A stretch of 63,720 nucleotides of DNA, taken from the IMG/VR virus record IMGVR_UViG_3300050015_000317, positions 1-63,720 of that record. The stretch is one strand, 5' to 3'. Under the pieces are notes generated by a model, which was not told where the DNA came from, ran no database searches, and saw only the letters and a program-made list of their open reading frames with translations. Source of the DNA: a virus. Of the stretch, positions 1-63,720 are shown piece after piece. The translations under genes were made by a program, and so were the position numbers. Each line of letters starts with the position of its first letter. The first letter of the stretch is position 1.

Positions 1-127
1 ACATCAAGACGAAGGCATGGAAGGACTAACAAAATGAGGCTACTCCGCACCATCGGTTTTGTCCTGCGGTTCGCTTGGCGCGACTGCTGTTCGCTGCCTG
101 AGAATCGCGTGGGCCTGTCGCGATGGC
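1..127. repeat. 127-bp terminal direct repeat (contig overlap)
   Basis: Bases 1-127 are identical to 63594-63720. A perfect end-to-end overlap of exactly 127 bases equals a k-mer length widely used by short-read assemblers, so it most likely marks closure of a circular or circularly permuted genome rather than a biological terminal repeat. The same 127 bases also occur at 62385-62511, inside a 335-bp internal repeat, so the join lies in repeated sequence and closure is less certain than it looks. Confidence 0.9.
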
Positions 128-207
128 GCTGCTGGCGTCTGTATCACCTGCCACTGTTGGCGGCGTTGTCTATCGGCTGGTCACTGTCAACCCCCAAAGG
201 AGCATAG
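34..207 (+). CDS. small hydrophobic/basic protein, copy A
   Basis: This 57-residue protein starts MRLLRTIGFVLRFAW and has a Cys pair (DCC) and a Trp/Cys-rich middle. The first 31 codons are identical to the genes starting at 62418 and 63627, after which the sequences diverge. The copy starting at 63627 is cut by the window end and is this same gene if the molecule is circular. It lies a few bases after the 72-residue gene that precedes it across the join. The function is unknown; a short membrane-associated peptide is possible because the C-terminal third is hydrophobic. Confidence 0.55.
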   Translation: MRLLRTIGFVLRFAWRDCCSLPENRVGLSRWRCWRLYHLPLLAALSIGWSLSTPKGA

Positions 208-208
208 T

Positions 209-751
209 GTGAGCGAGACCAAGTACACATTTAACCCCGCCTGCAAGCCGATCATCCGCGACTGGCTCAATGACGAGACGACGCCGCTTAAGTTTGAGGC
301 GGGGTTGTGGATCGCCGAGCTTGAGGCCGATCTCGCCGCCGAGCGTGCGGCAAAAGAGAAAGCGGAGGCGGCGGCGGCAACGTTGAGAGATGCATTGAAG
401 TGGTTTTCTGACCACGCATTCGCGCAAGAAGACGTGCGCCAAGAGTATATCGGTGAGACGGTTGGTTGGTTACTCGCACAACCCAACCCCGGCCAGGCCA
501 TCCTCGACCGACTACAGAAGGCAGAGGCGGCGGTGGACAAGCTGCCCAAGACGGCGGATGGAGTGCCGGTAGTGCCCGGTAGAGACGTGGTCGTGCATGG
601 TACGCCCCCGCTTGACGTTTGGTGTACGGTGAATCAGGCCGGAAGCGAATATGTTGCGGCAGATGCCAATGGAACTGACGTGGCAAAGATTGGCGAGTGT
701 TACTCCACCCGCGAAGCCGCCGAAGCCGCCCTCGCCCAGCAGTCGAAGTAA
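209..751 (+). CDS. coiled-coil protein with 'LPKTADGVPVVPG' C-terminal domain
   Basis: This 180-residue protein starts at a GTG that follows the upstream TAG by one base, with AAAGGAG upstream. Residues 1-38 are nearly identical to the N-terminus of the gene at 62591. Residues 38-60 form an Ala/Glu-rich helix that is probably a coiled coil. The C-terminal 70 residues begin DKLPKTADGVPVVPG and end in a CYSTREAAEAAL stretch. The same C-terminal pattern recurs in the gene at 4377. This looks like a small phage accessory domain attached to different N-termini. The function is unknown. Confidence 0.75.
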   Translation: MSETKYTFNPACKPIIRDWLNDETTPLKFEAGLWIAELEADLAAERAAKEKAEAAAATLRDALKWFSDHAFAQEDVRQEYIGETVGWLLAQPNPGQAILDRLQKAEAAVDKLPKTADGVPVVPGRDVVVHGTPPLDVWCTVNQAGSEYVAADANGTDVAKIGECYSTREAAEAALAQQSK

Positions 752-778
752 CGGATTTCACACGGAAGGAGCCGAGTA

Positions 779-1477
779 ATGGCACACGATCTACCCGCCC
801 GCGCGGAGCGAATGGCACGAGAGGAAGCGGCAAGGCAGGACAAGCCGCGCCCAATCATCGCCGGTGACGTGCTGAGCACGAGCCAGGAACGGCGGTTGCG
901 ACTCCAGGCGACGCAGGCCGACAATCTGCCGCGAGAGTGGGGGGGCGTGCGATACGACCACGCCACGGACCCCGTGCCGCCGGAAGTCTACGACGACGCC
1001 ATGCCCCCCGCAGGCTGGGCGCGGATGGACGGCAACGCCATCATCCTGACGCTGCCGCTTCCGCCTTCGGTCAACCACTACTACCGGCGCGGCAAAGGCG
1101 GCAAGGTCTACATCGGCGCGGAGGGCGTGCGGTTTCGGCAGGTGGTGGCCTACGCCTGCATTCAAGCTCGCGTCAAGCCCATTGGTGGCAAGCTGAAGGT
1201 GGCGGGCGTGTTCTACTGCGGCGACCATCGGAGACACGACCTGGATAACTTCGGCAAGTGCCTGCTGGACGCCCTCCAGCACGGCGGTTGCTATGGTGAC
1301 GATTTCGACATTGACGACCAGCACTGGGTTCGCGGCGAGATACTGCCCATTGGCAAGTGCGTTGTGCGGGTCGAGGCCGCCACGATCAAGGCGGCAATGG
1401 GAATATACCATACCCCCGATGAGATACTGAACGTAATCAACCCGCCATACGATCTGCGGACGAAAGGAACCAAATGA
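779..1477 (+). CDS. rusA: RusA-like Holliday junction resolvase
   Basis: The 232-residue product has the RusA core from about residue 86. LPLPPSVNHYYR (92-103) is the usual opening strand, and HDLDNFGKCLLDAL (153-166) carries the paired catalytic aspartates D154 and D156, with further acidic residues at 174-180. RusA cuts four-way DNA junctions, which fits the RecT/exonuclease genes at the other end of the early operon. The usual family length is about 120 residues, so there is an extra Arg/Glu-rich N-terminal segment of about 85 residues. The start at 779 is favoured because GGAAGGAG lies just upstream. An internal start at 1025 would give the standard length but has no ribosome site. The stop overlaps the next ATG. 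Confidence 0.88.
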   Translation: MAHDLPARAERMAREEAARQDKPRPIIAGDVLSTSQERRLRLQATQADNLPREWGGVRYDHATDPVPPEVYDDAMPPAGWARMDGNAIILTLPLPPSVNHYYRRGKGGKVYIGAEGVRFRQVVAYACIQARVKPIGGKLKVAGVFYCGDHRRHDLDNFGKCLLDALQHGGCYGDDFDIDDQHWVRGEILPIGKCVVRVEAATIKAAMGIYHTPDEILNVINPPYDLRTKGTK

Positions 1478-2094
1478 GCAACACCGACAAATGCCCGATC
1501 TGTGAACGCGGAGTACAGGACTGCAACTGTCCGAAGGCCGCCTATTGGGCGCGTATCGGCCAGCTTGAGAAGAACGCCTTGGCCTTGGCTGAAAGCTTTG
1601 CGCTTGTTCATAAGGAAGCCGACGCCGAGCTTGGCCGCTGGCAGAACGAGATTGCCCGCGTAGTCACCGAACTCTGCGGCGTCCATGTGGACGGAAGCGG
1701 AACCGACAGCGGTGATCCGCTTGACCTGACGCTGAACGAGATTCGGGAGGGGTTCCATGTCGAGCAGGAATCTGCGGACCACCTGGGGGCCGTGCTGCTG
1801 AAATACACCTGCGCCTTTGACCGAATGTATCCGATGGACGAGGGGCTTGTCACGCAGTTCATCAAAGAGGCGCGAGAGGCACTGGACGGGGACGACGAGC
1901 GTGAAGAATCCGAATCGGCTCACCTTGCCGCCAGCCTGACGCACGGCGCAACGGACGCTTGTGTTTGGGGCGACGCCTATTGCGAGAGTTGCCGAGAGCA
2001 AGACTCCTGCCGCGAAGAGGACAGGCAAGACGAGATTCGCGCCAAGCACGATGAGCAGAACTTTCAATGCGAGGAAGGAGATACGGCATTGTGA
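1474..2094 (+). CDS. Cys-rich acidic protein, unknown
   Basis: This 206-residue protein opens with a CPICERG..DCNC zinc-knuckle-like motif (residues 7-20). It continues as a helical acidic middle and ends with a second Cys group (CESCREQDSC). Its ATG overlaps the rusA stop by 4 bases, and its own stop overlaps the following GTG. It was not recognised as a named family. The paired Cys clusters suggest a small metal-binding protein in the early operon. Confidence 0.75.
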   Translation: MSNTDKCPICERGVQDCNCPKAAYWARIGQLEKNALALAESFALVHKEADAELGRWQNEIARVVTELCGVHVDGSGTDSGDPLDLTLNEIREGFHVEQESADHLGAVLLKYTCAFDRMYPMDEGLVTQFIKEAREALDGDDEREESESAHLAASLTHGATDACVWGDAYCESCREQDSCREEDRQDEIRAKHDEQNFQCEEGDTAL

Positions 2095-2357
2095 ACACGA
2101 AAGATCGCCACAACATGATGCGCATGGCAATCATTTTGCGAAAGCTAGCCAGCCTTGCCCCGATGAATCCGGCCGATATTCAGAGAACGGCAAATGCGGC
2201 AAGGGCTTCGATCATTGTTGGACTATCCCTGGCGGGTGTTGCAAGCTCTATGCAGTATGCAGAAGGGCAAGCGGCCGTTGCCGAGGGATTGGAACAGGCC
2301 GAGACGTTGATTGAAGTATATCGAACGCTGGATACCTCAAAGAAGGATAGGCCATGA
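2091..2357 (+). CDS. hypothetical protein, 88 aa
   Basis: The GTG start at 2091 overlaps the previous stop and is preceded by GAGGAAGGAG. The product is mostly helical, with a weakly hydrophobic Ala/Gly/Ser segment around residues 42-56 (ASIIVGLSLAGVASS) that could be a short membrane helix. It is not recognised. Translational coupling to both neighbours (4-base overlaps) supports it as a real gene. Confidence 0.65.
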   Translation: MNTKDRHNMMRMAIILRKLASLAPMNPADIQRTANAARASIIVGLSLAGVASSMQYAEGQAAVAEGLEQAETLIEVYRTLDTSKKDRP

Positions 2358-2554
2358 CCAACAGAGACAAGCGTGTATCAGCGGCGATTGGCGAGCTTCG
2401 CCGAACGGCGGGCGTGATAGTGGGTGAGTGCAGCAATCCTGTTGGTATACGGCCACAAGCCCCGTCCAAAGAAACGCTCAATGATTTGATTCGGGCGTTG
2501 AACTTGATGGCTATTGCAGAGCGAGTCTACTACAGCCCAGGAGATGACAAATGA
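2354..2554 (+). CDS. hypothetical protein, 66 aa
   Basis: This basic helical protein starts MTNRDKRVSAAIGELR. It overlaps both neighbours by 4 bases (ATGA), with GAAGGA upstream. No motif is recognised. Its support comes from being tightly packed in the early operon. Confidence 0.65.
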   Translation: MTNRDKRVSAAIGELRRTAGVIVGECSNPVGIRPQAPSKETLNDLIRALNLMAIAERVYYSPGDDK

Positions 2555-2790
2555 CCAAACTAGAAGAACTGTACCTGTACGAATGCCGCAAGACCTTCGA
2601 TCCGGGCATACCGCCAGGACTGCGTGCGGTTGCCGAGATTCGCGGACACGCGATCCTGGACACCCTGACTGCTGTCTACAACGACGGCGGAACAATGGCC
2701 GGGCAACTGGGCTTGTTTGCCGACAGTGTGATGATGGACGAGCATGGCCAGGACGTGCCGATGTGCTGCGGAATGAAGGCATTACCATGA
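2551..2790 (+). CDS. hypothetical protein, 79 aa
   Basis: This 79-residue product starts at an ATGA overlap with AGGAG upstream. It has a helical body and ends with MCCGMK. No family is recognised. Its stop overlaps the ATG of the next gene. Confidence 0.65.
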   Translation: MTKLEELYLYECRKTFDPGIPPGLRAVAEIRGHAILDTLTAVYNDGGTMAGQLGLFADSVMMDEHGQDVPMCCGMKALP

Positions 2791-2990
2791 TTATCGCCGC
2801 CCGCCGTGTGCAGCACAGCCAGAAGCAACGCTTCTGCGAGGTGTGCAATAACCCGATTCCCGGCCAGCACGTCGCCGCCTTCGGATGTGCCGAGCGATAT
2901 GACAAGCCTTACTGGGTTCGATTGTGCGCAGGGTGCGCCAACAACAGTAAGGACGTTACTAACCGCCTTAACCAAGGAGACAAGCCATGA
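2787..2990 (+). CDS. small zinc-ribbon protein
   Basis: The 67-residue protein has FCEVCNNPI (Cys pair at residues 17 and 20) and later LCAGCANN, a CxxC...CxxC arrangement typical of a zinc ribbon. A start inside the preceding gene's last codons (ATGA overlap at 2787) gives this compact protein. It may bind nucleic acid or a protein partner; the role is unknown. Confidence 0.7.
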   Translation: MIIAARRVQHSQKQRFCEVCNNPIPGQHVAAFGCAERYDKPYWVRLCAGCANNSKDVTNRLNQGDKP

Positions 2991-3280
2991 CGAAAGTAAG
3001 CAAAGAGTTTTCAAGCGAAGAACTGATGTGCGTAGTCTACGGCGACCAGCCTGGTTGGTCAGAACTGCGTGGAGAACGCAAGATTCTGGATCAGGGGCGT
3101 TGGGTGACGCTCTGGTGCAGCATTTTCAAGCACGAAGCATCGGGCCGGCATTACGAAATCGGATGGGAGCGCGCATCCACGGAACAGCAGGAAGGTAGCG
3201 AAAGCAACGACCCCACCTGCATTGAAGTTGAATTGAAAGAGGTTCTCGTCAAACAGTGGGTTCCAGTGAGCGAGGCTTAA
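2987..3280 (+). CDS. hypothetical protein, 97 aa
   Basis: This 97-residue protein starts at an ATGA overlap preceded by AAGGAG. It has alternating beta-type and charged segments with several Trp residues (QPGWSEL, QGRWVTLW, QWVPVSE) and no membrane segment. It is not recognised. Confidence 0.65.
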   Translation: MTKVSKEFSSEELMCVVYGDQPGWSELRGERKILDQGRWVTLWCSIFKHEASGRHYEIGWERASTEQQEGSESNDPTCIEVELKEVLVKQWVPVSEA

Positions 3281-3281
3281 C

Positions 3282-3431
3282 ATGGGACACACTTGCCCTA
3301 ACTGTGGCCAGATGTGCTACTGCTCTGGCGACATAGACGACATCGACTTCGGCGAGTGGGATGGCTGCAAGTGCGACTGTCAGGATGAGGCCAACGATGA
3401 CGAGCCGTGGTATGACGACGAGACCGACTAA
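3282..3431 (+). CDS. tiny Cys/Asp-rich protein, 49 aa
   Basis: The ATG follows the previous stop by one base. The product starts MGHTCPNCGQMCYCSG and contains CKCDCQ, giving seven cysteines in 49 residues, with a very acidic tail. It is most likely a small metal-binding protein and has no recognisable homologue. Confidence 0.6.
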   Translation: MGHTCPNCGQMCYCSGDIDDIDFGEWDGCKCDCQDEANDDEPWYDDETD

Positions 3432-3446
3432 CCCCCAGCCCGCGAG

Positions 3447-3671
3447 ATGAACATGGAACCTCAATGGCTCAATTTGGGCAAGAACCCAGCTCCCGCGAGC
3501 ATTCTGTCTGCGGCGACCGCCCTGATTCAGTCGCCGGCCCCGGACGATGATGGCGACAACATGATCTGCCCGCACTGCCACGAGATCGTGAACCTCCACG
3601 ACTGCGACTCGATAGGCGCGTACGACGCTTGCGTGTTCTGCGCGAACTGCACAATGGAATTCCAGACATAG
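3447..3671 (+). CDS. small zinc-ribbon protein, 74 aa
   Basis: CPHCHEI (Cys at residues 41 and 44) and CVFCANC near the C-terminus form a likely zinc ribbon behind a 38-residue non-Cys N-terminus. The RBS is weak (GCGAGATGA). The next gene follows after a 9-base gap with a GGAG site. The function is unknown. Confidence 0.65.
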   Translation: MNMEPQWLNLGKNPAPASILSAATALIQSPAPDDDGDNMICPHCHEIVNLHDCDSIGAYDACVFCANCTMEFQT

Positions 3672-3680
3672 GAGAAACCA

Positions 3681-4289
3681 ATGAACGCATGGATTGAGAC
3701 GTACACCGGACGACAATTCTACTACATCAAACCAAGGCCCGACGACGTGTGCCTGGAGGACGTGGCCTACGCCCTGTCCAACATCTGCCGCTACACCGGG
3801 CATTCCAGCATCTTCTACTCAGTAGCCGAGCATTCATGCCTATGCGCTGACGAGGCAGAGACGCGCGGCTATCCCGATAGTGTGGCTCTGGCCTGCCTGT
3901 TGCACGATTCGGCAGAGGCGTATGTCGGCGATGTGAACAGCCCTCTAAAATCACTTCTGCACGGATTCAAAGACATTAAACGCGCGGCGCATAACGCCTG
4001 TGCGGCCGCCCTCATGCCGGGAATCGTCATATCGCCGGAGCAGCGGCTGATCGTCAAGGACATTGACATTCAAATGCTGCGATACGAGGCCACAGTGTTA
4101 ATGCCGTCCAAGGGCTATACCTGGAACTGGCCCGACAACGCGGCCGACATTGTGTCGGTTGGAATCATGCGGCTCACACCGGAGCAAGCTCGTGGATACT
4201 TTATCGCCAAATATGAACAACTCCTTGGACGTTGTGGAGCATCGACAGTGGCTCAACAGCCTGACGCTGGCCGAGCGACGAGGATATGA
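3681..4289 (+). CDS. HD-domain phosphohydrolase (YfbR/DatZ-like)
   Basis: This 202-residue protein has the family opening ETYTGRQFYYIKPRPDD, the RYTGHSSIFYSVAEHS block, and the metal-binding HDSAEAYVGD motif (HD at 75-76, E79, D84). Members are metal-dependent nucleotidases that hydrolyse nucleoside monophosphates, or in DatZ dATP. Here it probably trims the nucleotide pool during replication. No PurZ-like gene is in the window, so this gene alone is no sign of a 2-aminoadenine (Z) genome. The C-terminal 40 residues lie beyond the conserved core. Confidence 0.85.
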   Translation: MNAWIETYTGRQFYYIKPRPDDVCLEDVAYALSNICRYTGHSSIFYSVAEHSCLCADEAETRGYPDSVALACLLHDSAEAYVGDVNSPLKSLLHGFKDIKRAAHNACAAALMPGIVISPEQRLIVKDIDIQMLRYEATVLMPSKGYTWNWPDNAADIVSVGIMRLTPEQARGYFIAKYEQLLGRCGASTVAQQPDAGRATRI

Positions 4290-4377
4290 CCGAGCGTTTG
4301 GCGAGGCGTGGTTTGAAGGCAAAGATGCCGACCTGTGCCGAATTACGGCAAGGCGACAGATAGAAAAGGAGCAGTAA
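4213..4377 (+). CDS. hypothetical protein, 54 aa
   Basis: This ORF overlaps the last 77 bases of the HD-domain gene in another frame and runs to the start of the next gene, ending in an overlap at 4377. The sequence (LAERRGYDRAFGEAWFEGKD) reads like a real helical protein. The unusual length of the overlap lowers confidence; a start downstream of 4289 is not available. Confidence 0.45.
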   Translation: MNNSLDVVEHRQWLNSLTLAERRGYDRAFGEAWFEGKDADLCRITARRQIEKEQ

Positions 4378-4685
4378 TGAGCGACAAATGCAAATCATGC
4401 GGCAAACCCTTCACAGCCCACCTGGGCCTCGAAGGGACGTGCAGGGAGTTGATAGAGGCGAAGGCCATCTTGGACAAGCTGCCCGTGACCAAAGACGGCG
4501 TTCGCGTGGTTCCGTTTACACCTTTATATGGACGGTCCAAGAACTCCCGCGGCATTCGCCAGTTCCAATATTGGCCCGATTTAACCCATGTGGCGTTTGA
4601 TTGGAACGAGTACGGCCCCGACGTGGTTATAGACGTGTCGGCCGCCTACTCATCTTTCGCCGCCGCCCAGGCGAAGGGGAAGTGA
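4377..4685 (+). CDS. zinc-knuckle protein with 'LPVTKDGVRVVPF' domain
   Basis: The 102-residue product opens CKSCGKPFTAH, a zinc-knuckle-like motif, followed by a short helix and then DKLPVTKDGVRVVPF and a C-terminal AAYSSFAAAQAKGK stretch. The second part is related to the C-terminus of the gene at 209-751, so the window holds two paralogous copies of this domain with different N-termini. AAAGGAG precedes the ATG. The stop shares one base with the next ATG. Confidence 0.7.
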   Translation: MSDKCKSCGKPFTAHLGLEGTCRELIEAKAILDKLPVTKDGVRVVPFTPLYGRSKNSRGIRQFQYWPDLTHVAFDWNEYGPDVVIDVSAAYSSFAAAQAKGK

Positions 4686-5578
4686 TGGACATTGACCCAA
4701 GGCTGATCGTGCGAGTATTCCCGCGCCGAACCGCCGCGACCCCGGACGATGGCAACGCCTTTGTCGGCGACCCGCCGTTTGAAGTGCCGCGCGGGCTGGA
4801 GGTACATGTTTCCTGCTGCTTCACATGGGATCGGCCCGAAGCGGAACGGCTGGCTATCGCGTGGGCGCGGACGGACGTATCGGTCAAGATCGGCGGCCCG
4901 GCCTACGGCGACCCCGGCGGCGAGTTTGTGCCGGGAAAATATCTCAAGCCGGGATACGTCATCACATCTCGCGGCTGCCCCAACAACTGCGGTTTCTGCA
5001 TGGTGCCAGAGCGAGAGGGCAAGTTTAGGCCCATCCCAATTCGTGACGGCTACGACGTGCTAGACAACAATCTTCTGGCGGACAAGGAACACGCCAAGAA
5101 AGTTATCGCCATGTTGCGGGCGCAGAAACATCCAGCCCGATTCTCCGGGGGCCTGCAACCCGCCCGACTGCTGGACGGATGGTTCTTGAGTGAACTGGCG
5201 AACACGAGATTTGAAGTGGCGTTTCTGGCCTACGACTTGCCGCAACACAAGAACACAGTCGAGCGAGCGGCGGGGCTGATTCGGGAGATATTCAAGCATC
5301 GTTCAGAGTCATGGATTCGGCACAAGTTCGGCGTGTACGTCCTGTGCCGCTATCTACCCAACGACACTGTTGAAAAGGCCGAGGGTCGCTGCGGATGGGT
5401 TCGGGGGCTTGGCATCACCCCGTTCCCGATGATATGGCGGCCCGATATGACCTCCAATCTGGAAGATGTGACGTACTGGAAGCGGTGTCTATGGAAATGG
5501 CTACGCGCGGCCGCACAGAATGCCAAGCCAGAAGCTGAAGGCAAACTCTTTGCGAAGGGCAACCCATGCCCCGCCTGA
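4685..5578 (+). CDS. radical SAM protein (phage-type)
   Basis: This 297-residue protein carries SRGCPNNCGFCMVPEREG with the CxxxCxxC [4Fe-4S] ligands C98, C102 and C105. Downstream are LDNNLLA and a FSGGLQPARLL block, followed by FEVAFLAYDLPQ, an arrangement seen in radical SAM proteins common in phages and mobile elements. Radical SAM enzymes cleave S-adenosylmethionine to a 5'-deoxyadenosyl radical. The substrate is unknown here; a modification of DNA, tRNA or a small metabolite are all possible. The ATG at 4685 overlaps the previous stop and follows GGGGAAG. An upstream in-frame extension to 4601 lies inside the previous gene and is not favoured. Confidence 0.82.
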   Translation: MDIDPRLIVRVFPRRTAATPDDGNAFVGDPPFEVPRGLEVHVSCCFTWDRPEAERLAIAWARTDVSVKIGGPAYGDPGGEFVPGKYLKPGYVITSRGCPNNCGFCMVPEREGKFRPIPIRDGYDVLDNNLLADKEHAKKVIAMLRAQKHPARFSGGLQPARLLDGWFLSELANTRFEVAFLAYDLPQHKNTVERAAGLIREIFKHRSESWIRHKFGVYVLCRYLPNDTVEKAEGRCGWVRGLGITPFPMIWRPDMTSNLEDVTYWKRCLWKWLRAAAQNAKPEAEGKLFAKGNPCPA

Positions 5579-5712
5579 CGCCAGCGCAATACGACGTGCT
5601 GCGATGGTGTGTAGCCGAGGCCGCGAGACAGAACCGGGCCGAAGTCGCAACTGACAAAGAGACTGAGACCGTAGCTGAACCATTCGAGACGAGTGAGACG
5701 GAGTCGAAATGA
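5566..5712 (+). CDS. hypothetical acidic protein, 48 aa
   Basis: This 48-residue product begins in the last codons of the radical SAM gene and ends in an ATGA overlap with the methyltransferase. The N-terminal half is helical (LTPAQYDVLRWCVAEAA) and the C-terminal half is Glu/Thr-rich. It bridges two genes in a fully packed operon; its function is unknown. Confidence 0.5.
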   Translation: MPRLTPAQYDVLRWCVAEAARQNRAEVATDKETETVAEPFETSETESK

Positions 5713-6419
5713 ACGAGCCGATAGTCATGGATGACGCACTCAAGCAGTTTCCGCACTGGCAATCGGACGATGGAACAATCCTGCTGATCTGCGGCGATTG
5801 CCTCACCGTGTTGCCGATGCTGGCGGCGGGGAGCGTGGACGCCGTGGTGACGGACCCGCCGTATGGGGTCGGTTTCAAATATGACACACACGACGATGAC
5901 CGTGCCGGATATGAGGCTTGGTGCCGCGATTGGTTCGCCAGCATAGAACGGATTGGTTGCCCGATTTTGATGGCTTGTGGTGCTGTCAATGTTGCAATGT
6001 GGGCACGCATTAAACCGTTTAATTGGCAAGTGGCTTGGCTGAAACCCGCCGCTATGGGCCGTTCGCCTGTCGGTTTTTGCAATTGGGAGCCGATGCTGCT
6101 TTGGGGAAGCGGAACCGGAAACAGCGTAGATGTTTTTACGGCTCAAATTATTCCAGACGCTTCGCTTGATGGGCACCCTTGCCCGAAACCGTTGAGATGG
6201 GGAACAGAATCGGTTGCAAGGGTGTCGCTCGAAGGCGACACCATCCTCGACCCATTCATGGGCAGTGGCACAACCGGCGTTGCCTGCATCCGAACGGGGC
6301 GTAAGTTCATCGGCATCGAGATTTCACCGGAATACTTCGAGATCGCGCGGGAGCGGATTCAGACGGAACTCGACGCCCGCGACGGACGCGGGCAACTGTT
6401 CAAGAGAAAGCTGATATGA
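5709..6419 (+). CDS. DNA adenine-type methyltransferase
   Basis: The 236-residue protein shows the amino-methyltransferase catalytic motif DPPYG (residues 49-53) ahead of the SAM-binding motif DPFMGSGTTG (181-190), which is the beta-class order. DPPY favours N6-adenine methylation over N4-cytosine. The final GIEISPEYFEIA block is also typical. It probably methylates phage DNA against host restriction or sets a methylation-dependent switch. No partner restriction gene is adjacent, so it is an orphan. Confidence 0.9.
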   Translation: MNEPIVMDDALKQFPHWQSDDGTILLICGDCLTVLPMLAAGSVDAVVTDPPYGVGFKYDTHDDDRAGYEAWCRDWFASIERIGCPILMACGAVNVAMWARIKPFNWQVAWLKPAAMGRSPVGFCNWEPMLLWGSGTGNSVDVFTAQIIPDASLDGHPCPKPLRWGTESVARVSLEGDTILDPFMGSGTTGVACIRTGRKFIGIEISPEYFEIARERIQTELDARDGRGQLFKRKLI

Positions 6420-6502
6420 AGCCCCGCAGACGCAATAGCCGCCCGGTGTGCGTCAAGGCCGCAAAGACGACGAGACCAGAATTGGAGGAACTCAAGCCAT
6501 GA
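6416..6502 (+). CDS. micro-protein, 28 aa
   Basis: This very small basic ORF (MKPRRRNSRPVCVKAAK) is linked to both neighbours by 4-base overlaps. No further support is visible. It may mainly keep ribosomes moving between the methyltransferase and the next gene. Confidence 0.35.
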   Translation: MKPRRRNSRPVCVKAAKTTRPELEELKP

Positions 6503-6762
6503 GGACATGCAAACTATGCGGAAAGCCTTTGACGCGAAGCCGAACCGGATACTGCTGCACGCCACATCGGTACAAGGGTGACGCCCGATACCGCCGTAAG
6601 TGCCAGCGCGCGCGCATGGCCTACTACGCCAGTCACCGCAAGCAGGAGAGCGACCACAATAAGGAACGATACTACTGCAAGAAAGAGGGCAAGCCCGTTC
6701 CGCGTCGCGTCCGCAAGTCAAAGGTCAACGTCTACTCAAGCATCACGCCTTGGTGGAAGTGA
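6499..6762 (+). CDS. small zinc-finger protein, 87 aa
   Basis: CKLCGKPL (Cys 4 and 7), then TGYCCTPHRYKGDARYRRKC, gives a compact Cys/His metal site followed by a very basic helix. This pattern is common among small phage DNA- or RNA-binding proteins. The start at 6499 follows TTGGAGGAA. A longer frame to 6448 has no ribosome site. Confidence 0.7.
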   Translation: MRTCKLCGKPLTRSRTGYCCTPHRYKGDARYRRKCQRARMAYYASHRKQESDHNKERYYCKKEGKPVPRRVRKSKVNVYSSITPWWK

Positions 6763-6770
6763 GACGAGTC

Positions 6771-7097
6771 ATGGTTAAAAGACCTATACCGTTGCTGGAA
6801 GTGCTGCCCGCCAACCTCGACACTCCTGATTTCCGTAAGGCGTGGGATGATTGGAAGCTCTACCAGCGCCAGAGCCACAAGAAGATCGGACCCATGACGG
6901 CGGCGCGGCAACTGGAGAAGTTGTCTCGTGCCGGCCCGGTTGTCGCAATCGCCATGATTGAGCAGTCGATCACGATGAACTGGACTGGATTGTTTGAGGT
7001 CAAGAATGGAACGAATCAGCAAAATACTGCCGGGGCTGGGCAAGTCGCAAAGCCAGCCTGGACGCCCAATGTCACAGCGGCCCGCGTTGACGCCTGA
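6771..7097 (+). CDS. replication initiation-type protein (short)
   Basis: The 108-residue protein contains FRKAWDDWKLYQR, then KKIGPMTAARQLEKL and SITMNWTGLFEVK. This helical segment, ending in 'W.GLF', is found at the C-terminus of phage replication (O/DnaT-like) proteins, where it contacts the helicase loader. Only this C-terminal type of domain is present; no origin-binding domain is attached. Its end overlaps the DnaC-like gene that follows, as in other phage initiator/loader pairs. Confidence 0.6.
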   Translation: MVKRPIPLLEVLPANLDTPDFRKAWDDWKLYQRQSHKKIGPMTAARQLEKLSRAGPVVAIAMIEQSITMNWTGLFEVKNGTNQQNTAGAGQVAKPAWTPNVTAARVDA

Positions 7098-7635
7098 GCA
7101 AGAGCGTGCGGTGGAAATGCTAGACATTCCGCCACAGTACCGCAAGTGGACCTTGGACGACTACTCCCAGGCCGTGCGGTTGGCTCTGGCACCGTTCCTG
7201 GCCGGGTATCGCTGGTCGGCATTCCTGTGCGGGGGCGTCGGGACACGCAAGACGAGCCTGGCGGCCGCCATGCTGCGGAGATGGCGCGTGTCAGGCAAGC
7301 CATCGGGCGGCGCTCCGTATGGCGAATTTGTACAACCGAGCCGATTCACATCACTTGCCCGCGACATGGACAATGGCCGCGTAGCCTTGGCGTCGTGGCG
7401 CAAGGCGTCAATCCTCGTGCTGGACGACGTGAGCGCCTACCGTAACACGCCGCATATCGTCGAGACGCTACTCCTGCTGCTTTCGGCCCGATACGACGAT
7501 GTTCGTCCTACCATAATCACGTCCAACTTGCGATTGCCCGAACTGGCGACGCACCTGGACCCGCGAATCGCCAGCAGACTACAGGATGGTGTGTGTGTAG
7601 ACCTGGGCGACGTGGATACGCGGGGTAAGGCATAA
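7006..7635 (+). CDS. DnaC/IstB-like helicase loader ATPase
   Basis: This 209-residue AAA+ protein has Walker A at 76-84 (GGVGTRKTS), Walker B ILVLDDV (136-142), sensor-1 ITSNL and an arginine-finger-like IASRL. It probably loads the host replicative helicase at the phage origin, working with the preceding gene. The Walker A has Arg where the consensus GxGKT has Gly. Lys and Thr are kept, so nucleotide binding is still expected. Two starts are possible. The first ATG after GAGGT at 7006 is used, which overlaps the previous gene by 92 bases; an internal ATG at 7069 also lies in frame. Confidence 0.8.
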   Translation: MERISKILPGLGKSQSQPGRPMSQRPALTPEQERAVEMLDIPPQYRKWTLDDYSQAVRLALAPFLAGYRWSAFLCGGVGTRKTSLAAAMLRRWRVSGKPSGGAPYGEFVQPSRFTSLARDMDNGRVALASWRKASILVLDDVSAYRNTPHIVETLLLLLSARYDDVRPTIITSNLRLPELATHLDPRIASRLQDGVCVDLGDVDTRGKA

Positions 7636-7790
7636 TGACCACACCACGAAAACCAAAGTGTGAACTTAAATCCAGCGCCACGCATCGCCATCCTGACGAG
7701 GATCGCGAGATTCAGCGGCGTGTGGGGGTCTACAGAGTGCAGGTAATGATCTGGCGGCGAATTGTTCGCTGGGAACCCAAGAAAGGATGA
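7635..7790 (+). CDS. hypothetical basic protein, 51 aa
   Basis: This Arg/Lys-rich 51-residue ORF (HRHPDEDREIQRRVGVYRVQ) starts in a TAATG overlap and ends in a 4-base overlap with the next gene. No family is recognised. Confidence 0.55.
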   Translation: MTTPRKPKCELKSSATHRHPDEDREIQRRVGVYRVQVMIWRRIVRWEPKKG

Positions 7791-7942
7791 TCGTGAAATA
7801 CCTAATGGCAATCTTGTGTCGATTGGGCCTGCACCCGTGGATAGTCAGCAACGGCGGGCTGTCTCGCTGGTGCCCCTGGTGCGAGGCGCGGCAAATTCGA
7901 TTCATGCGATTTGGTCAACTGTCGGATTGGAGAACGCTATGA
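7787..7942 (+). CDS. small Trp/Cys protein, 51 aa
   Basis: This ORF starts MIVKYLMAILCRLGLHPW and has a CPWC pair in LSRWCPWCEARQIRFMR. It overlaps both neighbours by 4 bases, and AAAGGATG precedes the start. The short CxxC protein with a hydrophobic N-terminus has unknown function. Confidence 0.55.
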   Translation: MIVKYLMAILCRLGLHPWIVSNGGLSRWCPWCEARQIRFMRFGQLSDWRTL

Positions 7943-8538
7943 CAACCGCTCCTGAACTGGACTATCAATACGAGCTGCTGGAGCTGCCGCCCCGAAAACC
8001 GAGAGTGTTAATCATCGGGCCGTCGGGCGGGGGGAAGACCACGGCGGGAGAAATGCTGTGCAAGGCGATGAGAACGCACGGCCCGGCCGACACTAGTACC
8101 ATACTGATGCTGGAATTCGCAGAGGATGAGGTTGAGCCTCTTCGAGGGGTGCTAAGCCCCAGCGTACTAGACACCGTGCGAACGGCAATCCATAGGTTCC
8201 TGCGCGACCACAAGGCCAGCCTTCGCAAAGAACTATTTGACTTCGGCAACAGAAAGAAGGCGGACAACCCGGCCTACTACGCACGTTCCGCCGTCGGGAT
8301 GTGTGACGTTGTTACCGGCGTTCGCACCAAGGCTGAACTTGCGGCGGCGCGGCCCCTGTTTGACCGCGTAATCTGGGTGCAGCGGGCGGGCTTCGAGCGG
8401 GGCGAAACCGACGAGATCGAGGCTACTGACGCGGACGAGCAATTCATCGGCCTGTCTCTTGTGGAGATGCAGGTCGCGATGGAGCAACTGGCACAAAGGC
8501 TACGCGGTGAGAGGGGTAACAATGAACAAGCGAATTGA
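7939..8538 (+). CDS. P-loop NMP kinase-like protein
   Basis: The 199-residue protein has a clean Walker A, GPSGGGKTT (27-35), in the first strand of an adenylate-kinase-like fold, with a helical lid-like region around VRTAIHRFLRDH and a late VIWVQRAG strand. This resembles phage deoxynucleoside monophosphate kinases, which would supply dNTP precursors and fits the HD nucleotidase in the same operon. The specificity cannot be read. An upstream in-frame extension overlaps two small genes and is not used; the ATG at 7939 follows GGAG. Confidence 0.7.
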   Translation: MTTAPELDYQYELLELPPRKPRVLIIGPSGGGKTTAGEMLCKAMRTHGPADTSTILMLEFAEDEVEPLRGVLSPSVLDTVRTAIHRFLRDHKASLRKELFDFGNRKKADNPAYYARSAVGMCDVVTGVRTKAELAAARPLFDRVIWVQRAGFERGETDEIEATDADEQFIGLSLVEMQVAMEQLAQRLRGERGNNEQAN

Positions 8539-8743
8539 GTTACTTGGCGGGCTAGCAACGCTTGTTGCCATTGCGGGCGTCATCCTGAACAACTGCCAGC
8601 TTTGGCCCTGCTTCCTGCTCTGGTTCGTCAGCAACGGCCTGACGCTCTGGATTCATTACCAGGCGCGTATCTGGTCCCTGGTGGCGCGTGATGCCATATT
8701 CCTTGTGTTAGCTATTGTTGGATTGATCCAATGGACGGCCTAG
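8522..8743 (+). CDS. small two-to-three-helix membrane protein
   Basis: The 73-residue protein has a hydrophobic helix at 7-25 (LGGLATLVAIAGVILNN), a second at about 28-45 and a third near the C-terminus (AIFLVLAIVGLIQW). The pattern resembles a truncated PnuC-type or other small phage inner-membrane protein, but no signature is decisive. The start overlaps the kinase gene by 17 bases and follows GAGAGG. Confidence 0.65.
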   Translation: MNKRIELLGGLATLVAIAGVILNNCQLWPCFLLWFVSNGLTLWIHYQARIWSLVARDAIFLVLAIVGLIQWTA

Positions 8744-8745
8744 TC

Positions 8746-8907
8746 ATGCCTACATTGAACCCCAAACAGACCAGACTGATGCACCAACTCCTGCGCGTAG
8801 CGGAGTGGCATAACCAAGCGGAAATCCCGACGCCAGAGCAAGAAACGGAATTAGTAGAACTCCCGTTCGGCGAGGGCGAGGAACACGACGACGACACGGA
8901 ACCATAG
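8746..8907 (+). CDS. hypothetical acidic protein, 53 aa
   Basis: This 53-residue ORF has a helical N-terminus (LNPKQTRLMHQLLRVAEW) and a Glu/Asp-rich tail (GEGEEHDDDTEP). It starts two bases after the previous stop and is not recognised. Confidence 0.5.
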   Translation: MPTLNPKQTRLMHQLLRVAEWHNQAEIPTPEQETELVELPFGEGEEHDDDTEP

Positions 8908-8933
8908 TAACCAACCCTGAAAGGAAAAGACTC

Positions 8934-9116
8934 ATGGACGAGCAGCAGGAAGTAACGGATTTGACGGTACATGACGAGCGCAAAACCTACCGTGTGCGGA
9001 CCATCTGCACGAACTGCGGAACGCGGGCGGCGATGTTGTTCCCGCTGGGCGTTCCGGTCGCTTTAGCCATCTGCCCGACATGCAAGTGTGTGACCATCAA
9101 ACCCATCATCAACTAA
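8934..9116 (+). CDS. small zinc-ribbon protein, 60 aa
   Basis: CTNCGTRAAMLFPLG and, 25 residues later, CPTCKCV give a CxxC...CxxC zinc ribbon behind a 22-residue N-terminus. GAAAGGAAAAG precedes the ATG. Small ribbons like this are numerous in the early region; the role is unknown. Confidence 0.65.
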   Translation: MDEQQEVTDLTVHDERKTYRVRTICTNCGTRAAMLFPLGVPVALAICPTCKCVTIKPIIN

Positions 9117-9130
9117 GGAAAGGATTCCGA

Positions 9131-9967
9131 ATGAACAAGCACGTAGACAACCTGATTGTTGTGAGCGACCTGCACTGCGGCTGCAAGATGGGCCTGTGCC
9201 CTGACCACCCCGTACAACTGGACGACGGCGGAACCTACCAGCCCTCGCGCGTGCAGCGCACGATGTGGGCGTGGTGGCAAGAGTTTTGGCATGATTGGGT
9301 GCCCGAAGTCTGCCACGGCCAGCCCTACGCCGTGCTGGTCAATGGTGACGCGCTCGATGGTGTTCACCACGGCGCGGTAACGCAGGTGTCAAACAACTTG
9401 GCCGACCAGCAGGCGATTGCCGAACTGTGCCTGCGGCCCGTCCGCGACCGTTGCCAGGGGCGGTTCTACATGATTCGCGGAACCGAGGCCCACGTAGGCC
9501 CCAGCGGACAGCAGGAGGAGGCGTTAGCGCGATCGCTTGATGCGGTCAAGGACTCAGAAGGTCGGCGGGCGCGCTATGAGGCGTGGATTCGCGTCGGCAG
9601 CGGCCTCGTTCACTGTTTGCACCACATTGGCACGACCGGCTCGATGCACTACGAGAGTACGGCCGTCACCAAGGAACTAACGGAATCCTATGCCGAAGCC
9701 GGCCGCTGGCGAAACCGCCCGCCCGATGTCGTGGTGCGCTCGCACCGCCACCGCAATATCGAGGTCCGCGTGCCTACGTCGCTGGGCTACGGCATCAGCT
9801 TCACTACGGCGGCCTGGCAGCTCAAAACGCCCTTCGCGTTCCGCATTCCCGGTGGCCGGCTGACTACCCCGCAGATCGGCGGAAGCGCCATCATCCAGGG
9901 CGACCACGACCTGTACACGCGGCACCGGGTCTGGTCTATCGGCCGCACCAAGGAGGTTGTACTGTGA
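9131..9967 (+). CDS. calcineurin-like metallophosphoesterase
   Basis: The 278-residue protein shows the two-metal phosphoesterase signature in order: SDLHCG (D13, H15), NGDALDG (about 73-79), RGTEAH in place of the usual GNHD/E, LHHIGT, and RSHRH near the C-terminus. Such enzymes hydrolyse phosphodiesters or phosphomonoesters, with nucleic acids or cyclic nucleotides as typical phage substrates. The third motif is altered (GTEAH instead of GNHE), but the His is kept. AAAGGATT precedes the start. The stop overlaps the following GTG. Confidence 0.82.
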   Translation: MNKHVDNLIVVSDLHCGCKMGLCPDHPVQLDDGGTYQPSRVQRTMWAWWQEFWHDWVPEVCHGQPYAVLVNGDALDGVHHGAVTQVSNNLADQQAIAELCLRPVRDRCQGRFYMIRGTEAHVGPSGQQEEALARSLDAVKDSEGRRARYEAWIRVGSGLVHCLHHIGTTGSMHYESTAVTKELTESYAEAGRWRNRPPDVVVRSHRHRNIEVRVPTSLGYGISFTTAAWQLKTPFAFRIPGGRLTTPQIGGSAIIQGDHDLYTRHRVWSIGRTKEVVL

Positions 9968-10227
9968 AGAAGGCCAAGATTACGCGCGACGAGTGGATGG
10001 AGGAGCTAGACAGGATTTCGCAACGTCCCAGCGATCCGGGCAAGACACAATCCGAACTGGCTTCACAATGGGGCGTATCACATCGGATTGCGCAGGTTCG
10101 TATCGCCAAGTTGAATAGTGCTGGCAGCCTGATTACGGGCAAGCGGTACGCAAAAGACGCACGGGGACACTGGATAGCATTCGTTGTCTACCGGCTCAAG
10201 GGCAGGAAGGGGGCTACAAATGCCTAA
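9964..10227 (+). CDS. helix-turn-helix DNA-binding protein, 87 aa
   Basis: KTQSELASQWGVSHRIAQVRIAKLNSAG reads as a winged helix-turn-helix, with TQSELASQWGVS as the first two helices and RIAQVRIAKL as the recognition helix. A GTG start overlaps the metallophosphoesterase stop and follows AAGGAGG. It may regulate the early region or act in replication; no operator could be assigned. Confidence 0.65.
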   Translation: MKKAKITRDEWMEELDRISQRPSDPGKTQSELASQWGVSHRIAQVRIAKLNSAGSLITGKRYAKDARGHWIAFVVYRLKGRKGATNA

Positions 10228-10528
10228 AACCCTATTCCCCGCCATCACGCCGCCCGTTCACGTCCTGGCATGCAGGGCTAACACCACGATCAGCCTTACC
10301 AGCGACACCAGGACATGCTCGGTAACCCATCAATCCGTGCCCGCCAACCTGATTTTGACGATCCGGCAGGGCAAGGGCGAGAAACGGCGGTACTACTCGA
10401 CGTGGCAGCAACTCGTCCGCCTGGGGCCGCGCACGTTGGCTGAGTTCATCCCCGACGCGGGCGCGGTCACGGCAGCGATAGCGGCTATGGAACACCTGCG
10501 GCTGCAGTACCGACAGTTTGACCTCTAA
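10220..10528 (+). CDS. hypothetical protein, 102 aa
   Basis: This 102-residue mixed alpha/beta protein ends in a helix (LAEFIPDAGAVTAAIAAMEHL). It starts within the last codons of the HTH gene after GGAAGG. No family is recognised. Confidence 0.6.
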   Translation: MPKTLFPAITPPVHVLACRANTTISLTSDTRTCSVTHQSVPANLILTIRQGKGEKRRYYSTWQQLVRLGPRTLAEFIPDAGAVTAAIAAMEHLRLQYRQFDL

Positions 10529-10555
10529 CCGCCCAAATGGGCAAGGAAATTGAAA

Positions 10556-11080
10556 ATGAAGACAGCAGCGTGGATTCTAGCGGTGGTCCTGTTTGTGCTC
10601 ACTGTCGTTATGATTCGGGGCCGCATCGTGGCGGATTGGGAGTATGAGAGCACCATTTCTGCACCGTGGCTGTTGGCCGATAAGGCATCGACCATACCCC
10701 AGAAGACAAAGTACATCGACCAGTTTGTTGCGAATTTGGAGGGCTTGCATCTTAATGACGAACACAGCGCCATTTTCTTGACGACGCCCAATAACTCGTT
10801 CGGGGAAAATCTGGCGCAGCTCAAAACGCTCCGGGTGCGGCTGCACGAGATAGAGAAGATGGACGTTACCAGCTTCCAGTACCAGACGGCCATGCAGCAG
10901 ATCACGGCCCAAGAGCAGGGCGAGGCCAAGAACATGCTGTCTGTCTTTGAGGGCACCTGGATCAAGGCGCATTTCTGGTATGTGTGGAATTGGATTGGTG
11001 GCGTGATTGTGGTACTGCTGAGTCTCGCCGCGTCGGCCGATGTCGGGCTATTTATTGCAGCCTACGAGGCGTGGTACTAG
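10556..11080 (+). CDS. membrane protein with two TM helices
   Basis: The 174-residue product has a TM helix at about 5-22 (AAWILAVVLFVLTVVMI), a 110-residue helical soluble middle and a C-terminal TM pair starting WNWIGGVIVVLLSLAA. ATG at 10556 is 8 bases after AAGGA; a TTG at 10550 is too close. It is the last gene of the rightward early operon. Its final 29 bases overlap, tail to tail, the leftward serine recombinase gene, and no terminator separates them. Confidence 0.65.
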   Translation: MKTAAWILAVVLFVLTVVMIRGRIVADWEYESTISAPWLLADKASTIPQKTKYIDQFVANLEGLHLNDEHSAIFLTTPNNSFGENLAQLKTLRVRLHEIEKMDVTSFQYQTAMQQITAQEQGEAKNMLSVFEGTWIKAHFWYVWNWIGGVIVVLLSLAASADVGLFIAAYEAWY

Positions 11081-11759
11081 TCTTGAGCGCCCTCCACACT
11101 GACGCCTCGGACCACGCCGAACCCCGTGGCGTGGTCTTGTTTTGCGCGTTCATCTCTGCGGCTATCCGCGCGTAGGTAGCGCCGCCCTCGCGCAGCGCCC
11201 GCATCGCGGGCAGCGTGTCCACTAGAAGCGACAAACTTCGCTCGTGGCGGTGCTCTGCGGCAGTGGCGCGGCCCTTTGCGGCAGCGATCTTCCACGCCTC
11301 TCGCTGTTGTGGCGTCCAAAATCCCTCCCGCTGACTGCCGAGCTTGACGCCGCGAGCCTTGGCCGCGCCAAGTGCCAGCTTGGTATTCAGGCTGATTCGG
11401 TCGGCCTCGTATTCCGCGACCAGGGCCATGATCCCGATCATAAACTTGTTGGCTTCCGGCATGTCGGCGGCTTTGAACTCAACGCCAGATTCGCGGATGG
11501 ACACCAGGAACGCGAGATTGCGCAGGAGCCTATCTAATCGCGCCACGATCAGGGTTGCCCCCGCCCGCTTACAGTGGGCCAGGGCCTTGAGCAGCTCTGG
11601 CCGGTCGCACCGCTTGCCAGATTCGACCTCGACGTAATCCGCTATGACGCCACCGTTGGCGTTGGTGTAGGTTGCTACGGCGACACGTTGCGCCTCTAAA
11701 CCTAGACCACTCCGGCCCTGACGATCTGTACTTACGCGGTAGTATGCAATTAGCTGCAT
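11052..11759 (-). CDS. serine recombinase (resolvase/invertase family)
   Basis: The 235-residue protein starts MQLIAYYRVSTDRQG with the catalytic serine at position 10. It continues with ESGKRCDRPELL and VARLDRLLRN, the arginine-rich part of the active site, followed by the long E helix. The C-terminus is a short HTH-type segment (YARIAAEMNAQ...) rather than the large zinc/coiled-coil domain of large serine integrases. It could be the phage integrase or a DNA invertase/resolvase. No inverted-repeat-bounded invertible segment was seen beside it. It is the last gene of the leftward operon, starting 2 bases after the previous stop. Confidence 0.88.
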   Translation of the reverse strand: MQLIAYYRVSTDRQGRSGLGLEAQRVAVATYTNANGGVIADYVEVESGKRCDRPELLKALAHCKRAGATLIVARLDRLLRNLAFLVSIRESGVEFKAADMPEANKFMIGIMALVAEYEADRISLNTKLALGAAKARGVKLGSQREGFWTPQQREAWKIAAAKGRATAAEHRHERSLSLLVDTLPAMRALREGGATYARIAAEMNAQNKTTPRGSAWSEASVWRALKTSTTPRRLQ

Positions 11760-11761
11760 GG

Positions 11762-12013
11762 CTACCCTTCCTTCATCGGTTCCACGGGCGGCAGCATCAC
11801 GGGCGCGGGTTCGGCCTTGGGCGCTTCGGGTTCCGGCTCCGGCGGATTGGTGATCTCCCACTGCCGCAGGCCGATCTCGATGATGTACTGCGCAGCGTTA
11901 GACAGGCCACGGCGCTCGACCTTGGCCACGCGCACGAGACGCGCCTTCACGGAGCGCAGCGCAGACACGTTCAAGGGCACAAACGGATCATCGGTGTTTC
12001 GGTATCGGGGCAT
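11762..12013 (-). CDS. hypothetical protein with Pro/Glu tail, 83 aa
   Basis: The N-terminal 50 residues (VPLNVSALRSVKARLVRVAK...LSNAAQYIIEIGLRQW) have the look of a ribbon-helix-helix DNA-binding protein. The last 25 are Pro/Glu/Ala repeats. It sits immediately upstream of the recombinase and might act as its directionality or repressor partner, but this is inferred from position and fold only. Confidence 0.6.
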   Translation of the reverse strand: MPRYRNTDDPFVPLNVSALRSVKARLVRVAKVERRGLSNAAQYIIEIGLRQWEITNPPEPEPEAPKAEPAPVMLPPVEPMKEG

Positions 12014-12016
12014 CGT

Positions 12017-12409
12017 TCAGCTTCCTTTCGGGTTCGGGGTTGTGTTGGTCGTCTCTGCCGTCGTCTTTACTAGAGCGGCGCGGGCCTGCTCCAGCCATTT
12101 CGCATCGGGCGATCCGGCGTCGGGGGTGTCGCCAGCGAATGCGGGGTTGTCTAGTTTGTCCACGATCCACCGCAGCGCCGCTACGAGTTCGTCGTGGGCG
12201 TTGTCCGGGGCGCGACGGTTCCAGGTCTCCAGGGCCGTCTTGCGAGTAGAGCCTGTAACCTGTGGGGCCGCATTACACTCATCGTTGTCGCACATAACCA
12301 TTCGCTTCTGCGGACCGCCACCATGCCAAGGCTCGATGAACGGCTGATGTCCGCAGAACGGACACGGCTTGGCATCTTCCTTCGACAATCGCACTGGTTC
12401 GTTGCTCAC
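12017..12409 (-). CDS. Lar-family restriction alleviation-like protein
   Basis: The 130-residue protein has [14 protein letters not shown] near the N-terminus, a second Cys pair CDNDECN, and LETWNRRA. This is the Lar/zinc-ribbon pattern in which CPFCG is followed by a 'W(N)xR' motif. Lar of Rac prophage reduces type I restriction. The C-terminal 60 residues are an unrelated helical extension. It starts with GTG at 12409, after AGGAGAATGA on the coding strand. Confidence 0.7.
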
Positions 12410-12436
12410 GTCATTCTCCTGCGCCCTCGCGGGCGG

Positions 12437-12595
12437 TTAATGGTTCTTTGCTGCATCAATCAGCGCCAACAGGTCATCGCGCCGCTGTAGTAATTCCCAG
12501 TTCCAGCACCGGCCGGAACAGTTCCGAAATATCTCGTCCGTGATCTTGCGGGCAACGGCTCGCAGTTCGGCTTGGTAGGCTTCCAGTAGCGTCAT
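12437..12595 (-). CDS. hypothetical protein, 52 aa
   Basis: The ATG at 12595 overlaps the stop of the upstream gene by 4 bases, giving a 52-residue helical protein (LLEAYQAELRAVARKIT) with a CSGRCWNW patch. A longer frame exists, but it overlaps the previous gene. Confidence 0.5.
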   Translation of the reverse strand: MTLLEAYQAELRAVARKITDEIFRNCSGRCWNWELLQRRDDLLALIDAAKNH

Positions 12596-12816
12596 AGCCC
12601 ACCGTCCACGTCCATCAAATCCAGCTCTAGCGCCGCCAGTCCGCACTCGGTCTGCTTGCGTCGGTCGCCGCGCTCGCCAGCACGTCGCGCCTCGCGGCGT
12701 AGCAGGTCGCTCATCGCGCGCCGCTGGTCGCGGATCAGCCGCTCGATAGCCTCGATCATGCTGGAGGTAGCGTATCCGCAGTTGACGAGTGGGATGTTTT
12801 CATTTACACTGACCAT
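12592..12816 (-). CDS. hypothetical protein, 74 aa
   Basis: This 74-residue basic helical protein has ERLIRDQRRAMSDLLRREAR, probably a coiled coil, and AAGGAG lies upstream on the coding strand. No family is recognised. Confidence 0.55.
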   Translation of the reverse strand: MVSVNENIPLVNCGYATSSMIEAIERLIRDQRRAMSDLLRREARRAGERGDRRKQTECGLAALELDLMDVDGGL

Positions 12817-12851
12817 GTTCGCAAGCTCCTTTCCTTTTGCCGGTTCCCCGG

Positions 12852-13259
12852 CTATTTGGTGGCCTTGGAAATTGCGGCGCGGGCGGCGTCAATACGGTTC
12901 TTCCGCAGAGCGTTAAACTCCTCATGCGACAAGCCCGTCTTCGTTCCGTCATTACCACGACCATCGCCGTACACCATCGCCGGGCCTTCCGACTGCGCAA
13001 GCAACCCCTCCAGCGCCGCCAACAGGTCAGGGGCGGCTTTCAGCAGATTAGCAACGGCCCTGGGATTGTAACCAGACTCGCCGTAAATCATCGCCACAGC
13101 ATGACCGCCCATGTACTCCTCGCCGGTGTCTGGCCACAGGTACAGGTCGCCCTTGTCGTTGGTGCCACCTTCCAGCTTGAGTTTGCAGTCAAGCGCGCGG
13201 GCATGTTCCCTGTTCGCCTGATCTGTAACGGCGCGTCGTTCCTTGTTTGTCATGTTCAT
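12852..13259 (-). CDS. hypothetical protein, 135 aa
   Basis: This 135-residue soluble protein contains LLKAAPDLLAALEGLL, a helical stretch common in small phage early proteins, followed by a C-terminal region ending AARAAISKA. The same C-terminal pattern (IRAALAKA) occurs in the next gene upstream. The function is unknown. Confidence 0.6.
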   Translation of the reverse strand: MNMTNKERRAVTDQANREHARALDCKLKLEGGTNDKGDLYLWPDTGEEYMGGHAVAMIYGESGYNPRAVANLLKAAPDLLAALEGLLAQSEGPAMVYGDGRGNDGTKTGLSHEEFNALRKNRIDAARAAISKATK

Positions 13260-13285
13260 CCTTTTGCGGCGTTGCCGCGTTTGAG

Positions 13286-13441
13286 TTACTTGGTTCCTTG
13301 GGCCTTGGCGAGGGCAGCGCGGATCGCCTTGGTATAACCAACCACAAAGGCCACGCTGGCGTCCGTGGTGTTTTGTACCTGCATGTGCGCCCGGATAATG
13401 CGCCGGCAGTTCGCGCGTAGCTCTGTCAATATCACAGTCAT
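13286..13441 (-). CDS. hypothetical protein, 51 aa
   Basis: Read from ATG 13441, this protein is MTVILTELRANCRRIIRAHM... and ends IRAALAKAQGTK. It is a basic helical protein. AAAGAG precedes the ATG on the coding strand. A longer in-frame start overlaps the neighbouring gene at 13467. Confidence 0.5.
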   Translation of the reverse strand: MTVILTELRANCRRIIRAHMQVQNTTDASVAFVVGYTKAIRAALAKAQGTK

Positions 13442-13466
13442 TCTCTTTCGGTGTTTGATTTCGGAA

Positions 13467-13637
13467 CTACTCTTTTTCAACATCCTTCAATGGGACACAA
13501 ACATAATCCCCATCATCACAGAAGATCCGGACCAGTTTCCCGAGCTTGGGATGATCTTCCATCAAATGGGCTTTACCGGCATACTTATTTTTGCCGGAGA
13601 AAAAGAATACCCTGTCTTTGGCTTTGATGGTTTTCAT
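13467..13637 (-). CDS. small SH3-like/KOW-like protein, 56 aa
   Basis: This short leftward gene begins MKTIKAKDRVFFFSGKNKY and ends VCVPLKDVEKE. The alternating strands with FSGKNKYAGKAH suggest a small beta-barrel. GGTAGC with AAAGG lies upstream. It fits exactly between its neighbours in the leftward operon, which is the main support. Confidence 0.6.
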   Translation of the reverse strand: MKTIKAKDRVFFFSGKNKYAGKAHLMEDHPKLGKLVRIFCDDGDYVCVPLKDVEKE

Positions 13638-13641
13638 ACGG

Positions 13642-13746
13642 CTACCTTTCAGTGTTTGGTTTCGGGACTACTTCTTTTTGCCGAAAAACATTCGCAATCG
13701 GTGCGGCCTGGGCGACGGTCAGGGGATTGTGGTTGGCGCGGGTCAT
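13642..13746 (-). CDS. micro-protein, 34 aa
   Basis: This 34-residue ORF (MTRANHNPLTVAQAAPIANV) starts in an ATGA overlap with the upstream gene and ends 4 bases before the next start. It is too short to classify. It is retained because it fills the operon without a gap. Confidence 0.4.
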   Translation of the reverse strand: MTRANHNPLTVAQAAPIANVFRQKEVVPKPNTER

Positions 13747-13973
13747 CGCTCGTGCCCTGTCTCGATCTGCCGGACTCGACCTGTGCCGTCCGTCCACACA
13801 ACGACGCCGTTAGGCAGGCGCAGCGTGTACCCTGCCGCTCCATCCGCCGGATGATCACAGGCGGCGATAGGCGTCCCGCCGCCAGGGCGATATATAGCCA
13901 GGGCGTCGGCCTGCAGCGCGGTCCGGTAGAGGACTCTAGACATGCCAGTTGCGGCTCTCTGCTCTGTCGTCAT
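13743..13973 (-). CDS. hypothetical protein, 76 aa
   Basis: From ATG 13973, which follows CAGGAGTACAGGATC on the coding strand, the protein is MTTEQRAATGMSRVLYRT... It is mostly beta, ending in GVVVWTDGTGRVRQIE. The 105-base gap upstream (13974-14078) contains two GC-rich inverted repeats that could be a processing or pausing hairpin. Confidence 0.55.
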   Translation of the reverse strand: MTTEQRAATGMSRVLYRTALQADALAIYRPGGGTPIAACDHPADGAAGYTLRLPNGVVVWTDGTGRVRQIETGHER

Positions 13974-14078
13974 GATCCTGTACTCCTGTTTGGGCCGGCC
14001 AATTGCCGGCCATCCTGCGCCACCACGGCACGGGCCGCGTACCGCCGTGGGCACGGTACGCAGCCGGGGTCGAGAGGG

Positions 14079-14291
14079 CTACTTGACGCGACCGATGTAG
14101 TAACCAAGCCCGGTAGGCGCGTCGGGCTGGCCGCAGGTGTCAGACGGTAAGTCGCTGGCTAGCTCGCCGACCGTATCCACGAGTCGCCAGAGCGCAGCCG
14201 GGGCCTCTGACGCTGTGTCCAGCATCCGCGCGGCGTCCCGTAGCATCGTCTGTATCCGTTTGAGTTGCATCTGTGCCATTTCCATCTTCAT
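14079..14291 (-). CDS. hypothetical helical protein, 70 aa
   Basis: This is a short coiled-coil-like N-terminus (MKMEMAQMQLKRIQTMLRDA) followed by an acidic middle and a GLGYYIGRVK end. GAAGGAG lies upstream of the ATG on the coding strand. It is unknown. Confidence 0.55.
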   Translation of the reverse strand: MKMEMAQMQLKRIQTMLRDAARMLDTASEAPAALWRLVDTVGELASDLPSDTCGQPDAPTGLGYYIGRVK

Positions 14292-14312
14292 TCTCCTTCC
14301 GCTCTCGCGGGG

Positions 14313-14486
14313 TTAGTAAGCCAGGTAGTGCGCGGGCTTCTTGCCGCTGGTAACGTTCTCGATGATGGCGTCCAGCTCGGCGCGGTTCTGTCTGACAAAC
14401 TCGCGCTTTGACAGGCGAGAGCCACGCCACCAGTTGTAAAGCCCTTCATCGTTGTCAATCCACTGTTCACGTTCTTGATTGTTCAT
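14313..14486 (-). CDS. hypothetical protein, 57 aa, first gene of leftward operon
   Basis: ATG 14486 is preceded by AAGGAATAGGACG, a good ribosome site, whereas the in-frame TTG at 14537 has none. The product MNNQEREQWIDNDEGLYNWW... is a small soluble helical protein. It is the first gene downstream of the leftward promoter at 14550-14578. Confidence 0.6.
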   Translation of the reverse strand: MNNQEREQWIDNDEGLYNWWRGSRLSKREFVRQNRAELDAIIENVTSGKKPAHYLAY

Positions 14487-14549
14487 CGTCCTATTCCTTT
14501 GCTCTTGAGGTTGTGTATTCGGTTTCTCGTTGCTCAATCTCTATCGTCA

Positions 14550-14578
14550 ATATTACTCCATGATCTTTAGCAAGTCAA
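14550..14578 (-). promoter_or_regulatory. leftward sigma70-type promoter
   Basis: On the minus strand, TTGACT (14578-14573) is separated by 17 bases from TAATAT (14555-14550). It reads toward the leftward operon 14486-11052 and lies in the AT-rich gap between divergent genes. Confidence 0.6.
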
Positions 14579-14656
14579 TGGGGAAAATATAATTTCTTTT
14601 AGTATCTTGTAGGCCCAAGATATAGCTAATAAATCTCTAGGTATTGTGGTTTTCAG

Positions 14657-14686
14657 TTGACAATATACAAGGCGCATGTTTACAAT
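14657..14686 (+). promoter_or_regulatory. rightward sigma70-type promoter
   Basis: A perfect TTGACA (14657-14662), an 18-base spacer and TACAAT (14681-14686) give one of the best promoters in the window. Transcription would start about 15-20 bases before the ATG at 14709, so the 5' leader is very short. It diverges from the leftward promoter about 80 bases away. Confidence 0.7.
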
Positions 14687-14708
14687 CCAGGCAAGAAAGG
14701 CGCGAATC

Positions 14709-14975
14709 ATGGATGATGACCGCACGACGTGCAAATTATGCGGGGGACCGTATCGGGGCGATAAGGGGCGGACCAAGGTCAACGACCCACTCTATATGGT
14801 ATATGTTCGCGGCTGGGGCTGGATTTGCTTCGATTGTCTACTGGGTATGTCCTGGATACCCACAACGCGCCGCCGGCAAATGTGGTACGTGGAGAATGTC
14901 GTAGGGGATACGGGGCAGAACACGCCGAAAAACCGCAAGCGCCGAAGCCGAGCAAAGAAAAATCTAGCGGGCTAG
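14709..14975 (+). CDS. zinc-ribbon protein, 88 aa
   Basis: CKLCGGPY (residues 9-16) and CFDCLLG form a zinc ribbon. The C-terminal 25 residues are very basic (KNRKRRSRAKKNL), suggesting nucleic-acid binding. It is the first gene under the promoter at 14657, so it may be expressed early or in lysogeny, independently of the structural genes. Confidence 0.65.
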   Translation: MDDDRTTCKLCGGPYRGDKGRTKVNDPLYMVYVRGWGWICFDCLLGMSWIPTTRRRQMWYVENVVGDTGQNTPKNRKRRSRAKKNLAG

Positions 14976-15032
14976 ACGGAATGGTGACAGAAATTACCAC
15001 GATTTGCGGCCTTTATTAGATATAGGTACACG

Positions 15033-15494
15033 ATGATAGAACTTCCAGGCACATCATGCGAACAAAGCCAGCTACGCACGGCACTTATCCGCGTTCCTGA
15101 ACGTCATCGGGAGGACGCGGTGCAAGAGGCCTGGCTCGCGTACCTGACGAGCCGGACCGCCGGCAGCAAGTATCCGGCGCGGGCAGCTACTCACGCGATA
15201 GTCAGATTCTCCAAACGTGAGAAACGATGGGAGCGCGGACAACCCGACGATTACGCCCAGACCGTGATTAGTCAGATGGACCCGCTCGAAGCTGAGAAGG
15301 TGGACGAGGTCAGCGGCAGCGAGAGGAACCGGGCGCGCCGGGCCGTCGAAGAGAACAAACGCCAGCACCGCAAGAGGCAGAGATGCACCAAGATCCGAGA
15401 CAGGGCGGCAAACTCGCCGGTAGCAGAAGGCGAATGGGACAACGCCGTCCGGGCCGTCGAGGACGCCGCCGACCTAGCTGATACCCCGGCCTGA
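15033..15494 (+). CDS. possible sigma-region-2-like protein, 153 aa
   Basis: Residues 22-38 (VPERHREDAVQEAWLAYL) resemble the start of sigma-70 region 2, where acidic and aromatic residues contact RNA polymerase. The rest is highly charged and helical, without a convincing region 4. It could be a late-gene regulator acting through host polymerase or simply a basic DNA-binding protein. The resemblance is short, so this is tentative. Confidence 0.5.
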   Translation: MIELPGTSCEQSQLRTALIRVPERHREDAVQEAWLAYLTSRTAGSKYPARAATHAIVRFSKREKRWERGQPDDYAQTVISQMDPLEAEKVDEVSGSERNRARRAVEENKRQHRKRQRCTKIRDRAANSPVAEGEWDNAVRAVEDAADLADTPA

Positions 15495-15532
15495 GACCCG
15501 GCCGCGCTCGAGATCGTAGCTCCTGGGGCAGC

Positions 15533-15597
15533 GTAGAGCACCAAAATCAGGCAAAATGCCCCGAAATGGGCAAAACTGGCCAGTAGAGCACCAAAAT
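15533..15597. repeat. 15-bp direct repeat pair before small terminase
   Basis: GTAGAGCACCAAAAT occurs at 15533-15547 and again at 15583-15597, 50 bp (about five helical turns) apart, in the 190-bp gap before the small terminase candidate. Same-face spacing suggests protein binding, for example a regulator or the packaging protein. No promoter could be assigned with confidence. Confidence 0.55.
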
Positions 15598-15684
15598 GAC
15601 ACCAAGCCAAGGCCCCGCGTAAGGGCCTGTAAAGCGGCTGGATAAGTGGTAAAGATCGTACAAGATTAGGCTGCGAGAGTCACA

Positions 15685-16254
15685 ATGCAAGGTCGAGCCA
15701 ACACCTGGGAAGCGACAGAACACCAGGAAGCGGCTGTAAGGTACGCCCAAGAATATGATTACAAGTATAGCGTACCTGAACTTTGCGAATCTGTGGGAAT
15801 TGCCAAGCAGTCTTACTATAGCTGGTTCAAGACTCCTGAGTTCCTAACGTGGTGGCTGGGTGAGTCGGCAAGATGGCGCGCGTTGAAGCTGCCGGAAGTT
15901 CACAAAGTCATTGCAGAACAAGCACTTGCGAAGTCGAAGCCCGGCGACGCTCGCTATGACATGAAGGCCGTCGAACTGTACCTCCAGCGGTTCGATGAGG
16001 GCTTCGTCCCGCGATCCCGCCAGGACAACCACAATACGCTGGATATCACGGCCGAGCTGTCCGACGCCGACGCCACAAGGCGGATCGAGGCGATGATCCT
16101 CCAGCTCGCCCCGGCCGAGCAGCAGGCGCTGCCAGCGCCCGCCGACGTGATCGACACGACCTGTACACCCGCCACAAGCCCAATAGAGCTCGCCCTGCAT
16201 GCGGAGAGCGACGATCCGGCCCAGGTTGAGGGATTGGAGGAGCTGGCGCGATGA
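15685..16254 (+). CDS. small terminase subunit candidate
   Basis: The 189-residue protein has an N-terminal helix-turn-helix (YSVPELCESVGIAKQSYYSW, residues 30-49) of the type used by small terminases to bind packaging DNA. A helical oligomerisation-like middle and a disordered acidic C-terminus follow. It lies about 2.7 kb upstream of the large terminase in the same direction, and repeats lie directly in front of it. A transcription regulator is the alternative. Confidence 0.6.
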   Translation: MQGRANTWEATEHQEAAVRYAQEYDYKYSVPELCESVGIAKQSYYSWFKTPEFLTWWLGESARWRALKLPEVHKVIAEQALAKSKPGDARYDMKAVELYLQRFDEGFVPRSRQDNHNTLDITAELSDADATRRIEAMILQLAPAEQQALPAPADVIDTTCTPATSPIELALHAESDDPAQVEGLEELAR

Positions 16255-16316
16255 TTGACGGTGGCGAGACTGTGATGATCGTGCTGGCTGTCCTGCTCGT
16301 GCTTGTGCATAGATGA
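16251..16316 (+). CDS. micro-peptide with one TM helix, 21 aa
   Basis: ATG at 16251 overlaps the previous stop. The peptide is MIDGGETVMIVLAVLLVLVH plus one Arg, almost entirely one hydrophobic helix. A ribosome site (GGAGGAGC) sits upstream. The coupling and hydrophobicity are suggestive but the size limits confidence. Confidence 0.35.
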   Translation: MIDGGETVMIVLAVLLVLVHR

Positions 16317-16599
16317 CAACCTTCGCGCAGTCCGACGTTCGTCCGTAGTGGCGCAAGATTGCCCGATGCCCTTGTGCGGCAAGGGGTTAGGTGCAATGCA
16401 GCGTATTGGGCGACGCCAGGACAGGCCTAGGTGACAGCAGCGCGGGGCTGGACAGATCGCGACGCCCAGGCCCGCGTCGACCCCCGGTATACGCCGCCCC
16501 TGCCGGTCGATCGCGCGGCCGCAACCGCGAGCCGGAGTCCAGTGTACTCTCGCCGCATTGCTCTTAGCTTCTGACTCTCTGTTAACTTGGGTAATCTCC
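16317..16599. other. gap without a confident gene
   Basis: This 283-base stretch is GC-rich. The only forward ORF of note is a 47-codon one from GTG 16431 to TGA 16574, with Arg/Pro/Ala-rich composition and no ribosome site. No promoter, terminator or strong repeat was seen. Confidence 0.5.
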
Positions 16600-16971
16600 A
16601 TGAATCCATCGCAGTTTGTCAAGGACGAGTGCTGCAACTTGAACGATGGTGTGTGCCTGACCAACGAGAAGCCGTGTCTGGTCTTGGTTGGCAAGAGGTG
16701 CGACTACTTCGAGACGGCGGTACTGCCTATTGCTCAACAGCCAAGCCCCAAGAGCGACCCTGACCTACAATCGCGGCGCGCTGAGGCGGTTGCTGAGTAT
16801 GCGTGGAAGCACAAGGCTGGAAACGGATCATCGAGTCCTTGTCCTGACTGTGGCGGCGCGAAGCCCAAGGGCCATCGGTACTGCGAGTCTTGCGCTCGGA
16901 AAAGGCGAAAAAGCAGCTTCCGGCGCACCCGCGAGACTAAGGCCGTCCGGCGCGCAACAGTTGAGGCATAA
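16600..16971 (+). CDS. Cys-rich protein, 123 aa
   Basis: The N-terminal half carries DECCNLNDGVCL...KPC...KRCDYFETAVLP, a Cys pattern found in small phage proteins of unknown role. The C-terminal half has CPDCGGAKPKGHRYCESCARK, a second zinc ribbon followed by an Arg-rich tail. It has two metal sites and a basic end, so nucleic-acid binding is likely. The last codons overlap the left arm of an inverted repeat that surrounds the terminator at 16974. Confidence 0.65.
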   Translation: MNPSQFVKDECCNLNDGVCLTNEKPCLVLVGKRCDYFETAVLPIAQQPSPKSDPDLQSRRAEAVAEYAWKHKAGNGSSSPCPDCGGAKPKGHRYCESCARKRRKSSFRRTRETKAVRRATVEA

Positions 16972-17065
16972 AAACACGCATAGTTTCCTAGGAAATTCGC
17001 GTGTCTTTTCTTGAACTGGTGTATTGATACGGACCCCCTAGAAACGGCCTCAACAACTGTTGCGC
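16952..17065. repeat. imperfect 16/19-bp inverted repeat around a terminator
   Basis: Left arm 16952-16967 (GCGCAACAGTTGAGGC) is the reverse complement of 17047-17065 apart from a 3-base gap. The arms bracket the terminator palindrome at 16974-17012. The left arm is inside the end of the preceding gene. It could be a long RNA stem or the ends of a small inserted element. Confidence 0.55.
16974..17012 (+). terminator. rho-independent terminator
   Basis: Stem ACACGC (16974-16979) pairs with GCGTGT (16999-17004) around an inner TTTCC/GGAAA, and is followed by CTTTTCTT. It ends the transcript from the 14657 promoter or the terminase-region operon. An A-run on the left side means it could also work leftward. 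Confidence 0.65.
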
Positions 17066-17143
17066 AGAGCGTCCTAGCGTGTAGGGTGGATGTTGGCTAG
17101 TATCTCTCGCCTTACTGCTCACGGATAACGGAGTGCTGTTAAG

Positions 17144-17488
17144 ATGGATAAGCGCACAAGGGAAGCAGTTGAACGGATGATGATATTGCCATGTCCCTTC
17201 TGTGGCGCAGAAGTGAAGCCCGAACCCTATGGTACCTACGCCAAATGGCGAATCCATTGTTTTGCTTGTGGCGTTCATTTCGATCTAGCAAACGATCTTC
17301 CGGCCTCAATCAGCAAGTGGAATCGCCGTACCGATCTGAGCACTGGCCGCATTGAGTTGTTCGTGGCAAGTATGGTTGTCGCCGGCGGCGCTGTTCTAGG
17401 CGATCCTGCGTCTTGGTTAAGCAGGTACGAGTTGGCGCAGATAAGACGCCTACCCCTTGGAGGTACGGATGCCCGACCGGAACTGTGA
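17144..17488 (+). CDS. Lar-like zinc-ribbon protein, 114 aa
   Basis: PCPFCGAEVKPEPYG and CFACGVHF, followed by ISKWNRRTD, form the CPFCG...CxxC...WNRR pattern of Lar-type restriction-alleviation proteins. This is the second Lar-like gene in the window after 12017-12409. The C-terminal half (IELFVASMVVAGGAVLG) is hydrophobic, which is unusual for Lar. The end overlaps the next ORF by 20 bases. Confidence 0.65.
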   Translation: MDKRTREAVERMMILPCPFCGAEVKPEPYGTYAKWRIHCFACGVHFDLANDLPASISKWNRRTDLSTGRIELFVASMVVAGGAVLGDPASWLSRYELAQIRRLPLGGTDARPEL

Positions 17489-17684
17489 AACGTGTTATGC
17501 CAAAGGAAGTCGCGTGGGGGACTTTGATGGATGTTGACACAAGCCCAAGTGCCTTGACTGTACGACGAATGGCTACAAGTCCTACTGGACGCCAAAGATT
17601 GAGAAGCCAAAGTCCCCGATGGTACTTGTCCCGCTTGGTGTGACATGTGCGGGAATTGGACGAGGCAGAAGTGATTTACCTTAG
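17469..17684 (+). pseudogene. Cys-rich protein interrupted by an in-frame TGA
   Basis: From ATG 17469 the frame reads MPDRNCETCYAKG... and meets TGA at 17535-17537, then stays open in the same frame for 48 more codons to TAG 17682. The part after the TGA (KPKCLDCTTNGYKSYWTPK) is clearly related to the intact gene at 18092 (RCCEHYDVGC...YAKSYWKSK). The TGA falls where the relative has its second adjacent Cys. Either a single Cys-to-stop mutation killed the gene, or the codon is read through or recoded. Other genes in this window use TGA as a normal stop, so genome-wide reassignment is excluded. Confidence 0.55.
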
Positions 17685-17780
17685 GGCTTAGACCTGGGCC
17701 GGATTAGAAGCCGGGTTCTTGCGTTTATGGCACCGGACACACGCGCCTGCCGAAAGACCCAGGACCAAAATCTGGTGCAG

Positions 17781-17870
17781 TTGGCGGTAGCTCAGTTGGT
17801 AGAGCCTTGGCATCCACTGTGCCTTCGGGCCCGTAGGATGCGTGTCGTGGGTTCGAGTCCCACCCGCCAG
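17781..17870 (+). tRNA. tRNA-like gene with atypical anticodon region
   Basis: The acceptor stem TTGGCGG (17781-17787)/CCGCCAG (17864-17870), D arm GCTC-AGTTGGTA-GAGC (17790-17805) and T arm GTGGG-TTCGAGT-CCCAC (17847-17863) are canonical. Between them, the best pairing is GCATCC (17810-17815)/GGATGC (17836-17841) enclosing a GCC-TTCG-GGC hairpin, so there is no normal 7-base loop. A competing class-II fold gives a loop with CAC in the anticodon position but lacks U33 and a purine at 37. No 3' CCA is encoded. It is a tRNA-like RNA, an intron-containing tRNA or a decayed tRNA. Confidence 0.6.
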
Positions 17871-17898
17871 TTTACTTTGGGGGTTGAAGGAATCGCTG

Positions 17899-17973
17899 AT
17901 GAGGTTCACGGCCACGGAGCAGCGGCGCAGCACCCGCCTGGCGAAACTACGGTTGATGGCGTGCGACTGGTGA
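17899..17973 (+). CDS. micro-protein, 24 aa
   Basis: This short basic ORF (MRFTATEQRRSTRLAKLRL) has AAGGA eight bases upstream of its ATG. It lies in the otherwise gene-free stretch 17871-18091 between the tRNA-like gene and the next Cys-rich gene. The rest of that stretch shows no clear element. Confidence 0.3.
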   Translation: MRFTATEQRRSTRLAKLRLMACDW

Positions 17974-18091
17974 ACTTACCTATAACACTGCCGCCGTTAT
18001 TATAGCAAATGGCGAGTTGGTAAAATAACGATACCTGACGCAATCGCCACATGGAACTGCCGCACGCCTTCGGGGGCTGTAGAGGTCAAGG

Positions 18092-18391
18092 ATGGATAGG
18101 AACTGCGAAACGTGTGGCCTCAATCCCCGCGACCTCGGACGCTGCTGTGAACATTACGATGTTGGCTGTACTGGCCGGTACGCGAAGTCCTACTGGAAGT
18201 CCAAGCCTGACGTAAAGCCTGTTGACGCTCTGGACATAGACCCAGTGCCGCCGCAGTCAGAACTAACGCTTCGTGAGACTAACATCTACTTCCGTGGCTG
18301 TCAGCTCTGGATTGACTCGGACAAAGGCGAGTCGTTGGTTCGTCGGTTCGAGGCCCATATGAAGCGGATGATGGCAAGAGACATGGCGTAA
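18092..18391 (+). CDS. Cys-rich protein, 99 aa
   Basis: The protein opens MDRNCETCGLNPRDLGRCCE and continues DVGCTGRYAKSYWKSK, with five to six Cys in 30 residues for metal binding. A soluble C-terminal part follows. It is the intact relative of the interrupted frame at 17469. The ATG follows GTCAAGG. The function is unknown. Confidence 0.65.
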   Translation: MDRNCETCGLNPRDLGRCCEHYDVGCTGRYAKSYWKSKPDVKPVDALDIDPVPPQSELTLRETNIYFRGCQLWIDSDKGESLVRRFEAHMKRMMARDMA

Positions 18392-18394
18392 GCT

Positions 18395-18529
18395 ATGGAC
18401 GATCTTAGTATTCGCGCGCAGCAGAACCTTCACACTGGCACGGCTGGCGCAATGGGCGCGGCCCAGAAGCACCTCGCCGACATGCGTGCGATTGCTGCCA
18501 AGTTCTTGAAGGTGGAGTTGCCCAAGTAG
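18395..18529 (+). CDS. hypothetical protein, 44 aa
   Basis: This Ala-rich amphipathic helical ORF (AGAMGAAQKHLADMRAIAAK) starts 3 bases after the previous stop. The spacing and composition are consistent with a real small gene; no function is visible. Confidence 0.45.
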   Translation: MDDLSIRAQQNLHTGTAGAMGAAQKHLADMRAIAAKFLKVELPK

Positions 18530-18606
18530 ACCCCCATACTCCCCGCCCCCTAGTTGTTCTGAATCGCCCCCGGCTTTCCTAATGCTTCCCTGCCGCCTCT
18601 GATTCT

Positions 18607-18915
18607 ATGAGCAAAGGTTCCAGACGACGCCCGATGCAGATTCCGCGCGACCAGTTGGACGCAAACTGGGCGCTGGTGTTTGGGAATAAACAAGCCGCCC
18701 CAAAGGTTTCTGATTCTGAGACTGACTGTGAGCGCTGCAACGGTGCTGGTTGGCTCTGGCGACACGAGATTGATCCAGACGGCCATCACGAATCGGCTAT
18801 GGCGGGATACTCAGACGATACGCAGTACAGTTGCCCAGATTGCCACGGCAGCGGCAAACAAGTCGTCATTACCCGCGACTTCATGGGCCTAGGAAGCCTT
18901 GTAGTAAACCCCTGA
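18607..18915 (+). CDS. DnaJ-type zinc-finger protein, 102 aa
   Basis: CERCNGAGW (residues 40-48) and CPDCHGSGK (75-83) are two CxxCxGxG repeats, as in the zinc-binding domain of DnaJ. There is no J-domain. It sits 4 bases before the large terminase gene, so it may assist packaging or be a small adaptor. The start follows no strong site; TCTATG precedes it. Confidence 0.65.
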   Translation: MSKGSRRRPMQIPRDQLDANWALVFGNKQAAPKVSDSETDCERCNGAGWLWRHEIDPDGHHESAMAGYSDDTQYSCPDCHGSGKQVVITRDFMGLGSLVVNP

Positions 18916-18919
18916 TTCT

Positions 18920-20743
18920 ATGAAATCCGATACTCTCGCCTCAAGACTCTGGCATACCATTCGCGGCAGCAAGGCCAAAATCCTTGACATGCGCCTGATG
19001 GTGATGAAAGCGAGGCCGGCCGATCGCGCCGCCCTGATGCAGACGTTCTCGCAGGGCGCGGATGGCCTGCTGTGCTGGTTGAACTTGTGCGGCTGGGTGT
19101 TCGAGCCTCGCAACCGTGAGCGGAAGTTACCCTTCATTACCTGGCCGATTCAGGACAGGGCCGCTGTTGGACTACACCGCGCAATCGGCGTGGGCAACGA
19201 CGTGGCAATCGACAAGTCCCGCGACATGGGCGCGTCGTGGCTGTGTCTGTCGGTCATGGACTGGTTCTGGCTGTTCGAGCGCGAGAGCCTGTTCAAGTTG
19301 GTCAGCCGAAACGAAGATTTGGTGGACAAGCCAGCCGACCCTGACACGTTGTTCTGGAAGTTGGACTTCCTGAACAACAATCTGCCGTCGTGGATGCAGC
19401 CGGGTGCCAAGGCTGGAAAAGATCGAACGCACATGCGACTGGTCAACCCCCGGAACGGGTCGATATTCACCGGCGAGTCCACGAATCAGGATGTAGGCAA
19501 GGGCGGTCGCCAACGCGCTATCCTGCTGGACGAGTTCGGGGCGGTGCTGAATGGAGGTGCGATTCTTTCCGCGACCAGCGATACCGCTCCATGCCGTATC
19601 TTCAACTCGACACCGAACGGATGGGGCAGTTTCGACGACAAGAAACAGTTGCGCGGCAACGCCTTTGCCGCCATACGATTCTCCAATGCCGTGCAGATTA
19701 TTTCCCTTCCGTGGTGGGAACACCCCGAAAAGGGCAAAGGCGCACACTTGGCACCCGACGCCAACGGCAAGATGAAGTGGACCTCGCCGTGGTACGAGAA
19801 AGAATGTGTCCGTCGCGCATCGCGTCGAGAGATTGCCGAAAACTTGGATATGGACTACTTGGGTTCTGGGTCCATGTTCTTCGATTCCGAAGTACTGACC
19901 AGGATTCGTGCCGCCTGCCGTCCTGCCGACAAACTGGGCGAATTGCGGTTTGACGTGCGAACCTACGTCGAGGGCCAGTCCTACCGCGTCGAGAAGATTC
20001 GCTTCGAGGAAACTGACCGGGGCCATTTGCAGTTGTGGTGTCCGTTGGCGCTTGACGACAAGGGCGAACTTCGTCCGCCCCAGGACCATACCTACGTCGG
20101 CTTCTGCGACATTTCCGCCGGCAACGGGGCGTCCAACAGTCGAATCACGATCTGCGACGTGGACCTGCGGGCATCGGTTGGCGCGTTCACCTGCCCCAAT
20201 ACGTCGCCAGAGCAGTTGGCGCGGACGGCTGTGGCCTTGTGCAAGTGGTTCCGTGGGCAGACCGGCTTCGTCTATCTCGGCTGGGAAGCGAACTTCGATG
20301 GCGGTCCGTTCGGCCGCGAGGTGCTGCGGCTGGGCTACTACTACGTGCTGGGCAACTCCAACCCGGCCTACGCCTGGAACCCCACCGATGGCAAGGTGGG
20401 CTGGTATTCAGGCCGCGAGAAGAAACGATACTTGCTGACCGATCTTCGTTCGGCCTGGGCGCGGGGTGAGTTGAACACGTTCGATTCCGCGACGGTGGAC
20501 GAGGCGGGCCAGTACACGACTTATTCAGGCGGCGGGATCGGGCCTTCAGGTCTGACCGAGGAAGATCAAGGCGCTCGGGCGGCACACGGCGACCGCGTGA
20601 TTGCCGAGGCGGGCTGCGTGATGATGCTCCGCGAGCAGGTTAAGTCCAGGCCGCCAGAGAAGGCGATTCCCAAGGGTTCCCCGGCCGCTCGTAAGCGGTG
20701 GTGGAGGCGGGAAAAGGCGAAGTCGCAAGAAGAAACATGGTAG
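18920..20743 (+). CDS. terL: terminase large subunit
   Basis: The 607-residue protein has an ATPase half with a non-classical Walker A (DKSRDMGASW, 98-107) and Walker B RAILLDEFGA (199-208), with E205 as catalytic acid. SNSRITICD and FCDISAGNGA near residues 395-413 mark the start of the RNase-H-like nuclease half. The C-terminus is very basic (ARKRWWRREKAK). It forms the ATP-driven motor that cuts and packages DNA into the prohead. The large length and form of Walker A suit a podovirus or a metagenomic terminase group. Confidence 0.9.
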   Translation: MKSDTLASRLWHTIRGSKAKILDMRLMVMKARPADRAALMQTFSQGADGLLCWLNLCGWVFEPRNRERKLPFITWPIQDRAAVGLHRAIGVGNDVAIDKSRDMGASWLCLSVMDWFWLFERESLFKLVSRNEDLVDKPADPDTLFWKLDFLNNNLPSWMQPGAKAGKDRTHMRLVNPRNGSIFTGESTNQDVGKGGRQRAILLDEFGAVLNGGAILSATSDTAPCRIFNSTPNGWGSFDDKKQLRGNAFAAIRFSNAVQIISLPWWEHPEKGKGAHLAPDANGKMKWTSPWYEKECVRRASRREIAENLDMDYLGSGSMFFDSEVLTRIRAACRPADKLGELRFDVRTYVEGQSYRVEKIRFEETDRGHLQLWCPLALDDKGELRPPQDHTYVGFCDISAGNGASNSRITICDVDLRASVGAFTCPNTSPEQLARTAVALCKWFRGQTGFVYLGWEANFDGGPFGREVLRLGYYYVLGNSNPAYAWNPTDGKVGWYSGREKKRYLLTDLRSAWARGELNTFDSATVDEAGQYTTYSGGGIGPSGLTEEDQGARAAHGDRVIAEAGCVMMLREQVKSRPPEKAIPKGSPAARKRWWRREKAKSQEETW

Positions 20744-20762
20744 GGGGCTGAAAGGACGCGAA

Positions 20763-21290
20763 ATGCCTGAATGGTTCCCGATTGTTCTAACTGTTTACAT
20801 GGTTGTGGCCCTCCTTGCTGGTTTGTGCGACCTGTTTGAGCATCGCAGTTTGCGGAAACAAAACGCCCTGCATCAACGTCGCGCAGAAGTCCACTGGAAA
20901 CTGCTTGTGGGCCACGCGAAATCAATCAAGGCTTCGCGTGACGCTGCGATTGATGACCGCAAGAACGTCCACGCGCACATCTACGCCGTGGCGCAAAGAC
21001 TTATCGAGGCCGAGAACAAGCGGTACGCCAAGGTCGCCGACGACGTGAATGAACTCCGCAAGAGTGTTGGCGCTGCCGACATCAAACTTGACGCCGACAA
21101 ACTCAACATCAACGCCCTTCGCCAGTCAGTCTGCGGGCTGGCTGGCAAGCACGAGTGGGTAGAGCGTGGGCGCGCCAATTGTCTTGGCACAGGCTACGCC
21201 GTGTTGCAGATATGCAGCTTGTGCGGGGCGCAGCGAACAATCCGCCAGAACGACAAGGCTCCTAAGAAGGCGAAGAAGCATGGCCGCTAA
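20763..21290 (+). CDS. membrane-anchored coiled-coil protein with zinc ribbon
   Basis: The 175-residue protein starts with one TM helix (WFPIVLTVYMVVALLAGL, 4-21). A long coiled coil (about 35-125) follows, and then a C-terminal ribbon CGLAGKHEW...ICSLCGAQRTI. It lies between the terminase and portal genes. It could be a small structural or morphogenesis membrane protein, or a Rz-like spanin, but the Cys tail argues against the latter. Confidence 0.6.
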   Translation: MPEWFPIVLTVYMVVALLAGLCDLFEHRSLRKQNALHQRRAEVHWKLLVGHAKSIKASRDAAIDDRKNVHAHIYAVAQRLIEAENKRYAKVADDVNELRKSVGAADIKLDADKLNINALRQSVCGLAGKHEWVERGRANCLGTGYAVLQICSLCGAQRTIRQNDKAPKKAKKHGR

Positions 21291-21621
21291 ACTCCCCGTG
21301 ATCTGGGTTGTCGTCCACTACTTCGCACCCGAACACAAGGCGACGGCCGACAAACTGGGCGGCATCGTCGGCGCGAATCAGGTCAACTACGACGAGTCGA
21401 AGAAGTCGCAGCCGTTCATCGGGCACCTGATGATTCACGCTTCGTCTGTGGTGAACGGGATTCGCGTCACGGTCGATCGCGCCGTGTTGCTGGCCGATCT
21501 GGAGTCGTGCGCAAACTGGCTTTCTTATGGCGAGGCGCTAAGAAAACTTATCTGCGCCGGCCTGGCCGACCCCGTGATTGCGAACTGGCAGCGCCAACTA
21601 GCGGCGCGGATGGCGAACTGA
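21280..21621 (+). CDS. hypothetical protein, 113 aa
   Basis: Reading from ATG 21280, which overlaps the previous stop after AAGAAGG, gives a soluble mixed protein with VIWVVVHYFAPEHKATADKL near the N-terminus and a helical C-terminal half. It is not recognised. Confidence 0.6.
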   Translation: MAAKLPVIWVVVHYFAPEHKATADKLGGIVGANQVNYDESKKSQPFIGHLMIHASSVVNGIRVTVDRAVLLADLESCANWLSYGEALRKLICAGLADPVIANWQRQLAARMAN

Positions 21622-21866
21622 TGGAACATTGGTTTAACGCCTGGGGATTCGGCTGGTGCATTGCGATTACCGTATACGTACTGTTGTGGCTGATCCTCTG
21701 CATCCGTGCCCTTCGTCGAGAAAAGGCAAACTACTGGTTCCTGTGCCTTGGTGGACCCGACGTTGCAAGATATTGTGGACAGTGGCACTATCTCCGGCCG
21801 CGCGATCTTGGCCCTGACTATGACTACGTAGTTGAACCGGGGTGCGCACCAAGGACGGCGAACTGA
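21621..21866 (+). CDS. small membrane protein, 81 aa
   Basis: A single TM helix (FGWCIAITVYVLLWLILCI) lies at 11-29, followed by a basic, Trp/Tyr-rich cytoplasmic-type tail. The start overlaps the previous stop by one base (TGATG). It is unknown. Confidence 0.6.
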   Translation: MEHWFNAWGFGWCIAITVYVLLWLILCIRALRREKANYWFLCLGGPDVARYCGQWHYLRPRDLGPDYDYVVEPGCAPRTAN

Positions 21867-22060
21867 TGGACGGGCTTCTGGAGTTGATTCGGGCGCGACG
21901 CGAGAAGGCGTTGCTGTCAATCTGGCGAAACTGCCTGCCGCAATTAGGGAACCAACGTCCCGACAACACGCTCACTCCGTTCGGCGACTTCGCGGAGCAG
22001 GACAGTGTTCGCTGTTTGCGAACTGCGAACGTCGCCGTGCAGAAACATGGCACACGCTGA
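21866..22060 (+). CDS. hypothetical protein, 64 aa
   Basis: This ORF starts in a TGATG overlap and is basic and helical (LLELIRARREKALLSIW). A GTG start 8 codons earlier at 21842 is also possible. Its 3' end overlaps the next gene by 14 bases. Confidence 0.5.
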   Translation: MDGLLELIRARREKALLSIWRNCLPQLGNQRPDNTLTPFGDFAEQDSVRCLRTANVAVQKHGTR

Positions 22061-22265
22061 AATCTGCCCGGTATGCAAGGGGCAAGCGATTCCGGGTAGC
22101 ACCTGCACTGGCTGTGGCGGGAAGGGCTGGGTGACGGTACAGGATGCTCCGACCGCGCCTTACTGGCCACCGCCACAACAACCCTATTGGAATCCACCGC
22201 AGCAGCCGACGCCGTTGATTCCGTACAATCCGAATCCTCCGTGGTGGCCCATAATCATCTGTTGA
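22047..22265 (+). CDS. zinc-knuckle protein with Pro-rich tail, 72 aa
   Basis: CPVCKGQAIPGSTCTGCGGKGW is a compact CxxC...CxxC site. A 40-residue Pro/Trp/Tyr-rich tail (YWPPPQQPYWNPPQQP) follows, probably a flexible linker or protein-binding segment. It is directly upstream of the portal gene. Confidence 0.6.
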   Translation: MAHAEICPVCKGQAIPGSTCTGCGGKGWVTVQDAPTAPYWPPPQQPYWNPPQQPTPLIPYNPNPPWWPIIIC

Positions 22266-22288
22266 GCAAGCCGGGGGGCTTGTAAATC

Positions 22289-24046
22289 ATGGCTGAAATA
22301 GCCGCACCCAATATCAAGACTTCCAAGAACGACTCCGCCGTGCGCCTATCGCGGGCGATGCAGTCGGCACAGAAGAAGATTGCGCCCTTCCAAGAGAAGC
22401 GCATCGAGCAGGTGCGCCAGTTCGCGGGCCGAAACCACGGCGCGAATAAAGGTGCCCGCGATTTGCTGAATCTGCCGCTGTCCCTGGTCACGACCCTGCT
22501 TCCGCACCTGACGCTGGAACCGCGAGCGATGATCGTGCCGGTGTTCCCCGAGCGCGCTTCGTTCGCTGATAAGTTTGAATTGACCCTGAACCGCCGCCTG
22601 TCGCACATGGACATCGGCACGAGTTTCCGACTGGCCATCATCGACTCGATGTTCGGCCCCGGCATCCTCAAGACCGGGCTGGGCGAATCGGAGGCGGGCG
22701 AGTTCCGCGAGGCCGAGAACTACCGCCACGATCCCGGCCGCCCGTTCTGCGACCGCGTGGACTTCGACGACTATCTCGTGGACATGGACGCCAAATCGCG
22801 GGCGTCCGTCCAGTTCGAGGGCGACAAGTTCTCAATCCCCTACGAGTACGCGCAGGACTGCGGGCTGTACAACAAGAAGGTACTCGACCTGCTGAATCCG
22901 AACAATCGTGCGGTCAAGCAGAACGAGAAGGCTTCCGACACCGGAAAGGGCGATGCGGGCGCGGACAATGAGCGGTTCATCCCCGAACTGCCCTTGTGGT
23001 CTGTGTGGTTGCCGCGCCAGAAGATGATCGTCGTGGTGTCGGCCGATCCCGATGGTGGGCCGAAGGGTTATCTCCGCGAGGTCCAGTGGGAAGGCGACGA
23101 GAGCGGCCCCTACGACCTGATTAACTTGGTGGATTTCCCCGGCCAGATCATCCCGATCTCGCTGGTGGGTTCCGTGCTGGACCTGCACCGCGCCGCCAAC
23201 GCTGTCGGGCGCAAGATGATTAACCAGGCAACGCGCCAGAAGTCGTTGACCGTCTATGACAAAGTGGCCGAAGCTGACGCTGAAACCGTGCGAGACTCTA
23301 GCGACGGTGACGTGGTGGGCGTCAATAGCGTTGACCGCATCAAGGTTCTCGACCAGGGCGGCGTAGCGGATACCAACTACAAGGCGATGGGCTGGATCCT
23401 GGAGCAGTTCAACCAGCGCTCCGGCAACATGGACATCGTGGGCGGCTTGCAGGCGGGTTCTAAGACGCTGGGCCAGGACCAGATGATGCTCCAGGCTGCG
23501 GGCGGGCGCGTGTCCGATTGGCGCGGCCAGTGCCGCAAGGCGTGCAAGAGTGTCCTGCGTAAGATTGCTGGCTACCTATGGTCCGATCCCGTGTACCGAA
23601 CAAAACTGACGCTGGACGTGGGTGGCGTAGCGGTTCCTACCGAGTGGACGCCCGACGACCGCGAAGGCGAGTTCGAGTCTGACTACGACATCGACATCGT
23701 GCCTTACGGCTTCCAGAATGATTCGCCGGCCGAGCGCTATCAGCGGATGGAACGCCTAATTTCCAACACGATTGTCCCAATGATCCCGATCCTGGCGGCG
23801 CAGGGCCAGAGGATTGACGCGAAGCGGCTGATTGACTTCGCGGTGAAGAGCGCCGATCTGGCCGAACTCCGCAACCTGTTCTCGCCGGCCGCACCCGAAG
23901 TGGTGCAGGGCGCGACGATGAACGGAGCTTCACCCCCGGCCTTGCCCGGCGAGGCACCCCAGGCCATAGCGCCGCCGCCGAACACGCCGAACATGAACCC
24001 CCAGGAAGTACCCGGCCGTGCGCCGGTAGCAGGAGAAGTGCAATGA
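22289..24046 (+). CDS. portal (head-tail connector) protein
   Basis: The 585-residue protein has the order and size of podovirus portals. There is an N-terminal helical clip/stem part, an IPISLVGSVLDLHRAANAVG segment leading into the long NQATRQKSL helix, a middle SGNMDIVGGLQAGSKTLGQD loop, and a Pro/Ala-rich C-terminus. Twelve copies would form the DNA entry ring that binds the terminase and tail. Its place between the terminase and scaffold/capsid genes supports the call. Its last bases overlap the next gene. Confidence 0.82.
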   Translation: MAEIAAPNIKTSKNDSAVRLSRAMQSAQKKIAPFQEKRIEQVRQFAGRNHGANKGARDLLNLPLSLVTTLLPHLTLEPRAMIVPVFPERASFADKFELTLNRRLSHMDIGTSFRLAIIDSMFGPGILKTGLGESEAGEFREAENYRHDPGRPFCDRVDFDDYLVDMDAKSRASVQFEGDKFSIPYEYAQDCGLYNKKVLDLLNPNNRAVKQNEKASDTGKGDAGADNERFIPELPLWSVWLPRQKMIVVVSADPDGGPKGYLREVQWEGDESGPYDLINLVDFPGQIIPISLVGSVLDLHRAANAVGRKMINQATRQKSLTVYDKVAEADAETVRDSSDGDVVGVNSVDRIKVLDQGGVADTNYKAMGWILEQFNQRSGNMDIVGGLQAGSKTLGQDQMMLQAAGGRVSDWRGQCRKACKSVLRKIAGYLWSDPVYRTKLTLDVGGVAVPTEWTPDDREGEFESDYDIDIVPYGFQNDSPAERYQRMERLISNTIVPMIPILAAQGQRIDAKRLIDFAVKSADLAELRNLFSPAAPEVVQGATMNGASPPALPGEAPQAIAPPPNTPNMNPQEVPGRAPVAGEVQ

Positions 24047-24252
24047 CGGAGAAAGATCAACGAATACTCGATTGGATGGACAGCAGGGGGATGTTGGTAG
24101 AGGACTGCAATATCCGAATTCTCGTGGGGGGGTTGCCAGGCATAAAAAGCAAATCTGTTAGCGCCGGAACTCTGCTTGATGCAGTCCTAATTGGACTCGA
24201 CGATATGCGTCTATTGGTAGACAGGATGATTGAGGAGGCCAAGGCGCTGTGA
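24043..24252 (+). CDS. hypothetical protein, 69 aa
   Basis: ATGA overlap with the portal stop and GGAGAAG upstream support this 69-residue protein (MTEKDQRILDWMDSRGM...). It is helical and acidic, and not recognised. Confidence 0.6.
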   Translation: MTEKDQRILDWMDSRGMLVEDCNIRILVGGLPGIKSKSVSAGTLLDAVLIGLDDMRLLVDRMIEEAKAL

Positions 24253-24437
24253 AAAACAAGATGAAGTTAGGCATGGGCGGTCGATTCGCGGCACTCGTGT
24301 CCAAGTTGCAGAACGAGGGCAAGAGCGCGTCGCAAGCTGGCGGGATCGCAGCGATGGCTGGCCGCAAGAAGTTTGGTGCGAAGAAGATGAACCAATGGGC
24401 CAAGGCCGGTCACAAGCGCGCGGCCTTGAAAGGGTAA
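24249..24437 (+). CDS. basic protein, 62 aa
   Basis: This is a GTG start in a 4-base overlap. The protein is rich in Lys/Ala/Gly (GGIAAMAGRKKFGAKKMNQW), a pattern seen in small DNA-binding or virion-packed proteins. The function is unknown. Confidence 0.6.
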   Translation: MKNKMKLGMGGRFAALVSKLQNEGKSASQAGGIAAMAGRKKFGAKKMNQWAKAGHKRAALKG

Positions 24438-24446
24438 GGAACAACC

Positions 24447-24671
24447 ATGAGCAAGAAATCCTCTCCGGCAACGGTAGACATGGACGAAGAGTGGCGGGCT
24501 AAATCAGATGCCGACACGCTCGTTCAGGCCGAGGAAATTCGCGGCGACTCCAAGCGTCACGCTGCGGCCATGAAGTGTCTGAAGGGTCGCTCCAGCGCCA
24601 TGAAGATGGCGATGAGCAAGCCAAGCAAGAAGGACTTGCTGGACAAGATGGACCTAGGCGAGGGCGAGTAG
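24447..24671 (+). CDS. hypothetical protein, 74 aa
   Basis: This charged helical protein includes DADTLVQAEEIRGDSKRH, is Lys-rich near the C-terminus and ends DLGEGE. Similar short proteins with the 'LxxAEEI..D' pattern lie next to phage capsid genes, but a role cannot be assigned. AAGGAA precedes the ATG. Confidence 0.6.
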   Translation: MSKKSSPATVDMDEEWRAKSDADTLVQAEEIRGDSKRHAAAMKCLKGRSSAMKMAMSKPSKKDLLDKMDLGEGE

Positions 24672-25021
24672 TGGCCCCCGTTTATTCGTTTACCTGCGCC
24701 TGCGGCCACACGACCGACGACATCCGGCCCGTTGCCGACCGGGACGGGTCGATGCCATGCGAAGTCTGCGGCAAACTCGCCCTGCGCGACATCCAGGCGG
24801 AGGTCAGAACGTCGATGAGGTCCGGCGAATTGCCGGACTTCGTTTCCTCGTCCGCGGGCGTCCACCCCGACCAAGTGGCCGAGCACAACCGAAAGTATGG
24901 GCACTTGGGCGTGGCCGACGCGCAGGGCAACATCCACATCAAGCATGAGCCGGGACGGTCCACGTATTTCAAGTACCTCAAGGCGCGCGGGCTTCACAAT
25001 AGAGACGAGATTCGGGGCTGA
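24671..25021 (+). CDS. FmdB-like zinc-ribbon protein, 116 aa
   Basis: The GTG start overlaps the preceding TAG. YSFTCACGHTTDDI and MPCEVCGKLA form a putative zinc ribbon of the FmdB type. A helical C-terminus with KHEPGRSTYFKYLKARG follows. It is located between portal and scaffold genes. The 156-base gap after it contains no gene or clear signal. Confidence 0.65.
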   Translation: MAPVYSFTCACGHTTDDIRPVADRDGSMPCEVCGKLALRDIQAEVRTSMRSGELPDFVSSSAGVHPDQVAEHNRKYGHLGVADAQGNIHIKHEPGRSTYFKYLKARGLHNRDEIRG

Positions 25022-25177
25022 CAATACAAGCGGCAGGGGTCTGGGACGCCAGGATGCCCCCGTGCTGGGGTTAGACCAGCAGCCGCACTTCGCAGTACCC
25101 AACGTGATTAACCGTCAGACCAGCGGGTCGCCGCGTGGCGACTTGCCCTGCACGGCACACACCGATAGGGGTTTCAC

Positions 25178-26287
25178 ATGACAGACGAAGTAGTTGTTGA
25201 TTCCGCATCGACTTCCAGCGGCCCGACGTTCGACCAGATGCTTTCCAACGTGAAGCAGACAGTCGCCGCCGAGCAGGCTAAGCCGGTTGTGGAAGGCAAG
25301 ACGGAAGATGTAGCGACCACGGAAGGCAAGGACGAGGTTGTGACGGCCCAGGACGAGGGAACTACCGAGAAACCGGCTCCCAAGCCCGACAGCAGCACGA
25401 CCGGATCGACGCTGACCGAGAAGCAGCGAGAGGTCGCTACGCAACTTGGAATGACCGATGACGACCTGGCCGCACTTGGGGACAGGGCCGGTAAGGCTCT
25501 TGATTCCGCAGGCAAGCGACTGGGCAAGGCCACGTCCAAGGCGGGGCGCGCCAAAGAGGAAGCCGACAAGCTAAAGGCCGATTACGAGGCCAAGCTCGCG
25601 GCACTTGAAAAGACGCCTCCCGCAAAGGCTGACGACGACGATCTGACAGCGGGCGAAAAGCCTGCCGATGACCTGGCGGCGCTGGCTAAGGAACTTGAAG
25701 GCGACGTGACCGAGGATGAGCTGATTGCCGAGGGCGGCGTCGCCAAGTTCAACGCTCTGCGCAGAGGCATTTTGGCCGCGCTCAAGAATGGTTCCGATCC
25801 GGCGATGGTGCAGGAAGTGGGTGCTCTCAAGGAGCAACTGACCGCACTGACCAACGAGCGGAAGGATGCCACCGAGCAACGCAAGGTCGCAGAGGTTTCC
25901 AAGTGGTTCAAAGACCTTGACCGCACGAAGTTCCCGGCGTTCAAGGACATTGACTACGACAAGGTGGATTTCGAGGACGGCGAATCGTCCGACCAGCGAG
26001 AGGCCATTGAGGAAGTGCTGAAGAATGCGGCGGCTCTGCAAAAGGCAGGGGCCGAACTCGGCAGCAAACTATCCCTCACCGGCGCGCTGGAACGTGCAGT
26101 ACGTTTGCTTTATTCCGATGACATTGAGAGGGCGGCCGAAGCGAGGGGCAAAGAGGCCGTGAAGAAGCGGGGGAGTCAGATCATTCCGTCACCCAGGGGC
26201 GCTCAGCAGGGCGGCAACGCAAAGTCGTCCGAAGAGGAAGCCTTGGATGCGGTGAGGGCCAAGCAAGCAGAGCTTGGCATCCGCTAG
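25178..26287 (+). CDS. capsid scaffold/assembly protein candidate
   Basis: The 369-residue protein is highly charged, Lys/Glu/Asp/Ala-rich and predicted mostly helical and disordered, with coiled-coil stretches (KAGRAKEEADKLKADYEAKL). This is the usual composition of scaffolding proteins placed directly before the major capsid gene. There is no protease motif. It would guide prohead assembly and then exit. AAGGCCTTG-type codon bias is the same as its neighbours. Confidence 0.7.
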   Translation: MTDEVVVDSASTSSGPTFDQMLSNVKQTVAAEQAKPVVEGKTEDVATTEGKDEVVTAQDEGTTEKPAPKPDSSTTGSTLTEKQREVATQLGMTDDDLAALGDRAGKALDSAGKRLGKATSKAGRAKEEADKLKADYEAKLAALEKTPPAKADDDDLTAGEKPADDLAALAKELEGDVTEDELIAEGGVAKFNALRRGILAALKNGSDPAMVQEVGALKEQLTALTNERKDATEQRKVAEVSKWFKDLDRTKFPAFKDIDYDKVDFEDGESSDQREAIEEVLKNAAALQKAGAELGSKLSLTGALERAVRLLYSDDIERAAEARGKEAVKKRGSQIIPSPRGAQQGGNAKSSEEEALDAVRAKQAELGIR

Positions 26288-26343
26288 TTCACGTTTTCAA
26301 CCCGCGAAGAGGCTGACCTTTCGCACACTTGAAAGGACAGCAC

Positions 26344-27441
26344 ATGAGCGGCATCAATCTTTCCGGCGACCAGACCTTCGAACTGTGGGACGCTACTCGT
26401 AGCGCATACCCGTGGAAGGACAAGCTCGCCGAGCTTCTGAAGTACCAGTCCTATCCGTTTATGAGCCAGTGGGCGGGACCGGACCGGGTGACGTTCGATG
26501 GCGGCACGCAGATCACCTTCGACGTGATGCTGGGTGACAACGGCTCGGCCAAGATGGTCAAGCCCTACCAGACCACGGCGGTCAGCGTGACCGAGACCTT
26601 GGCGCAGATGAGCGCCCCGTGGCGTTCGGCGCAGGCCGAGTACTCCATCTCCACGGACGAGATCAGGCGGAACGCCGGCAACGACGTGAAGCTGGTCGAT
26701 CTGCGGAAGCTTCGCCGGCAGGGGGCCATGATGAGCATGGCGAACATGCTGGAGGAGAAGGCGTGGGCGGCACCGACCAGTTCCACCGACGACACGAATC
26801 CGTATGGCGTGCCGTACTGGATCGTGCCGATCACCGGCACGCAGGCCACCAGTGACCCGACCGGCGCTTTCCAGGGCAGCAATGCCAGCGGCTTCTCGAC
26901 CTGCGGCGGCATCGACGCCTCCGTGGCCGCGAACGCCCGTTGGCGCAACTGGAACGCGACGTGGAGCAACTCCAGCGGCGAGATCACCACGGCGGACGTG
27001 CTTCGCATGGGACGCATGCTGCGGCACCTGAACTTCAAGGCCCCAATGATGGCCAGCGCCTACGAGCCGGGCGGCGGGATCGACAATCTCCGTCTGTACG
27101 CCTGCGAGACGATCATCCAGAACCTGGAGAAGCTGGCGCGCAGCCAGAATGACCAGCTTGGCTCCGATGTCCTCAAGTACCAGAACATGACTCTGGTCAA
27201 GGGCATCCCGGTCGAGTGGGTTCCGGTTCTGGACGCCGACACGACCCTGCCGATGTACGCGATCAACCACGACCACTGGAAGGTGTTCGTGATGGAGGGC
27301 GAGTATTTCAACGAGACCACTCCTCCCGTTGACCGCGAGCTGCACCGCGTCATCACGACCTTCGTGGACCTGGATTACAACTTCATGGTCACGAATCGTC
27401 AGCGGGCGGGCGGCCTGATTTCCTACGTGGCGGGTACGTAG
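26344..27441 (+). CDS. major capsid protein
   Basis: This 365-residue protein follows the scaffold gene, has GAAAGGACAG upstream of ATG 26344, and lacks membrane segments. ITFDVMLGDNGSAKMVKPYQ, KAWAAPTSSTDD and the C-terminal VDLDYNFMVTNRQRAGG are consistent with an HK97-fold coat protein of a podovirus. The position and size are the main evidence. High use of G/C-ending codons agrees with high expression. Confidence 0.78.
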   Translation: MSGINLSGDQTFELWDATRSAYPWKDKLAELLKYQSYPFMSQWAGPDRVTFDGGTQITFDVMLGDNGSAKMVKPYQTTAVSVTETLAQMSAPWRSAQAEYSISTDEIRRNAGNDVKLVDLRKLRRQGAMMSMANMLEEKAWAAPTSSTDDTNPYGVPYWIVPITGTQATSDPTGAFQGSNASGFSTCGGIDASVAANARWRNWNATWSNSSGEITTADVLRMGRMLRHLNFKAPMMASAYEPGGGIDNLRLYACETIIQNLEKLARSQNDQLGSDVLKYQNMTLVKGIPVEWVPVLDADTTLPMYAINHDHWKVFVMEGEYFNETTPPVDRELHRVITTFVDLDYNFMVTNRQRAGGLISYVAGT

Positions 27442-27474
27442 TTACCGCGTAGTTCCTTGACTATTCGGGACTGA

Positions 27475-27505
27475 CCGGGGCGAACCCAGAGGGGGAACGC
27501 CCCGG
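27475..27505 (+). promoter_or_regulatory. GC-rich hairpin after the capsid gene
   Basis: CCGGGGCG (27475-27482) pairs with CGCCCCGG (27498-27505) around a 15-base loop, with no T-run. It overlaps the first of two direct copies of CCCAGAGGGGGAACG (27485-27499, 27523-27537). The second copy contains the ribosome site of the next gene. It may stabilise mRNA or partly stop transcription. Confidence 0.45.
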
Positions 27506-27540
27506 CATCCCAAACTTCCATTCCCAGAGGGGGAACGACC

Positions 27541-28218
27541 ATGAGTGTTGGATTTGATCTGAAGAACGAGAAGCAGACTACGAAGCGCGTCTATTACACC
27601 GGCTCCAGCGCCCTGAAGGCGGGCTACTGCCTGTGCTACAACCGGGACAGCAACACCGGCGCGACGACCACGAGCGTTGACTACGCTCGTGCCCGAGAGG
27701 TCGAGAAGCCCGCGACCGCGAACCTGCCGTACTTTGCCGGCGTCGTGGAGTCCGGCTGCGAGATCACCGGCCCCGGCTGGATCGAGATCATCGAGCCGAA
27801 GAAGGGCATGTTGGCCGAGGTGTGGAGCGACGTGAGTTCCACGCTGGGCACGACCCATCTGGCCATCACCAATGGTTCCTATGCGGTGGTTGCCAACACC
27901 ACGGGTACGGTCTGTGTCGGTCGAGCCATGCAGACGATTGACACGGACACCACGAACGCCCGCGTTCTGGCCGAACTGTCCGGCGTCGGCGGGGCGTTGG
28001 TCACACAGACTGGCGCGGCCGTTACAAAGGTTGCCGGTTCAACCACCGGCGGCGTTGTGGCGTTGGCTGGGTTGACTGCCGCAGTGGGCGGCGTCGGCGC
28101 TACGGCCAATAAGTCCGCCTTCTCCGGCGACATGGCGATTCTGGCCAAGGCCATCAACGCGGTCATCGTGGACCAGGCGGCTGTCATCGCGGCTCTCAAG
28201 ACCAACAACCTGATGTAG
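27541..28218 (+). CDS. head decoration-type protein candidate
   Basis: The 225-residue, Thr/Gly/Ala/Val-rich beta-type protein directly follows the capsid gene and includes VVESGCEITGPGWIEIIEP. Size and position suggest a head fibre or decoration protein. The C-terminal 40 residues are a helical/collagen-like Ala/Val segment that may oligomerise. GAGGGGG precedes the ATG. Confidence 0.6.
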   Translation: MSVGFDLKNEKQTTKRVYYTGSSALKAGYCLCYNRDSNTGATTTSVDYARAREVEKPATANLPYFAGVVESGCEITGPGWIEIIEPKKGMLAEVWSDVSSTLGTTHLAITNGSYAVVANTTGTVCVGRAMQTIDTDTTNARVLAELSGVGGALVTQTGAAVTKVAGSTTGGVVALAGLTAAVGGVGATANKSAFSGDMAILAKAINAVIVDQAAVIAALKTNNLM

Positions 28219-28231
28219 TCCAAGTCATCAA

Positions 28232-28307
28232 CCGCGCCGTTTGCAGGGGAGAAACGGCGCGGGATAGTTCAATGCGGAACGGGAGCGGTTTGAGGGGGCC
28301 GCTCCCG
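28232..28307 (+). terminator. tandem strong hairpins between capsid and glycosyltransferase genes
   Basis: CCGCGCCGTTT (28232-28242) pairs perfectly with AAACGGCGCGG (28252-28262), 11 bp with a 9-base loop. CGGGAGCGG (28280-28288) pairs with CCGCTCCCG (28299-28307), 9 bp with a 10-base loop. Neither has a clean T-run directly after it (GAGTTTTCC lies about 10 bases further on), so they may attenuate rather than fully stop transcription out of the highly expressed capsid genes. Confidence 0.5.
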
Positions 28308-28355
28308 CCCGCGAACGTGAGTTTTCCTGCCTGACCGAGTTTCTTGGAGAAGAAA

Positions 28356-31271
28356 ATGCCCCTGCTTAGGAAAGTAACCCCCTCCGAATTTGGACTGATC
28401 CCGTTGCAAGGCATGGCGCAGAAACATGCGTTCCTGTGCTGCCCAGGCCCTTCACTGGCAAACGTGGATACGACATTGCTTCACGCCCCCGGCGCGATGG
28501 TGCTGGCAATCAATACTGCTTACCCCAAGGTCAAGCCTGACCTGTGGATCGGCATGGACTCGCCGCCGTCGTATGACCCAAACTTGTGGTGGGAACCGTT
28601 CCCCAAGATTTGCGGCGACCGCTACCTTCATTCGATGGTCAACGGCGCTCCGCTGGCCGACGTGCCCAATGTCCATTTCATTCAGGGACAGGGCGACGTG
28701 AAGCCGTGGCAAATGCCTCACATGCTGGGCCTGAATGACAGGATTCTATGGGCGCAGCCGTACCCAAGTACGTTCATGGTCGCGCTGCACGCCTTGATGA
28801 TGGCGGGCGCGAAGGCCATCTATCTCGTCGGCTGCGACTTTGGCGGCACGAGCGACTATCACGACGGGCGCGTGCTGTCGGACGACAAGCGCACCCGCAA
28901 CCGAATTTTGATGAAGGCCATCGTTTACGACATGTTCGGCGTCGCGACTGAGGCCAAGGCTATTGGTATCGACATTATCAGTTGCACCGCCGATTCGCCG
29001 GTCAACACCTTCATCCCGTACATGACCATCGACCAGGCGCGGGAGAACATTGCCAAGTCCATCCCGCAGCCGGTATTCGACAAGGTGCTGGACGGTGGCG
29101 AGGCCGAGTCGTGCGAGTGGTTGATCGACGCGCCCAAGGCCCCGCGTGGCGTTGTCACGGCCAGCGACAAGAACCAGGAGTGGCTTCTGCCGTGGTGGTA
29201 CGCGAACCTGCGCCGCCACAACCCCGATATCCCGGTCTGCTTCGTGGATTACGGGCTGACGGACGAGGGCCGCAAGTGGTGCATGGAACACGGTTCAATG
29301 CTCCAGCTTGGCGGGCAGATGCCGCAAGGACTTGTCTGGTTCCGCAAACCGCTGTGCCTGCTGAAATCACCGTTCGAGACAACGGTGTGGATCGACTTAG
29401 ATTGCGAGATTCGCGGCAACATCACCCCGTGGCTGGATTCGGCTGCGAACGGGTTGGTACTGACCGAAGACCAGCACAACCCGTGGTGCAAGCAGTACCG
29501 TGAAGTTCCGCTTCAATCCGGCGTTGTAGGCGTCAAGAAGGGCAACCCTCTCGTATCGAAGTGGATGGAGGCGATCTTCCAGCGCCCCGGCGAGTTCAGA
29601 GGCGACCAGGAGGCCCTGAATTACATCGTGGCGAAGATGGACGCCAAGATAGTCATCCTGCCTGCTGAATACCAATGGCTGCGGCTGGCAGGCGATCCGC
29701 CCGCAAACGCCGTCGTGGTTCACTGGACGGGCGTTGAAGGTAAGGCCATCATCAAGGCACAGATTGCGGCGAACGCGGCAAAGCCCGCCGTTCCTGCCGA
29801 ACGGCCGCTCGTTTCAATCCTAATGTCCGCCTACAACGCCGACAGGTGGATCGGCGAGGCCATCGAGTCCTGCCGAAAGCAGACGTACCAGAATTGGGAA
29901 CTGATCGTTGTGGATGACGGCAGCAAGACGCCCGTTGTCTATTCCGGCGATTCTCGCGTGACTGTTCATCGCACGGATAACCGTGGTCAGTATGCCGCTC
30001 TGAATCTGGCATGGTCATTGGCTAAGGGCCAGTACGTTGCGCGGCTGGACGCTGATGACATGCAGGACTCGACGCGACTGGCCAAGCAGGTCGCGTACCT
30101 GGAGGCCCACCGCGACACGGATATCGTTACAACGGGCGCGAGGCTGACCGACGAGGCCGGTAGTGACAAAGGGTTGCACCAATACTTCGGCGCGATGGAT
30201 ACGGCGTCTTATTTAGCCGGTTCCTTGAAACATCCGGTCAACGCCTCACAAATGGCGCGTCATTCTGTGTGGGAAACGGTCATGCCGCTGGACCCCAAGT
30301 ACACTCACATGGGTGATTGCGAGTGGAACATCAAGGCGATTGTGGCGGGTTGTCGGTCATGGGGGCATATCGCGGAACCGTTGTACGTCTACCGCCGACA
30401 TGCCGGTTCCCAGTCGTTGTGTGGTGCGAACAAGTGTTTGGAACAACATGCGGAATTACTAAAGCGATACACGGCAAAGTCCAAACTCTCCATTCTGACG
30501 TGCATATCCGGGCGGCCGGAACTGTACCGAAATCACTTGACGGCGCTGGCGGCTTGTTCAGGCGAGGCAGACATCGAGTATTGCGTTGGCCTGTTCGGCG
30601 ACATCACGACCCAGCCGCACTACCTCCGAGAGTTCGAGGCTAAGTTCGAGGGCGGCGTCAAGGTCGCGCGGATCGAGTCAACAGACTCGCTTGCACAGCT
30701 TCACGCACAGAACGCGGCGTTGCAGTTGGTTACAAACGACCGCGTACTGGTGATCGGTTCCGAGATCAAGGTTGCGCCTGGCGTTCTGGCTGACGCGGCG
30801 CGAGTGCCGGAAAAGACGGCTGTGTTCTACGGCGTCCACAACAGCGCCGATGGCCGGTCCTATATCGGGACGAAGCGGAAGATTGCCCTGTCATTTGCAA
30901 TGGCGATCCATCGGCAAGATTTGGTGGCCATTGGCGGTTGGGACTTGGCCTATGCCCACGGCACCTGCTTTGATGACAACGACTTGTCGGCAAGGCTCCT
31001 AGTGTCCGGCGTGACGTTCCGGTGGAACTTCGGGCTGGAGTGCGTGCATCAATCGCACCCGCCAGCAAGTAGCGGGTCTACGCGACAGGAGGAATGGGCG
31101 CGCAATAACGGAATCTGGCAATCCCGCCTCAATGGGTATCGCGGTCCGCTTTGGCCACTGTGTTCCGACAATAGCCAGTTGATTCATGCCCCGGAGATTG
31201 GCGACGGGATTGAGCAGCAGGCCGCGCTTCGAGCCGCGCTGATCGAGCGGGGGTACAGGGCGAAATGGTAA
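28356..31271 (+). CDS. multi-domain glycosyltransferase, 971 aa
   Basis: Four parts can be seen. Residues 1-about 240 have FLCCPGPSL and YLVGCDFGG, resembling DUF115/MptE-type or sialyltransferase-like Rossmann domains. Residues about 260-470 contain VWIDLDCEIRGN, a GT-A DxD-type motif. Residues about 480-700 are a classical GT2 (VSILMSAYNADRW, ELIVVDDGS, ARLDADDMQD). Residues about 710-971 are another GT-A-like unit (LSILTCISGRPELYRNHL, GTCFDDNDLSARLL). It probably builds a glycan on a virion protein or on the host surface. It is placed in the structural operon, which favours virion glycosylation. ATG 28356 follows TTGGAGAAG. Confidence 0.8.
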   Translation: MPLLRKVTPSEFGLIPLQGMAQKHAFLCCPGPSLANVDTTLLHAPGAMVLAINTAYPKVKPDLWIGMDSPPSYDPNLWWEPFPKICGDRYLHSMVNGAPLADVPNVHFIQGQGDVKPWQMPHMLGLNDRILWAQPYPSTFMVALHALMMAGAKAIYLVGCDFGGTSDYHDGRVLSDDKRTRNRILMKAIVYDMFGVATEAKAIGIDIISCTADSPVNTFIPYMTIDQARENIAKSIPQPVFDKVLDGGEAESCEWLIDAPKAPRGVVTASDKNQEWLLPWWYANLRRHNPDIPVCFVDYGLTDEGRKWCMEHGSMLQLGGQMPQGLVWFRKPLCLLKSPFETTVWIDLDCEIRGNITPWLDSAANGLVLTEDQHNPWCKQYREVPLQSGVVGVKKGNPLVSKWMEAIFQRPGEFRGDQEALNYIVAKMDAKIVILPAEYQWLRLAGDPPANAVVVHWTGVEGKAIIKAQIAANAAKPAVPAERPLVSILMSAYNADRWIGEAIESCRKQTYQNWELIVVDDGSKTPVVYSGDSRVTVHRTDNRGQYAALNLAWSLAKGQYVARLDADDMQDSTRLAKQVAYLEAHRDTDIVTTGARLTDEAGSDKGLHQYFGAMDTASYLAGSLKHPVNASQMARHSVWETVMPLDPKYTHMGDCEWNIKAIVAGCRSWGHIAEPLYVYRRHAGSQSLCGANKCLEQHAELLKRYTAKSKLSILTCISGRPELYRNHLTALAACSGEADIEYCVGLFGDITTQPHYLREFEAKFEGGVKVARIESTDSLAQLHAQNAALQLVTNDRVLVIGSEIKVAPGVLADAARVPEKTAVFYGVHNSADGRSYIGTKRKIALSFAMAIHRQDLVAIGGWDLAYAHGTCFDDNDLSARLLVSGVTFRWNFGLECVHQSHPPASSGSTRQEEWARNNGIWQSRLNGYRGPLWPLCSDNSQLIHAPEIGDGIEQQAALRAALIERGYRAKW

Positions 31272-32251
31272 TCACATTCGTATCTGTGTTCGACCCTGCC
31301 GCGTGCAGCCGACAGTGGTGTGAGGCGATCAACGCCTTGACGCCCCACAAGGCGTACAACGTCGTCTACTATTCGACCTACGTCAATGGCGGACAGGACG
31401 CGATTCTTCCGAAGGAGCAGGACAAAGTCGCGGCGATCATCAAGGAAACCGACATCCTTGTGTGTTCGCCCGGCCAGGACCACGGGCACTTCGGGGCGGG
31501 CGGGGCCGCTTCGATGGACCCGGCAAGTCCCGCCTGCACCTATGACGGCCCGCACCTGCCGGTTCTCGGAACGACCTGGGCGCAGTTGAACAAGCCGATC
31601 ATTATCTGGCTCTGGGGCGCGATGGGTATTCGCTGCCACTTGAGGCAGTTCCACGAGGCATTTGACCGTTGGCCGACGTGGGCAAGTGACGAGGATATCG
31701 CCGTGGAGGGTGGATGGCCCTGTGGAGTTACGGTTCGCTACCTGCCGTGGATTGCTCCAGATATTCCAAAGCAGGACGGCTTCGTGATTTCGCACACGGC
31801 TTCCGACCCGCGAATCAAGAACACGTCCGAACTGATGGCCGCCTGTTCGGAGAATCCAGGCGCGACTGTTGACTTGATAAGCGGCCTGCCATTCCGCGAC
31901 GCCGTCGCCCGCAAGGCGTCCAGTCACCTTCACTTCGACCACATGCAGGGCTACACGGGCGGGGCGACGTGGGAATCGACCGCAATGGGGTTGCCGAACA
32001 TCGTGGGCCTACACCGGAAGGACTATCGGGACGCCCGCATGAAGGCGTGGCAAACTGACACGTTGCCGCCGTGGTACATCTGCCGAACCAAGGATGACGT
32101 GTCAAGCGTAATCGGCGAGTGCCTGCGAGACCCGCTGGCGATGCAGCAGAGGGGAACGGCCTGCAAGAAGTGGCACGACGACCACTTCAAGGTGGGGGAG
32201 TTTGTAGAACGCTTCTTCATCCAACCCGCGACCCAAGGACGGATCATCTAA
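31265..32251 (+). CDS. GT4-like glycosyltransferase
   Basis: The 328-residue protein overlaps the end of the multi-domain glycosyltransferase by 7 bases. GYTGGATWESTAMGLPNIVG matches the donor-binding region of GT-B (GT4) enzymes, where an 'E.mA.G.P' motif is conserved. The N-terminal half is diverged, with TDILVCSPGQDHGHFG. Alternatively it is a non-catalytic GT-B-like partner. It acts with the preceding gene. Confidence 0.6.
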   Translation: MVITFVSVFDPAACSRQWCEAINALTPHKAYNVVYYSTYVNGGQDAILPKEQDKVAAIIKETDILVCSPGQDHGHFGAGGAASMDPASPACTYDGPHLPVLGTTWAQLNKPIIIWLWGAMGIRCHLRQFHEAFDRWPTWASDEDIAVEGGWPCGVTVRYLPWIAPDIPKQDGFVISHTASDPRIKNTSELMAACSENPGATVDLISGLPFRDAVARKASSHLHFDHMQGYTGGATWESTAMGLPNIVGLHRKDYRDARMKAWQTDTLPPWYICRTKDDVSSVIGECLRDPLAMQQRGTACKKWHDDHFKVGEFVERFFIQPATQGRII

Positions 32252-33204
32252 TGGCTCTCCCCGAAGGCTATGTGTCCGCTTCCGTGCTTCCGGCCAAGCT
32301 GCTCCAGTGCCAGGACGCCGTGCAGAACGGCAAGATCGTGCCGTACCACCTGCAACTTGTGCCCACCAACGCCTGCAATGGACATTGCCCCTGGTGCTGC
32401 TGCGCCAAGGTGAACCGATCCGAGACGATGCCCTACGCCGAAGTATGCGAGGTCCTGCATCACTTCTGGGGGCTGGGTAGTCGCGCCGTGACTCTGACTG
32501 GCGGCGGCGATCCGACTTGCCATCCGCGCCTGTTCGACATAGTGGCAGAGGCTAAGTCCATCGGCTACGACGTGGCCATGATTACCAACGGGCTTCTGTT
32601 GGCCAAGGGCGAGGAATTCCTGCCGATCAACGGCAAGTTGACGTGGATGCGACTGTCGCTAAACGACACGGAATCCGGCAACTACCCGATGGATCGGATT
32701 CGCCGCATCTGCCGCAATCTGCCTGACGTGGAGATCGGACTGAGTTTCGCTGTGACCAAGAACGTGTCGTTCAAGACGGCCGCCGAAGTGGCGGCGCTGG
32801 CCAATGAGATTCCAAACCTGACGCACGTTCGCTACACCGAGGATATCGTGGCCTACGCGCCTGAGCAGATAGAGCTTGTGCGGGGCGTCTGCCAGAACAT
32901 CACAGACAAGGGCATCTACCAGCCGCGCCACAACGGCGAGCGAGGCCCGCGAGAGTGCTGGGTGTCCCGCCTAAAGCCGCTGGTGGACCCACGAGGCTTC
33001 ATGTTCCCGTGCTGCGGCGTCCAGTACGCGCAGGATGGGCACGAGGCGCAGGAGTTCTCCGACGACTTCAAGATGTGCCATTGGCGCGACTTCCACAAGG
33101 GCGTCGTCTTTAACGGGAGTATCTGCGACAAATGTTACTTCAACGACTACAACCGAGTTCTGGCTTTGCGCCTGGCGAAACTGGCGCACCCCAAGTTCCT
33201 GTAG
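32251..33204 (+). CDS. radical SAM enzyme with C-terminal Cys cluster
   Basis: The 317-residue protein has ACNGHCPWCC (C42, C46, C49: CxxxCxxC) and the following TLTGGGDPTCHP, both typical of radical SAM enzymes, and a C-terminal group (FMFPCCGVQYA, then ICDKCYF) like a SPASM/Twitch auxiliary cluster. Such enzymes modify peptides or sugars (for example epimerisation, dehydrogenation or cross-links). Being next to glycosyltransferases, it might modify the same glycan or a capsid peptide. Its TAATG start overlaps the previous gene's stop. Confidence 0.82.
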   Translation: MALPEGYVSASVLPAKLLQCQDAVQNGKIVPYHLQLVPTNACNGHCPWCCCAKVNRSETMPYAEVCEVLHHFWGLGSRAVTLTGGGDPTCHPRLFDIVAEAKSIGYDVAMITNGLLLAKGEEFLPINGKLTWMRLSLNDTESGNYPMDRIRRICRNLPDVEIGLSFAVTKNVSFKTAAEVAALANEIPNLTHVRYTEDIVAYAPEQIELVRGVCQNITDKGIYQPRHNGERGPRECWVSRLKPLVDPRGFMFPCCGVQYAQDGHEAQEFSDDFKMCHWRDFHKGVVFNGSICDKCYFNDYNRVLALRLAKLAHPKFL

Positions 33205-33671
33205 GACAGACCCTATTCGATCCGGTCGCATGTTCGACCCACAAGGTGATGCTTGGGCTATGCGTGGCCCGCACTACTGGTCCGGTTCTGGAACTGGGTT
33301 GCGGGTATGGCTCGACGCCTTTCCTGCACGAACTCTGCGGCCATCGTCCGTTGCTGACCGTGGACACGAGCGCGGAGTGGCTGGCCCTGTTCGCCTCCAT
33401 GCAAAGCGATACGCACAAATTCCAATCGTGGCAGGGCGTTCCGGCCGGCGAGTGGGACGTGGTTCTGGTGGACAGCACACTTCCTGAGCGGCTGGAAGCC
33501 CTGGACGGTCTGCGCAATCGCGCTCGCCTGATAGTCCTGCACGATAGCGAGAACGAGACGAGGGACTACAGGGATTTGCTGCGGCGATATGCTTTCCGGT
33601 ACGACGACACCAGCACGATCCCCAACACGTCCGTCCTGAGCATGGTGGATGACCTTCAATGGCTGAAATGA
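33132..33671 (+). CDS. class I methyltransferase-like protein
   Basis: GPVLELGCGYGSTPFLHEL resembles a SAM-binding glycine-rich loop, followed by LTVDTSAEW (acidic end of strand 2), WDVVLVDS and RLIVLHDSE. The annotated ATG at 33132 overlaps the radical SAM gene by 73 bases; the next in-frame starts (GTG 33246, ATG 33249) would trim the N-terminus to the core. The start is uncertain. It completes the modification cassette. Confidence 0.65.
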   Translation: MLLQRLQPSSGFAPGETGAPQVPVGQTLFDPVACSTHKVMLGLCVARTTGPVLELGCGYGSTPFLHELCGHRPLLTVDTSAEWLALFASMQSDTHKFQSWQGVPAGEWDVVLVDSTLPERLEALDGLRNRARLIVLHDSENETRDYRDLLRRYAFRYDDTSTIPNTSVLSMVDDLQWLK

Positions 33672-33731
33672 ACAACCTTCAATGCGAGTTCTCCGCGTTC
33701 TGCGGGGCCGCTGACCAATGTGGAGGCGTCG

Positions 33732-33845
33732 ATGATGGCCGTTGCGAACTTCGAGTACAGCACCTTTGCGGTCGTGATGATCGGGGCGGCACTGTTGCTG
33801 TTCCGCCTTTTGCGTGGCTACAGAATGCGCAGCCGGGGGGAGTAG
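33732..33845 (+). CDS. small TM peptide, 37 aa
   Basis: GGAGG (33722-33726) precedes an ATGATG start. The peptide has one hydrophobic helix (TFAVVMIGAALLLFRLL) and a basic tail (RGYRMRSRGE). It is preferred over an overlapping Cys-containing frame from 33659 because of the ribosome site. It could be a holin-like or regulatory membrane peptide. Confidence 0.5.
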   Translation: MMAVANFEYSTFAVVMIGAALLLFRLLRGYRMRSRGE

Positions 33846-33846
33846 T

Positions 33847-34611
33847 TTGAATCACCGCATGACAATTCGCTGCCTGCCGAAGACCCGCGTCGCCGTCTCG
33901 CAGAGGACCGGCGACGATGGCGCCGTCCTGGCCGGCTGGCCCGGCGCGCGGTTCGTCGACAACGGCGACGGAACCGTGACGGACTACGCGCTCAATCCGC
34001 CTCTGGTCTGGGTCAAGCAGCCCGAGCTCATCATCCCCGGCGTGGAGGGCGAGGCCTCCGGCGCAATCCACGCGACCAACCAGGTCCAGCGGGCGCAGGG
34101 CAACTGGGCCGACTCGACCGCGTACCTCGCGGCCGACCTGGTCGCCCACAACTCCAAGTTCTGGGTGTGCATCGCGGCGCACACCGGGCCCGGAGACGCC
34201 TCGACCGACCCTGACACCGACGCCGTGCACTGGCGCAAGACTCTGTGGACCGGCTCGGCCGCCAACCTGACCACGGTTGCGACGATGATCTGGGCCGCCG
34301 CGACCGATAACTCGCTGATGCACTACTCGGGCGTGGGCCCGTGGTCGGCGTCCAACCCGCTAGGATGGCGGCTGCCCAACGTGCTGGAGTTCGCCTCGCT
34401 ACTTACTTGGTCGTTGGTTAATCCGGTGGACGTCACTCAATTTCCCAACAGCATCTCATCGGGCTCGTACTGGACCTCAACCGTGCGATCATCGCTGCCG
34501 AGCACGTGGGCGTATTATGTGTACACATCGAGCGCGGTCCAGATTTACCCGCAACTGATGAGCGCGGCGGCTTACGTCCGCCCCGTCCGAGGAGGGTTCG
34601 TCAATGGCTGA
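33847..34611 (+). CDS. virion protein with DUF1566/C-type-lectin-like domain
   Basis: The protein contains FVDNGDGTVTDYALNPPLVW, a middle chitin-binding-like 'W..ST.YLAADLVAHNSKFW' module, and a C-terminal GWRLPNVLEF...GSYWTST...YVRPVRGG, the Lcl/DUF1566 lectin-like fold used by receptor-binding proteins. The start is TTG 33847 (7 bases after GGGGGAG) or ATG 33859. It is probably a receptor-binding or surface-exposed head/tail protein. No reverse transcriptase or template repeat was found, so there is no evidence of diversity generation. Confidence 0.72.
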   Translation: MNHRMTIRCLPKTRVAVSQRTGDDGAVLAGWPGARFVDNGDGTVTDYALNPPLVWVKQPELIIPGVEGEASGAIHATNQVQRAQGNWADSTAYLAADLVAHNSKFWVCIAAHTGPGDASTDPDTDAVHWRKTLWTGSAANLTTVATMIWAAATDNSLMHYSGVGPWSASNPLGWRLPNVLEFASLLTWSLVNPVDVTQFPNSISSGSYWTSTVRSSLPSTWAYYVYTSSAVQIYPQLMSAAAYVRPVRGGFVNG

Positions 34612-35242
34612 CCAGATTCGGGTACGATGGTATGAGACGGGCCGCGTGCTGGCGGCGCGACTGTACTCCAGCGACGGCAGAGTGTGGAGTACGCCCGCAA
34701 CGGCTGGCCTGACAGCCTTCACAAGCGCCAATGTCGCCAACTACAAGGTCGCGCTGGCTGAATCTCCAGCCAGCAGCTACATCTACACTGTCGCGTTTCC
34801 GGCCGCACCGGCTGGCATCTACGACGTTGAACTCTACCGCATCGCGTCGGCTGGCGGCACTCACGCGCTGGCTGACCCGCAACTGGCCGTCTATTCCCTG
34901 TGGTGGACAGGTTCAGCAGTCCAGACATTCCCGACTGGATTCGCTTCTGGAGTCCAGCAGACGGGCGACGCCTACGCCATCGTGTCCAGCGCCACCATCG
35001 GTAACAGCGCCATTAAGGTTGCGGTGGGAACTCCGATGCAGGCGGCAACGCCCGTCACGCTGGCGGCCAACGCCATCGGCTCCACGGCCATCTCCGCTGC
35101 GGGCGCGGCTGAAATTGCGGCCGCGACGTGGGACATTGCCCTGACGGGCCACACGGCGGCGGGAAGCGCGGGCGGGAAACTCACTACGGCCACGACACTC
35201 AAGACGATCAAGGTCTACAACCAAAGCCTTTCCAGCGAATAG
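34604..35242 (+). CDS. beta-rich virion/fibre protein, 212 aa
   Basis: This protein is Ala/Thr/Val/Gly-rich with alternating strands, a PAGIYDVELYRIA segment and a repetitive Ala-rich C-terminal half that suggests a trimeric fibre or head-fibre. Its ATG overlaps the previous stop. No catalytic motif is present. The assignment as structural is from composition and context. Confidence 0.55.
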   Translation: MADQIRVRWYETGRVLAARLYSSDGRVWSTPATAGLTAFTSANVANYKVALAESPASSYIYTVAFPAAPAGIYDVELYRIASAGGTHALADPQLAVYSLWWTGSAVQTFPTGFASGVQQTGDAYAIVSSATIGNSAIKVAVGTPMQAATPVTLAANAIGSTAISAAGAAEIAAATWDIALTGHTAAGSAGGKLTTATTLKTIKVYNQSLSSE

Positions 35243-35254
35243 GGCGGGGGAAGA

Positions 35255-36289
35255 ATGTCTACTCTCTACTTCCGATTCAAGGTCGATGATGTCGCCACGG
35301 ACGTGACCAGCGTGGTCCTGTCTGACCCGGCTGGCGCGTACGGCGTCAAGCGCAACGACACCAACGCGGTAGTCGTGGCGGATGCGACTGCGCTGACCAA
35401 GCAATCGACTGGCGTGTACTCGTACACGTTCACTGACCCAGCCTACGGGCTGACGTACACGTACTATGTCGAGTACGTCTACGATGGCGAGACATATTAC
35501 GAGCCGCACACCTTCACCGGGCCGGTCGCCTCGACCGGCAGCGCCTCGTTCAACTTCGGCAACCTGTGGCAGCGAATCGCCGCCTACATCTACGGCGGGA
35601 CTTCGTGGAGCGCCGCACAGACCACCGAGGCGAAGCAGGCCAGCAACGACGGCTATCTGGCCTACCTGAACGACAACCCAGCGGGCTGGACGTTCATGGC
35701 ACCGTCCGCGACCTTGGCGGTGACGGCTGGCTCTACCACTACGGCCCTGCCCACCGACTTTGGCGAACTGGTGGGCGGCTTCACGCTTCCGACTGCGGCG
35801 ACGGCCTACAACACGTCCATCGAATCACGGGGCGAAGGTTTTATCCGCGCCTACAACGCTTCAGGGATAACCGGGGGCTATCCTCTGTACTACGCCATCG
35901 TGCCGTCTGTGTTTGTGGCCGCGACTGGCCAGCGTAACGCGGTGCTGTGGGGGCCTCCGTGCGGCTCTAGTGTCAACATGAACTACCGCTATCGCGTCTA
36001 CGCGGCGGCGCTGGTCAACGACACCGACTATCCCTTGGGCGGCCAGGCGCACGCCATGACCATCCTGCAATCGGCGCTCCGTGTGGCCGAGCAGCGCAAG
36101 GGCGACGTGGAGGGCGTACAGAGTATGCTCTACTTCAAGATGTACCTGCCGCAGTCCATCACGCGGGACAACGCCCTGCGGCCGTCCAATCTGGGCTACA
36201 ACGGCGACGGGCCGGGCTATGGCGGCGGGCGGCATAGCTCGATGGACCGGCACTCGACTTTCACGTATGACGGAACTTCAATCCTCTAG
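35255..36289 (+). CDS. tail adaptor/tubular A-like protein
   Basis: In this 344-residue protein, NLWQRIAAYIYGGTSWSAAQ and the following KQASNDGYLAYL helix resemble gp11/tail tubular A-type adaptor proteins that dock onto the portal. It has two parts: an N-terminal beta domain (1-100) and the helical adaptor. GGGGGAAG precedes the ATG. Confidence 0.55.
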   Translation: MSTLYFRFKVDDVATDVTSVVLSDPAGAYGVKRNDTNAVVVADATALTKQSTGVYSYTFTDPAYGLTYTYYVEYVYDGETYYEPHTFTGPVASTGSASFNFGNLWQRIAAYIYGGTSWSAAQTTEAKQASNDGYLAYLNDNPAGWTFMAPSATLAVTAGSTTTALPTDFGELVGGFTLPTAATAYNTSIESRGEGFIRAYNASGITGGYPLYYAIVPSVFVAATGQRNAVLWGPPCGSSVNMNYRYRVYAAALVNDTDYPLGGQAHAMTILQSALRVAEQRKGDVEGVQSMLYFKMYLPQSITRDNALRPSNLGYNGDGPGYGGGRHSSMDRHSTFTYDGTSIL

Positions 36290-36300
36290 GGGGCATTCAC

Positions 36301-36687
36301 ATGCACAAGGACTATTTTCAGACTCCATCGGGCGGCGTGGTAGCGGGAACTTCGGGGTTCACTTCGATACTGACGTACAAGACCGATTGCAGCTACAAGT
36401 ACCTGTCGGCTCAGATCGGCACGGCGGGCCATTCGGCGGCCATTCGGATTCAGGTGCAGCCGAATCCCTCCGCTGGCTTCACGGCGTTTCTGTCGGGCAG
36501 CACGGATTGGACGACCGGCACAAACGACATGGGATTCGCCTCGTGCGACTTGTCCAAGCTCGCTGCGGGTTCTGCGGGTCTTATCAAGTGCATCAACATT
36601 GACGGCGCTCATGCCGTGCGCATTCAGGCGCAGGCGACGGGCGGCTCGGCCGTGGTGAAGATTTACGGCAACGTGACCAGCCGGTAA
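36301..36687 (+). CDS. beta-rich structural protein, 128 aa
   Basis: This 128-residue Gly/Ser/Thr/Ala-rich protein (IKCINIDGAHAVRIQAQATGG) lies between connector and fibre genes. There are no charged helical regions. It is probably a small virion component. AGGGGGC precedes the ATG. Confidence 0.55.
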   Translation: MHKDYFQTPSGGVVAGTSGFTSILTYKTDCSYKYLSAQIGTAGHSAAIRIQVQPNPSAGFTAFLSGSTDWTTGTNDMGFASCDLSKLAAGSAGLIKCINIDGAHAVRIQAQATGGSAVVKIYGNVTSR

Positions 36688-36716
36688 CGCCCTCAAGCGG
36701 GCATAGGAGATAGGCG

Positions 36717-37901
36717 ATGGCGACGATCAGAAACACCAAGTATGGTAATTGGTTCAAAGAGACGCTGGCCACGTTTGTTTGGGACACGATAACCGAAGGA
36801 GACCCTCCGTGGCCACTGCCAGGCGCAAGTGACACTGTAGTGGTTGTTCCTGGAGCCGGCGATTTATTGTTCTTTGGTCTCGACCGTCAGAACGTCACCG
36901 TAGAAGATGCGGTCACAATCTCTGCTTTGACGGTACAGGGGTGGTTATACGGTGTTCGACCGGCCGTGTTGACTGTCACTGGAAACGTCGTTGCTACCGA
37001 CGCTGCCGCCGACCTCGACACGCCGATCTCGGTTGGGGGCAATCTAAGCGTTGCGACACAGGCTAACACCGATGCGCTGCGTGAGGATATTACGCTGACA
37101 GGGCCTGAAGTAACTGTGAGTTTGGGAGGGGTTCCGCTTGGACATAGCGGGGTTGGATCGACTGAGTATGGCCTGTATGTCGCCAACGCAGGAGCTACGG
37201 GTGCTGGTGTAACTTTCGCCGAAGGGTTGGATCGGCTGGACATGGACGACCCTCGCGACGGTGCGATCACTATGATCACGGCAGGGGCCAAGTTCACCCT
37301 GGCCAGCGCGTCAACCAACAACCTTGGGCATTACACGCAGAGCAACGGCACCTGTGTTGACAACGGCGCAACGGTCAATGTCAACGGCAACCTGCTCATC
37401 ACAGGCGGCACGTTGACCTCGACCGGTACCTGGAACCTCGCCGCCAGCGCCAACATCTCCAACGCCACCGCCGCCAACAAGATCGCAACGTTCGGCGTCA
37501 ACGCGGGCGTCACCGCCACGCTGACCGACGACTTCCACGCGGGCAAACTGACGGGATCGGGAACCATCGTCCTTGCCGGATATGGGTTGACCGTGACGAC
37601 TTGGCAGTACACGGGTGCGTTGACCGTCAGCGCGACGGGCAACCTACCCGCCGTTCCGCAGGCGTACCCCGTTGGTTCTGTGACCATCAGCGCGGGGGCG
37701 ACCGCGACGTTGACCGGAAACCTATACGCCGTCGCCTGCACCAATGGCGGAACATTGACCAAGGGCGCATACAACCTGTATCTACCAGCGAGCGCGACTG
37801 GGGCGAATGGCGTTAGATATAAGCCGCTCTGGGGTGCCGGATCGAGTTTCGCTGGAGTGCACGGCGTCCACTTCCGCCCGAACGTCAACGTAGCGGCATA
37901 A
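36717..37901 (+). CDS. beta-helix-like fibre protein
   Basis: This 394-residue protein repeats short strand-turn units rich in Thr/Val/Asn/Gly (NLLITGGTLTSTGTWNLAAS), typical of a right-handed beta-solenoid or trimeric fibre. The N-terminus starts TIRNTKYGNWFKETLATF. A related style occurs in the gene at 41570, suggesting two fibres or two parts of one fibre. GGAGATAGGCG precedes the ATG. Confidence 0.6.
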   Translation: MATIRNTKYGNWFKETLATFVWDTITEGDPPWPLPGASDTVVVVPGAGDLLFFGLDRQNVTVEDAVTISALTVQGWLYGVRPAVLTVTGNVVATDAAADLDTPISVGGNLSVATQANTDALREDITLTGPEVTVSLGGVPLGHSGVGSTEYGLYVANAGATGAGVTFAEGLDRLDMDDPRDGAITMITAGAKFTLASASTNNLGHYTQSNGTCVDNGATVNVNGNLLITGGTLTSTGTWNLAASANISNATAANKIATFGVNAGVTATLTDDFHAGKLTGSGTIVLAGYGLTVTTWQYTGALTVSATGNLPAVPQAYPVGSVTISAGATATLTGNLYAVACTNGGTLTKGAYNLYLPASATGANGVRYKPLWGAGSSFAGVHGVHFRPNVNVAA

Positions 37902-37943
37902 TCAGCATCGCGTAAATTTACTCAACACGTCTCGCAAATTCAC

Positions 37944-37960
37944 GTCTGCCCGTGGCAGAC
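37944..37960 (+). promoter_or_regulatory. small hairpin before the 37987 gene
   Basis: GTCTGCC (37944-37950) pairs with GGCAGAC (37954-37960) around a 3-base loop. It lies 27 bases before the next ATG and is not followed by a T-run. It may be an mRNA processing or pause hairpin between fibre genes. Confidence 0.35.
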
Positions 37961-37986
37961 AGAATCAAACCTCAAAGGAGAGGAAA

Positions 37987-38331
37987 ATGAGCGTTGCCAA
38001 TGTTCGTGCAGAGATTCGCGCGTCGCAAACCGTCATTGCCAAGACTGCCGCTTGCACACTGACCGCCGCCGAACTGGAGGACTTGGGCGTTATCCGTGGC
38101 ACGGCGACTTCCGGCTTCACCGTGACGCTGCCTGACCCGGCGACCATCGCGGCCAATACCGAGGCCAAGGTCGTCTGCGGCGGCACCGGCAGCATCCTTG
38201 TGTACTACTCCAGCGGCTTCGGCGGCAAGGGTGCCAGCTACGACACCGTGACGGTTTCGGAAGGCACGTACTGCACCTTGTTCGTGGACAACTCGAAGTG
38301 GTTCGCGCAGTACGCGACTGTTCCCGCCTAA
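37987..38331 (+). CDS. small beta-rich virion protein, 114 aa
   Basis: This is a compact 114-residue protein with strands (TVTLPDPATIAANTEAKVVC, SILVYYSSGFGGKG) and a C-terminal LFVDNSKWFAQYAT. The same style of short 'hexon-like' module is common in phage tail-fibre assembly regions. AAAGGAGAG precedes the ATG. Confidence 0.55.
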   Translation: MSVANVRAEIRASQTVIAKTAACTLTAAELEDLGVIRGTATSGFTVTLPDPATIAANTEAKVVCGGTGSILVYYSSGFGGKGASYDTVTVSEGTYCTLFVDNSKWFAQYATVPA

Positions 38332-38345
38332 CCGGAGCGAACTAA

Positions 38346-38609
38346 ATGTCGATTGATTGGCTCTTAGTGGAAGATCAGAACGAGCGGAAGGTCTGGAAAG
38401 AGGTCGATGGGACCGCCTACCAGAGAATCTACAACATGCCGACCGACTCTGGCACGGCCGATCTTCCGGAAGAGGGCGACATGATGCCGGGCGAGGACTA
38501 TTCGATGCTGGGGCCTTTCCTGGAACGGGGTGGAATCAGCTTCCGGCAACAAAAAGGCGGGGCGCGCCAGCAGGCAGTAATGAAGTTCAAACTTCTGGCA
38601 ACGAGATAG
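38346..38609 (+). CDS. hypothetical structural protein, 87 aa
   Basis: This 87-residue protein follows AACCGGAGCG and starts MSIDWLLVEDQNERK. A mixed sequence with an acidic middle and ISFRQQKGGARQQ. It is placed among connector genes; the function is unknown. Confidence 0.55.
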   Translation: MSIDWLLVEDQNERKVWKEVDGTAYQRIYNMPTDSGTADLPEEGDMMPGEDYSMLGPFLERGGISFRQQKGGARQQAVMKFKLLATR

Positions 38610-38617
38610 GGGAAATC

Positions 38618-38884
38618 ATGGGAACTGCTGTTGAACTAGCCGGGCGCGTCAAGGATAAGCGGCCTACCGCCTCCATCTACAACGTGCGGTATCTGGCAAC
38701 GAGCATGTCCGACACGGGGCTTCCAACCGTGGGTGGCACGGGCTTGACGCTGGACGTGGGCGACACAACCACTGTGCGGCCGATCTGTCAAGGCTTCAAG
38801 AAGGACGAACTTCGTTATCCGAAACGCGTCCTGGTCTTAGCCGTCTTTGAGTCGCCGTTCACGCGCACGGAGTTCCAAGCTTGA
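38618..38884 (+). CDS. hypothetical structural protein, 88 aa
   Basis: ATG 38618 follows TAGGGGAAATC. It is a short beta-type protein (NVRYLATSMSDTGLPTVGG) that ends overlapping the next TTG start. A longer frame back to 38357 lies entirely across the previous gene and is rejected. Confidence 0.55.
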   Translation: MGTAVELAGRVKDKRPTASIYNVRYLATSMSDTGLPTVGGTGLTLDVGDTTTVRPICQGFKKDELRYPKRVLVLAVFESPFTRTEFQA

Positions 38885-39822
38885 GCGACGTACTGACTCA
38901 ATACGAGATGATCCGCGCGATCTTGCCCGAAACCAGGGGGCGCGGGGGATGGCGGGGCCAGCGAGTCTTTGAGATTCCAAGGGAACTCGTAGACTCGCTG
39001 GTGCCTGCCGATGGCACGCCGTGGCCCGACCCTGTTCGGGACGTGAACAAGCAGCCCGTCGTCGTGGGCCACGTCCTGCAACGGGACTATCCCAAGCGCA
39101 AGACCCATTGCCGCCTGACCGTCATGTACAAGACTCTGACATGGCTGGAGGTGCTGGAACAGCGGCCTAACAAGGGCGTACTGTCCATCCGGCACTACAC
39201 CGTGAACGAGCGGCTCAAGACCAAACCGGTCGAGGGATGGCCGGGGTTCAAGATGGCGTGGACGAATCCCTATGAGATCGGCGTCAAGAGGCCAGACATC
39301 GTTCACCGGGCGACTCCGATCCTTGAAGGCCCTGACCCGACTGACCCCACCGGCCAGTCCAAGTACGTCATCACGGCGGGTTCCAACATCGTGTCGCGTG
39401 GCATGATTCGGTTCATGCTCGACGCCGTGGTTTCTAATTATGCCACGTTCGTTACGCAGTTTCAGGACAAGCTCGGCTTCGCGTCCATCACGCCCATGTC
39501 GATGTTCTGGGGCGCTACCGGGCAGCGGCAGACGCGGCTCATGGCTATTGCCACGTCGCCCTACACGCGGAGCGACAAGCACCTGCACCGCGTCCAGTAT
39601 TACTTCCTGGGCAAGCCGGAAGGCTGGTCGCAATACTGCGAATCGACCAAGTACGAGAACCGGGCGATCCAGCAGGAAATTCTCGACTCGCTAAACGTGG
39701 GCACGGAACGTTTCTCCACGAAGCACCTGTGGTTGCCGACTTCCGACGTGATGCGGTGTGACCTGATGGAGTACGCCAACTTCTCCCCGATCAACTCAAT
39801 GGTAATGGGTGTGACGTGGTAA
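38881..39822 (+). CDS. virion protein, possible tail tubular B/nozzle, 313 aa
   Basis: It starts at TTG 38881 within a 4-base overlap. The 313-residue soluble protein (ETRGRGGWRGQRVFEIPREL, VTAGSNI-type strands, HLWLPTSDVMRC) has no enzymatic motif. Its size and position behind small connector genes suggest part of the tail nozzle, but it is not recognised. Confidence 0.5.
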   Translation: MSDVLTQYEMIRAILPETRGRGGWRGQRVFEIPRELVDSLVPADGTPWPDPVRDVNKQPVVVGHVLQRDYPKRKTHCRLTVMYKTLTWLEVLEQRPNKGVLSIRHYTVNERLKTKPVEGWPGFKMAWTNPYEIGVKRPDIVHRATPILEGPDPTDPTGQSKYVITAGSNIVSRGMIRFMLDAVVSNYATFVTQFQDKLGFASITPMSMFWGATGQRQTRLMAIATSPYTRSDKHLHRVQYYFLGKPEGWSQYCESTKYENRAIQQEILDSLNVGTERFSTKHLWLPTSDVMRCDLMEYANFSPINSMVMGVTW

Positions 39823-41195
39823 ACGAACTAGAACACTATGAGGAAGATGCGGAAACACCTCCAGCGGCGCAGGGCGCGGATGCCGAGCAGGCGGCGTTGC
39901 CTTCGGAGGAGGCTACCCCGGAGGAGCAGTCGCCGGAACTAGACACGGCTGAACCCGACGCGCCCGTGACTCCGCAGGACGATGGCGAACCCGAACCGCA
40001 GTTTGTGGACATCCTGGGTGACGAGGACGCGATAGACCTTGACCCGCTGGCCGGTCTGCCGCCCGAAGCTCGTGCGTGGCTCATGGGCGACGACGAGGAG
40101 CTTCCCGACGAATCTGGCCCGATGGATACAGGCGATATCGAGATTGAGCCTGGCGACGGCATTGAGATTTCGCAGGACGGCAGGCGTTTTATCATCGGCC
40201 TGTCGCGCGAGCCTGACGAGAACGACGCGCAGCCCGATATCCCGCTGCCGAGTTTCCGCGCCGTTATCTTTGCGACGGGGCCAACCGGGGAAGTCGATTC
40301 GACCGACGCGCGGTACTGGTTCAAGGCCGTCGATTGCTCCAACACGGACACCTTGAGCGAGAGCAAGCAGACCTACGCGGTAATTCCCACGACGGACGAG
40401 ATGAACCTGTGGGCCTGCGCTACGAACCTGGCCGAGCTTGCGGCGGGTACGCACACGCTGACGGCCGGGACGTACATCGACGTGTACCAGTTCCTAGGCC
40501 CCAAAGAGGAGATTCGGTACTACTTCACAGCCGGCGGCGGGGGGACAACTAAGTACTGCAAGGCGACGGCCAACTGGGACACCAGCGCGTATACCGTCAC
40601 GGCCAATCCGTGTAGCGACTACCTTGGCCTAATCGTTGACACCTCTACCGTGTTGACTGTCCATCTGCCATCCAATCCAGGCAACGATCCCAATGTTCGG
40701 ATCAATCAGGTTTTCGCCTACGCGCTCGACGGGGCTAGCAATGCCGTGGCTGATGGGCGCGTGCTTGATGACAAGATAGGTACGGTCAAGATTTGGGCGG
40801 TTGGATTGGCTGGAATTCCGTCTGGTTGGGCGATATGTGATGGTTCAAGCGGAACGGTGAACTTGAGTGGGCAATTCGTCGTCGGGTACGACAGCACGGA
40901 TGTTGATTTTAATACTATTGGTGCTTCGGGCGGGGCCAAGACACATGCGCACGCCAATCACGACGATCACACGATCACACTGGCGACGCACCACCACGAC
41001 GTTGTAATGATCGCCGAGGCGCAGCCGCAGGCTGGAAGTGGCTTCTGGGTTCCTGCTGGTATGGCATCTGGAGGAACGAACGCGACAACGAACAACATTG
41101 GCGGGGCAAGTTACGCTGTGGCCCACACGGCACACAGCACAGAGAACCACCTTCCCCCGTACTACGTCATGGTATTCATCCAGAGAATCAATTAA
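39816..41195 (+). CDS. tail protein with tail-collar domain
   Basis: The 459-residue protein (GTG start overlapping the previous stop) has an acidic disordered N-terminal 130 residues and a beta-rich middle. The C-terminus GWAICDGSSGTVNLSGQFVVG...HAHANHDDH...ENHLPPYYVMVFIQRI is a phage tail-collar (short fibre) domain with its His-rich metal-binding stretch. It probably forms a host-recognising short fibre. Confidence 0.78.
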   Translation: MVNELEHYEEDAETPPAAQGADAEQAALPSEEATPEEQSPELDTAEPDAPVTPQDDGEPEPQFVDILGDEDAIDLDPLAGLPPEARAWLMGDDEELPDESGPMDTGDIEIEPGDGIEISQDGRRFIIGLSREPDENDAQPDIPLPSFRAVIFATGPTGEVDSTDARYWFKAVDCSNTDTLSESKQTYAVIPTTDEMNLWACATNLAELAAGTHTLTAGTYIDVYQFLGPKEEIRYYFTAGGGGTTKYCKATANWDTSAYTVTANPCSDYLGLIVDTSTVLTVHLPSNPGNDPNVRINQVFAYALDGASNAVADGRVLDDKIGTVKIWAVGLAGIPSGWAICDGSSGTVNLSGQFVVGYDSTDVDFNTIGASGGAKTHAHANHDDHTITLATHHHDVVMIAEAQPQAGSGFWVPAGMASGGTNATTNNIGGASYAVAHTAHSTENHLPPYYVMVFIQRIN

Positions 41196-41482
41196 TTGGC
41201 CTTGATGTATTCGCCATCGACCCACACAGGATACTTGGTGCCGTATCCCTCTGGATACTCGATGCGATACTTCCACTGGAACGGATTCAGGCACAGGCCA
41301 ACGTATTCCAACTGTGACTCTTTGATGGTGATGGGTACGGTTTCGCTGTCGGCCATGTAGATAGTCTTTATCGACACGACTTGGCCTGACTTGAACTGCG
41401 GAACGCCGGGAATAAGAACGAGTGCCGCGAGAGCCAGTGGGATAAGCACAGCCAACGCCCTGAACCAACCTGATTTCTTCAT
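41192..41482 (-). CDS. leftward membrane-anchored protein (moron)
   Basis: This 96-residue gene runs opposite to the structural operon that encloses it. It encodes an N-terminal signal-anchor (WFRALAVLIPLALAALVLI) and a soluble C-terminal domain of about 65 residues expected outside the inner membrane. AAAGGG lies upstream on the coding strand, and a promoter with a perfect TTGACA at 41504-41532 drives it. Independent expression inside a late operon is the hallmark of a moron, which often alters the lysogen (superinfection exclusion or envelope change). Confidence 0.72.
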   Translation of the reverse strand: MKKSGWFRALAVLIPLALAALVLIPGVPQFKSGQVVSIKTIYMADSETVPITIKESQLEYVGLCLNPFQWKYRIEYPEGYGTKYPVWVDGEYIKAN

Positions 41483-41503
41483 GTGTTGTCCCTTTCACCT
41501 TGA

Positions 41504-41532
41504 TTCTTAGCGCGCAACCGCAATTCTGTCAA
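41504..41532 (-). promoter_or_regulatory. leftward promoter of the moron gene
   Basis: On the minus strand, TTGACA (41532-41527) is followed by a 17-base spacer and TAAGAA (41509-41504). The ATG of the 96-residue gene follows about 20 bases after the -10. The -10 TAAGAA(T) matches that of the early promoter at 54677. Confidence 0.65.
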
Positions 41533-41569
41533 GTATTTTTCCTGAAAAACTTTCATCGAGGTTTACAAA

Positions 41570-42436
41570 ATGCCTAATACGATCTACCAAGGCGGCAGCG
41601 GGACGGGTTTAACCGCCACGTCCTACTCGACCAAGACGAACTATGTCGGCGGCACCGTACCCGTCAACGGCGACACCGTGTTTATCCCGGCGGCAGCGGC
41701 CTACGGGATTACCGGGATGAGCGCCACGGCCCTGCTTGCCGCCTTCCGCGAGGATGAGCGGTACACGGGCGCGATCGGCACGGCAACCGCGCCGCTATCG
41801 GTTGACACAGACGCGGCCGTTCTGGCCGGAACCGGCACACAGTTCATCAAGATTCGCAACTCGACTACGGTAGACGTGCTGGAGTGCGGCAGCGGCTCCA
41901 ACACCGCCTACGGACTATCGCTGACCGGCGCGGGCAATGCGGCCCTGCGGATCGCGGCTGGCGCTGGCACGGTGGGCGTTGCGGCCAATGCGGGCGAGAC
42001 GGGCGGGTTCACCGCCACGACCGTATCGACTGGAGAAGTGACGCTGGGCCTTGGCCTGACGACCTCGACGATCAACGTGGACGGCGGGGCGGTCGAAGTC
42101 CATTGCGGATCGTCCACGTTCAATCAGTTCGGCGGCCAGGTCCACTACGACGAAGGCAAGCCCGTCAACGTCAACCTTCGCGGCGGGACGCTCTACTACT
42201 CCACCGGCTCGACCTCCACAACGGTCAACCTCTACGCCGGCTCTGCGCTGGACGCGAGCCTGAACATGGCCGGGGCGGTCATCGGGACGCTCAAGATCAA
42301 CGCGCCCTGCACGATCAACGACCCGAACGGGCGGCTGACGTTCACCAATCCGGTCGAGTACCACGGAATCAACTACAAAGACGTGACGTGGAACCGGCCC
42401 GCGCACTTCAAGCTCGCTTACACAACCTTGGCATAG
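41570..42436 (+). CDS. fibre-like beta-solenoid protein, 288 aa
   Basis: The protein begins MPNTIYQGGSGTGLTATSYS and continues as Gly/Thr/Ala-rich strand repeats (TLYYSTGSTSTTVNLYAG). It resembles the protein at 36717 in composition and might be a partner fibre. It has an ATG preceded by GAGGTTTAC, a weak ribosome site. It follows the leftward moron, so its transcription must come from upstream through that gene. Confidence 0.58.
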   Translation: MPNTIYQGGSGTGLTATSYSTKTNYVGGTVPVNGDTVFIPAAAAYGITGMSATALLAAFREDERYTGAIGTATAPLSVDTDAAVLAGTGTQFIKIRNSTTVDVLECGSGSNTAYGLSLTGAGNAALRIAAGAGTVGVAANAGETGGFTATTVSTGEVTLGLGLTTSTINVDGGAVEVHCGSSTFNQFGGQVHYDEGKPVNVNLRGGTLYYSTGSTSTTVNLYAGSALDASLNMAGAVIGTLKINAPCTINDPNGRLTFTNPVEYHGINYKDVTWNRPAHFKLAYTTLA

Positions 42437-42457
42437 CATCGCCTTCGGGGGAACCTC

Positions 42458-44599
42458 ATGCCGATTTCCACTATTGGGCCACTCAAGCGCCGACTCCTCA
42501 ACGGCCTCACGGTTGACGAAGAGGTGGACGGCGCGCCGACACAACTCGCTTCTGGCAGTTCAGCCACGAAGCGGATGCAGGCGATTGCCGCGCTCTCGCT
42601 GGACGGCTCGCAGCCAAACTACGGAACGACCGCCACGGATAGCAACCGGCAGGCCGCGGACGCAGCGCGACGCGCCGTGGATTTGCGGGCGCAGGCAATG
42701 CAGGGCATTGATGACAGCGCCCCTTACGCGCCGCCGGCAACCCCGATTCAGCAGCCCAAGATCGGATCGCTGGGGTACGCGCAGCAGGTGCAGGCTCCGG
42801 CCATCCGCGCGTCCTTGCAGTCCGCGACCCTGCCGCAGACGACCGACGCCGCCTACGCCGACTTGATGGCTCGAACCGCGCCAACTTCCGGCACGGTCAA
42901 CATCAACGGTTTGTCACAGGATGAGATCGACGCCCGGTACAAGGCACTGCACAACCCCGGCTCTGTGACGCTGAATGCGGCCAACACCGATAGCCCGCTG
43001 GCGCAGGAACACTTGAAGGAAATCGCGGCCAAGCGGCAGGCGCAGGAGGATATGGCAGACCCGAACCTGTCCGAGACTGACCGCAAGGCGTACCAGGATC
43101 GCATTAATCTGGCCGATCAGCGGATGGGCGACCTTAAGGTGGCGATGGGCGCACCGGCCCCGACGTTCCAGGGCGGGAGTTCGCAATTCGGCGCATCCGA
43201 CCAGACGGCGGGCGCGTCGTACCAGGGGGCAATCAGGCAACGCGACTTGTCCGAACGGTTGGCCAATGACGCCACGCTTCTGCCAGCGACCCGCGAGGCA
43301 CATCGTAAGGCAGCGGCACAGGCGCAGGCGACCATCGACGCCACAACCCCGGCGCAGAGAGTAGCGGCCGACAGCGATGGCCAAGTCTTGCCCGTCAACT
43401 TCATCCTGAAGCGAATGGCTATCGAAGCCGCCAAGGTGCGCGCCGACCAGACTGGGCAGACGCAGGCGGTATCGAGCGGATCGTCCTGGGGATTCGATCA
43501 GGGCGTGGTGGGCACGGGCCGAATGATACCCGGCCAACCCGCGTCGCCGATTCTGTCCGGCAAACCCATGACGGCGACCGAACGCCTCAACGACCTGGCC
43601 ACGCCGCAACTTGGCAACCCGTGGGGCACGCCTGCCCGCCAGCAGACCTACACCTCGCCAAGCCCACTTATGCCCGGAACGGCCCCCATCGGCGGCTTCC
43701 CGCACATGGCCGAGGAGGATTTGCCAGGCGGCAAGCAACTCTGGAAGACCGCTTCCGCACCCGCCCGCCAACAGATTGACGCGGCTATCCGGCGCGGCAA
43801 GTGGGACGACGCCCGCACGATGGCGGCGAAGTACATCCTGTCCATCGACCCGGCTGACTACAGCGACGACAAAGACCTGTACGGAATAGTGACAAGCCTG
43901 CAAGCCTACGTCAAACAGGGCAAGAACCCGCTGAACGTCTACAAGGCGGTTAATGACCGCATGGATATGTTCGTTACGGGCAAGGTGCCGCAGAAGCACG
44001 TCCTGGCGGCAAGGACCCGGCAGCAGGACACTCGGCAGGCGAAGGTGGATTCCGACAAGCAGGCAAATGTGACTCGCGTCCAGAACCAGAAGGACTACGA
44101 CAAGAAGAAAGAGACGTTCAAGACGCTGGACGACCAGTACAACTCCGCCTATCGACTGAGCATGGCGTTTGAGACTGCGAGTAGAAACAAGAGTTTCAAA
44201 GCCACTCCAAAGCCAGAAGACAACGTGTGGCACGTCCAACATCCTGATGACCCAACGACGATGATCACACTGACTGGAGACCAGACATTTGACGCGGCCA
44301 AGGCCGCTGCCAAAGCCAACGCCGAGCGACTGTTCGCGGAAAAGAATGCGGCCGGGAAAGAACTGAACGCCGCCTATGCGGAGTTGACCGGCAAGCCCTA
44401 CGTTCCGCCAGCACAACCCGGCGCTACCGAGACGGCCAAGCCCACGCCAACCGCACAACCGCAGGCCGCTCCCGTTGCCGCGCCGCAGCCTGCACCCAAG
44501 CCCCTTACACCCGAACTCGTGGCACAACTGAAACAGCAGTTCCCGAACAACAAGGATGCCGCCCGCCAGTGGCTCATCAATAACGGATACGAGAACTAA
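42458..44599 (+). CDS. internal virion protein candidate, 713 aa
   Basis: The long protein is Ala/Gln/Pro-rich and largely helical and disordered, with a C-terminal LVAQLKQQFPNNKDAARQWL motif. Its stop directly abuts the giant gene that follows, so the two are probably co-assembled. In podoviruses, a large helical protein before the ejection protein usually lies in the internal core and is injected with DNA. GGGGGAACCTC precedes the ATG. Confidence 0.55.
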   Translation: MPISTIGPLKRRLLNGLTVDEEVDGAPTQLASGSSATKRMQAIAALSLDGSQPNYGTTATDSNRQAADAARRAVDLRAQAMQGIDDSAPYAPPATPIQQPKIGSLGYAQQVQAPAIRASLQSATLPQTTDAAYADLMARTAPTSGTVNINGLSQDEIDARYKALHNPGSVTLNAANTDSPLAQEHLKEIAAKRQAQEDMADPNLSETDRKAYQDRINLADQRMGDLKVAMGAPAPTFQGGSSQFGASDQTAGASYQGAIRQRDLSERLANDATLLPATREAHRKAAAQAQATIDATTPAQRVAADSDGQVLPVNFILKRMAIEAAKVRADQTGQTQAVSSGSSWGFDQGVVGTGRMIPGQPASPILSGKPMTATERLNDLATPQLGNPWGTPARQQTYTSPSPLMPGTAPIGGFPHMAEEDLPGGKQLWKTASAPARQQIDAAIRRGKWDDARTMAAKYILSIDPADYSDDKDLYGIVTSLQAYVKQGKNPLNVYKAVNDRMDMFVTGKVPQKHVLAARTRQQDTRQAKVDSDKQANVTRVQNQKDYDKKKETFKTLDDQYNSAYRLSMAFETASRNKSFKATPKPEDNVWHVQHPDDPTTMITLTGDQTFDAAKAAAKANAERLFAEKNAAGKELNAAYAELTGKPYVPPAQPGATETAKPTPTAQPQAAPVAAPQPAPKPLTPELVAQLKQQFPNNKDAARQWLINNGYEN

Positions 44600-47500
44600 A
44601 TGGGCAAACTAGACGAAATGTGGGATTCGACCGGCGCTGTTGCCGTTGCGCCTGCACCGTCCAAGTTGGATGCCATGTGGGACGCTACCCCTGCGCCCGT
44701 GACGGCCCTGGTTGCCTCTGCGCCCGACGCTCCTCGCGGCATGATTGAACCCCCGACGCTGGACCTGAGCAATCGGCCGCGAGTGAGAAACGCAGATGGT
44801 TCAATTTCCACTATTCGCAGCATCGGCGTGGATGTGGATGGTAAACAGGTCTTGATTCCTACAGTCAGCGATGATGGCCGGATTATGTCCAACAAGGAGG
44901 CGGTTCAGGCGTACCGAACCACAGGTAAGCATCTGGGAACCTACGCCACCCAAGCCGATGTGGACGCCGCCGGACAGTTCTGGCACGACAAGGAGCAGGC
45001 GAAGCTGAACGCCACTCCCCGCGACCAGTTCGGGCAGACGATGGAGGATAGGCCAGCGCAGCCGAGCATGGCCGCGCCCGAAGCGGCCCCGTTGACCACC
45101 AGCCCCGGCATTGCGGCGGAAGATAGCACTGGCGCGGACGTGCGGGAGGTCAAGGATCTTGTGCAACAGATTGTACTCCCTGCTCAGGAGGCGGTCACGA
45201 AGCATTCACTGGGCGGCACAGAGGGCGTCGAGCAGTCCATGACTGCCGCCATTAAGCCCGACGCCGAGAAGGACGCGAACGCGCAGATAGCCGTCCGAGA
45301 GATGCTCAACACGCACAAGCGAGTCCGTCCCGGATGGGTTGAGGGCCTTGGCCGCGTGGTCGATGTTATTCCCGGCGGCCAGATCGGGCAGGACTTGACA
45401 GCCAGGGCCAAGGGCGAACAAACCTACGCCCAGCAGATCGCGGAGGCCGCGCAGATCGGACACGGCGAACCCATCGACGCCGAGGCCGTGGGCCGGATGC
45501 TGGCCGTCGCGTCCAAGTTGCCGCAGGTCGAACAGGTCAACGCTTTTGCGACCATTCGGGCGCTCCCGGCCTACCGACAGGCCACGCAGGACTACATCGC
45601 GGGCAAGTACCCGGTCTACTCGTGGACAAGAGATTTCGCCAAGCAGCCAGAAGCGCAGACTGTAGAGGAGAAGGGCGCTGATATTGGTGCTGGACTTCTA
45701 GCCTTCATGGGTGCCCAAAGGACGTTTGGTTCAATGCTGGGCGAAGGTGGAGGCCTGGTCAAGAACATGACCTCGATGGAACTGGCTTCACAGTACACGT
45801 CGTCCGGGCAAGCCAAACTTGGCGAAGGTGCGGCGCTGGGTGCCGCCTATGAGATTCCAACCGCCATCGCGTCCAAGATGCCCGGCCCGGCATGGATGAA
45901 GGCGGGTGCCGCAGTTATTCTGGGCTACATCGTCGGTTCCGGCACGGCCAAAATCGGAGGGGCCGACGACGTTACGACCACCATCATGGGGCTTATGGGC
46001 GCTGGCATGTCGCCGCTGGCCATCCGCAAATCGATCAAGAAGACGCACCCCGAAGTTCCCGATGCGGTCATTGACGCGGCAATCAATCAGCCCAAAGAAG
46101 TCTTCGACGCGGCCAAAGCCAAGATCGAGGCGTCCCAAACCGCCCAACCTGCGCCCAACACGTCAGGATCGACGATAGAATCTACCCCTGCGGCGGGCCA
46201 ACCTGCGCCCGATAGTGTCACTCAACATGCACAGCAGCCTGGAAACGGCCTTGTAACGCCCGAAGCAGCCGCGCCGGTGGAGACGCCCAGGGTTGTGGCG
46301 CTCAAGGAAGCCTTGTCTACCGCCACTACGTCCGATAACGCTTCGGCGATAGCTGAGGCGATTGCCAAGGAAAAGGCGGTCGAGCCTGCCCCGGTTTCAC
46401 CGCTTGGCGAAACAGCGGCAAAGAGCGAAACGCCGGTCGAGCCAACTAGTAAGGAATCCTTACAAGTTCAAGAACCCGCCCTTGACAAACCGGCCGCCCC
46501 GCCGTGGAGCGCGCAGCGGGAATCTGCTACAATATCCCCCGTGACGCCCACAGAAGGGGCAGGCCGCACAACCCCGCCAGAGGAAACGCCCCAAGCGGCC
46601 GGCGGGAAAGGTACAGCACATCTTGATCGCGTTCGAGCGCGGGGTTTCTGGACCGTCCGCGACGTGCTTGATGAACTAAAGGCGCAAGGCGTCACGCTTG
46701 GCAAAGGTGAGTATCTGCGCTTTGACCCAGAGGATTTGTCGGTTGGACAAGACCTTAAGACCTCGCGGGTTTGGGATGATGGAAAGCCGACTGATCGGAC
46801 TAAGAAAGGAACGAGCGCACTCGACCCGTCCGCATATCAGTACGAATATCACAAGGATACGCACTACGCGGGCAAGGTCTACATCGTCAAGGGTACGTCA
46901 GCTCGCAAGGGGTTCGATCCAGCCGAAGTAGTTGTTCAAAATGCCAAGGTTGTCCGCAGGATAAACCTTCCTGATTCTTTTAGTCCATCCGCCCGGCCGG
47001 AATCGCCGGGCGAGTCTGCGCCCGTGACCAAAACTGCCGGCACTCCTGAACAAGTGCAGGAAGAAGTATCCACGGGGGCGAAGAAGGAATACCGCTACCG
47101 CCTCACCCTGCGCCCCGCCAGCACCGCCAACACGCCAGGGGGCGCTGTTCGCTTTGAGGACGATGGCTCGCAGTTCGGCGTTGCGGTCTACGACAAACCT
47201 TTGGCACAGAGCGCCCAGAAGCAGTTTGCGATGGAGCCGCTTGACCCGCTAGACCCCGCCAATGTGAAGAAGGGGTTTGACAATGCCATTGCCGCAATCG
47301 ACAAGGAGGCTGACTACGGCGAACAGAGTTGGCAGCAGAAAGAGGGCTTGTACTCTCCAGACACACGGCGTGGCGGCGAGGCGTGGAGGCTGACATACTT
47401 TGATGCAGCCGGGAAACCCACCGGACACACAGAGTTCAGTTCCTACCAAGAGGCCAGAGATTACGCTGCTTCGCAGAGGAACGCTGCCGCACCTGTTCCT

Positions 47501-50500
47501 GAACGTCAGCAGTTGCGCGCAAGTGCCGAGGTTGCGGAAAAGGGCAAGACGCCGTGGGCGAAGAAGGCGCGTACCAAGCGTGGCCCCAAGAAGGAAATGC
47601 CGCCGACGCTTGAGGAGGAGCGACAGAACGCCATCCGCGCCCACCGTGAGAAGCCCCACTTCGACGAGATCGGCAAGGCGAATAAGGAACTGGCCGAGAT
47701 TGACAAGCTGGCCGAAGTCGAGCAGCAGAAGTTGCCAGAAGGATACACCGTCAAGCCAATGGCTTCCGAGGAGGGCTACTACTACGTCGAGGATGCAGAA
47801 GGCAATGGTGTTGGCCGATACCCTCTGACGATGCGCGAGGCCATCGACGAAGCGTGGAAGGAGTCCGGCCAGAAACCGTCAGAACTCCCCAAGGAACTAC
47901 AAGACCGACGCGCCGCGGCTCAGGCAAGGCTCGATGCGGCAAGCGCCGCCTTGTCAAAGTTGAAGTCTTCCGAGGAAGCCCCCGCCGCGCCAGTCATCGA
48001 CAAGCCATCGACAACTGCACAGCCTGAGCAGGGCAAGCAGGGGTGGGAGATGGGACTGCTGGAGTATGGCAAGAGTAGGTTGCCAAAGTCCCAAGCCGAT
48101 CAAATAACCAACCCGCGACAGGTGGCGTCGTTTTCGGGCCAACACATCAAGGGAATCAAGGCTGCTATCGAGCGGAACCTGCCCGTACCCGCCGCCGTGC
48201 TGTCGGAATACAAGGGGACTCCCTGGGCGGACGAGGCGCTGGCCAAGATGGAGAAGGCCCAGACGACGGGCAAGGGGGAAGTCGGCCTGGACGCGCTGGG
48301 CAAGGGGATGGCTGAGCGCGGGCAGGAAGTCCGCGCCCTACTCGACCGCGCAGACGCACTCAACATTGACCGAAAGGGCATGACCGAACCCGAACTAGTG
48401 AAGGCGATTGCCGATGCGGAGGCGAAGCCCAAGCGCATCGTCTCTGACGCGGGCGGGAAGAAGGCGAAGAGGGCCACTCCTGGAGGCGAGGCGGGCGCAA
48501 TGGCCTCTCCCGTTCGCGAACTCGCAGCGCCCATCAAGCGAGACAACGCCCCGCCCCGCATCGAGGTTGCACCCATCGAAGGCGGAACGCCCAAGGCGCT
48601 CGACAAGATCATCATGGACGTGGGCACGCTTCGCCGCAGTCCGATCTTCGGCGGAAAGACACCCCGCAGCGCCGCAGGCGTCTACCGCCCCGGCACGGCC
48701 GAGACAATGATCCGCTTCCAGGGCGATCTTGACACGGCCGCGCACGAAGTGGCTCACAGTTTCGACGACCTCTACAGAATCGTTCCCGGCGCGAAGTACC
48801 GGATGAACAAGGGCCAGCAGTTCGGCGAAACCCCGTGGAGCGCCAATCGCGCCAAGGGCGAATTCGACGAGGAGCTGTCGAAGTTCTGGTGGCACGGTTC
48901 CGCGTCCGAATCCGGCCCCCACGCCAAGTTGACCTACAAGCGCGGCGAGGGCGTGGCCGAGTTCCTGCGGGCCTACATGGTCAACCCGGAAGCGGCCAAG
49001 GCTGAAGCGCCCCGGTTCTACGAGTTCCTAAAGAAGCAGATGCCCGCCGATGCGTGGGCCAAGCTGGACGCCTTCGGCAAGGATATCCGCGAGTGGGCGG
49101 GCCTCGATCCGCTGGCGCAGATTGGAACAAATATAGAAGTGGGCGAGAAGTCCAAGTTGCAGCGGTTGCGAGAGAGCGTACAACGCGACACCTACGACTA
49201 CCGCACGTCACTAACGACTATCGCCGACAAGTTATTCCGCGACGACATGGCCCCCATTGTGGCTGGCTACGAGCAATCCCTGCGCCTGGCCGCCAAAGAC
49301 CTGTCGGCCATGAAGCCGTCCGATAACGCCTTGTATACGCTTCGCCGCCTGACGCACACGGGCGGCACAGTGGACGAGCAACTTGTGACCGGCCTGGTTG
49401 ATTGGGGCAAGACGCAGAAGGAAGGCAAGTGGGTTCTGGCCGAGGATAACGGCAAACCCATGACGCAGGAATGGCTCTTGGAACCGCTGGACAAGTCCGG
49501 TGGCGTCGCTTCCATGAACAAGGACATGGAACTCGTCCGCAGTTTCATGGTTGCGGAGCGCGTCGTGGAACGCGCCGAAGTGCTGGATAAGCAGTCTTAC
49601 CGTGAGATCGTCGGAGGTATCGACAAGCAGGCCGCGAAGATTGAGAAGGTGCTGGACGGCCCGCTGGCGGAAACGATGGATGAGGCCAGGGTGGCGGCGC
49701 TAAGCGATGAGGCACAGGCGCTTCGCCAAGCGGTTCGTGGTGCTGACGCCCTGACTGGCCCGGCCGCAAACAAGCTCCGCGCGATCGCCGACGCCTTGCC
49801 TGAAACGCAGTGGGCGAAACAGGCGATCAAGGCTGTCGAGTGGAATGCCCGACGCAAGCAGCGACTATCCGGCACGGGTGGTGGGATCGTCAGCGACCTC
49901 AAGCAGTCTGAAGCTGCCGTCGAGCAGATGAAGCAAGACCCTGAAACCTACGCGAGAATCGGCGAGGCCGCCCGGCGATACCGCGCTATGGCCGACGTTG
50001 CCATCCTCAAGGCGCAGGTGGACCTGGGGCGCATCACGCAGAAATCGGCCGACGCCATCCGCGAGGACAACCAGTTCTATACCGACATGCACCGCGTCAT
50101 GGAAGATCGGCTCCAGATAAGACCTCTCGCCGGCGGCAAGCGTCCCGGAAAGACGGCCGAGACTATTCATGCTTTTGAGGGTTCAACCCGCCGCATCATG
50201 GACACGTACCTGAATCTGCTGGAGGCTGTCGAGGCGGCGCAGGCAGAGGGAATCCGAAACCAGTTCAAGCAACAGTTGACCGAGCCCCTCATCGGCAAGC
50301 GCGGCATGTACGAAGGCGCGCCGCAACAGTTGTCCACCATTGGCCGAAAGGTCGCCGGCGGAACGCCTGACGCCATTACCCTGTACCGCAACGGCAAGAA
50401 GGAACACTGGCTCTTTGAACCTGAAATCCAGAAGGTCCTCAAGGGTGTCGATCAGGCCGCAATGGATGGCTTGCTGTCCAAGGTGCTACAAATTCCCGGT

Positions 50501-51949
50501 CGCATCATGCAGGCGGCAGTCGTCTGGTCGCCCCCGTTCATGGTGCGCAACAAACTGCGCGACATCCAGAGCTGGCTCGTCCTGTCCGAAACTGGCGCGA
50601 CGCCCTGGGACGCCCTGCGCCGCCAGAGGCCAGAGGACGCACAAGGGTTGAGGTTGGGCGGCGGCGACTTTTCCGGTTATTACCAGAACCGCAGAACCTA
50701 TCAAAAGGCACTCAAGGAAACCGCCCGCGAACTGGCCGACGACAAAGGAACTATCCTTACGATGCCCGGCGATCTGGCGCGGGCCTATGGGCGGATGGGC
50801 AAGTGGTCGGAGCGTTCCACGCGAACACAAGAATACCGCAACGCCTTCAAGAAGGCTGTCGAGGAACTTGGGTATAACGAGTACGATGCCAGCCTGTACG
50901 CAGCGGCGAAAGCCCGCGACCTGATGGACTTCGCAATGGCGGGTTCGGTCGTTCGGCAGATCAACAAGTACATCAAGTTCACGGCCCCCGCCATGCGTGG
51001 AGTGTTTAGGGCAATCGAAGGTGTCAAACGAGACCCAGTGGGCGTCCTGACTAAATGGGCGCTCTATGTAGTTGTTCCGACGTTGGCGGTTCGGGCATGG
51101 AACGCCGCCAGCGGCAACGAAGAAGAGTACGACGCCCTACCCGCGTGGCGCAGAGACTTGTACTATAACTTCAAGGTCGCGTCAAATACATGGATCAGCA
51201 TTCCCAAGCCGTTTGAACTTGGAGCGCTGGGTTCGGCAGTCGAGCGAGCGATACAGACATTGCGGGGCAAGAAGGACGCCTGGGACGGATACGCCGGAAG
51301 CATGTCAAGGGCGCTGTTGCCAGTGGACGAGTCGGCGCTGTTTGGGCCTGGCCGTGCAGTTGTCGGGCCGATAGCCAACTACGACTTCCTCAGGAATGGC
51401 CCCATCGTTCCTGACTACGAGAAGGATTTGCCCGTCGAGTATCGCAAGGGTGCTGAACACGCGACGAACGCGGCCAAACTGATAAGCAAGGCCACAGCAT
51501 CCACCATCGACCCGCGATACATCGACAACTTCATCAACGGCCAGTTTGGAAGTCTAGGCCGGATGGCTACGACGGCCAGCAACATCGGACGAACCGACGT
51601 GGGCGGGATCGCGGGCGGTGCCGAAAAGACCGCCGAGTACATCGCGGGCGTCTTTGGAACAAGTCCCGCCTACAACTCCGTCGAGGTTCAGAGGGCGATG
51701 GAACTGCTGCGCCAGAACCAGCGGACGAGCAGCAGGGAAGCCAAGGCGCTTCGGGCCTTCGGGGAGCAGTACCGACAAGCCAAAACGGACGCCGAGAAAG
51801 ATCAGATCGCCAAGCAAATGAGGGAGTACGCCCGCAGTATCGTTCCGTATCTGGAAAAATTGACGCCGGGGATCAAAACGTCGCCCTGGAGCAGCCCTAA
51901 AGACTTCACCAAGTCGTTCAAGACTGATCTGACCAAGGGGAAGAAATGA
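44600..51949 (+). CDS. 2449-aa polyvalent/ejection protein with metallopeptidase and LPD38-like C-terminus
   Basis: It starts directly after the previous stop. Residues about 60-115 contain RVRNADGSISTIRSIGVDVD and IPTVSDDGRIMSN, a module common at the front of large phage proteins. Residues 500-700 are low-complexity Pro/Ala linkers. A zincin motif HEVAHSFDDL lies at 1382-1391 (HExxH at 1382-1386), with the region after it (EGVAEFLRAYMVNPEAAK) typical of peptidase domains in 'polyvalent proteins'. Residues about 1960-2430 look like the LPD38 large-polyvalent-protein domain, with FTAPAMRGVFRAIEGVKRDP. Such proteins are packed in the particle and injected with the DNA. An effector role in the host cell, including proteolysis, is likely. 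Confidence 0.75.
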   Translation: MGKLDEMWDSTGAVAVAPAPSKLDAMWDATPAPVTALVASAPDAPRGMIEPPTLDLSNRPRVRNADGSISTIRSIGVDVDGKQVLIPTVSDDGRIMSNKEAVQAYRTTGKHLGTYATQADVDAAGQFWHDKEQAKLNATPRDQFGQTMEDRPAQPSMAAPEAAPLTTSPGIAAEDSTGADVREVKDLVQQIVLPAQEAVTKHSLGGTEGVEQSMTAAIKPDAEKDANAQIAVREMLNTHKRVRPGWVEGLGRVVDVIPGGQIGQDLTARAKGEQTYAQQIAEAAQIGHGEPIDAEAVGRMLAVASKLPQVEQVNAFATIRALPAYRQATQDYIAGKYPVYSWTRDFAKQPEAQTVEEKGADIGAGLLAFMGAQRTFGSMLGEGGGLVKNMTSMELASQYTSSGQAKLGEGAALGAAYEIPTAIASKMPGPAWMKAGAAVILGYIVGSGTAKIGGADDVTTTIMGLMGAGMSPLAIRKSIKKTHPEVPDAVIDAAINQPKEVFDAAKAKIEASQTAQPAPNTSGSTIESTPAAGQPAPDSVTQHAQQPGNGLVTPEAAAPVETPRVVALKEALSTATTSDNASAIAEAIAKEKAVEPAPVSPLGETAAKSETPVEPTSKESLQVQEPALDKPAAPPWSAQRESATISPVTPTEGAGRTTPPEETPQAAGGKGTAHLDRVRARGFWTVRDVLDELKAQGVTLGKGEYLRFDPEDLSVGQDLKTSRVWDDGKPTDRTKKGTSALDPSAYQYEYHKDTHYAGKVYIVKGTSARKGFDPAEVVVQNAKVVRRINLPDSFSPSARPESPGESAPVTKTAGTPEQVQEEVSTGAKKEYRYRLTLRPASTANTPGGAVRFEDDGSQFGVAVYDKPLAQSAQKQFAMEPLDPLDPANVKKGFDNAIAAIDKEADYGEQSWQQKEGLYSPDTRRGGEAWRLTYFDAAGKPTGHTEFSSYQEARDYAASQRNAAAPVPERQQLRASAEVAEKGKTPWAKKARTKRGPKKEMPPTLEEERQNAIRAHREKPHFDEIGKANKELAEIDKLAEVEQQKLPEGYTVKPMASEEGYYYVEDAEGNGVGRYPLTMREAIDEAWKESGQKPSELPKELQDRRAAAQARLDAASAALSKLKSSEEAPAAPVIDKPSTTAQPEQGKQGWEMGLLEYGKSRLPKSQADQITNPRQVASFSGQHIKGIKAAIERNLPVPAAVLSEYKGTPWADEALAKMEKAQTTGKGEVGLDALGKGMAERGQEVRALLDRADALNIDRKGMTEPELVKAIADAEAKPKRIVSDAGGKKAKRATPGGEAGAMASPVRELAAPIKRDNAPPRIEVAPIEGGTPKALDKIIMDVGTLRRSPIFGGKTPRSAAGVYRPGTAETMIRFQGDLDTAAHEVAHSFDDLYRIVPGAKYRMNKGQQFGETPWSANRAKGEFDEELSKFWWHGSASESGPHAKLTYKRGEGVAEFLRAYMVNPEAAKAEAPRFYEFLKKQMPADAWAKLDAFGKDIREWAGLDPLAQIGTNIEVGEKSKLQRLRESVQRDTYDYRTSLTTIADKLFRDDMAPIVAGYEQSLRLAAKDLSAMKPSDNALYTLRRLTHTGGTVDEQLVTGLVDWGKTQKEGKWVLAEDNGKPMTQEWLLEPLDKSGGVASMNKDMELVRSFMVAERVVERAEVLDKQSYREIVGGIDKQAAKIEKVLDGPLAETMDEARVAALSDEAQALRQAVRGADALTGPAANKLRAIADALPETQWAKQAIKAVEWNARRKQRLSGTGGGIVSDLKQSEAAVEQMKQDPETYARIGEAARRYRAMADVAILKAQVDLGRITQKSADAIREDNQFYTDMHRVMEDRLQIRPLAGGKRPGKTAETIHAFEGSTRRIMDTYLNLLEAVEAAQAEGIRNQFKQQLTEPLIGKRGMYEGAPQQLSTIGRKVAGGTPDAITLYRNGKKEHWLFEPEIQKVLKGVDQAAMDGLLSKVLQIPGRIMQAAVVWSPPFMVRNKLRDIQSWLVLSETGATPWDALRRQRPEDAQGLRLGGGDFSGYYQNRRTYQKALKETARELADDKGTILTMPGDLARAYGRMGKWSERSTRTQEYRNAFKKAVEELGYNEYDASLYAAAKARDLMDFAMAGSVVRQINKYIKFTAPAMRGVFRAIEGVKRDPVGVLTKWALYVVVPTLAVRAWNAASGNEEEYDALPAWRRDLYYNFKVASNTWISIPKPFELGALGSAVERAIQTLRGKKDAWDGYAGSMSRALLPVDESALFGPGRAVVGPIANYDFLRNGPIVPDYEKDLPVEYRKGAEHATNAAKLISKATASTIDPRYIDNFINGQFGSLGRMATTASNIGRTDVGGIAGGAEKTAEYIAGVFGTSPAYNSVEVQRAMELLRQNQRTSSREAKALRAFGEQYRQAKTDAEKDQIAKQMREYARSIVPYLEKLTPGIKTSPWSSPKDFTKSFKTDLTKGKK

Positions 51950-52206
51950 GCGCAACACCGTGTAACAAGGAAGTTCTGCCGGGCTGCGCCCGCGAGTTCG
52001 GGGCCATGAACGTCAAACTCGATGACCTGGCCAAGTCCAGCGACGCCATCCTGCACCACCTGGAAGGCAACGGGCAACCGGGGCTTATCAAGGACGTGGA
52101 TCGGCTCAAACAAACCAACAAGCGGAACGTGTGGTTGTGGAGGGCCGTGGCCGTGGCCGTCATCGGCCTGATGATAGAGGCCATCAAAAAGCACTTGGGA
52201 ATCTAA
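51946..52206 (+). CDS. holin-like/XhlA-like membrane protein, 86 aa
   Basis: It overlaps the previous stop by 4 bases. A coiled coil (KLDDLAKSSDAILHHLEG) is followed by one C-terminal TM helix (VWLWRAVAVAVIGLMIEAI). The layout resembles hemolysin XhlA-type proteins used with holins. It is the first gene of the lysis cluster. Confidence 0.6.
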   Translation: MSATPCNKEVLPGCAREFGAMNVKLDDLAKSSDAILHHLEGNGQPGLIKDVDRLKQTNKRNVWLWRAVAVAVIGLMIEAIKKHLGI

Positions 52207-52232
52207 CCGGGCCTTTGGCCCAAGGAGTACCC

Positions 52233-52481
52233 GTGAAGTACGCAATGATCCTGCTGGTCCTGGCGGCCCTGACGTTCGGTGGCTGCACCGTGTTCTCGGC
52301 GTCCGATACCGTGCTGGTGGATAACCACCTGGGCAACGCGCAGGCCATGAACAAGCTCGTCCAGGCCGACGCCAACGCCGCCCCGGCCTACAAGCAGTGG
52401 ATGCAGGCCGATACAGCGTCCTGGCAGTGGATGGCCGACAAGGCCCACCGCCGCACCCCCACAACCCTTCCCACAAAGTAG
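52233..52481 (+). CDS. small lipoprotein, possible outer-membrane spanin
   Basis: GTG 52233 follows CAAGGAG. The first 20 residues (MKYAMILLVLAALTFGGC) are a signal peptide with a lipobox TFGGC, so the mature protein would be a 64-residue lipoprotein starting at Cys 18. Its place between membrane proteins of the lysis block suggests an Rz1-like role, which implies a two-membrane host. Confidence 0.65.
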   Translation: MKYAMILLVLAALTFGGCTVFSASDTVLVDNHLGNAQAMNKLVQADANAAPAYKQWMQADTASWQWMADKAHRRTPTTLPTK

Positions 52482-52488
52482 GTGACAC

Positions 52489-52833
52489 ATGGACCCGAAA
52501 CTCAAAGAACAACTCGTAAACATCTTCGGACAACTGGCGGTCGCGGCCGGGGAGCAGCTTCAGCCAGCCTACGGCGCGGCGATTGCCCGTATGGGCATCA
52601 AAGAGGCTCTGGCCTTGGCGACGCTGATCCAGGGTAAGAAGTGGACCGACGCGCAGGCGGCCATCCGGACCCAGATGACCGCGCAGGAGCTGGCCGACGA
52701 AAAGAGCAAGCTGGCAGACCTGACGTTTGACTCAGCAGTGTCGGCGGCGCAGGGCTGGAGCTTTGCGGAAGCACTCTTACAGGCGGGACTCAAGGTGCTT
52801 TTGGCCCTGGCGCTTGGCGCTGTGGGACTTTAG
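52489..52833 (+). CDS. lysis-cluster protein, 114 aa
   Basis: A helical protein ending in a hydrophobic segment (EALLQAGLKVLLALALGAVGL) begins soon after the lipoprotein with AGGTGAC upstream. The amphipathic N-terminal 85 residues and one C-terminal membrane helix would suit an antiholin or spanin partner. The role is unassigned. Confidence 0.5.
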   Translation: MDPKLKEQLVNIFGQLAVAAGEQLQPAYGAAIARMGIKEALALATLIQGKKWTDAQAAIRTQMTAQELADEKSKLADLTFDSAVSAAQGWSFAEALLQAGLKVLLALALGAVGL

Positions 52834-52870
52834 CCTCCTCACCGCCTGGAGCATTCTTAGGAGAATGAGC

Positions 52871-53110
52871 ATGGACACGATCAAGCAACTTCTGGCCAAG
52901 TACGCGACGCCGTTTCTGGTCAAGATCGTCCTTCGCGGATTGGCCTACGGCACGGCGTTTGTCAGTGCCAAACTAGCGATTGAATCTCCCGACGCGGACG
53001 CCCTGACCAAGACCGCCGAGTGGGGCGGGGCGGCACTCGCGGCGGGCCTGGGCCTGCTGATCGACTATCTCCAGCACCGTTGGCAGGACAAGCAACCGGC
53101 CAAAGCCTAA
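52871..53110 (+). CDS. holin candidate, 79 aa
   Basis: ATG 52871 is 8 bases after AGGAG; an in-frame ATG at 52865 is too close. The product has two membrane segments, FLVKIVLRGLAYGTAFVSAK and AALAAGLGLLIDYL, and a charged C-terminus (QHRWQDKQPAKA), the usual class II holin pattern. It is the last rightward gene before the strong terminator. Confidence 0.65.
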   Translation: MDTIKQLLAKYATPFLVKIVLRGLAYGTAFVSAKLAIESPDADALTKTAEWGGAALAAGLGLLIDYLQHRWQDKQPAKA

Positions 53111-53134
53111 GTAGTCTACAATTTGCAGAACAAG

Positions 53135-53163
53135 CGCCCCGTCAGAAATGGCGGGGCGTTTTT
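53135..53163 (+). terminator. rho-independent terminator of the late region
   Basis: CGCCCCG (53135-53141) pairs with CGGGGCG (53152-53158) around a 10-base loop, followed directly by five Ts. It closes the late transcript just before the structured RNA's own promoter. Confidence 0.88.
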
Positions 53164-53187
53164 ATGCGCAGATTTCGATATTTGGGC

Positions 53188-53217
53188 TTGACTTGTGCGG
53201 GCGGGGTTTAATAAGAT
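53188..53217 (+). promoter_or_regulatory. promoter of the structured RNA
   Basis: TTGACT (53188-53193), an 18-base spacer and TAAGAT (53212-53217) place the start near 53224, at the first base of the long-range helix CCGATGC. It lies directly after the late terminator, so the RNA is transcribed independently of the late operon. Confidence 0.62.
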
Positions 53218-53222
53218 TGAAA

Positions 53223-53686
53223 CCGATGCCAAGGACGGCACACATCTTGACTGACGCAAACACCGCGACAGGCTCGCTCGGTTCGATTCCGAGACGCGGA
53301 CTTTTTGTAGACATAGCCCAGAGCATCGGGAGTGACGTGTTGACTCTATCCGGTTTCGCAAAGTGCGTTTTGCCGGGACCAAAAACGCAAGGAAACTGCC
53401 GCACAGCCACGGGAACCCGTTGCCAGATTGAAGGCGAAAGCCTGCGGCTGGCTACTCAAAACGGGGCGGCGCGACGTTGCAAGTTTAGTAATCGGCGCAA
53501 AAACGAGCGGAGTCCAGACCTGACCCTGTCTGCCGCGAACGTGTTCCTAGCCCTGCGCTGGTTCGTTTTAAGCAACGCTTGAGTCAACGTAGACCCTTTA
53601 ATCACCCTGAAGCCTAAGAGCCTTGTGGTTCAAAAGGCAAGACCAGGGTGAACACGGGAAAGAGGGTCGAGTGTGCGCAGAGCGCA
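53223..53686 (+). ncRNA. large structured RNA candidate, ~465 nt
   Basis: The 600-base gap between the late terminator and the next gene has no acceptable ORF, and the 144-codon one has biased, low-complexity composition. Perfect helices can be nested: 223-229/323-329, 263-267/295-299, 277-281/289-293 (T-loop-like TTCGATT), 339-346/581-588 (long range, 8 bp), 364-371/382-389, 398-402/444-448, 409-412/417-420, 432-435/440-443 (GAAA tetraloop), 515-519/528-532, 536-540/561-565, 592-597/663-668, 603-609/644-650, 620-624/634-638 and 674-678/682-686 (each plus 53000). It has its own promoter. The class is unassigned; it could be one of the large ornate phage RNAs or a new one. Confidence 0.72.
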
Positions 53687-53709
53687 GAAGACGTTGAAGG
53701 GTGAAGTAG

Positions 53710-53916
53710 ATGAACACGGCAGAAACGGCAGCTACAATCAAGGCGATGATTGAATCCTGCGCCAGCGAACGTGGTGGTTACAGGAAAGCCCTCATCGACC
53801 TTTTGGGCGTTCAGTACGAACGTCCGTTCAATCTTCCGACGGCATGGAAGAAGCGGCTGGAGCAGTTCGGCGACGTGGCCAAGGTCGAACAGGCGGCCGC
53901 GCTGGGTAATTTTTGA
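53710..53916 (+). CDS. hypothetical protein, 68 aa
   Basis: AAGGGTGAAG precedes the ATG. The soluble helical protein (KAMIESCASERGGYRKALID...AWKKRLEQFGDVAKVEQAA) lies directly after the structured RNA, whose 3' bases could pair with its leader (ACGTTGA 53691-53697 can pair with 53584-53590). The following 224 bases (53917-54140) hold no gene or clear signal. Confidence 0.6.
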   Translation: MNTAETAATIKAMIESCASERGGYRKALIDLLGVQYERPFNLPTAWKKRLEQFGDVAKVEQAAALGNF

Positions 53917-54140
53917 TTAGGGGGATTTTCCTGGTTGACTTGTAGGGTATTTGCCTATAGCTTTCACGTTCAGTGACCTCGCCAGTTTGAGGAGGCCGGC
54001 CCAACTCAAAATCACAATTGCGGGAAGGCAGGACGTTATGTGCAGCACCGTCATATCTGTGGCAACCCCATGTTCCTCTGCCCACGCCGAGCTGCACGAG
54101 CTTGTGGATCGCCTGCCCGTAGAACATGCGCAGGCCGCAG

Positions 54141-54539
54141 TCAGCGTTTTGCGGGCGTTCCTTGATCGCCAAGACCAGCACGCAGGTCGCCGCCAAACTT
54201 TGCAGCGTCCTCGTCTGCTGTCCCAAGCAGGGCCTCGACCATCCCTATAGCTTTCAGCCGTCGCCGATAGGGGAGCTTGCGGAACGCTGTCAGCAGTTCT
54301 TTCTCATCAGCATCCGGGGGCATCAGACTCTCGATAGTTTCTCCCGGCGTGTGCAATGAGCCTGGCGGCAGCGCCAAGGCCGCTTCGATGCTGGCCGCGA
54401 GCTTTCGACTGGGGCGCAAGCGACCTTGCCGAATCCGAGACATGGTATTCTCGGAACATCCAACCTTGTCGGCCAGCGACCGCGCCGTAATCCGAGAGGC
54501 GCGTAACGCATGGTTCAATTTGTTGCCGTCAAACTCCAT
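54141..54539 (-). CDS. XRE-family repressor candidate
   Basis: The 132-residue leftward protein has an N-terminal HTH of the lambda-repressor type (ARSLADKVGCSENTMSRIRQ, about residues 18-37). A helical C-terminal part without the Ser/Lys auto-cleavage pair follows. ATG 54539 is preferred over the TTG two codons upstream. It faces the early promoter across a control region with clustered CGCAA/TTGCG motifs, the arrangement expected of a lysogeny repressor. The missing protease dyad suggests induction by another route. Confidence 0.8.
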   Translation of the reverse strand: MEFDGNKLNHALRASRITARSLADKVGCSENTMSRIRQGRLRPSRKLAASIEAALALPPGSLHTPGETIESLMPPDADEKELLTAFRKLPYRRRLKAIGMVEALLGTADEDAAKFGGDLRAGLGDQGTPAKR

Positions 54540-54547
54540 AATCAATT

Positions 54548-54653
54548 CTAGGTATCGTACTTATTCCTAGCCTTTCTAAAAGTTTTTTCTTCGCGCAAGC
54601 GCAATATTTCCATATACTTGCCATCAGCGCAAAAAATTGCGTAGAGTTTTGCG
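54548..54653. promoter_or_regulatory. operator cluster of the immunity region
   Basis: Five CGCAA/TTGCG half-sites lie at 54594-98, 54600-04, 54628-32, 54637-41 and 54649-53. The third and fourth form a CGCAA-N4-TTGCG palindrome, and the last abuts the early promoter -35. A separate 23-bp imperfect palindrome CTAGG...CCTAG is at 54548-54570, close to the repressor start. These fit autoregulated repressor/early promoter control. Confidence 0.6.
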
Positions 54654-54682
54654 TTGACCTATACCCTAGGCCGTGTTAAGAA
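54654..54682 (+). promoter_or_regulatory. rightward early promoter
   Basis: TTGACC (54654-54659), a 17-base spacer and TAAGAA (54677-54682) read rightward, away from the repressor gene. The adjoining TTGCG half-site at 54649-54653 would block RNA polymerase. This is the likely start of the early transcript that runs through to 11.1 kb. Confidence 0.65.
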
Positions 54683-54766
54683 TCCTTCCTAGACAAAGGA
54701 AGAGCGGCCATGAAGATGCACGGATGCATAAGCCTCAATAACAACCACACACAAAACGACGGCAAT

Positions 54767-54812
54767 GGGCCGGAGTCGAAAGGGAGCTTGGCCGCTATCC
54801 TGACTCCGGCCC
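54767..54812 (+). promoter_or_regulatory. 11-bp leader hairpin upstream of the early control gene
   Basis: GGGCCGGAGTC (54767-54777) is a perfect reverse complement of GACTCCGGCCC (54802-54812) with a 24-base loop. It lies in the leader between the early promoter and the gene at 54834, following a short open frame that begins ATGAAGATG at 54710. No T-run follows, so an attenuator or an RNA-binding site is more likely than a simple terminator. Confidence 0.5.
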
Positions 54813-54833
54813 GCCGTGTTTCTGGGACGTGCC

Positions 54834-55031
54834 ATGCTCCAACTCATCACATCGCAGGAACTCGATTCGATGCTGGCGCTGTGCAGTGCCGGTGCGCGGT
54901 CGCGGATGCGGGCCGTCCTCAAGAGCCACGGCGCGCTGCCAATCGACAGGGGCCGCGCGACCAAGTGGAAGCTCTCGGAAGTCGAGTCGGCAATCCGCAA
55001 GATGCAGTTGGAACAGAATGGCCAGTTATAG
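54834..55031 (+). CDS. small DNA-binding control protein (DUF4224/excisionase-like)
   Basis: This 65-residue protein (LITSQELDSMLALCSAGARS, RMRAVLKSHGALPIDRGRATKWKLSEVESAI) has the winged-helix-like pattern of small phage control proteins of the excisionase or DUF4224 type. It is the first gene on the early transcript, facing the repressor, so it may act as Cro or as a directionality factor for the serine recombinase. Confidence 0.6.
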   Translation: MLQLITSQELDSMLALCSAGARSRMRAVLKSHGALPIDRGRATKWKLSEVESAIRKMQLEQNGQL

Positions 55032-55238
55032 CTCATTGCGACTCCTGGCCGTCCATTGCCCCTGATTCATCCCTGATAGCATTGACGGTAGCACAGGTGT
55101 CCAAATCTGTCAAGGCACAAAATTCCACTCTCGGCGGGCATTCAGGGTGCCTTCCGAAAACCTGGCGCGATACGTACCACGGTCGCGTCAGGGTATTCTT
55201 CCCGGTCGCGTCTTGTGGCGCGACTATGCACCGAGGCC

Positions 55239-55460
55239 GCCAGCGGGTAGTTGCGCCCGCTGGCACTTTTGCTTCCCCAGCACGGCTCACCCCGGCCGTG
55301 CGTCCCACGCCGCCCGCGCGCGTATTCCCCCCGTCGCGCCGGGCGGCCCTTTGCACTATCCCCCTGCCGACGATGCACATGACGACAGTCACCCCCCAGG
55401 CAGGGACTAACCACGGGCCGCGTTCTGGCGAAGTGATGGTCGCCGTTTCGCTCGCGGCCC
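55239..55460. ncRNA. cluster of GC-rich hairpins in a 620-bp gene-free stretch
   Basis: 55032-55654 has no convincing gene. It contains perfect hairpins 55239-55247/55256-55264 (9 bp, then ACTTTTGCTT), 55280-55286/55295-55301 (7 bp), 55309-55316/55340-55347 (8 bp plus 5 bp inside) and 55415-55422/55453-55460 (8 bp enclosing 55427-55431/55440-55444). The first could be a terminator of a short early transcript; the cluster could also be a second structured RNA or the replication or attachment region. Confidence 0.45.
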
Positions 55461-55654
55461 ATTTGATCTACCTGGCCCCAACCGCCCGGCACACGGGCAC
55501 GGACGCTACAGGCATCGCGGTTGCCGCGCGAGTAGGTCCTGGACGGGCGGTTTGGGCCTTCGCTATGGGCGGCGGGCCGTGGAGCAATTCCCGTCCCGTG
55601 TTTAACGCGACCTGCCGCATTGAACAAACCGGCCACGAGCCGAAAGGATAACAA

Positions 55655-55777
55655 GTGAGCAACCTACAACGTCAGCCGCAGGCCGTGGACCGCAGCCACC
55701 CCAGATTGACAGTGGAAAATGCACTCAATCCGGTAGCGGCTGGCGTTGTCTTTGATCTGGAGGTCGAGAGCAAATGA
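55655..55777 (+). CDS. hypothetical protein, 40 aa
   Basis: GTG 55655 after GAAAGGATAA gives a 40-residue protein (MSNLQRQPQAVDRSHPRLT) whose stop overlaps the next ATG. It is small but coupled to a typical early gene. Confidence 0.5.
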   Translation: MSNLQRQPQAVDRSHPRLTVENALNPVAAGVVFDLEVESK

Positions 55778-56091
55778 GCGAGACTATCAAGCATACGCCG
55801 ACACCGTGGGATTGGTCCAAAGGCGAAGCCACTGACTGCGACATCGTGACCAGTTATTCTGGCGTAATTGCCGTCATGGAGCATAACCACGTTGCGGGCA
55901 TAGACGGCCCCGCCAACGCCGCTTTCATCGTCCGCGCCTGCAACTCGCCCGACGCGATGCTGGCAGCCCTCAAGCGTCAGGTGGACAACATCGAGTTATG
56001 GCTTTTGACGGGCGTCCCGGCGACTAAGTGCCAGTCGCAGTCAATCTACGAGCAGATGGCCGCCGCGATCAAACTGGGAGAAGGCAAATGA
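55774..56091 (+). CDS. hypothetical protein, 105 aa
   Basis: This protein starts MSETIKHTPTPWDWSKG and continues with IVRACNSPDAMLAALKR, a pattern seen in many small phage proteins of unknown role ('HTPTPW' and 'RACNxxxxLL'). ATGA overlaps link it to both neighbours. Confidence 0.65.
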   Translation: MSETIKHTPTPWDWSKGEATDCDIVTSYSGVIAVMEHNHVAGIDGPANAAFIVRACNSPDAMLAALKRQVDNIELWLLTGVPATKCQSQSIYEQMAAAIKLGEGK

Positions 56092-56474
56092 GCGAGACAC
56101 CAAAATCGAAGTGCTGCCAGACAGTATATCCCAAAGAGTGGCACAGTAGTTTCCACGGCTACCGCTGCCATCACAACGCCACTGTGACCCGCAACGGAAA
56201 GCCGTACTGCAAGCAGCACGATCCGGTAGAGGCAAAGATTCGGGACGAGGCGCAGCGAGCGAGGTGGCGGTTCGAGTCAGAGCAATATGCCATCAATATC
56301 GCCAAGGAACAGATCGCTGCCGCCCACTCCCGCCATTGCGTAGCCGTGTACGACGGGCTGGTATCTACTCTCCGGCGTGCCCGCGACACGATCGCGGCGC
56401 ACATGCATGGCCTGCCGAGCAACGTGCTGAACGAGATCGACGCGGAGCTGAAGAAGGTTGAGGAGAGCAAATGA
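56088..56474 (+). CDS. hypothetical Cys/His protein, 128 aa
   Basis: It has SKCCQTVYPKEW...GYRCHHN and KPYCKQHD in the first 50 residues, a possible metal site, then a helical C-terminal half. It starts in an ATGA overlap. The role is unknown. Confidence 0.6.
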   Translation: MSETPKSKCCQTVYPKEWHSSFHGYRCHHNATVTRNGKPYCKQHDPVEAKIRDEAQRARWRFESEQYAINIAKEQIAAAHSRHCVAVYDGLVSTLRRARDTIAAHMHGLPSNVLNEIDAELKKVEESK

Positions 56475-56659
56475 GCGTTCGATGCTCAGAATGGTGGAGT
56501 GTGCCGTGGAAGGGCCATACTGCGGTACTCTACCACCAGCACTGCCGCCGGAAAACCAACCATCCATCTGGCAAGTGCTGGCAACATCTATCGAGCGAAG
56601 ACCTTCGGAATAAGTATAGAGCCCTTGAAGCTGCCCGCGCGGCCAAGGTGCAGCCATGA
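56471..56659 (+). CDS. hypothetical protein, 62 aa
   Basis: The short Trp/His/Cys-rich protein (MSVRCSEWWSVPWKGH) begins in an ATGA overlap and ends 4 bases into the following gene. It is basic and helical at its end. Confidence 0.5.
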   Translation: MSVRCSEWWSVPWKGHTAVLYHQHCRRKTNHPSGKCWQHLSSEDLRNKYRALEAARAAKVQP

Positions 56660-57168
56660 TTCCCCGCAACGCAACAATTGCAATAATTGCAATCGGAACG
56701 GCGGCAGTCGTCTACTTCGGATGGAGAACCGATCATGTTCAAAGTCAGAGTCCATCGAACCAATCATCGTTGGCCGCTGTACGGCACGTATCGCACGCAG
56801 AGACAGGCGCGGGCCGTCAAGGTGCAACTGGAAGCGACCGGCATTCCGCACGAGGAAATCAAGGTCGAACCGTGCGGTTCACGGTCACGGCGTACTGCAA
56901 CGACTTCGCATCGTGTGGCAAGCGCCCCGGCCAGCGTGGCTACGGAATCACAGCCAGCGGCCAGCGCGCTCGATATGGCCTTGTCGCAGCGGATTGGCGA
57001 GTCTTACCGAGAGGAACGCGCCTCCAGATTCCGGGTTACGGGGCGGCTACCGTAGCCGACAAGGGCGGCGCGATCAAAGGCAACCGACTGGATTTATGGT
57101 TTCCCACCCATCGACAGGCGAAGGCGTGGGGGATTAGGTATCTCAGCGTGACCATAAAGGAGAACTGA
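56656..57168 (+). CDS. 3D-domain cell-wall protein with N-terminal anchor
   Basis: The 170-residue protein begins with a hydrophobic segment (TIAIIAIGTAAVVYFGW). From residue 74 to the end is a 3D/double-psi-barrel domain: FTVTAYC, GLVAADWRVLP (D113), VADKGGAIKGNRLDLWF (D135, D146). The three Asp residues give the family its name. The domain is found in lytic transglycosylase-like and resuscitation-type peptidoglycan proteins, so it may act at the wall during entry or lysis. The 45-residue linker (25-70) overlaps another gene in a different frame. Confidence 0.72.
   Translation: MIPRNATIAIIAIGTAAVVYFGWRTDHVQSQSPSNQSSLAAVRHVSHAETGAGRQGATGSDRHSARGNQGRTVRFTVTAYCNDFASCGKRPGQRGYGITASGQRARYGLVAADWRVLPRGTRLQIPGYGAATVADKGGAIKGNRLDLWFPTHRQAKAWGIRYLSVTIKEN
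56732..57055 (+). CDS. overprinted ORF inside the 3D-domain gene
   Basis: ATG 56732 after GGATGGAG opens a different frame encoding MFKVRVHRTNHRWPLYGTYR and then QARAVKVQLEATGIPHEEIKVE. It reads like a genuine small phage protein over about 48 residues; the rest of the frame is a shadow of the 3D domain. The opposite reading is also possible: two separate genes, with the 3D part starting at GTG 56873. Confidence 0.45.
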   Translation: MMFKVRVHRTNHRWPLYGTYRTQRQARAVKVQLEATGIPHEEIKVEPCGSRSRRTATTSHRVASAPASVATESQPAASALDMALSQRIGESYREERASRFRVTGRLP

Positions 57169-57170
57169 CA

Positions 57171-58019
57171 ATGGCAGACAATGACCTGAACACCGGCGAC
57201 CGGAACACCGGCGGCTGGAACACCGGCAACCGGAACACCGGCGACTGGAACACCGGCGGCTGGAACACCGGCAACCGGAACACCGGCGACTGGAACACCG
57301 GCCACTGGAACACCGGCGGCCTGAACACCGGCGACCGGAACACCGGCGACCGGAATACCGGCCACTGGAACACCGGCGACTGGAACACCGGCAACTGGAA
57401 CACCGGCGGCCGGAACACCGGCGACCGGAACACCGGCGACCGGAACACCGGCCACTGGAACACCGGCAACCTGAACACCGGCCACTGGAACACCGGCCAC
57501 TGGAACACCGGCAACCTGAACACCGGCGACTGGAACACCGGCAACCTGAACACCGGCAACTGGAACACCGGCGGCCGGAACACCGGTTTCTTCTGTACCC
57601 AAACACCGCAGCCCACCTTCTTCGACAAGCCTTGGGACGGTACCTGGGAACAGGCATATGCCCTTATCCCCTACTTTGAGTTACCCGTTGGGGCCATCTG
57701 GACACCCATCGAACAGATGACCGAACAAGAAAAGGCCGAAAACCCTAACCACGCCACGATCGGCGGCTATCTCCGTGCCTCCACGTTGACTATCCAACAG
57801 GCATTCCCTTTAGCCTGGGCCAAGATGAATAAGGCGACCCAGCAGAGATTCCTGGGCCTGCCGAACTTTGATGCGGAGAAGTTCCTGGCCTGCACGGGGG
57901 TCGATGTCCGCAAGCCAGCGACGATCACGATTGATGGGCAGGCGATGGACGTATCTGCCGACCAGCTAGCGCAGATCAGGGGTGTTCTCAACGTGACAAT
58001 TCAAGGGAAAGGAAAATAG
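57171..58019 (+). CDS. NTG-pentapeptide-repeat protein
   Basis: Residues 7-141 are 27 tandem five-residue units 'NTG-x-x', where x is G/D/N/H and then W/R/L. Each unit is 15 bp with an almost invariant AACACCGGC core. The C-terminal 140 residues (FFDKPWDGTWEQAYALIPYF, MTEQEKAENPNHATIGGYL, LPNFDAEKFLACTGVDV) form a domain found in similar phage repeat proteins. Repeats of this type fold as a right-handed helix and can mimic DNA. The role is unknown. Confidence 0.75.
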   Translation: MADNDLNTGDRNTGGWNTGNRNTGDWNTGGWNTGNRNTGDWNTGHWNTGGLNTGDRNTGDRNTGHWNTGDWNTGNWNTGGRNTGDRNTGDRNTGHWNTGNLNTGHWNTGHWNTGNLNTGDWNTGNLNTGNWNTGGRNTGFFCTQTPQPTFFDKPWDGTWEQAYALIPYFELPVGAIWTPIEQMTEQEKAENPNHATIGGYLRASTLTIQQAFPLAWAKMNKATQQRFLGLPNFDAEKFLACTGVDVRKPATITIDGQAMDVSADQLAQIRGVLNVTIQGKGK

Positions 58020-58020
58020 C

Positions 58021-58446
58021 ATGGAACCGCAGAAGTCTACTGGCGTCATTTCGGGAATTCCGCAGTTCGATAGATGGAGGTTTGACCGAATCGGATCGCC
58101 GAAGAAGGGGGAGGGCTTTATCGGGGGCACAAGGTGTCTGCATGTAGCTGAGTATGACTACCCCGTGCCAGATGGCTACGCCGTCTACGTTCGCATCGCG
58201 CCGGAGTTCGAGGCGGGGGAACTGTACGTCAATGAGGACTGCGGCATTCGCGGTTGGAACGGGGAGTTCTTGCGAGGCCTGGGTGATGGCCGTGTCTGCG
58301 AGATTCTGCCAGGGATAAGGGCTGCTGCTTTGGTCGATGTGGCGAACTGGTGCCGCAGTTACCCCGAAGAATCGGCGTGGGCATTCATCAAACTCTTCCG
58401 CAAACTCTACGGCCCCAAAACCAAATGTCGTTACACCGTTACGTAA
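58021..58446 (+). CDS. hypothetical protein, 141 aa
   Basis: This 141-residue soluble protein (GFIGGTRCLHVAEYDYPVPD, EDCGIRGWNGEF) starts one base after the previous stop. It has several Cys and aromatic residues and no known signature. Confidence 0.6.
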   Translation: MEPQKSTGVISGIPQFDRWRFDRIGSPKKGEGFIGGTRCLHVAEYDYPVPDGYAVYVRIAPEFEAGELYVNEDCGIRGWNGEFLRGLGDGRVCEILPGIRAAALVDVANWCRSYPEESAWAFIKLFRKLYGPKTKCRYTVT

Positions 58447-58516
58447 CAGGAGCGACATACCCGGCAGCCTCCCCGGCACGAAATCGCATACGAAGGTCTA
58501 GCGAAAGGAGGCCAGC

Positions 58517-58525
58517 ATGAAGTAG
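58517..58525 (+). other. two-codon minigene (ATG AAG TAG) with strong ribosome site
   Basis: AAAGGAGG (58504-58511) is ideally placed upstream of ATG 58517, which is followed by AAG and TAG. Minigenes such as lambda bar-type sequences stall or release ribosomes early. Here it precedes the hairpin 58534-58564 and the branched RNA at 58569-58689, so it may sense translation rather than encode a protein. Confidence 0.45.
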
Positions 58526-58533
58526 CGAGTACC

Positions 58534-58689
58534 GCCCCGGCCGAGTTCCGAACGACGCCGGGGCACACGCGGCGGCGATAACTTGGTCCAGTCCTGATAC
58601 TGCCCCGTGCAGTGGTTGAATGGATGAGGGCCAAGGGTAGAGAGTGACGCACGGTATAAGCTCGCTGCAGGTGCGAACCTGCCCGCCGC
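58534..58689 (+). ncRNA. branched structured RNA in the 58.45-58.72 kb gap
   Basis: GCCCCGG (58534-58540)/CCGGGGC (58558-58564) is one hairpin. It is followed by a closed multibranch element: P1 58569-58575/58683-58689 (7 bp), P2 58582-58589/58628-58635 (8 bp, one G-U), P3 58599-58603/58609-58613 within P2, and P4 58667-58672/58677-58682 with a GCGA tetraloop. P4 abuts P1 as the T arm abuts the acceptor in tRNA. It ends 32 bases before the next ATG, suggesting a leader or regulatory RNA or a tRNA-like element. Confidence 0.55.
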
Positions 58690-58721
58690 AGTGGTCGAAC
58701 GAAAACAAAGGAGTAATGAGC

Positions 58722-59039
58722 ATGTTCACAGAAATCGTCAAGCAGTTAAAGGTCATCACGGATCGGCTCAACAGCGAGCAGTGGATGAAAGGGTATGAGG
58801 CCAGCATTGGCCTCGGTGTTGGTCGTGGCTACAGTACTCCGGCTGTCCACATTTGGCACAACGCCAACCTCGAAGCATCGACATGCCCATCGATTGACAC
58901 AACCTATGAGCAGGTCATTGAGAAGTTGCGAATGCAAGTGCCCAAGACGGCCGTCAAGCGGATCGCCGAACTTCAGGCCCAACGCGACGCCATCGACAAG
59001 CAGTTGGCAGAAGCGAAGACTGAGCAGGTGCAGGCATGA
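58722..59039 (+). CDS. hypothetical protein, 105 aa
   Basis: ATG 58722 is eight bases after AAAGGAG; the ATG at 58716 is too close. The protein ends in a coiled coil (RIAELQAQRDAIDKQLAEAK) and precedes the exonuclease, which it overlaps by 4 bases. It may be a partner of the recombination genes, from position only. Confidence 0.6.
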   Translation: MFTEIVKQLKVITDRLNSEQWMKGYEASIGLGVGRGYSTPAVHIWHNANLEASTCPSIDTTYEQVIEKLRMQVPKTAVKRIAELQAQRDAIDKQLAEAKTEQVQA

Positions 59040-59932
59040 CGGCGACGAAAGAGATACTGCCGGGCATCTACCCACACATTCCCGACGCGGACTACCGGGC
59101 GTGGCCCTATCCAAGCTACAGCCTCTTGTCCAACTTCCGGGATGAGGATAAGTGCGAACTGGAGATTGCCTACGCCATTGAACATCCCGACGAGCAGACC
59201 GAAGAAATGTCACTGGGGAATATGGTCGAACAGGCCATCGACAACCCGAACGCCGTGGGCGGCGACACAAAGGTGCTGCCGCCGGAGATCAAGGCACGGC
59301 GCGGCGCAGTGTGGCAGGCGTTCCAAGCGGCCAATCCCGGCATCGAGTGGCTTCCGCCGTCGGAGTACGCCAAGCATGGCGAGCGCGTCCAGGTCGCCCG
59401 CGATATGGCGGCGTCGGTCAAGGAACACAAGATCGCCCGCGTGATGCTCGACGGTGCCGAACGGCAGGTGTCATTTGTCTGCGACCTGGAGTTTGTCGGG
59501 GCAAGCGGCCAGCCCGTCACGCACCGCGTCAAGGGCCGGGTTGACTACTTACAGCGGGACGACGGCTGCATTGTGGACCTCAAGACCTGCGCCTTTGGCA
59601 ACCCCCGCAAGGTGGGCGCTCGCATGTGGCAGTACGCCTACGACGTGCAATCGGCGCTCTACACCGACTGCATGACCAAGTTGCTGGGCCGCGAGATGGA
59701 GTTTTTCTTCGTGTTCGTCCGCAGCGTAAAGCCCTACGTGGTGACGCCCTACAACGGCCACAACACGACCGAGATGGCCGGCCACTTCTTGACGTTGGGC
59801 CGGGCCGCATACCAAGTCTACCTCGAACAACTCGCGGAGTGCCGAATGACTGGCGTATGGCACGGCTACCGCAGCCCCGACTCGCCGGATTCGCCGATCC
59901 TGGACGTGTACCTGCCCGCGTGGGCGGTGTAG
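59036..59932 (+). CDS. exonuclease of the RecT module (PD-(D/E)XK type)
   Basis: In this 298-residue protein, VKGRVDYLQRDDGCIVDLKT carries the D...DxK catalytic residues of RecB-type nucleases (DUF3799/exonuclease VIII-like), preceded by MSLGNMVEQAIDNP and followed by AYDVQSALYTDCM. It would resect linear DNA 5' to 3' to expose single strands for the RecT annealing protein two genes downstream. Confidence 0.8.
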   Translation: MTATKEILPGIYPHIPDADYRAWPYPSYSLLSNFRDEDKCELEIAYAIEHPDEQTEEMSLGNMVEQAIDNPNAVGGDTKVLPPEIKARRGAVWQAFQAANPGIEWLPPSEYAKHGERVQVARDMAASVKEHKIARVMLDGAERQVSFVCDLEFVGASGQPVTHRVKGRVDYLQRDDGCIVDLKTCAFGNPRKVGARMWQYAYDVQSALYTDCMTKLLGREMEFFFVFVRSVKPYVVTPYNGHNTTEMAGHFLTLGRAAYQVYLEQLAECRMTGVWHGYRSPDSPDSPILDVYLPAWAV

Positions 59933-59934
59933 CC

Positions 59935-60156
59935 ATGCGATACCTCTACCTGGTCTGGTACATGGGACATCATGGCGGGCCGTGGCGGCTGCGATTGGTG
60001 ACTGCAAGCAAGCGACACGCGAACAGCCTTGCCGCAGGCATGATCGGTAACGATGGCATAGCCAGCAAGAGCGAAGTGCGGAGAGAACACAACATATGGG
60101 TGAGCAAGGGCAAGACACTTAACTGGGCACCCGCCCCTAACGAAATGCCTTTTTGA
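59935..60156 (+). CDS. hypothetical protein, 73 aa
   Basis: ATG 59935 lies 3 bases after the exonuclease stop. The 73-residue basic protein (MRYLYLVWYMGHHGGPWRL) sits between the exonuclease and RecT genes and may assist them. No motif is recognised. Confidence 0.55.
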   Translation: MRYLYLVWYMGHHGGPWRLRLVTASKRHANSLAAGMIGNDGIASKSEVRREHNIWVSKGKTLNWAPAPNEMPF

Positions 60157-60166
60157 GAGGACAACT

Positions 60167-61045
60167 ATGACAAGCGCACTAGCAAAGATCGACGACCACG
60201 GCATTGTCATTAACAACACCAACGACTTGACGACGGCCGTGCGGATGATCGTGGCCAGCAACCTGTGCCCCAAGCAGTACGTCGGCAAGCCCCAGGATGC
60301 GATAATCGCCATCCTGGCGGGCAAGCAGGTGGGGTGGGGGCCGATCCAGAGCCTCCAGTACATCGCGGTCATCAACGGCCGGCCTGGCATGTATGGCGAC
60401 GGGCCTACCGGCCTGGCGTTAGGCAGCGGCAAGGTCGAGTGGATCAAAGAATGGTGGGAGCGCGACGGCGAGACCGTAGTAGAGCCGAACGACGCCAGCC
60501 TCAAGGACTACCCCGACAACCTGACCGCCTGCTGGCAGACGAAGCGCAAGGACAATAGCGAGTCATCCAAGGTGTCCAGGTTCAGCGTTTCGGACGCCAA
60601 GGCTGCGGGCCTGTGGGGCAAGCAGGGGCCGTGGTGCCAGTACACCAAGAGGATGCTGACGTGCCGGGCGCGGGCCTGGGGCCTTCGGGATAACTACTCT
60701 GACGCCCTCCAGGGCATCACGCAGGCCGAGGAATGGGCCGACATGCAGCCCAAGCGGGAACTCAGCCCGGTAGAGACGAAGATGCTGGCCAAGGCCGAGG
60801 CCGAGAGTGCACCCATAGTGCAGGGCGAAGTGGTCGAGTCGCCAACGCCTACAACAGAAGTCCAGCCGACGGCCCCACTACCCGACGTGGACCTGGCGGC
60901 CATGATGGGCGAGAAGGGCGTCAAGTACCTCAAGTCATTCGCAACGGCGTCCGCCGCCATCAAAGAGATCGGCAAGACCCGGACCGTGACGCTGGCGGCC
61001 GAAGCGTACATCAAAGAACTGTTTGAAACCCAAACCGGGGCATAG
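60167..61045 (+). CDS. recT: RecT-family single-strand annealing protein
   Basis: The 292-residue protein has the RecT core KQYVGKPQDAIIAILAGKQVG, LQYIAVINGRPGMYGDGPT, KQGPWCQYTKRMLTCRARAW and an Arg/Ala/Glu-rich C-terminal tail. It anneals complementary single strands and works with the upstream exonuclease, supporting recombination-dependent replication and circularisation. GAGAGGACAAC precedes the ATG. Confidence 0.88.
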   Translation: MTSALAKIDDHGIVINNTNDLTTAVRMIVASNLCPKQYVGKPQDAIIAILAGKQVGWGPIQSLQYIAVINGRPGMYGDGPTGLALGSGKVEWIKEWWERDGETVVEPNDASLKDYPDNLTACWQTKRKDNSESSKVSRFSVSDAKAAGLWGKQGPWCQYTKRMLTCRARAWGLRDNYSDALQGITQAEEWADMQPKRELSPVETKMLAKAEAESAPIVQGEVVESPTPTTEVQPTAPLPDVDLAAMMGEKGVKYLKSFATASAAIKEIGKTRTVTLAAEAYIKELFETQTGA

Positions 61046-61061
61046 CCCCAGGAGCATTGAC

Positions 61062-61310
61062 GTGACAGAGACAGAGAAGAAGATCCGCGAGAAGGCCCCG
61101 TTCATGGTCCAGGTGGAAGATACCCCGCCGGGGGAAGCTGGGGAAGTCTACTTCCGTGACTGCGACATCGACACGACGAATTGCCACAGCGTCCTCGATT
61201 GCGTCAAGGCGATCAAGGCCAAGGGACAGGCGGGCGTCTACCGGATCATCCAGGTCAAGCGGACGCTCACTGTGACCACGGAGAAGATCGAGAAGATCAG
61301 CATTGCGTAG
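61062..61310 (+). CDS. hypothetical protein, 82 aa
   Basis: GTG 61062 after CCAGGAG gives an 82-residue protein (MTETEKKIREKAPFMVQVED) with a Val/Tyr/Ile-rich second half, probably a small alpha/beta fold. It follows recT and may be part of the same module. In the 199-base gap after it, a CCGGCC/GGCCGG hairpin at 61316-61337 has no T-run. Confidence 0.6.
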   Translation: MTETEKKIREKAPFMVQVEDTPPGEAGEVYFRDCDIDTTNCHSVLDCVKAIKAKGQAGVYRIIQVKRTLTVTTEKIEKISIA

Positions 61311-61509
61311 TTTTCCCGGCCATCGAACGGGCCGGAACCGGGAGCGTTGTACTACCGATCCTTGGCTCCTCGCGTGCGCTGGGTGAAGGCGCACAACATT
61401 GACAACTGAATATGTCGCGGATTCAAGGGCCGTGTCTAGGCCCATTGATGACCTGGCCCGTGGCTGACGGGCGCACGTCCAGGCGTGAGCATACCTGGCC
61501 GGCATTGGT

Positions 61510-61625
61510 GCCGTAGTAGCTCAGTTGGTAGAGCCGCGAGACCATTCTTTTGGAGCGCTTGCGATCACAGGCGAGAAACTCCTGCAAGGGTGGCGAGGTC
61601 GCGGGTTCGAGGCCCGCCTACGGCA
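61510..61625 (+). tRNA. second tRNA-like gene, extended anticodon region
   Basis: Acceptor GCCGTAG (61510-61516)/CTACGGC (61618-61624), D arm GCTC-AGTTGGTA-GAGC (61519-61534), T arm GCGGG-TTCGAGG-CCCGC (61601-61617) and A at the discriminator position are canonical. The 65-base middle (61536-61600) replaces an ordinary anticodon arm with an imperfect hairpin 61536-61558 and a second one (TTG...CAA with CAGG/CCTG). No CCA is encoded. A weak promoter TTGACA/TTCAAG lies at 61399-61427. It resembles the gene at 17781 in having standard D/T arms but no anticodon loop. Confidence 0.6.
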
Positions 61626-61659
61626 GTTGAACGAGTAACTAACCCCTTTAGGAGCAATC

Positions 61660-61968
61660 ATGGCAAAGCTGGACAATGAGGCATTGGCGCAGGTGTATCG
61701 ACAGGTAGCGGAGATACGCGAAGAGGCATACCGGAATGGCGTGGCCTTGTCGGACGCCTTGAGGACAGAAGCTCAACGCATCTTCCCGCCTCCCAAGCCG
61801 GAGCCGGTGTTCCCAACAGACTGGAACTGCGTGATTGAGCGAGCCACTGGGAATATTCACTACAACGACGCAGTAGATTATCTATCGCACAATCCAGGCC
61901 GTTCACGTCGAGCTAAGCGCACCGTGGCCCCCGACGGCACGATCACCATCAAACCGATTGAGGAATGA
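61660..61968 (+). CDS. hypothetical protein, 102 aa
   Basis: The protein is mainly helical in the first half (LDNEALAQVYRQVAEIREEA) and ends in TVAPDGTITIKPIEE.  AGGAGC precedes the ATG. It is not recognised. It starts the cluster of small early genes that continues across the join. Confidence 0.6.
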   Translation: MAKLDNEALAQVYRQVAEIREEAYRNGVALSDALRTEAQRIFPPPKPEPVFPTDWNCVIERATGNIHYNDAVDYLSHNPGRSRRAKRTVAPDGTITIKPIEE

Positions 61969-62000
61969 CCATACTTCACCCCCAAGAACAGGAGCGGCAA

Positions 62001-62198
62001 ATGAACAAGACGAAGTATCCGATCTGGTGGACTGATCGACTCGGTTGTGCTGACTGGCGTCGCATATCGAAAGATGAGGCGTTGCAGTTCAAAACGCCTA
62101 CTGGCCATTGGGCCTACTGCTGGACCAGTCCGACGAACCGCCAGATGGATAAAGAACACACCCGCTGCGACTCACGCGGCCGAGCGCTGGGAAGATGA
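62001..62198 (+). CDS. YPIWW-type small protein, copy 1 of 3
   Basis: The 65-residue protein has YPIWWTDR at the start and HTRCDSRGRALG at the end. The same pattern (YPIxW...RCxSxGxAL) recurs in 62839 (C-terminal part) and 63207, showing duplication. ATGA overlap links it to the next gene. The function is unknown. Confidence 0.6.
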   Translation: MNKTKYPIWWTDRLGCADWRRISKDEALQFKTPTGHWAYCWTSPTNRQMDKEHTRCDSRGRALGR

Positions 62199-62511
62199 GC
62201 GACACTATCGAACTCATGGACTGCGAGCGAGTCCTCCTGGACGCCATCGGCGACCGCAAGGCGACACGGGACACCGTTGCTTCCGCCTACTGGATGTCGC
62301 TGCGGTCGAGTTATGGGCGCACGGTGGACTGGAGCAAGGTCAATCATGCGATCTTGGCCCGGTGGTCGAGGGCGGCCCTGGAATACATCAAGACGAAGGC
62401 ATGGAAGGACTAACAAAATGAGGCTACTCCGCACCATCGGTTTTGTCCTGCGGTTCGCTTGGCGCGACTGCTGTTCGCTGCCTGAGAATCGCGTGGGCCT
62501 GTCGCGATGGC
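62177..62511. repeat. 335-bp perfect direct repeat (partner 63386-63720)
   Basis: The sequence 62177-62511 is identical, without mismatch, to 63386-63720 (offset 1209). It contains the 72-residue gene and the start of the 52/57-residue gene. The first divergent bases lie outside these edges. Together with similarity downstream (62598-62705 and 217-320) it indicates a recent tandem duplication of a module of about 1.2 kb. Confidence 0.9.
62195..62413 (+). CDS. hypothetical protein, 72 aa (copy 1)
   Basis: This 72-residue protein (MSDTIELMDCERVLLDAIGD) is identical to the one at 63404. It is helical with an aromatic/basic C-terminus. An ATGA overlap links it to the previous gene. The two identical copies argue for recent duplication or gene conversion. 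Confidence 0.6.
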   Translation: MSDTIELMDCERVLLDAIGDRKATRDTVASAYWMSLRSSYGRTVDWSKVNHAILARWSRAALEYIKTKAWKD

Positions 62512-62576
62512 AATGCTGGCGCCGGTATCACTTGAGCATCGGTCAGGCTGCGGCAATTGGCTGGACAATCTCTTAA
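62418..62576 (+). CDS. small basic protein, 52 aa (copy B)
   Basis: The first 31 codons match the genes at 34 and 63627. The ending here is different (WRRYHLSIGQAAAIGWTI). It starts 4 bases after the previous stop. The function is unknown. Confidence 0.5.
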   Translation: MRLLRTIGFVLRFAWRDCCSLPENRVGLSRWQCWRRYHLSIGQAAAIGWTIS

Positions 62577-62590
62577 ACAGGACTAATCCA

Positions 62591-62842
62591 ATGAGCAAGT
62601 ACACCTTCAACCCCGCCTGCAAGCCGATCATCCGCGACTGGCTCAATGACGAGACGACGCCGCTTAAGTTTGAGGCGGGGTTATGGATCGCCGAGCTTGA
62701 GGCCGAGTCGGTAGGCAACGAGAAACACTGGGCGCAGATCATGGCTGGCCTGCTGCACGAAGTGGATCCACTGATAGACCCAACCCATGCGGCACATCTT
62801 CCATCGACCAAGGGCGAACAGACTGCGGAGAGCATCCAATGA
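62591..62842 (+). CDS. hypothetical protein, 83 aa
   Basis: The first 40 residues (YTFNPACKPIIRDWLNDE...) are nearly identical to those of the gene at 209. The C-terminal half is unrelated and contains LLHEVDPLIDPTH. Domain shuffling between the two copies is the simplest explanation. Confidence 0.6.
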   Translation: MSKYTFNPACKPIIRDWLNDETTPLKFEAGLWIAELEAESVGNEKHWAQIMAGLLHEVDPLIDPTHAAHLPSTKGEQTAESIQ

Positions 62843-63210
62843 GCAAGCAAATGAAACCGACGAAGGCAGAGTTGAAGTTGGCGAAAGAATTGTTTGTGGC
62901 GTACGGCAATCACGCGATCTTTTGGAACCTGGCGTGGTCTACCGGGCAAGAACCATACATCGCCCAAGCCCGCTTTATCCTCCGCAACTACACCCCCAAG
63001 CCCAAGGCCAAGAGGAGGCCCACGACGATCTACTGGAAGTCTGCGGAGTACATGTGGCGCAGGCGTGGACGATCGCGACTTGAGATGCGAACGCGCACTA
63101 ACCAGACTTGGCCCGCTGGCAAATGGGCTAGGTGTTCCGTTAATTCCCCCGACGCCGCGATGGACGAGATGTACCAACGGTGTGACTCGAAAGGCAAGGC
63201 GCTCCCATGA
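62839..63210 (+). CDS. fusion protein with YPIWW-type C-terminus, 123 aa
   Basis: The N-terminal 60 residues (KPTKAELKLAKELFVAYGN) are a helical unit. The C-terminal 60 have TIYWKSAEYMWRR and end DEMYQRCDSKGKALP, matching the short proteins at 62001 and 63207. A fusion of an extra domain to the repeated small domain is likely. Confidence 0.6.
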   Translation: MSKQMKPTKAELKLAKELFVAYGNHAIFWNLAWSTGQEPYIAQARFILRNYTPKPKAKRRPTTIYWKSAEYMWRRRGRSRLEMRTRTNQTWPAGKWARCSVNSPDAAMDEMYQRCDSKGKALP

Positions 63211-63407
63211 AACACGAGACCTATCCGATCTATTGGAAGCGCACCACGCGCAGTCGCAAGCCCGCATTCGCGCGTTGGAAATGGCGCGGGCGCATGAACT
63301 ACCGGAGCGGCGATTTCTGGTTCGTGTGTCCCGACAACGCAAGCACGATGTGGATGGACGAGTCTTATGTCCGCTGCACCTCCACCGGCCGAGCGCTGGG
63401 AAGATGA
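63207..63407 (+). CDS. YPIYW-type small protein, copy 3 of 3
   Basis: The 66-residue protein (MKHETYPIYWKRTTRS...DESYVRCTSTGRALG) shares the same start and end pattern as the gene at 62001. It overlaps both neighbours by 4 bases (ATGA). Confidence 0.6.
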   Translation: MKHETYPIYWKRTTRSRKPAFARWKWRGRMNYRSGDFWFVCPDNASTMWMDESYVRCTSTGRALGR

Positions 63408-63622
63408 GCGACACTATCGAACTCATGGACTGCGAGCGAGTCCTCCTGGACGCCATCGGCGACCGCAAGGCGACACGGGACACCGTTGCTTCCGCCTACT
63501 GGATGTCGCTGCGGTCGAGTTATGGGCGCACGGTGGACTGGAGCAAGGTCAATCATGCGATCTTGGCCCGGTGGTCGAGGGCGGCCCTGGAATACATCAA
63601 GACGAAGGCATGGAAGGACTAA
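63404..63622 (+). CDS. hypothetical protein, 72 aa (copy 2)
   Basis: Base-for-base identical to 62195-62413 and within the 335-bp repeat 63386-63720. ATGA overlap with the preceding gene. The role is unknown. Confidence 0.6.
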   Translation: MSDTIELMDCERVLLDAIGDRKATRDTVASAYWMSLRSSYGRTVDWSKVNHAILARWSRAALEYIKTKAWKD

Positions 63623-63626
63623 CAAA

Positions 63627-63720
63627 ATGAGGCTACTCCGCACCATCGGTTTTGTCCTGCGGTTCGCTTGGCGCGACTGCTGTTCGCTGCCTGAGAATCG
63701 CGTGGGCCTGTCGCGATGGC
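63627..63720 (+). CDS. start of the small basic protein gene (cut by window end)
   Basis: The 31-codon start is identical to the genes at 34 and 62418 and ends at the window edge. If the molecule is circular it continues as the gene at 34-207. Confidence 0.55.
   Translation, partial: MRLLRTIGFVLRFAWRDCCSLPENRVGLSRW

Follow-up and report, generated by a model that had tools for sequence, protein, structure and literature searches.

We propose, tentatively and at slightly less than even confidence, that a non-coding stretch between the late operon and the repressor gene of this phage is the 5′ leader of a 68-codon gene, ORF68, and that a structured domain at the 3′ end of the leader controls translation of that gene. 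The window analyzed is the complete virus record (IMGVR_UViG_3300050015_000317; 63,720 nucleotides), and all structural statements made here are computed from this one sequence. An initial annotation had proposed for the same stretch a single noncoding RNA of about 465 nt with its own promoter, possibly like the large ornate phage RNAs GOLLD or ROOL, and had pointed to a pairing beside the ribosome site of the next gene that hinted at a switch.

The 63.7-kb record encodes a terminase, an SU10-type portal, a major head protein and a 2449-aa protein, together with exonuclease and RecT-like recombination genes, a Cro/C1-type repressor (54141–54545, minus strand) and a serine recombinase (11052–11861, minus strand), the sole recombinase, 21 kb from the leader around the circle. 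A search for a tyrosine integrase (PF00589) gave no match anywhere in the window. The ends of the record are identical over 127 bp, which fits a circular assembly. A 350-bp repeat (98.6%; 62162–62511 versus 63371–63720) lies near the right end and its last 127 bp equal the left end (1–127), and the apparent circularity could stem from this repeat and not from true circular permutation. In the collections searched, the phage is practically without close relatives, since its closest terminase relatives have 41% identity and the one exception, an identical 22.7-kb fragment, stops short of the leader region.

Position 53110 is the end of the late operon, and next on the plus strand comes its intrinsic terminator (53132–53166), a GC hairpin with a 13-nt inverted repeat and then TTTTT, the hairpin of which (53132–53161) has a z of about −4.4 in a 70-nt window; the initial annotation had placed a terminator here as well. 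Codon usage marks the DNA from 53111 to 53709 (~0.6 kb) as non-coding in each frame tested, as expected for the noncoding RNA proposed earlier. A 144-codon open frame over the region and the minus-strand frames were rejected as genes, scoring between −0.18 and −0.57 bits per codon when measured against the codon usage of the phage itself. By a crude measure of coding signal, a gap of ~600 bp is unexceptional in this genome. A promoter belonging to the stretch itself is plausible: the promoter-like sequence TTGACT-18-TAAGAT (53188–53217, plus strand) matches the consensus at 9 of 12 positions and would start transcription near 53224, and sites scoring likewise number four in 2.3 kb, where 0.7 would be expected. 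Directly 3′ of the stretch lies ORF68 (53710–53916, plus strand) with the ribosome site GAAGGG, giving the order promoter, leader, ribosome site and coding gene. ORF68 scores 0.26 bits per codon, with a mean of 0.23 for known genes and a 99th percentile of −0.17 for wrong frames, and is thus a genuine coding gene that scores like proven phage genes. It could be assigned to no protein family and no homologue was found, and the AlphaFold model of ORF68 alone, four helices at low confidence (pLDDT 57), is uninterpretable. A terminator scan scored no intrinsic terminator near 53700, ahead of ORF68, and hence a transcript from ~53224 would be expected to enter ORF68, which favors a leader over a free-standing RNA.

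Several repeats surround these features. Similar promoter-like −35 stretches, each with TTGACTTGT, occur at 53177–53196 and 53924–53943, on either side of the leader and ORF68, the second directed into the antisense strand of the repressor gene. The hexamer TTGACT is present 24 times in the window and five of these copies fall within 53188–53940; a role as integrase arm sites was set aside because the window has no tyrosine integrase. The 13-mer CCTATAGCTTTCA occurs twice, near and inside the repressor gene (53954–53966 and 54246–54258), and is possibly an operator or a product of chance. Further on, five consecutive strong GC hairpins (55200–55420, plus strand; z −4.6), a candidate structured RNA or replication or regulatory site, lie just past the 71-aa gene that stands opposite the repressor, in a stretch of ~740 bp with no coding signal.

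The excess stability of the leader is located at its 3′ end. The structured domain (53561–53715, plus strand) extends beyond the end of the RNA as first annotated and through the start codon at 53710, and it has a z of −4.76 with none of 100 shuffles as stable; for the intervals 53580–53709 (z −4.24) and 53558–53718 (z −4.54), none of 200 shuffles was as stable. When 530 windows of 120 nt were scanned across the genome, the one at 53565 came tenth (z −3.3), within the lowest ~2%. Only this 3′ domain clearly exceeds chance stability, and the hairpin with a GAAA tetraloop that had been noted earlier (53421–53452, plus strand; z −3.73, one of 200 shuffles as stable) is a local element. The predicted fold of the domain is a three-way junction formed by P1, a long arm (P2/P2b) and a short hairpin (P3). 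P1 (53584–53590/53691–53697) is the TCAACGT/ACGTTGA pairing on which the idea of a switch was based. The long arm is made up of P2 (53592–53599/53661–53668), P2b (53602–53609/53644–53651) and two inner stems (53612–53615/53635–53638 and 53618–53622/53627–53631), and P3 (53674–53678/53682–53686) is TGCGC-AGA-GCGCA. The start codon itself is covered by P0, in which GTTCGTTT (53561–53568) pairs with AGATGAAC of the start codon region (53708–53715), and a weak pairing (53576–53580/53699–53703) covers the ribosome site. In the computed fold of a long transcript, the pairing probability is about 1.0 for the AUG of ORF68 and about 0.8 for its ribosome site, and the start of ORF68 is the third most occluded among 36 start regions of the phage, with those at 54816 and 31265 ranking higher. 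The predicted occlusion is notable but not unique, and start-codon sequestration is common.

A second pairing competes with this domain. The octamers GTTGACTC (53339–53346) and GAGTCAAC (53581–53588) on the plus strand are exact complements, as annotated, and the 8-bp long-range helix that they can form occupies 53581–53588, so that it excludes P1 and crosses P0. Its mean pairing probability is 0.74 for a transcript that ends at 53709 and about 0 for one that ends at 53760 or beyond, and over the latter range the probability of P1 climbs to 0.89–0.97. By constrained energies, which are computed without cotranscriptional kinetics, almost the whole ensemble is in the long-helix state as long as the transcript stops no later than 53709, and for transcript ends of 53720 to 53920 this state lies 2 to 9 kcal/mol above the alternative. 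The suggested switch is possible in that two mutually exclusive pairings beside the ribosome site exchange in computed energies, but the long helix taken alone is within chance when helix counts are compared with expectation. From the computed energies we infer that the long helix and P0/P1 may also exchange in the cell.

The mechanism that we favor would operate as follows. ORF68 would be a “moron”-type gene, expressed independently from a promoter of its own in the interval that separates the late operon from the repressor gene. Over its final 155 nt, the leader would adopt the three-way junction of P1, P2 and P3 extended by P0, and P0 lying on the start codon and partly on the ribosome site would hold translation down, while pairing of GAGTCAAC with GTTGACTC instead would leave the ribosome site free. 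Until the polymerase reaches the start codon, the long helix would form and P0/P1 would not lie over the ribosome site; later, in the longer transcript, the covered form would be the more stable one. Such an exchange may serve as a timing switch or, should a signal act on it, as a signal-dependent one, and a T-arm minihelix further upstream (see below) may be an attenuator within the leader. A leader of this kind would share with structured leaders such as riboswitch-like or autoregulated 5′ UTRs and RNA thermometers a putative promoter of its own, a non-coding leader, and a stable domain that is predicted to pair with the ribosome site and AUG of the next gene in competition with an upstream pairing. 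It differs from the known examples in that it has no known aptamer, ligand or binding protein and no Rfam match, and in the absence of homologues no conserved core can be named.

The T-loop-like hairpin of the initial annotation is a perfect tRNA T-arm (CTCGG-TTCGATT-CCGAG, 53277–53293) and is beyond chance expectation, with three such T-arms on the plus strand of the window and none in 60 shuffles of the window. It forms part of a tRNA-like minihelix (53263–53306, plus strand) that consists of a CCGCG/CGCGG outer stem (53263–53267/53295–53299), the T-arm and a 9-nt linker, followed by AC-TTTTT. The outer stem is predicted when 53258–53302 is folded alone (−12.9 kcal/mol, z −0.58) and is not predicted in the fold of 53224–53310. 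It resembles the tRNA acceptor/T-arm minihelix known from RNase P model substrates and tRNA-like structures in that a perfect 5-bp T-arm with a TTCGATT loop is carried on a GC helix and the 9-nt linker stands in for the D and anticodon arms. The helix here, however, has 5 pairs where 7 are usual, is flanked by A-A at either end, has no CCA or RCCA end, and would lie inside a longer transcript. The element may be an attenuator-like hairpin or terminator, a mimic of tRNA, or what is left of a decayed tRNA end. ARAGORN and the Rfam models made no tRNA or tmRNA call at 53.2–53.7 kb, and blastn matches to a Streptomyces phage tRNA-Tyr reflect the T-arm. A permuted tmRNA or permuted tRNA was rejected, as reading by eye revealed no partner strand TCCGCGT, D-arm or CCA.

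The other two plus-strand T-arms are located in two tRNA-like genes (17779–17872 and 61510–61626, both plus strand) that look normal in their acceptor, D and T arms but have an extended stem in place of the anticodon arm. In the gene at 17.8 kb this stem is UUCG-capped and has an internal loop, in that at 61.5 kb it is a long multi-part arm, and neither has a normal 7-nt anticodon loop. They may therefore be non-decoding tRNA-like RNAs, and they are possibly more unusual than the leader itself. Elsewhere in the window, a long near-perfect inverted repeat (GGCCAGCGAGTCT.../...AGACTCGCTGGTGCC, 38949–39005, plus strand; window z −8.0) lies inside the reading frame 38881–39822, and a highly repetitive pentapeptide-repeat gene (Pentapeptide_2, 57183–57586) yields a false tRNA-Trp call on the minus strand.

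The minihelix is central to two other explanations of the region. The TTTTT that follows it could end most transcripts at ~53306, which is an argument against a leader that reaches ORF68, and the 53188 promoter would then produce an RNA of ~80 nt, with the remainder of the stretch a weakly transcribed leader or spacer. A GC-rich stem that encloses the T-arm, reaches −12.9 kcal/mol when folded alone and stands two bases ahead of the T-run agrees with such a stop. A one-sided 9-nt bulge makes for a poor terminator, however, the outer stem is lost from the predicted fold of the sequence from 53224 to 53310, and the terminator scan left the T-arm hairpin unscored, and we regard a short RNA of this kind as quite improbable. 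The same element could instead be a phage attachment site, relic or active, which would have acquired 53277–53301 as a copy of a host tRNA gene's 3′ end. Many temperate phages carry attP-int between lysis genes and repressor, which is the location of this element, and it does resemble a tRNA 3′ end followed by a T-run. Nevertheless, the 24-mer that joins the T-arm and acceptor strand was found in none of 84,980 GTDB species genomes, and both a 24-mer shifted by one base and a 23-mer that includes the linker were absent from viral contigs. The T-arm with its acceptor-like strand thus copies no known host tRNA end, and this counts, if not with finality, against attP. In addition, the window has no match to a tyrosine integrase, serine recombinases rarely use tRNA genes, and the only recombinase of this phage is of the serine type and distant from the site. 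An attachment site thus has a slim chance of being correct.

A free-standing RNA of about 465–490 nt, representing a new class with the minihelix and the 3′ domain as two modules, is unlikely in our estimation. The promoter-like site, the non-coding sequence, the T-arm, the structured 3′ domain and the GAAA hairpin would all be accommodated by it, and large functional RNAs with pseudoknots need not have a low z along their full length. What speaks against it is that the 477 nt from 53224 to 53700 are no better than dinucleotide shuffles in minimum free energy (z −0.06), that shuffles are more stable than the first 359 nt (z +1.45), and that its 3′ end has no terminator and its structured domain extends over the start codon of a genuine gene. 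Of perfect helices with a minimum length of 8 bp there are three where 1.65 are expected, and with a minimum of 7 bp eight where 6.65 are expected. Given these z values and helix counts, the nested set of helices in the initial annotation is not evidence for a large evolved fold, nor do these values disprove one, since RNAs with pseudoknots can lack a stability signal; the 3′ part is genuinely structured, but a single ornate RNA of ~465 nt, the 5′ three quarters of which have no excess stability, is not supported. The suggested kinship with GOLLD or ROOL, RNAs with a complex, covarying fold that includes pseudoknots and with a homo-multimeric cage, is not supported either. Their models gave no match at gathering thresholds, nor at E up to 1 across the window, and searches of the whole window and sub-regions at gathering and permissive thresholds assigned no Rfam family. 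At E up to 10, the surrounding 851 nt gave six unrelated chance-level matches only. A U6atac match was at chance level, and RNase P RNA was rejected because its best match (RNaseP-T), with 15.8 bits (E 0.22–0.61), stayed below the cut-off of 60. ROOL env-120 has 659 nt, GOLLD often exceeds 800 nt, and both are often near tRNA islands (PMC12286853). The RNA proposed here shares with them a phage-borne non-coding stretch of several hundred nucleotides, but at the proposed ~465 nt it would be shorter, it adjoins no tRNA island, the only tRNA-like genes being those at 17.8 and 61.5 kb, and it has no computed sign of a global fold.

It is also conceivable, if improbable, that the region has no RNA function and is a divergent or decayed intergenic stretch, such as a lost gene, with one domain that is stable by chance. 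Excess structure is absent from most of the stretch, similar z values occur in other windows of the genome, and conservation could not be shown. Homologues of the RNA were found neither by blastn in phages and plasmids nor in 50 terminase-related records, and the proteins of 68, 114, 2449, 535 and 298 aa used as homologue queries, tblastn and peptide-pattern scans for the RNA region or ORF68, and two single-sequence covariance models (R1 and R2) run over related contigs all gave nothing. Because no collection searched contained a homologue, no covariation test is possible, and this weighs against the leader reading as well, just as the lack of homologues weighs against a free-standing RNA. On the other hand, the 3′ domain and the T-arm are two independent features beyond chance, and the promoter-like site, leader, ribosome site and coding gene stand in order.

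The leader of ORF68 is at present a singleton with a computed structure, and its value is that of a well-defined test case, not of a new RNA class. A more far-reaching version, to which we give little credence, is that the 5′ minihelix and the start-covering 3′ junction cooperate via the long-range helix as a new class of phage RNA, for example as a leader that senses the tRNA-handling machinery of the host (RNase P, TruB/TrmA, EF-Tu or tRNA-targeting defence), or is processed by it, and in this way sets the translation of ORF68. If the leader assignment is right, the region would be an unclassified phage leader RNA with control over a small orphan gene that adjoins the immunity region, where lysogen expression often matters, and through the T-arm within the leader a connection to host tRNA-handling enzymes could be tested directly.
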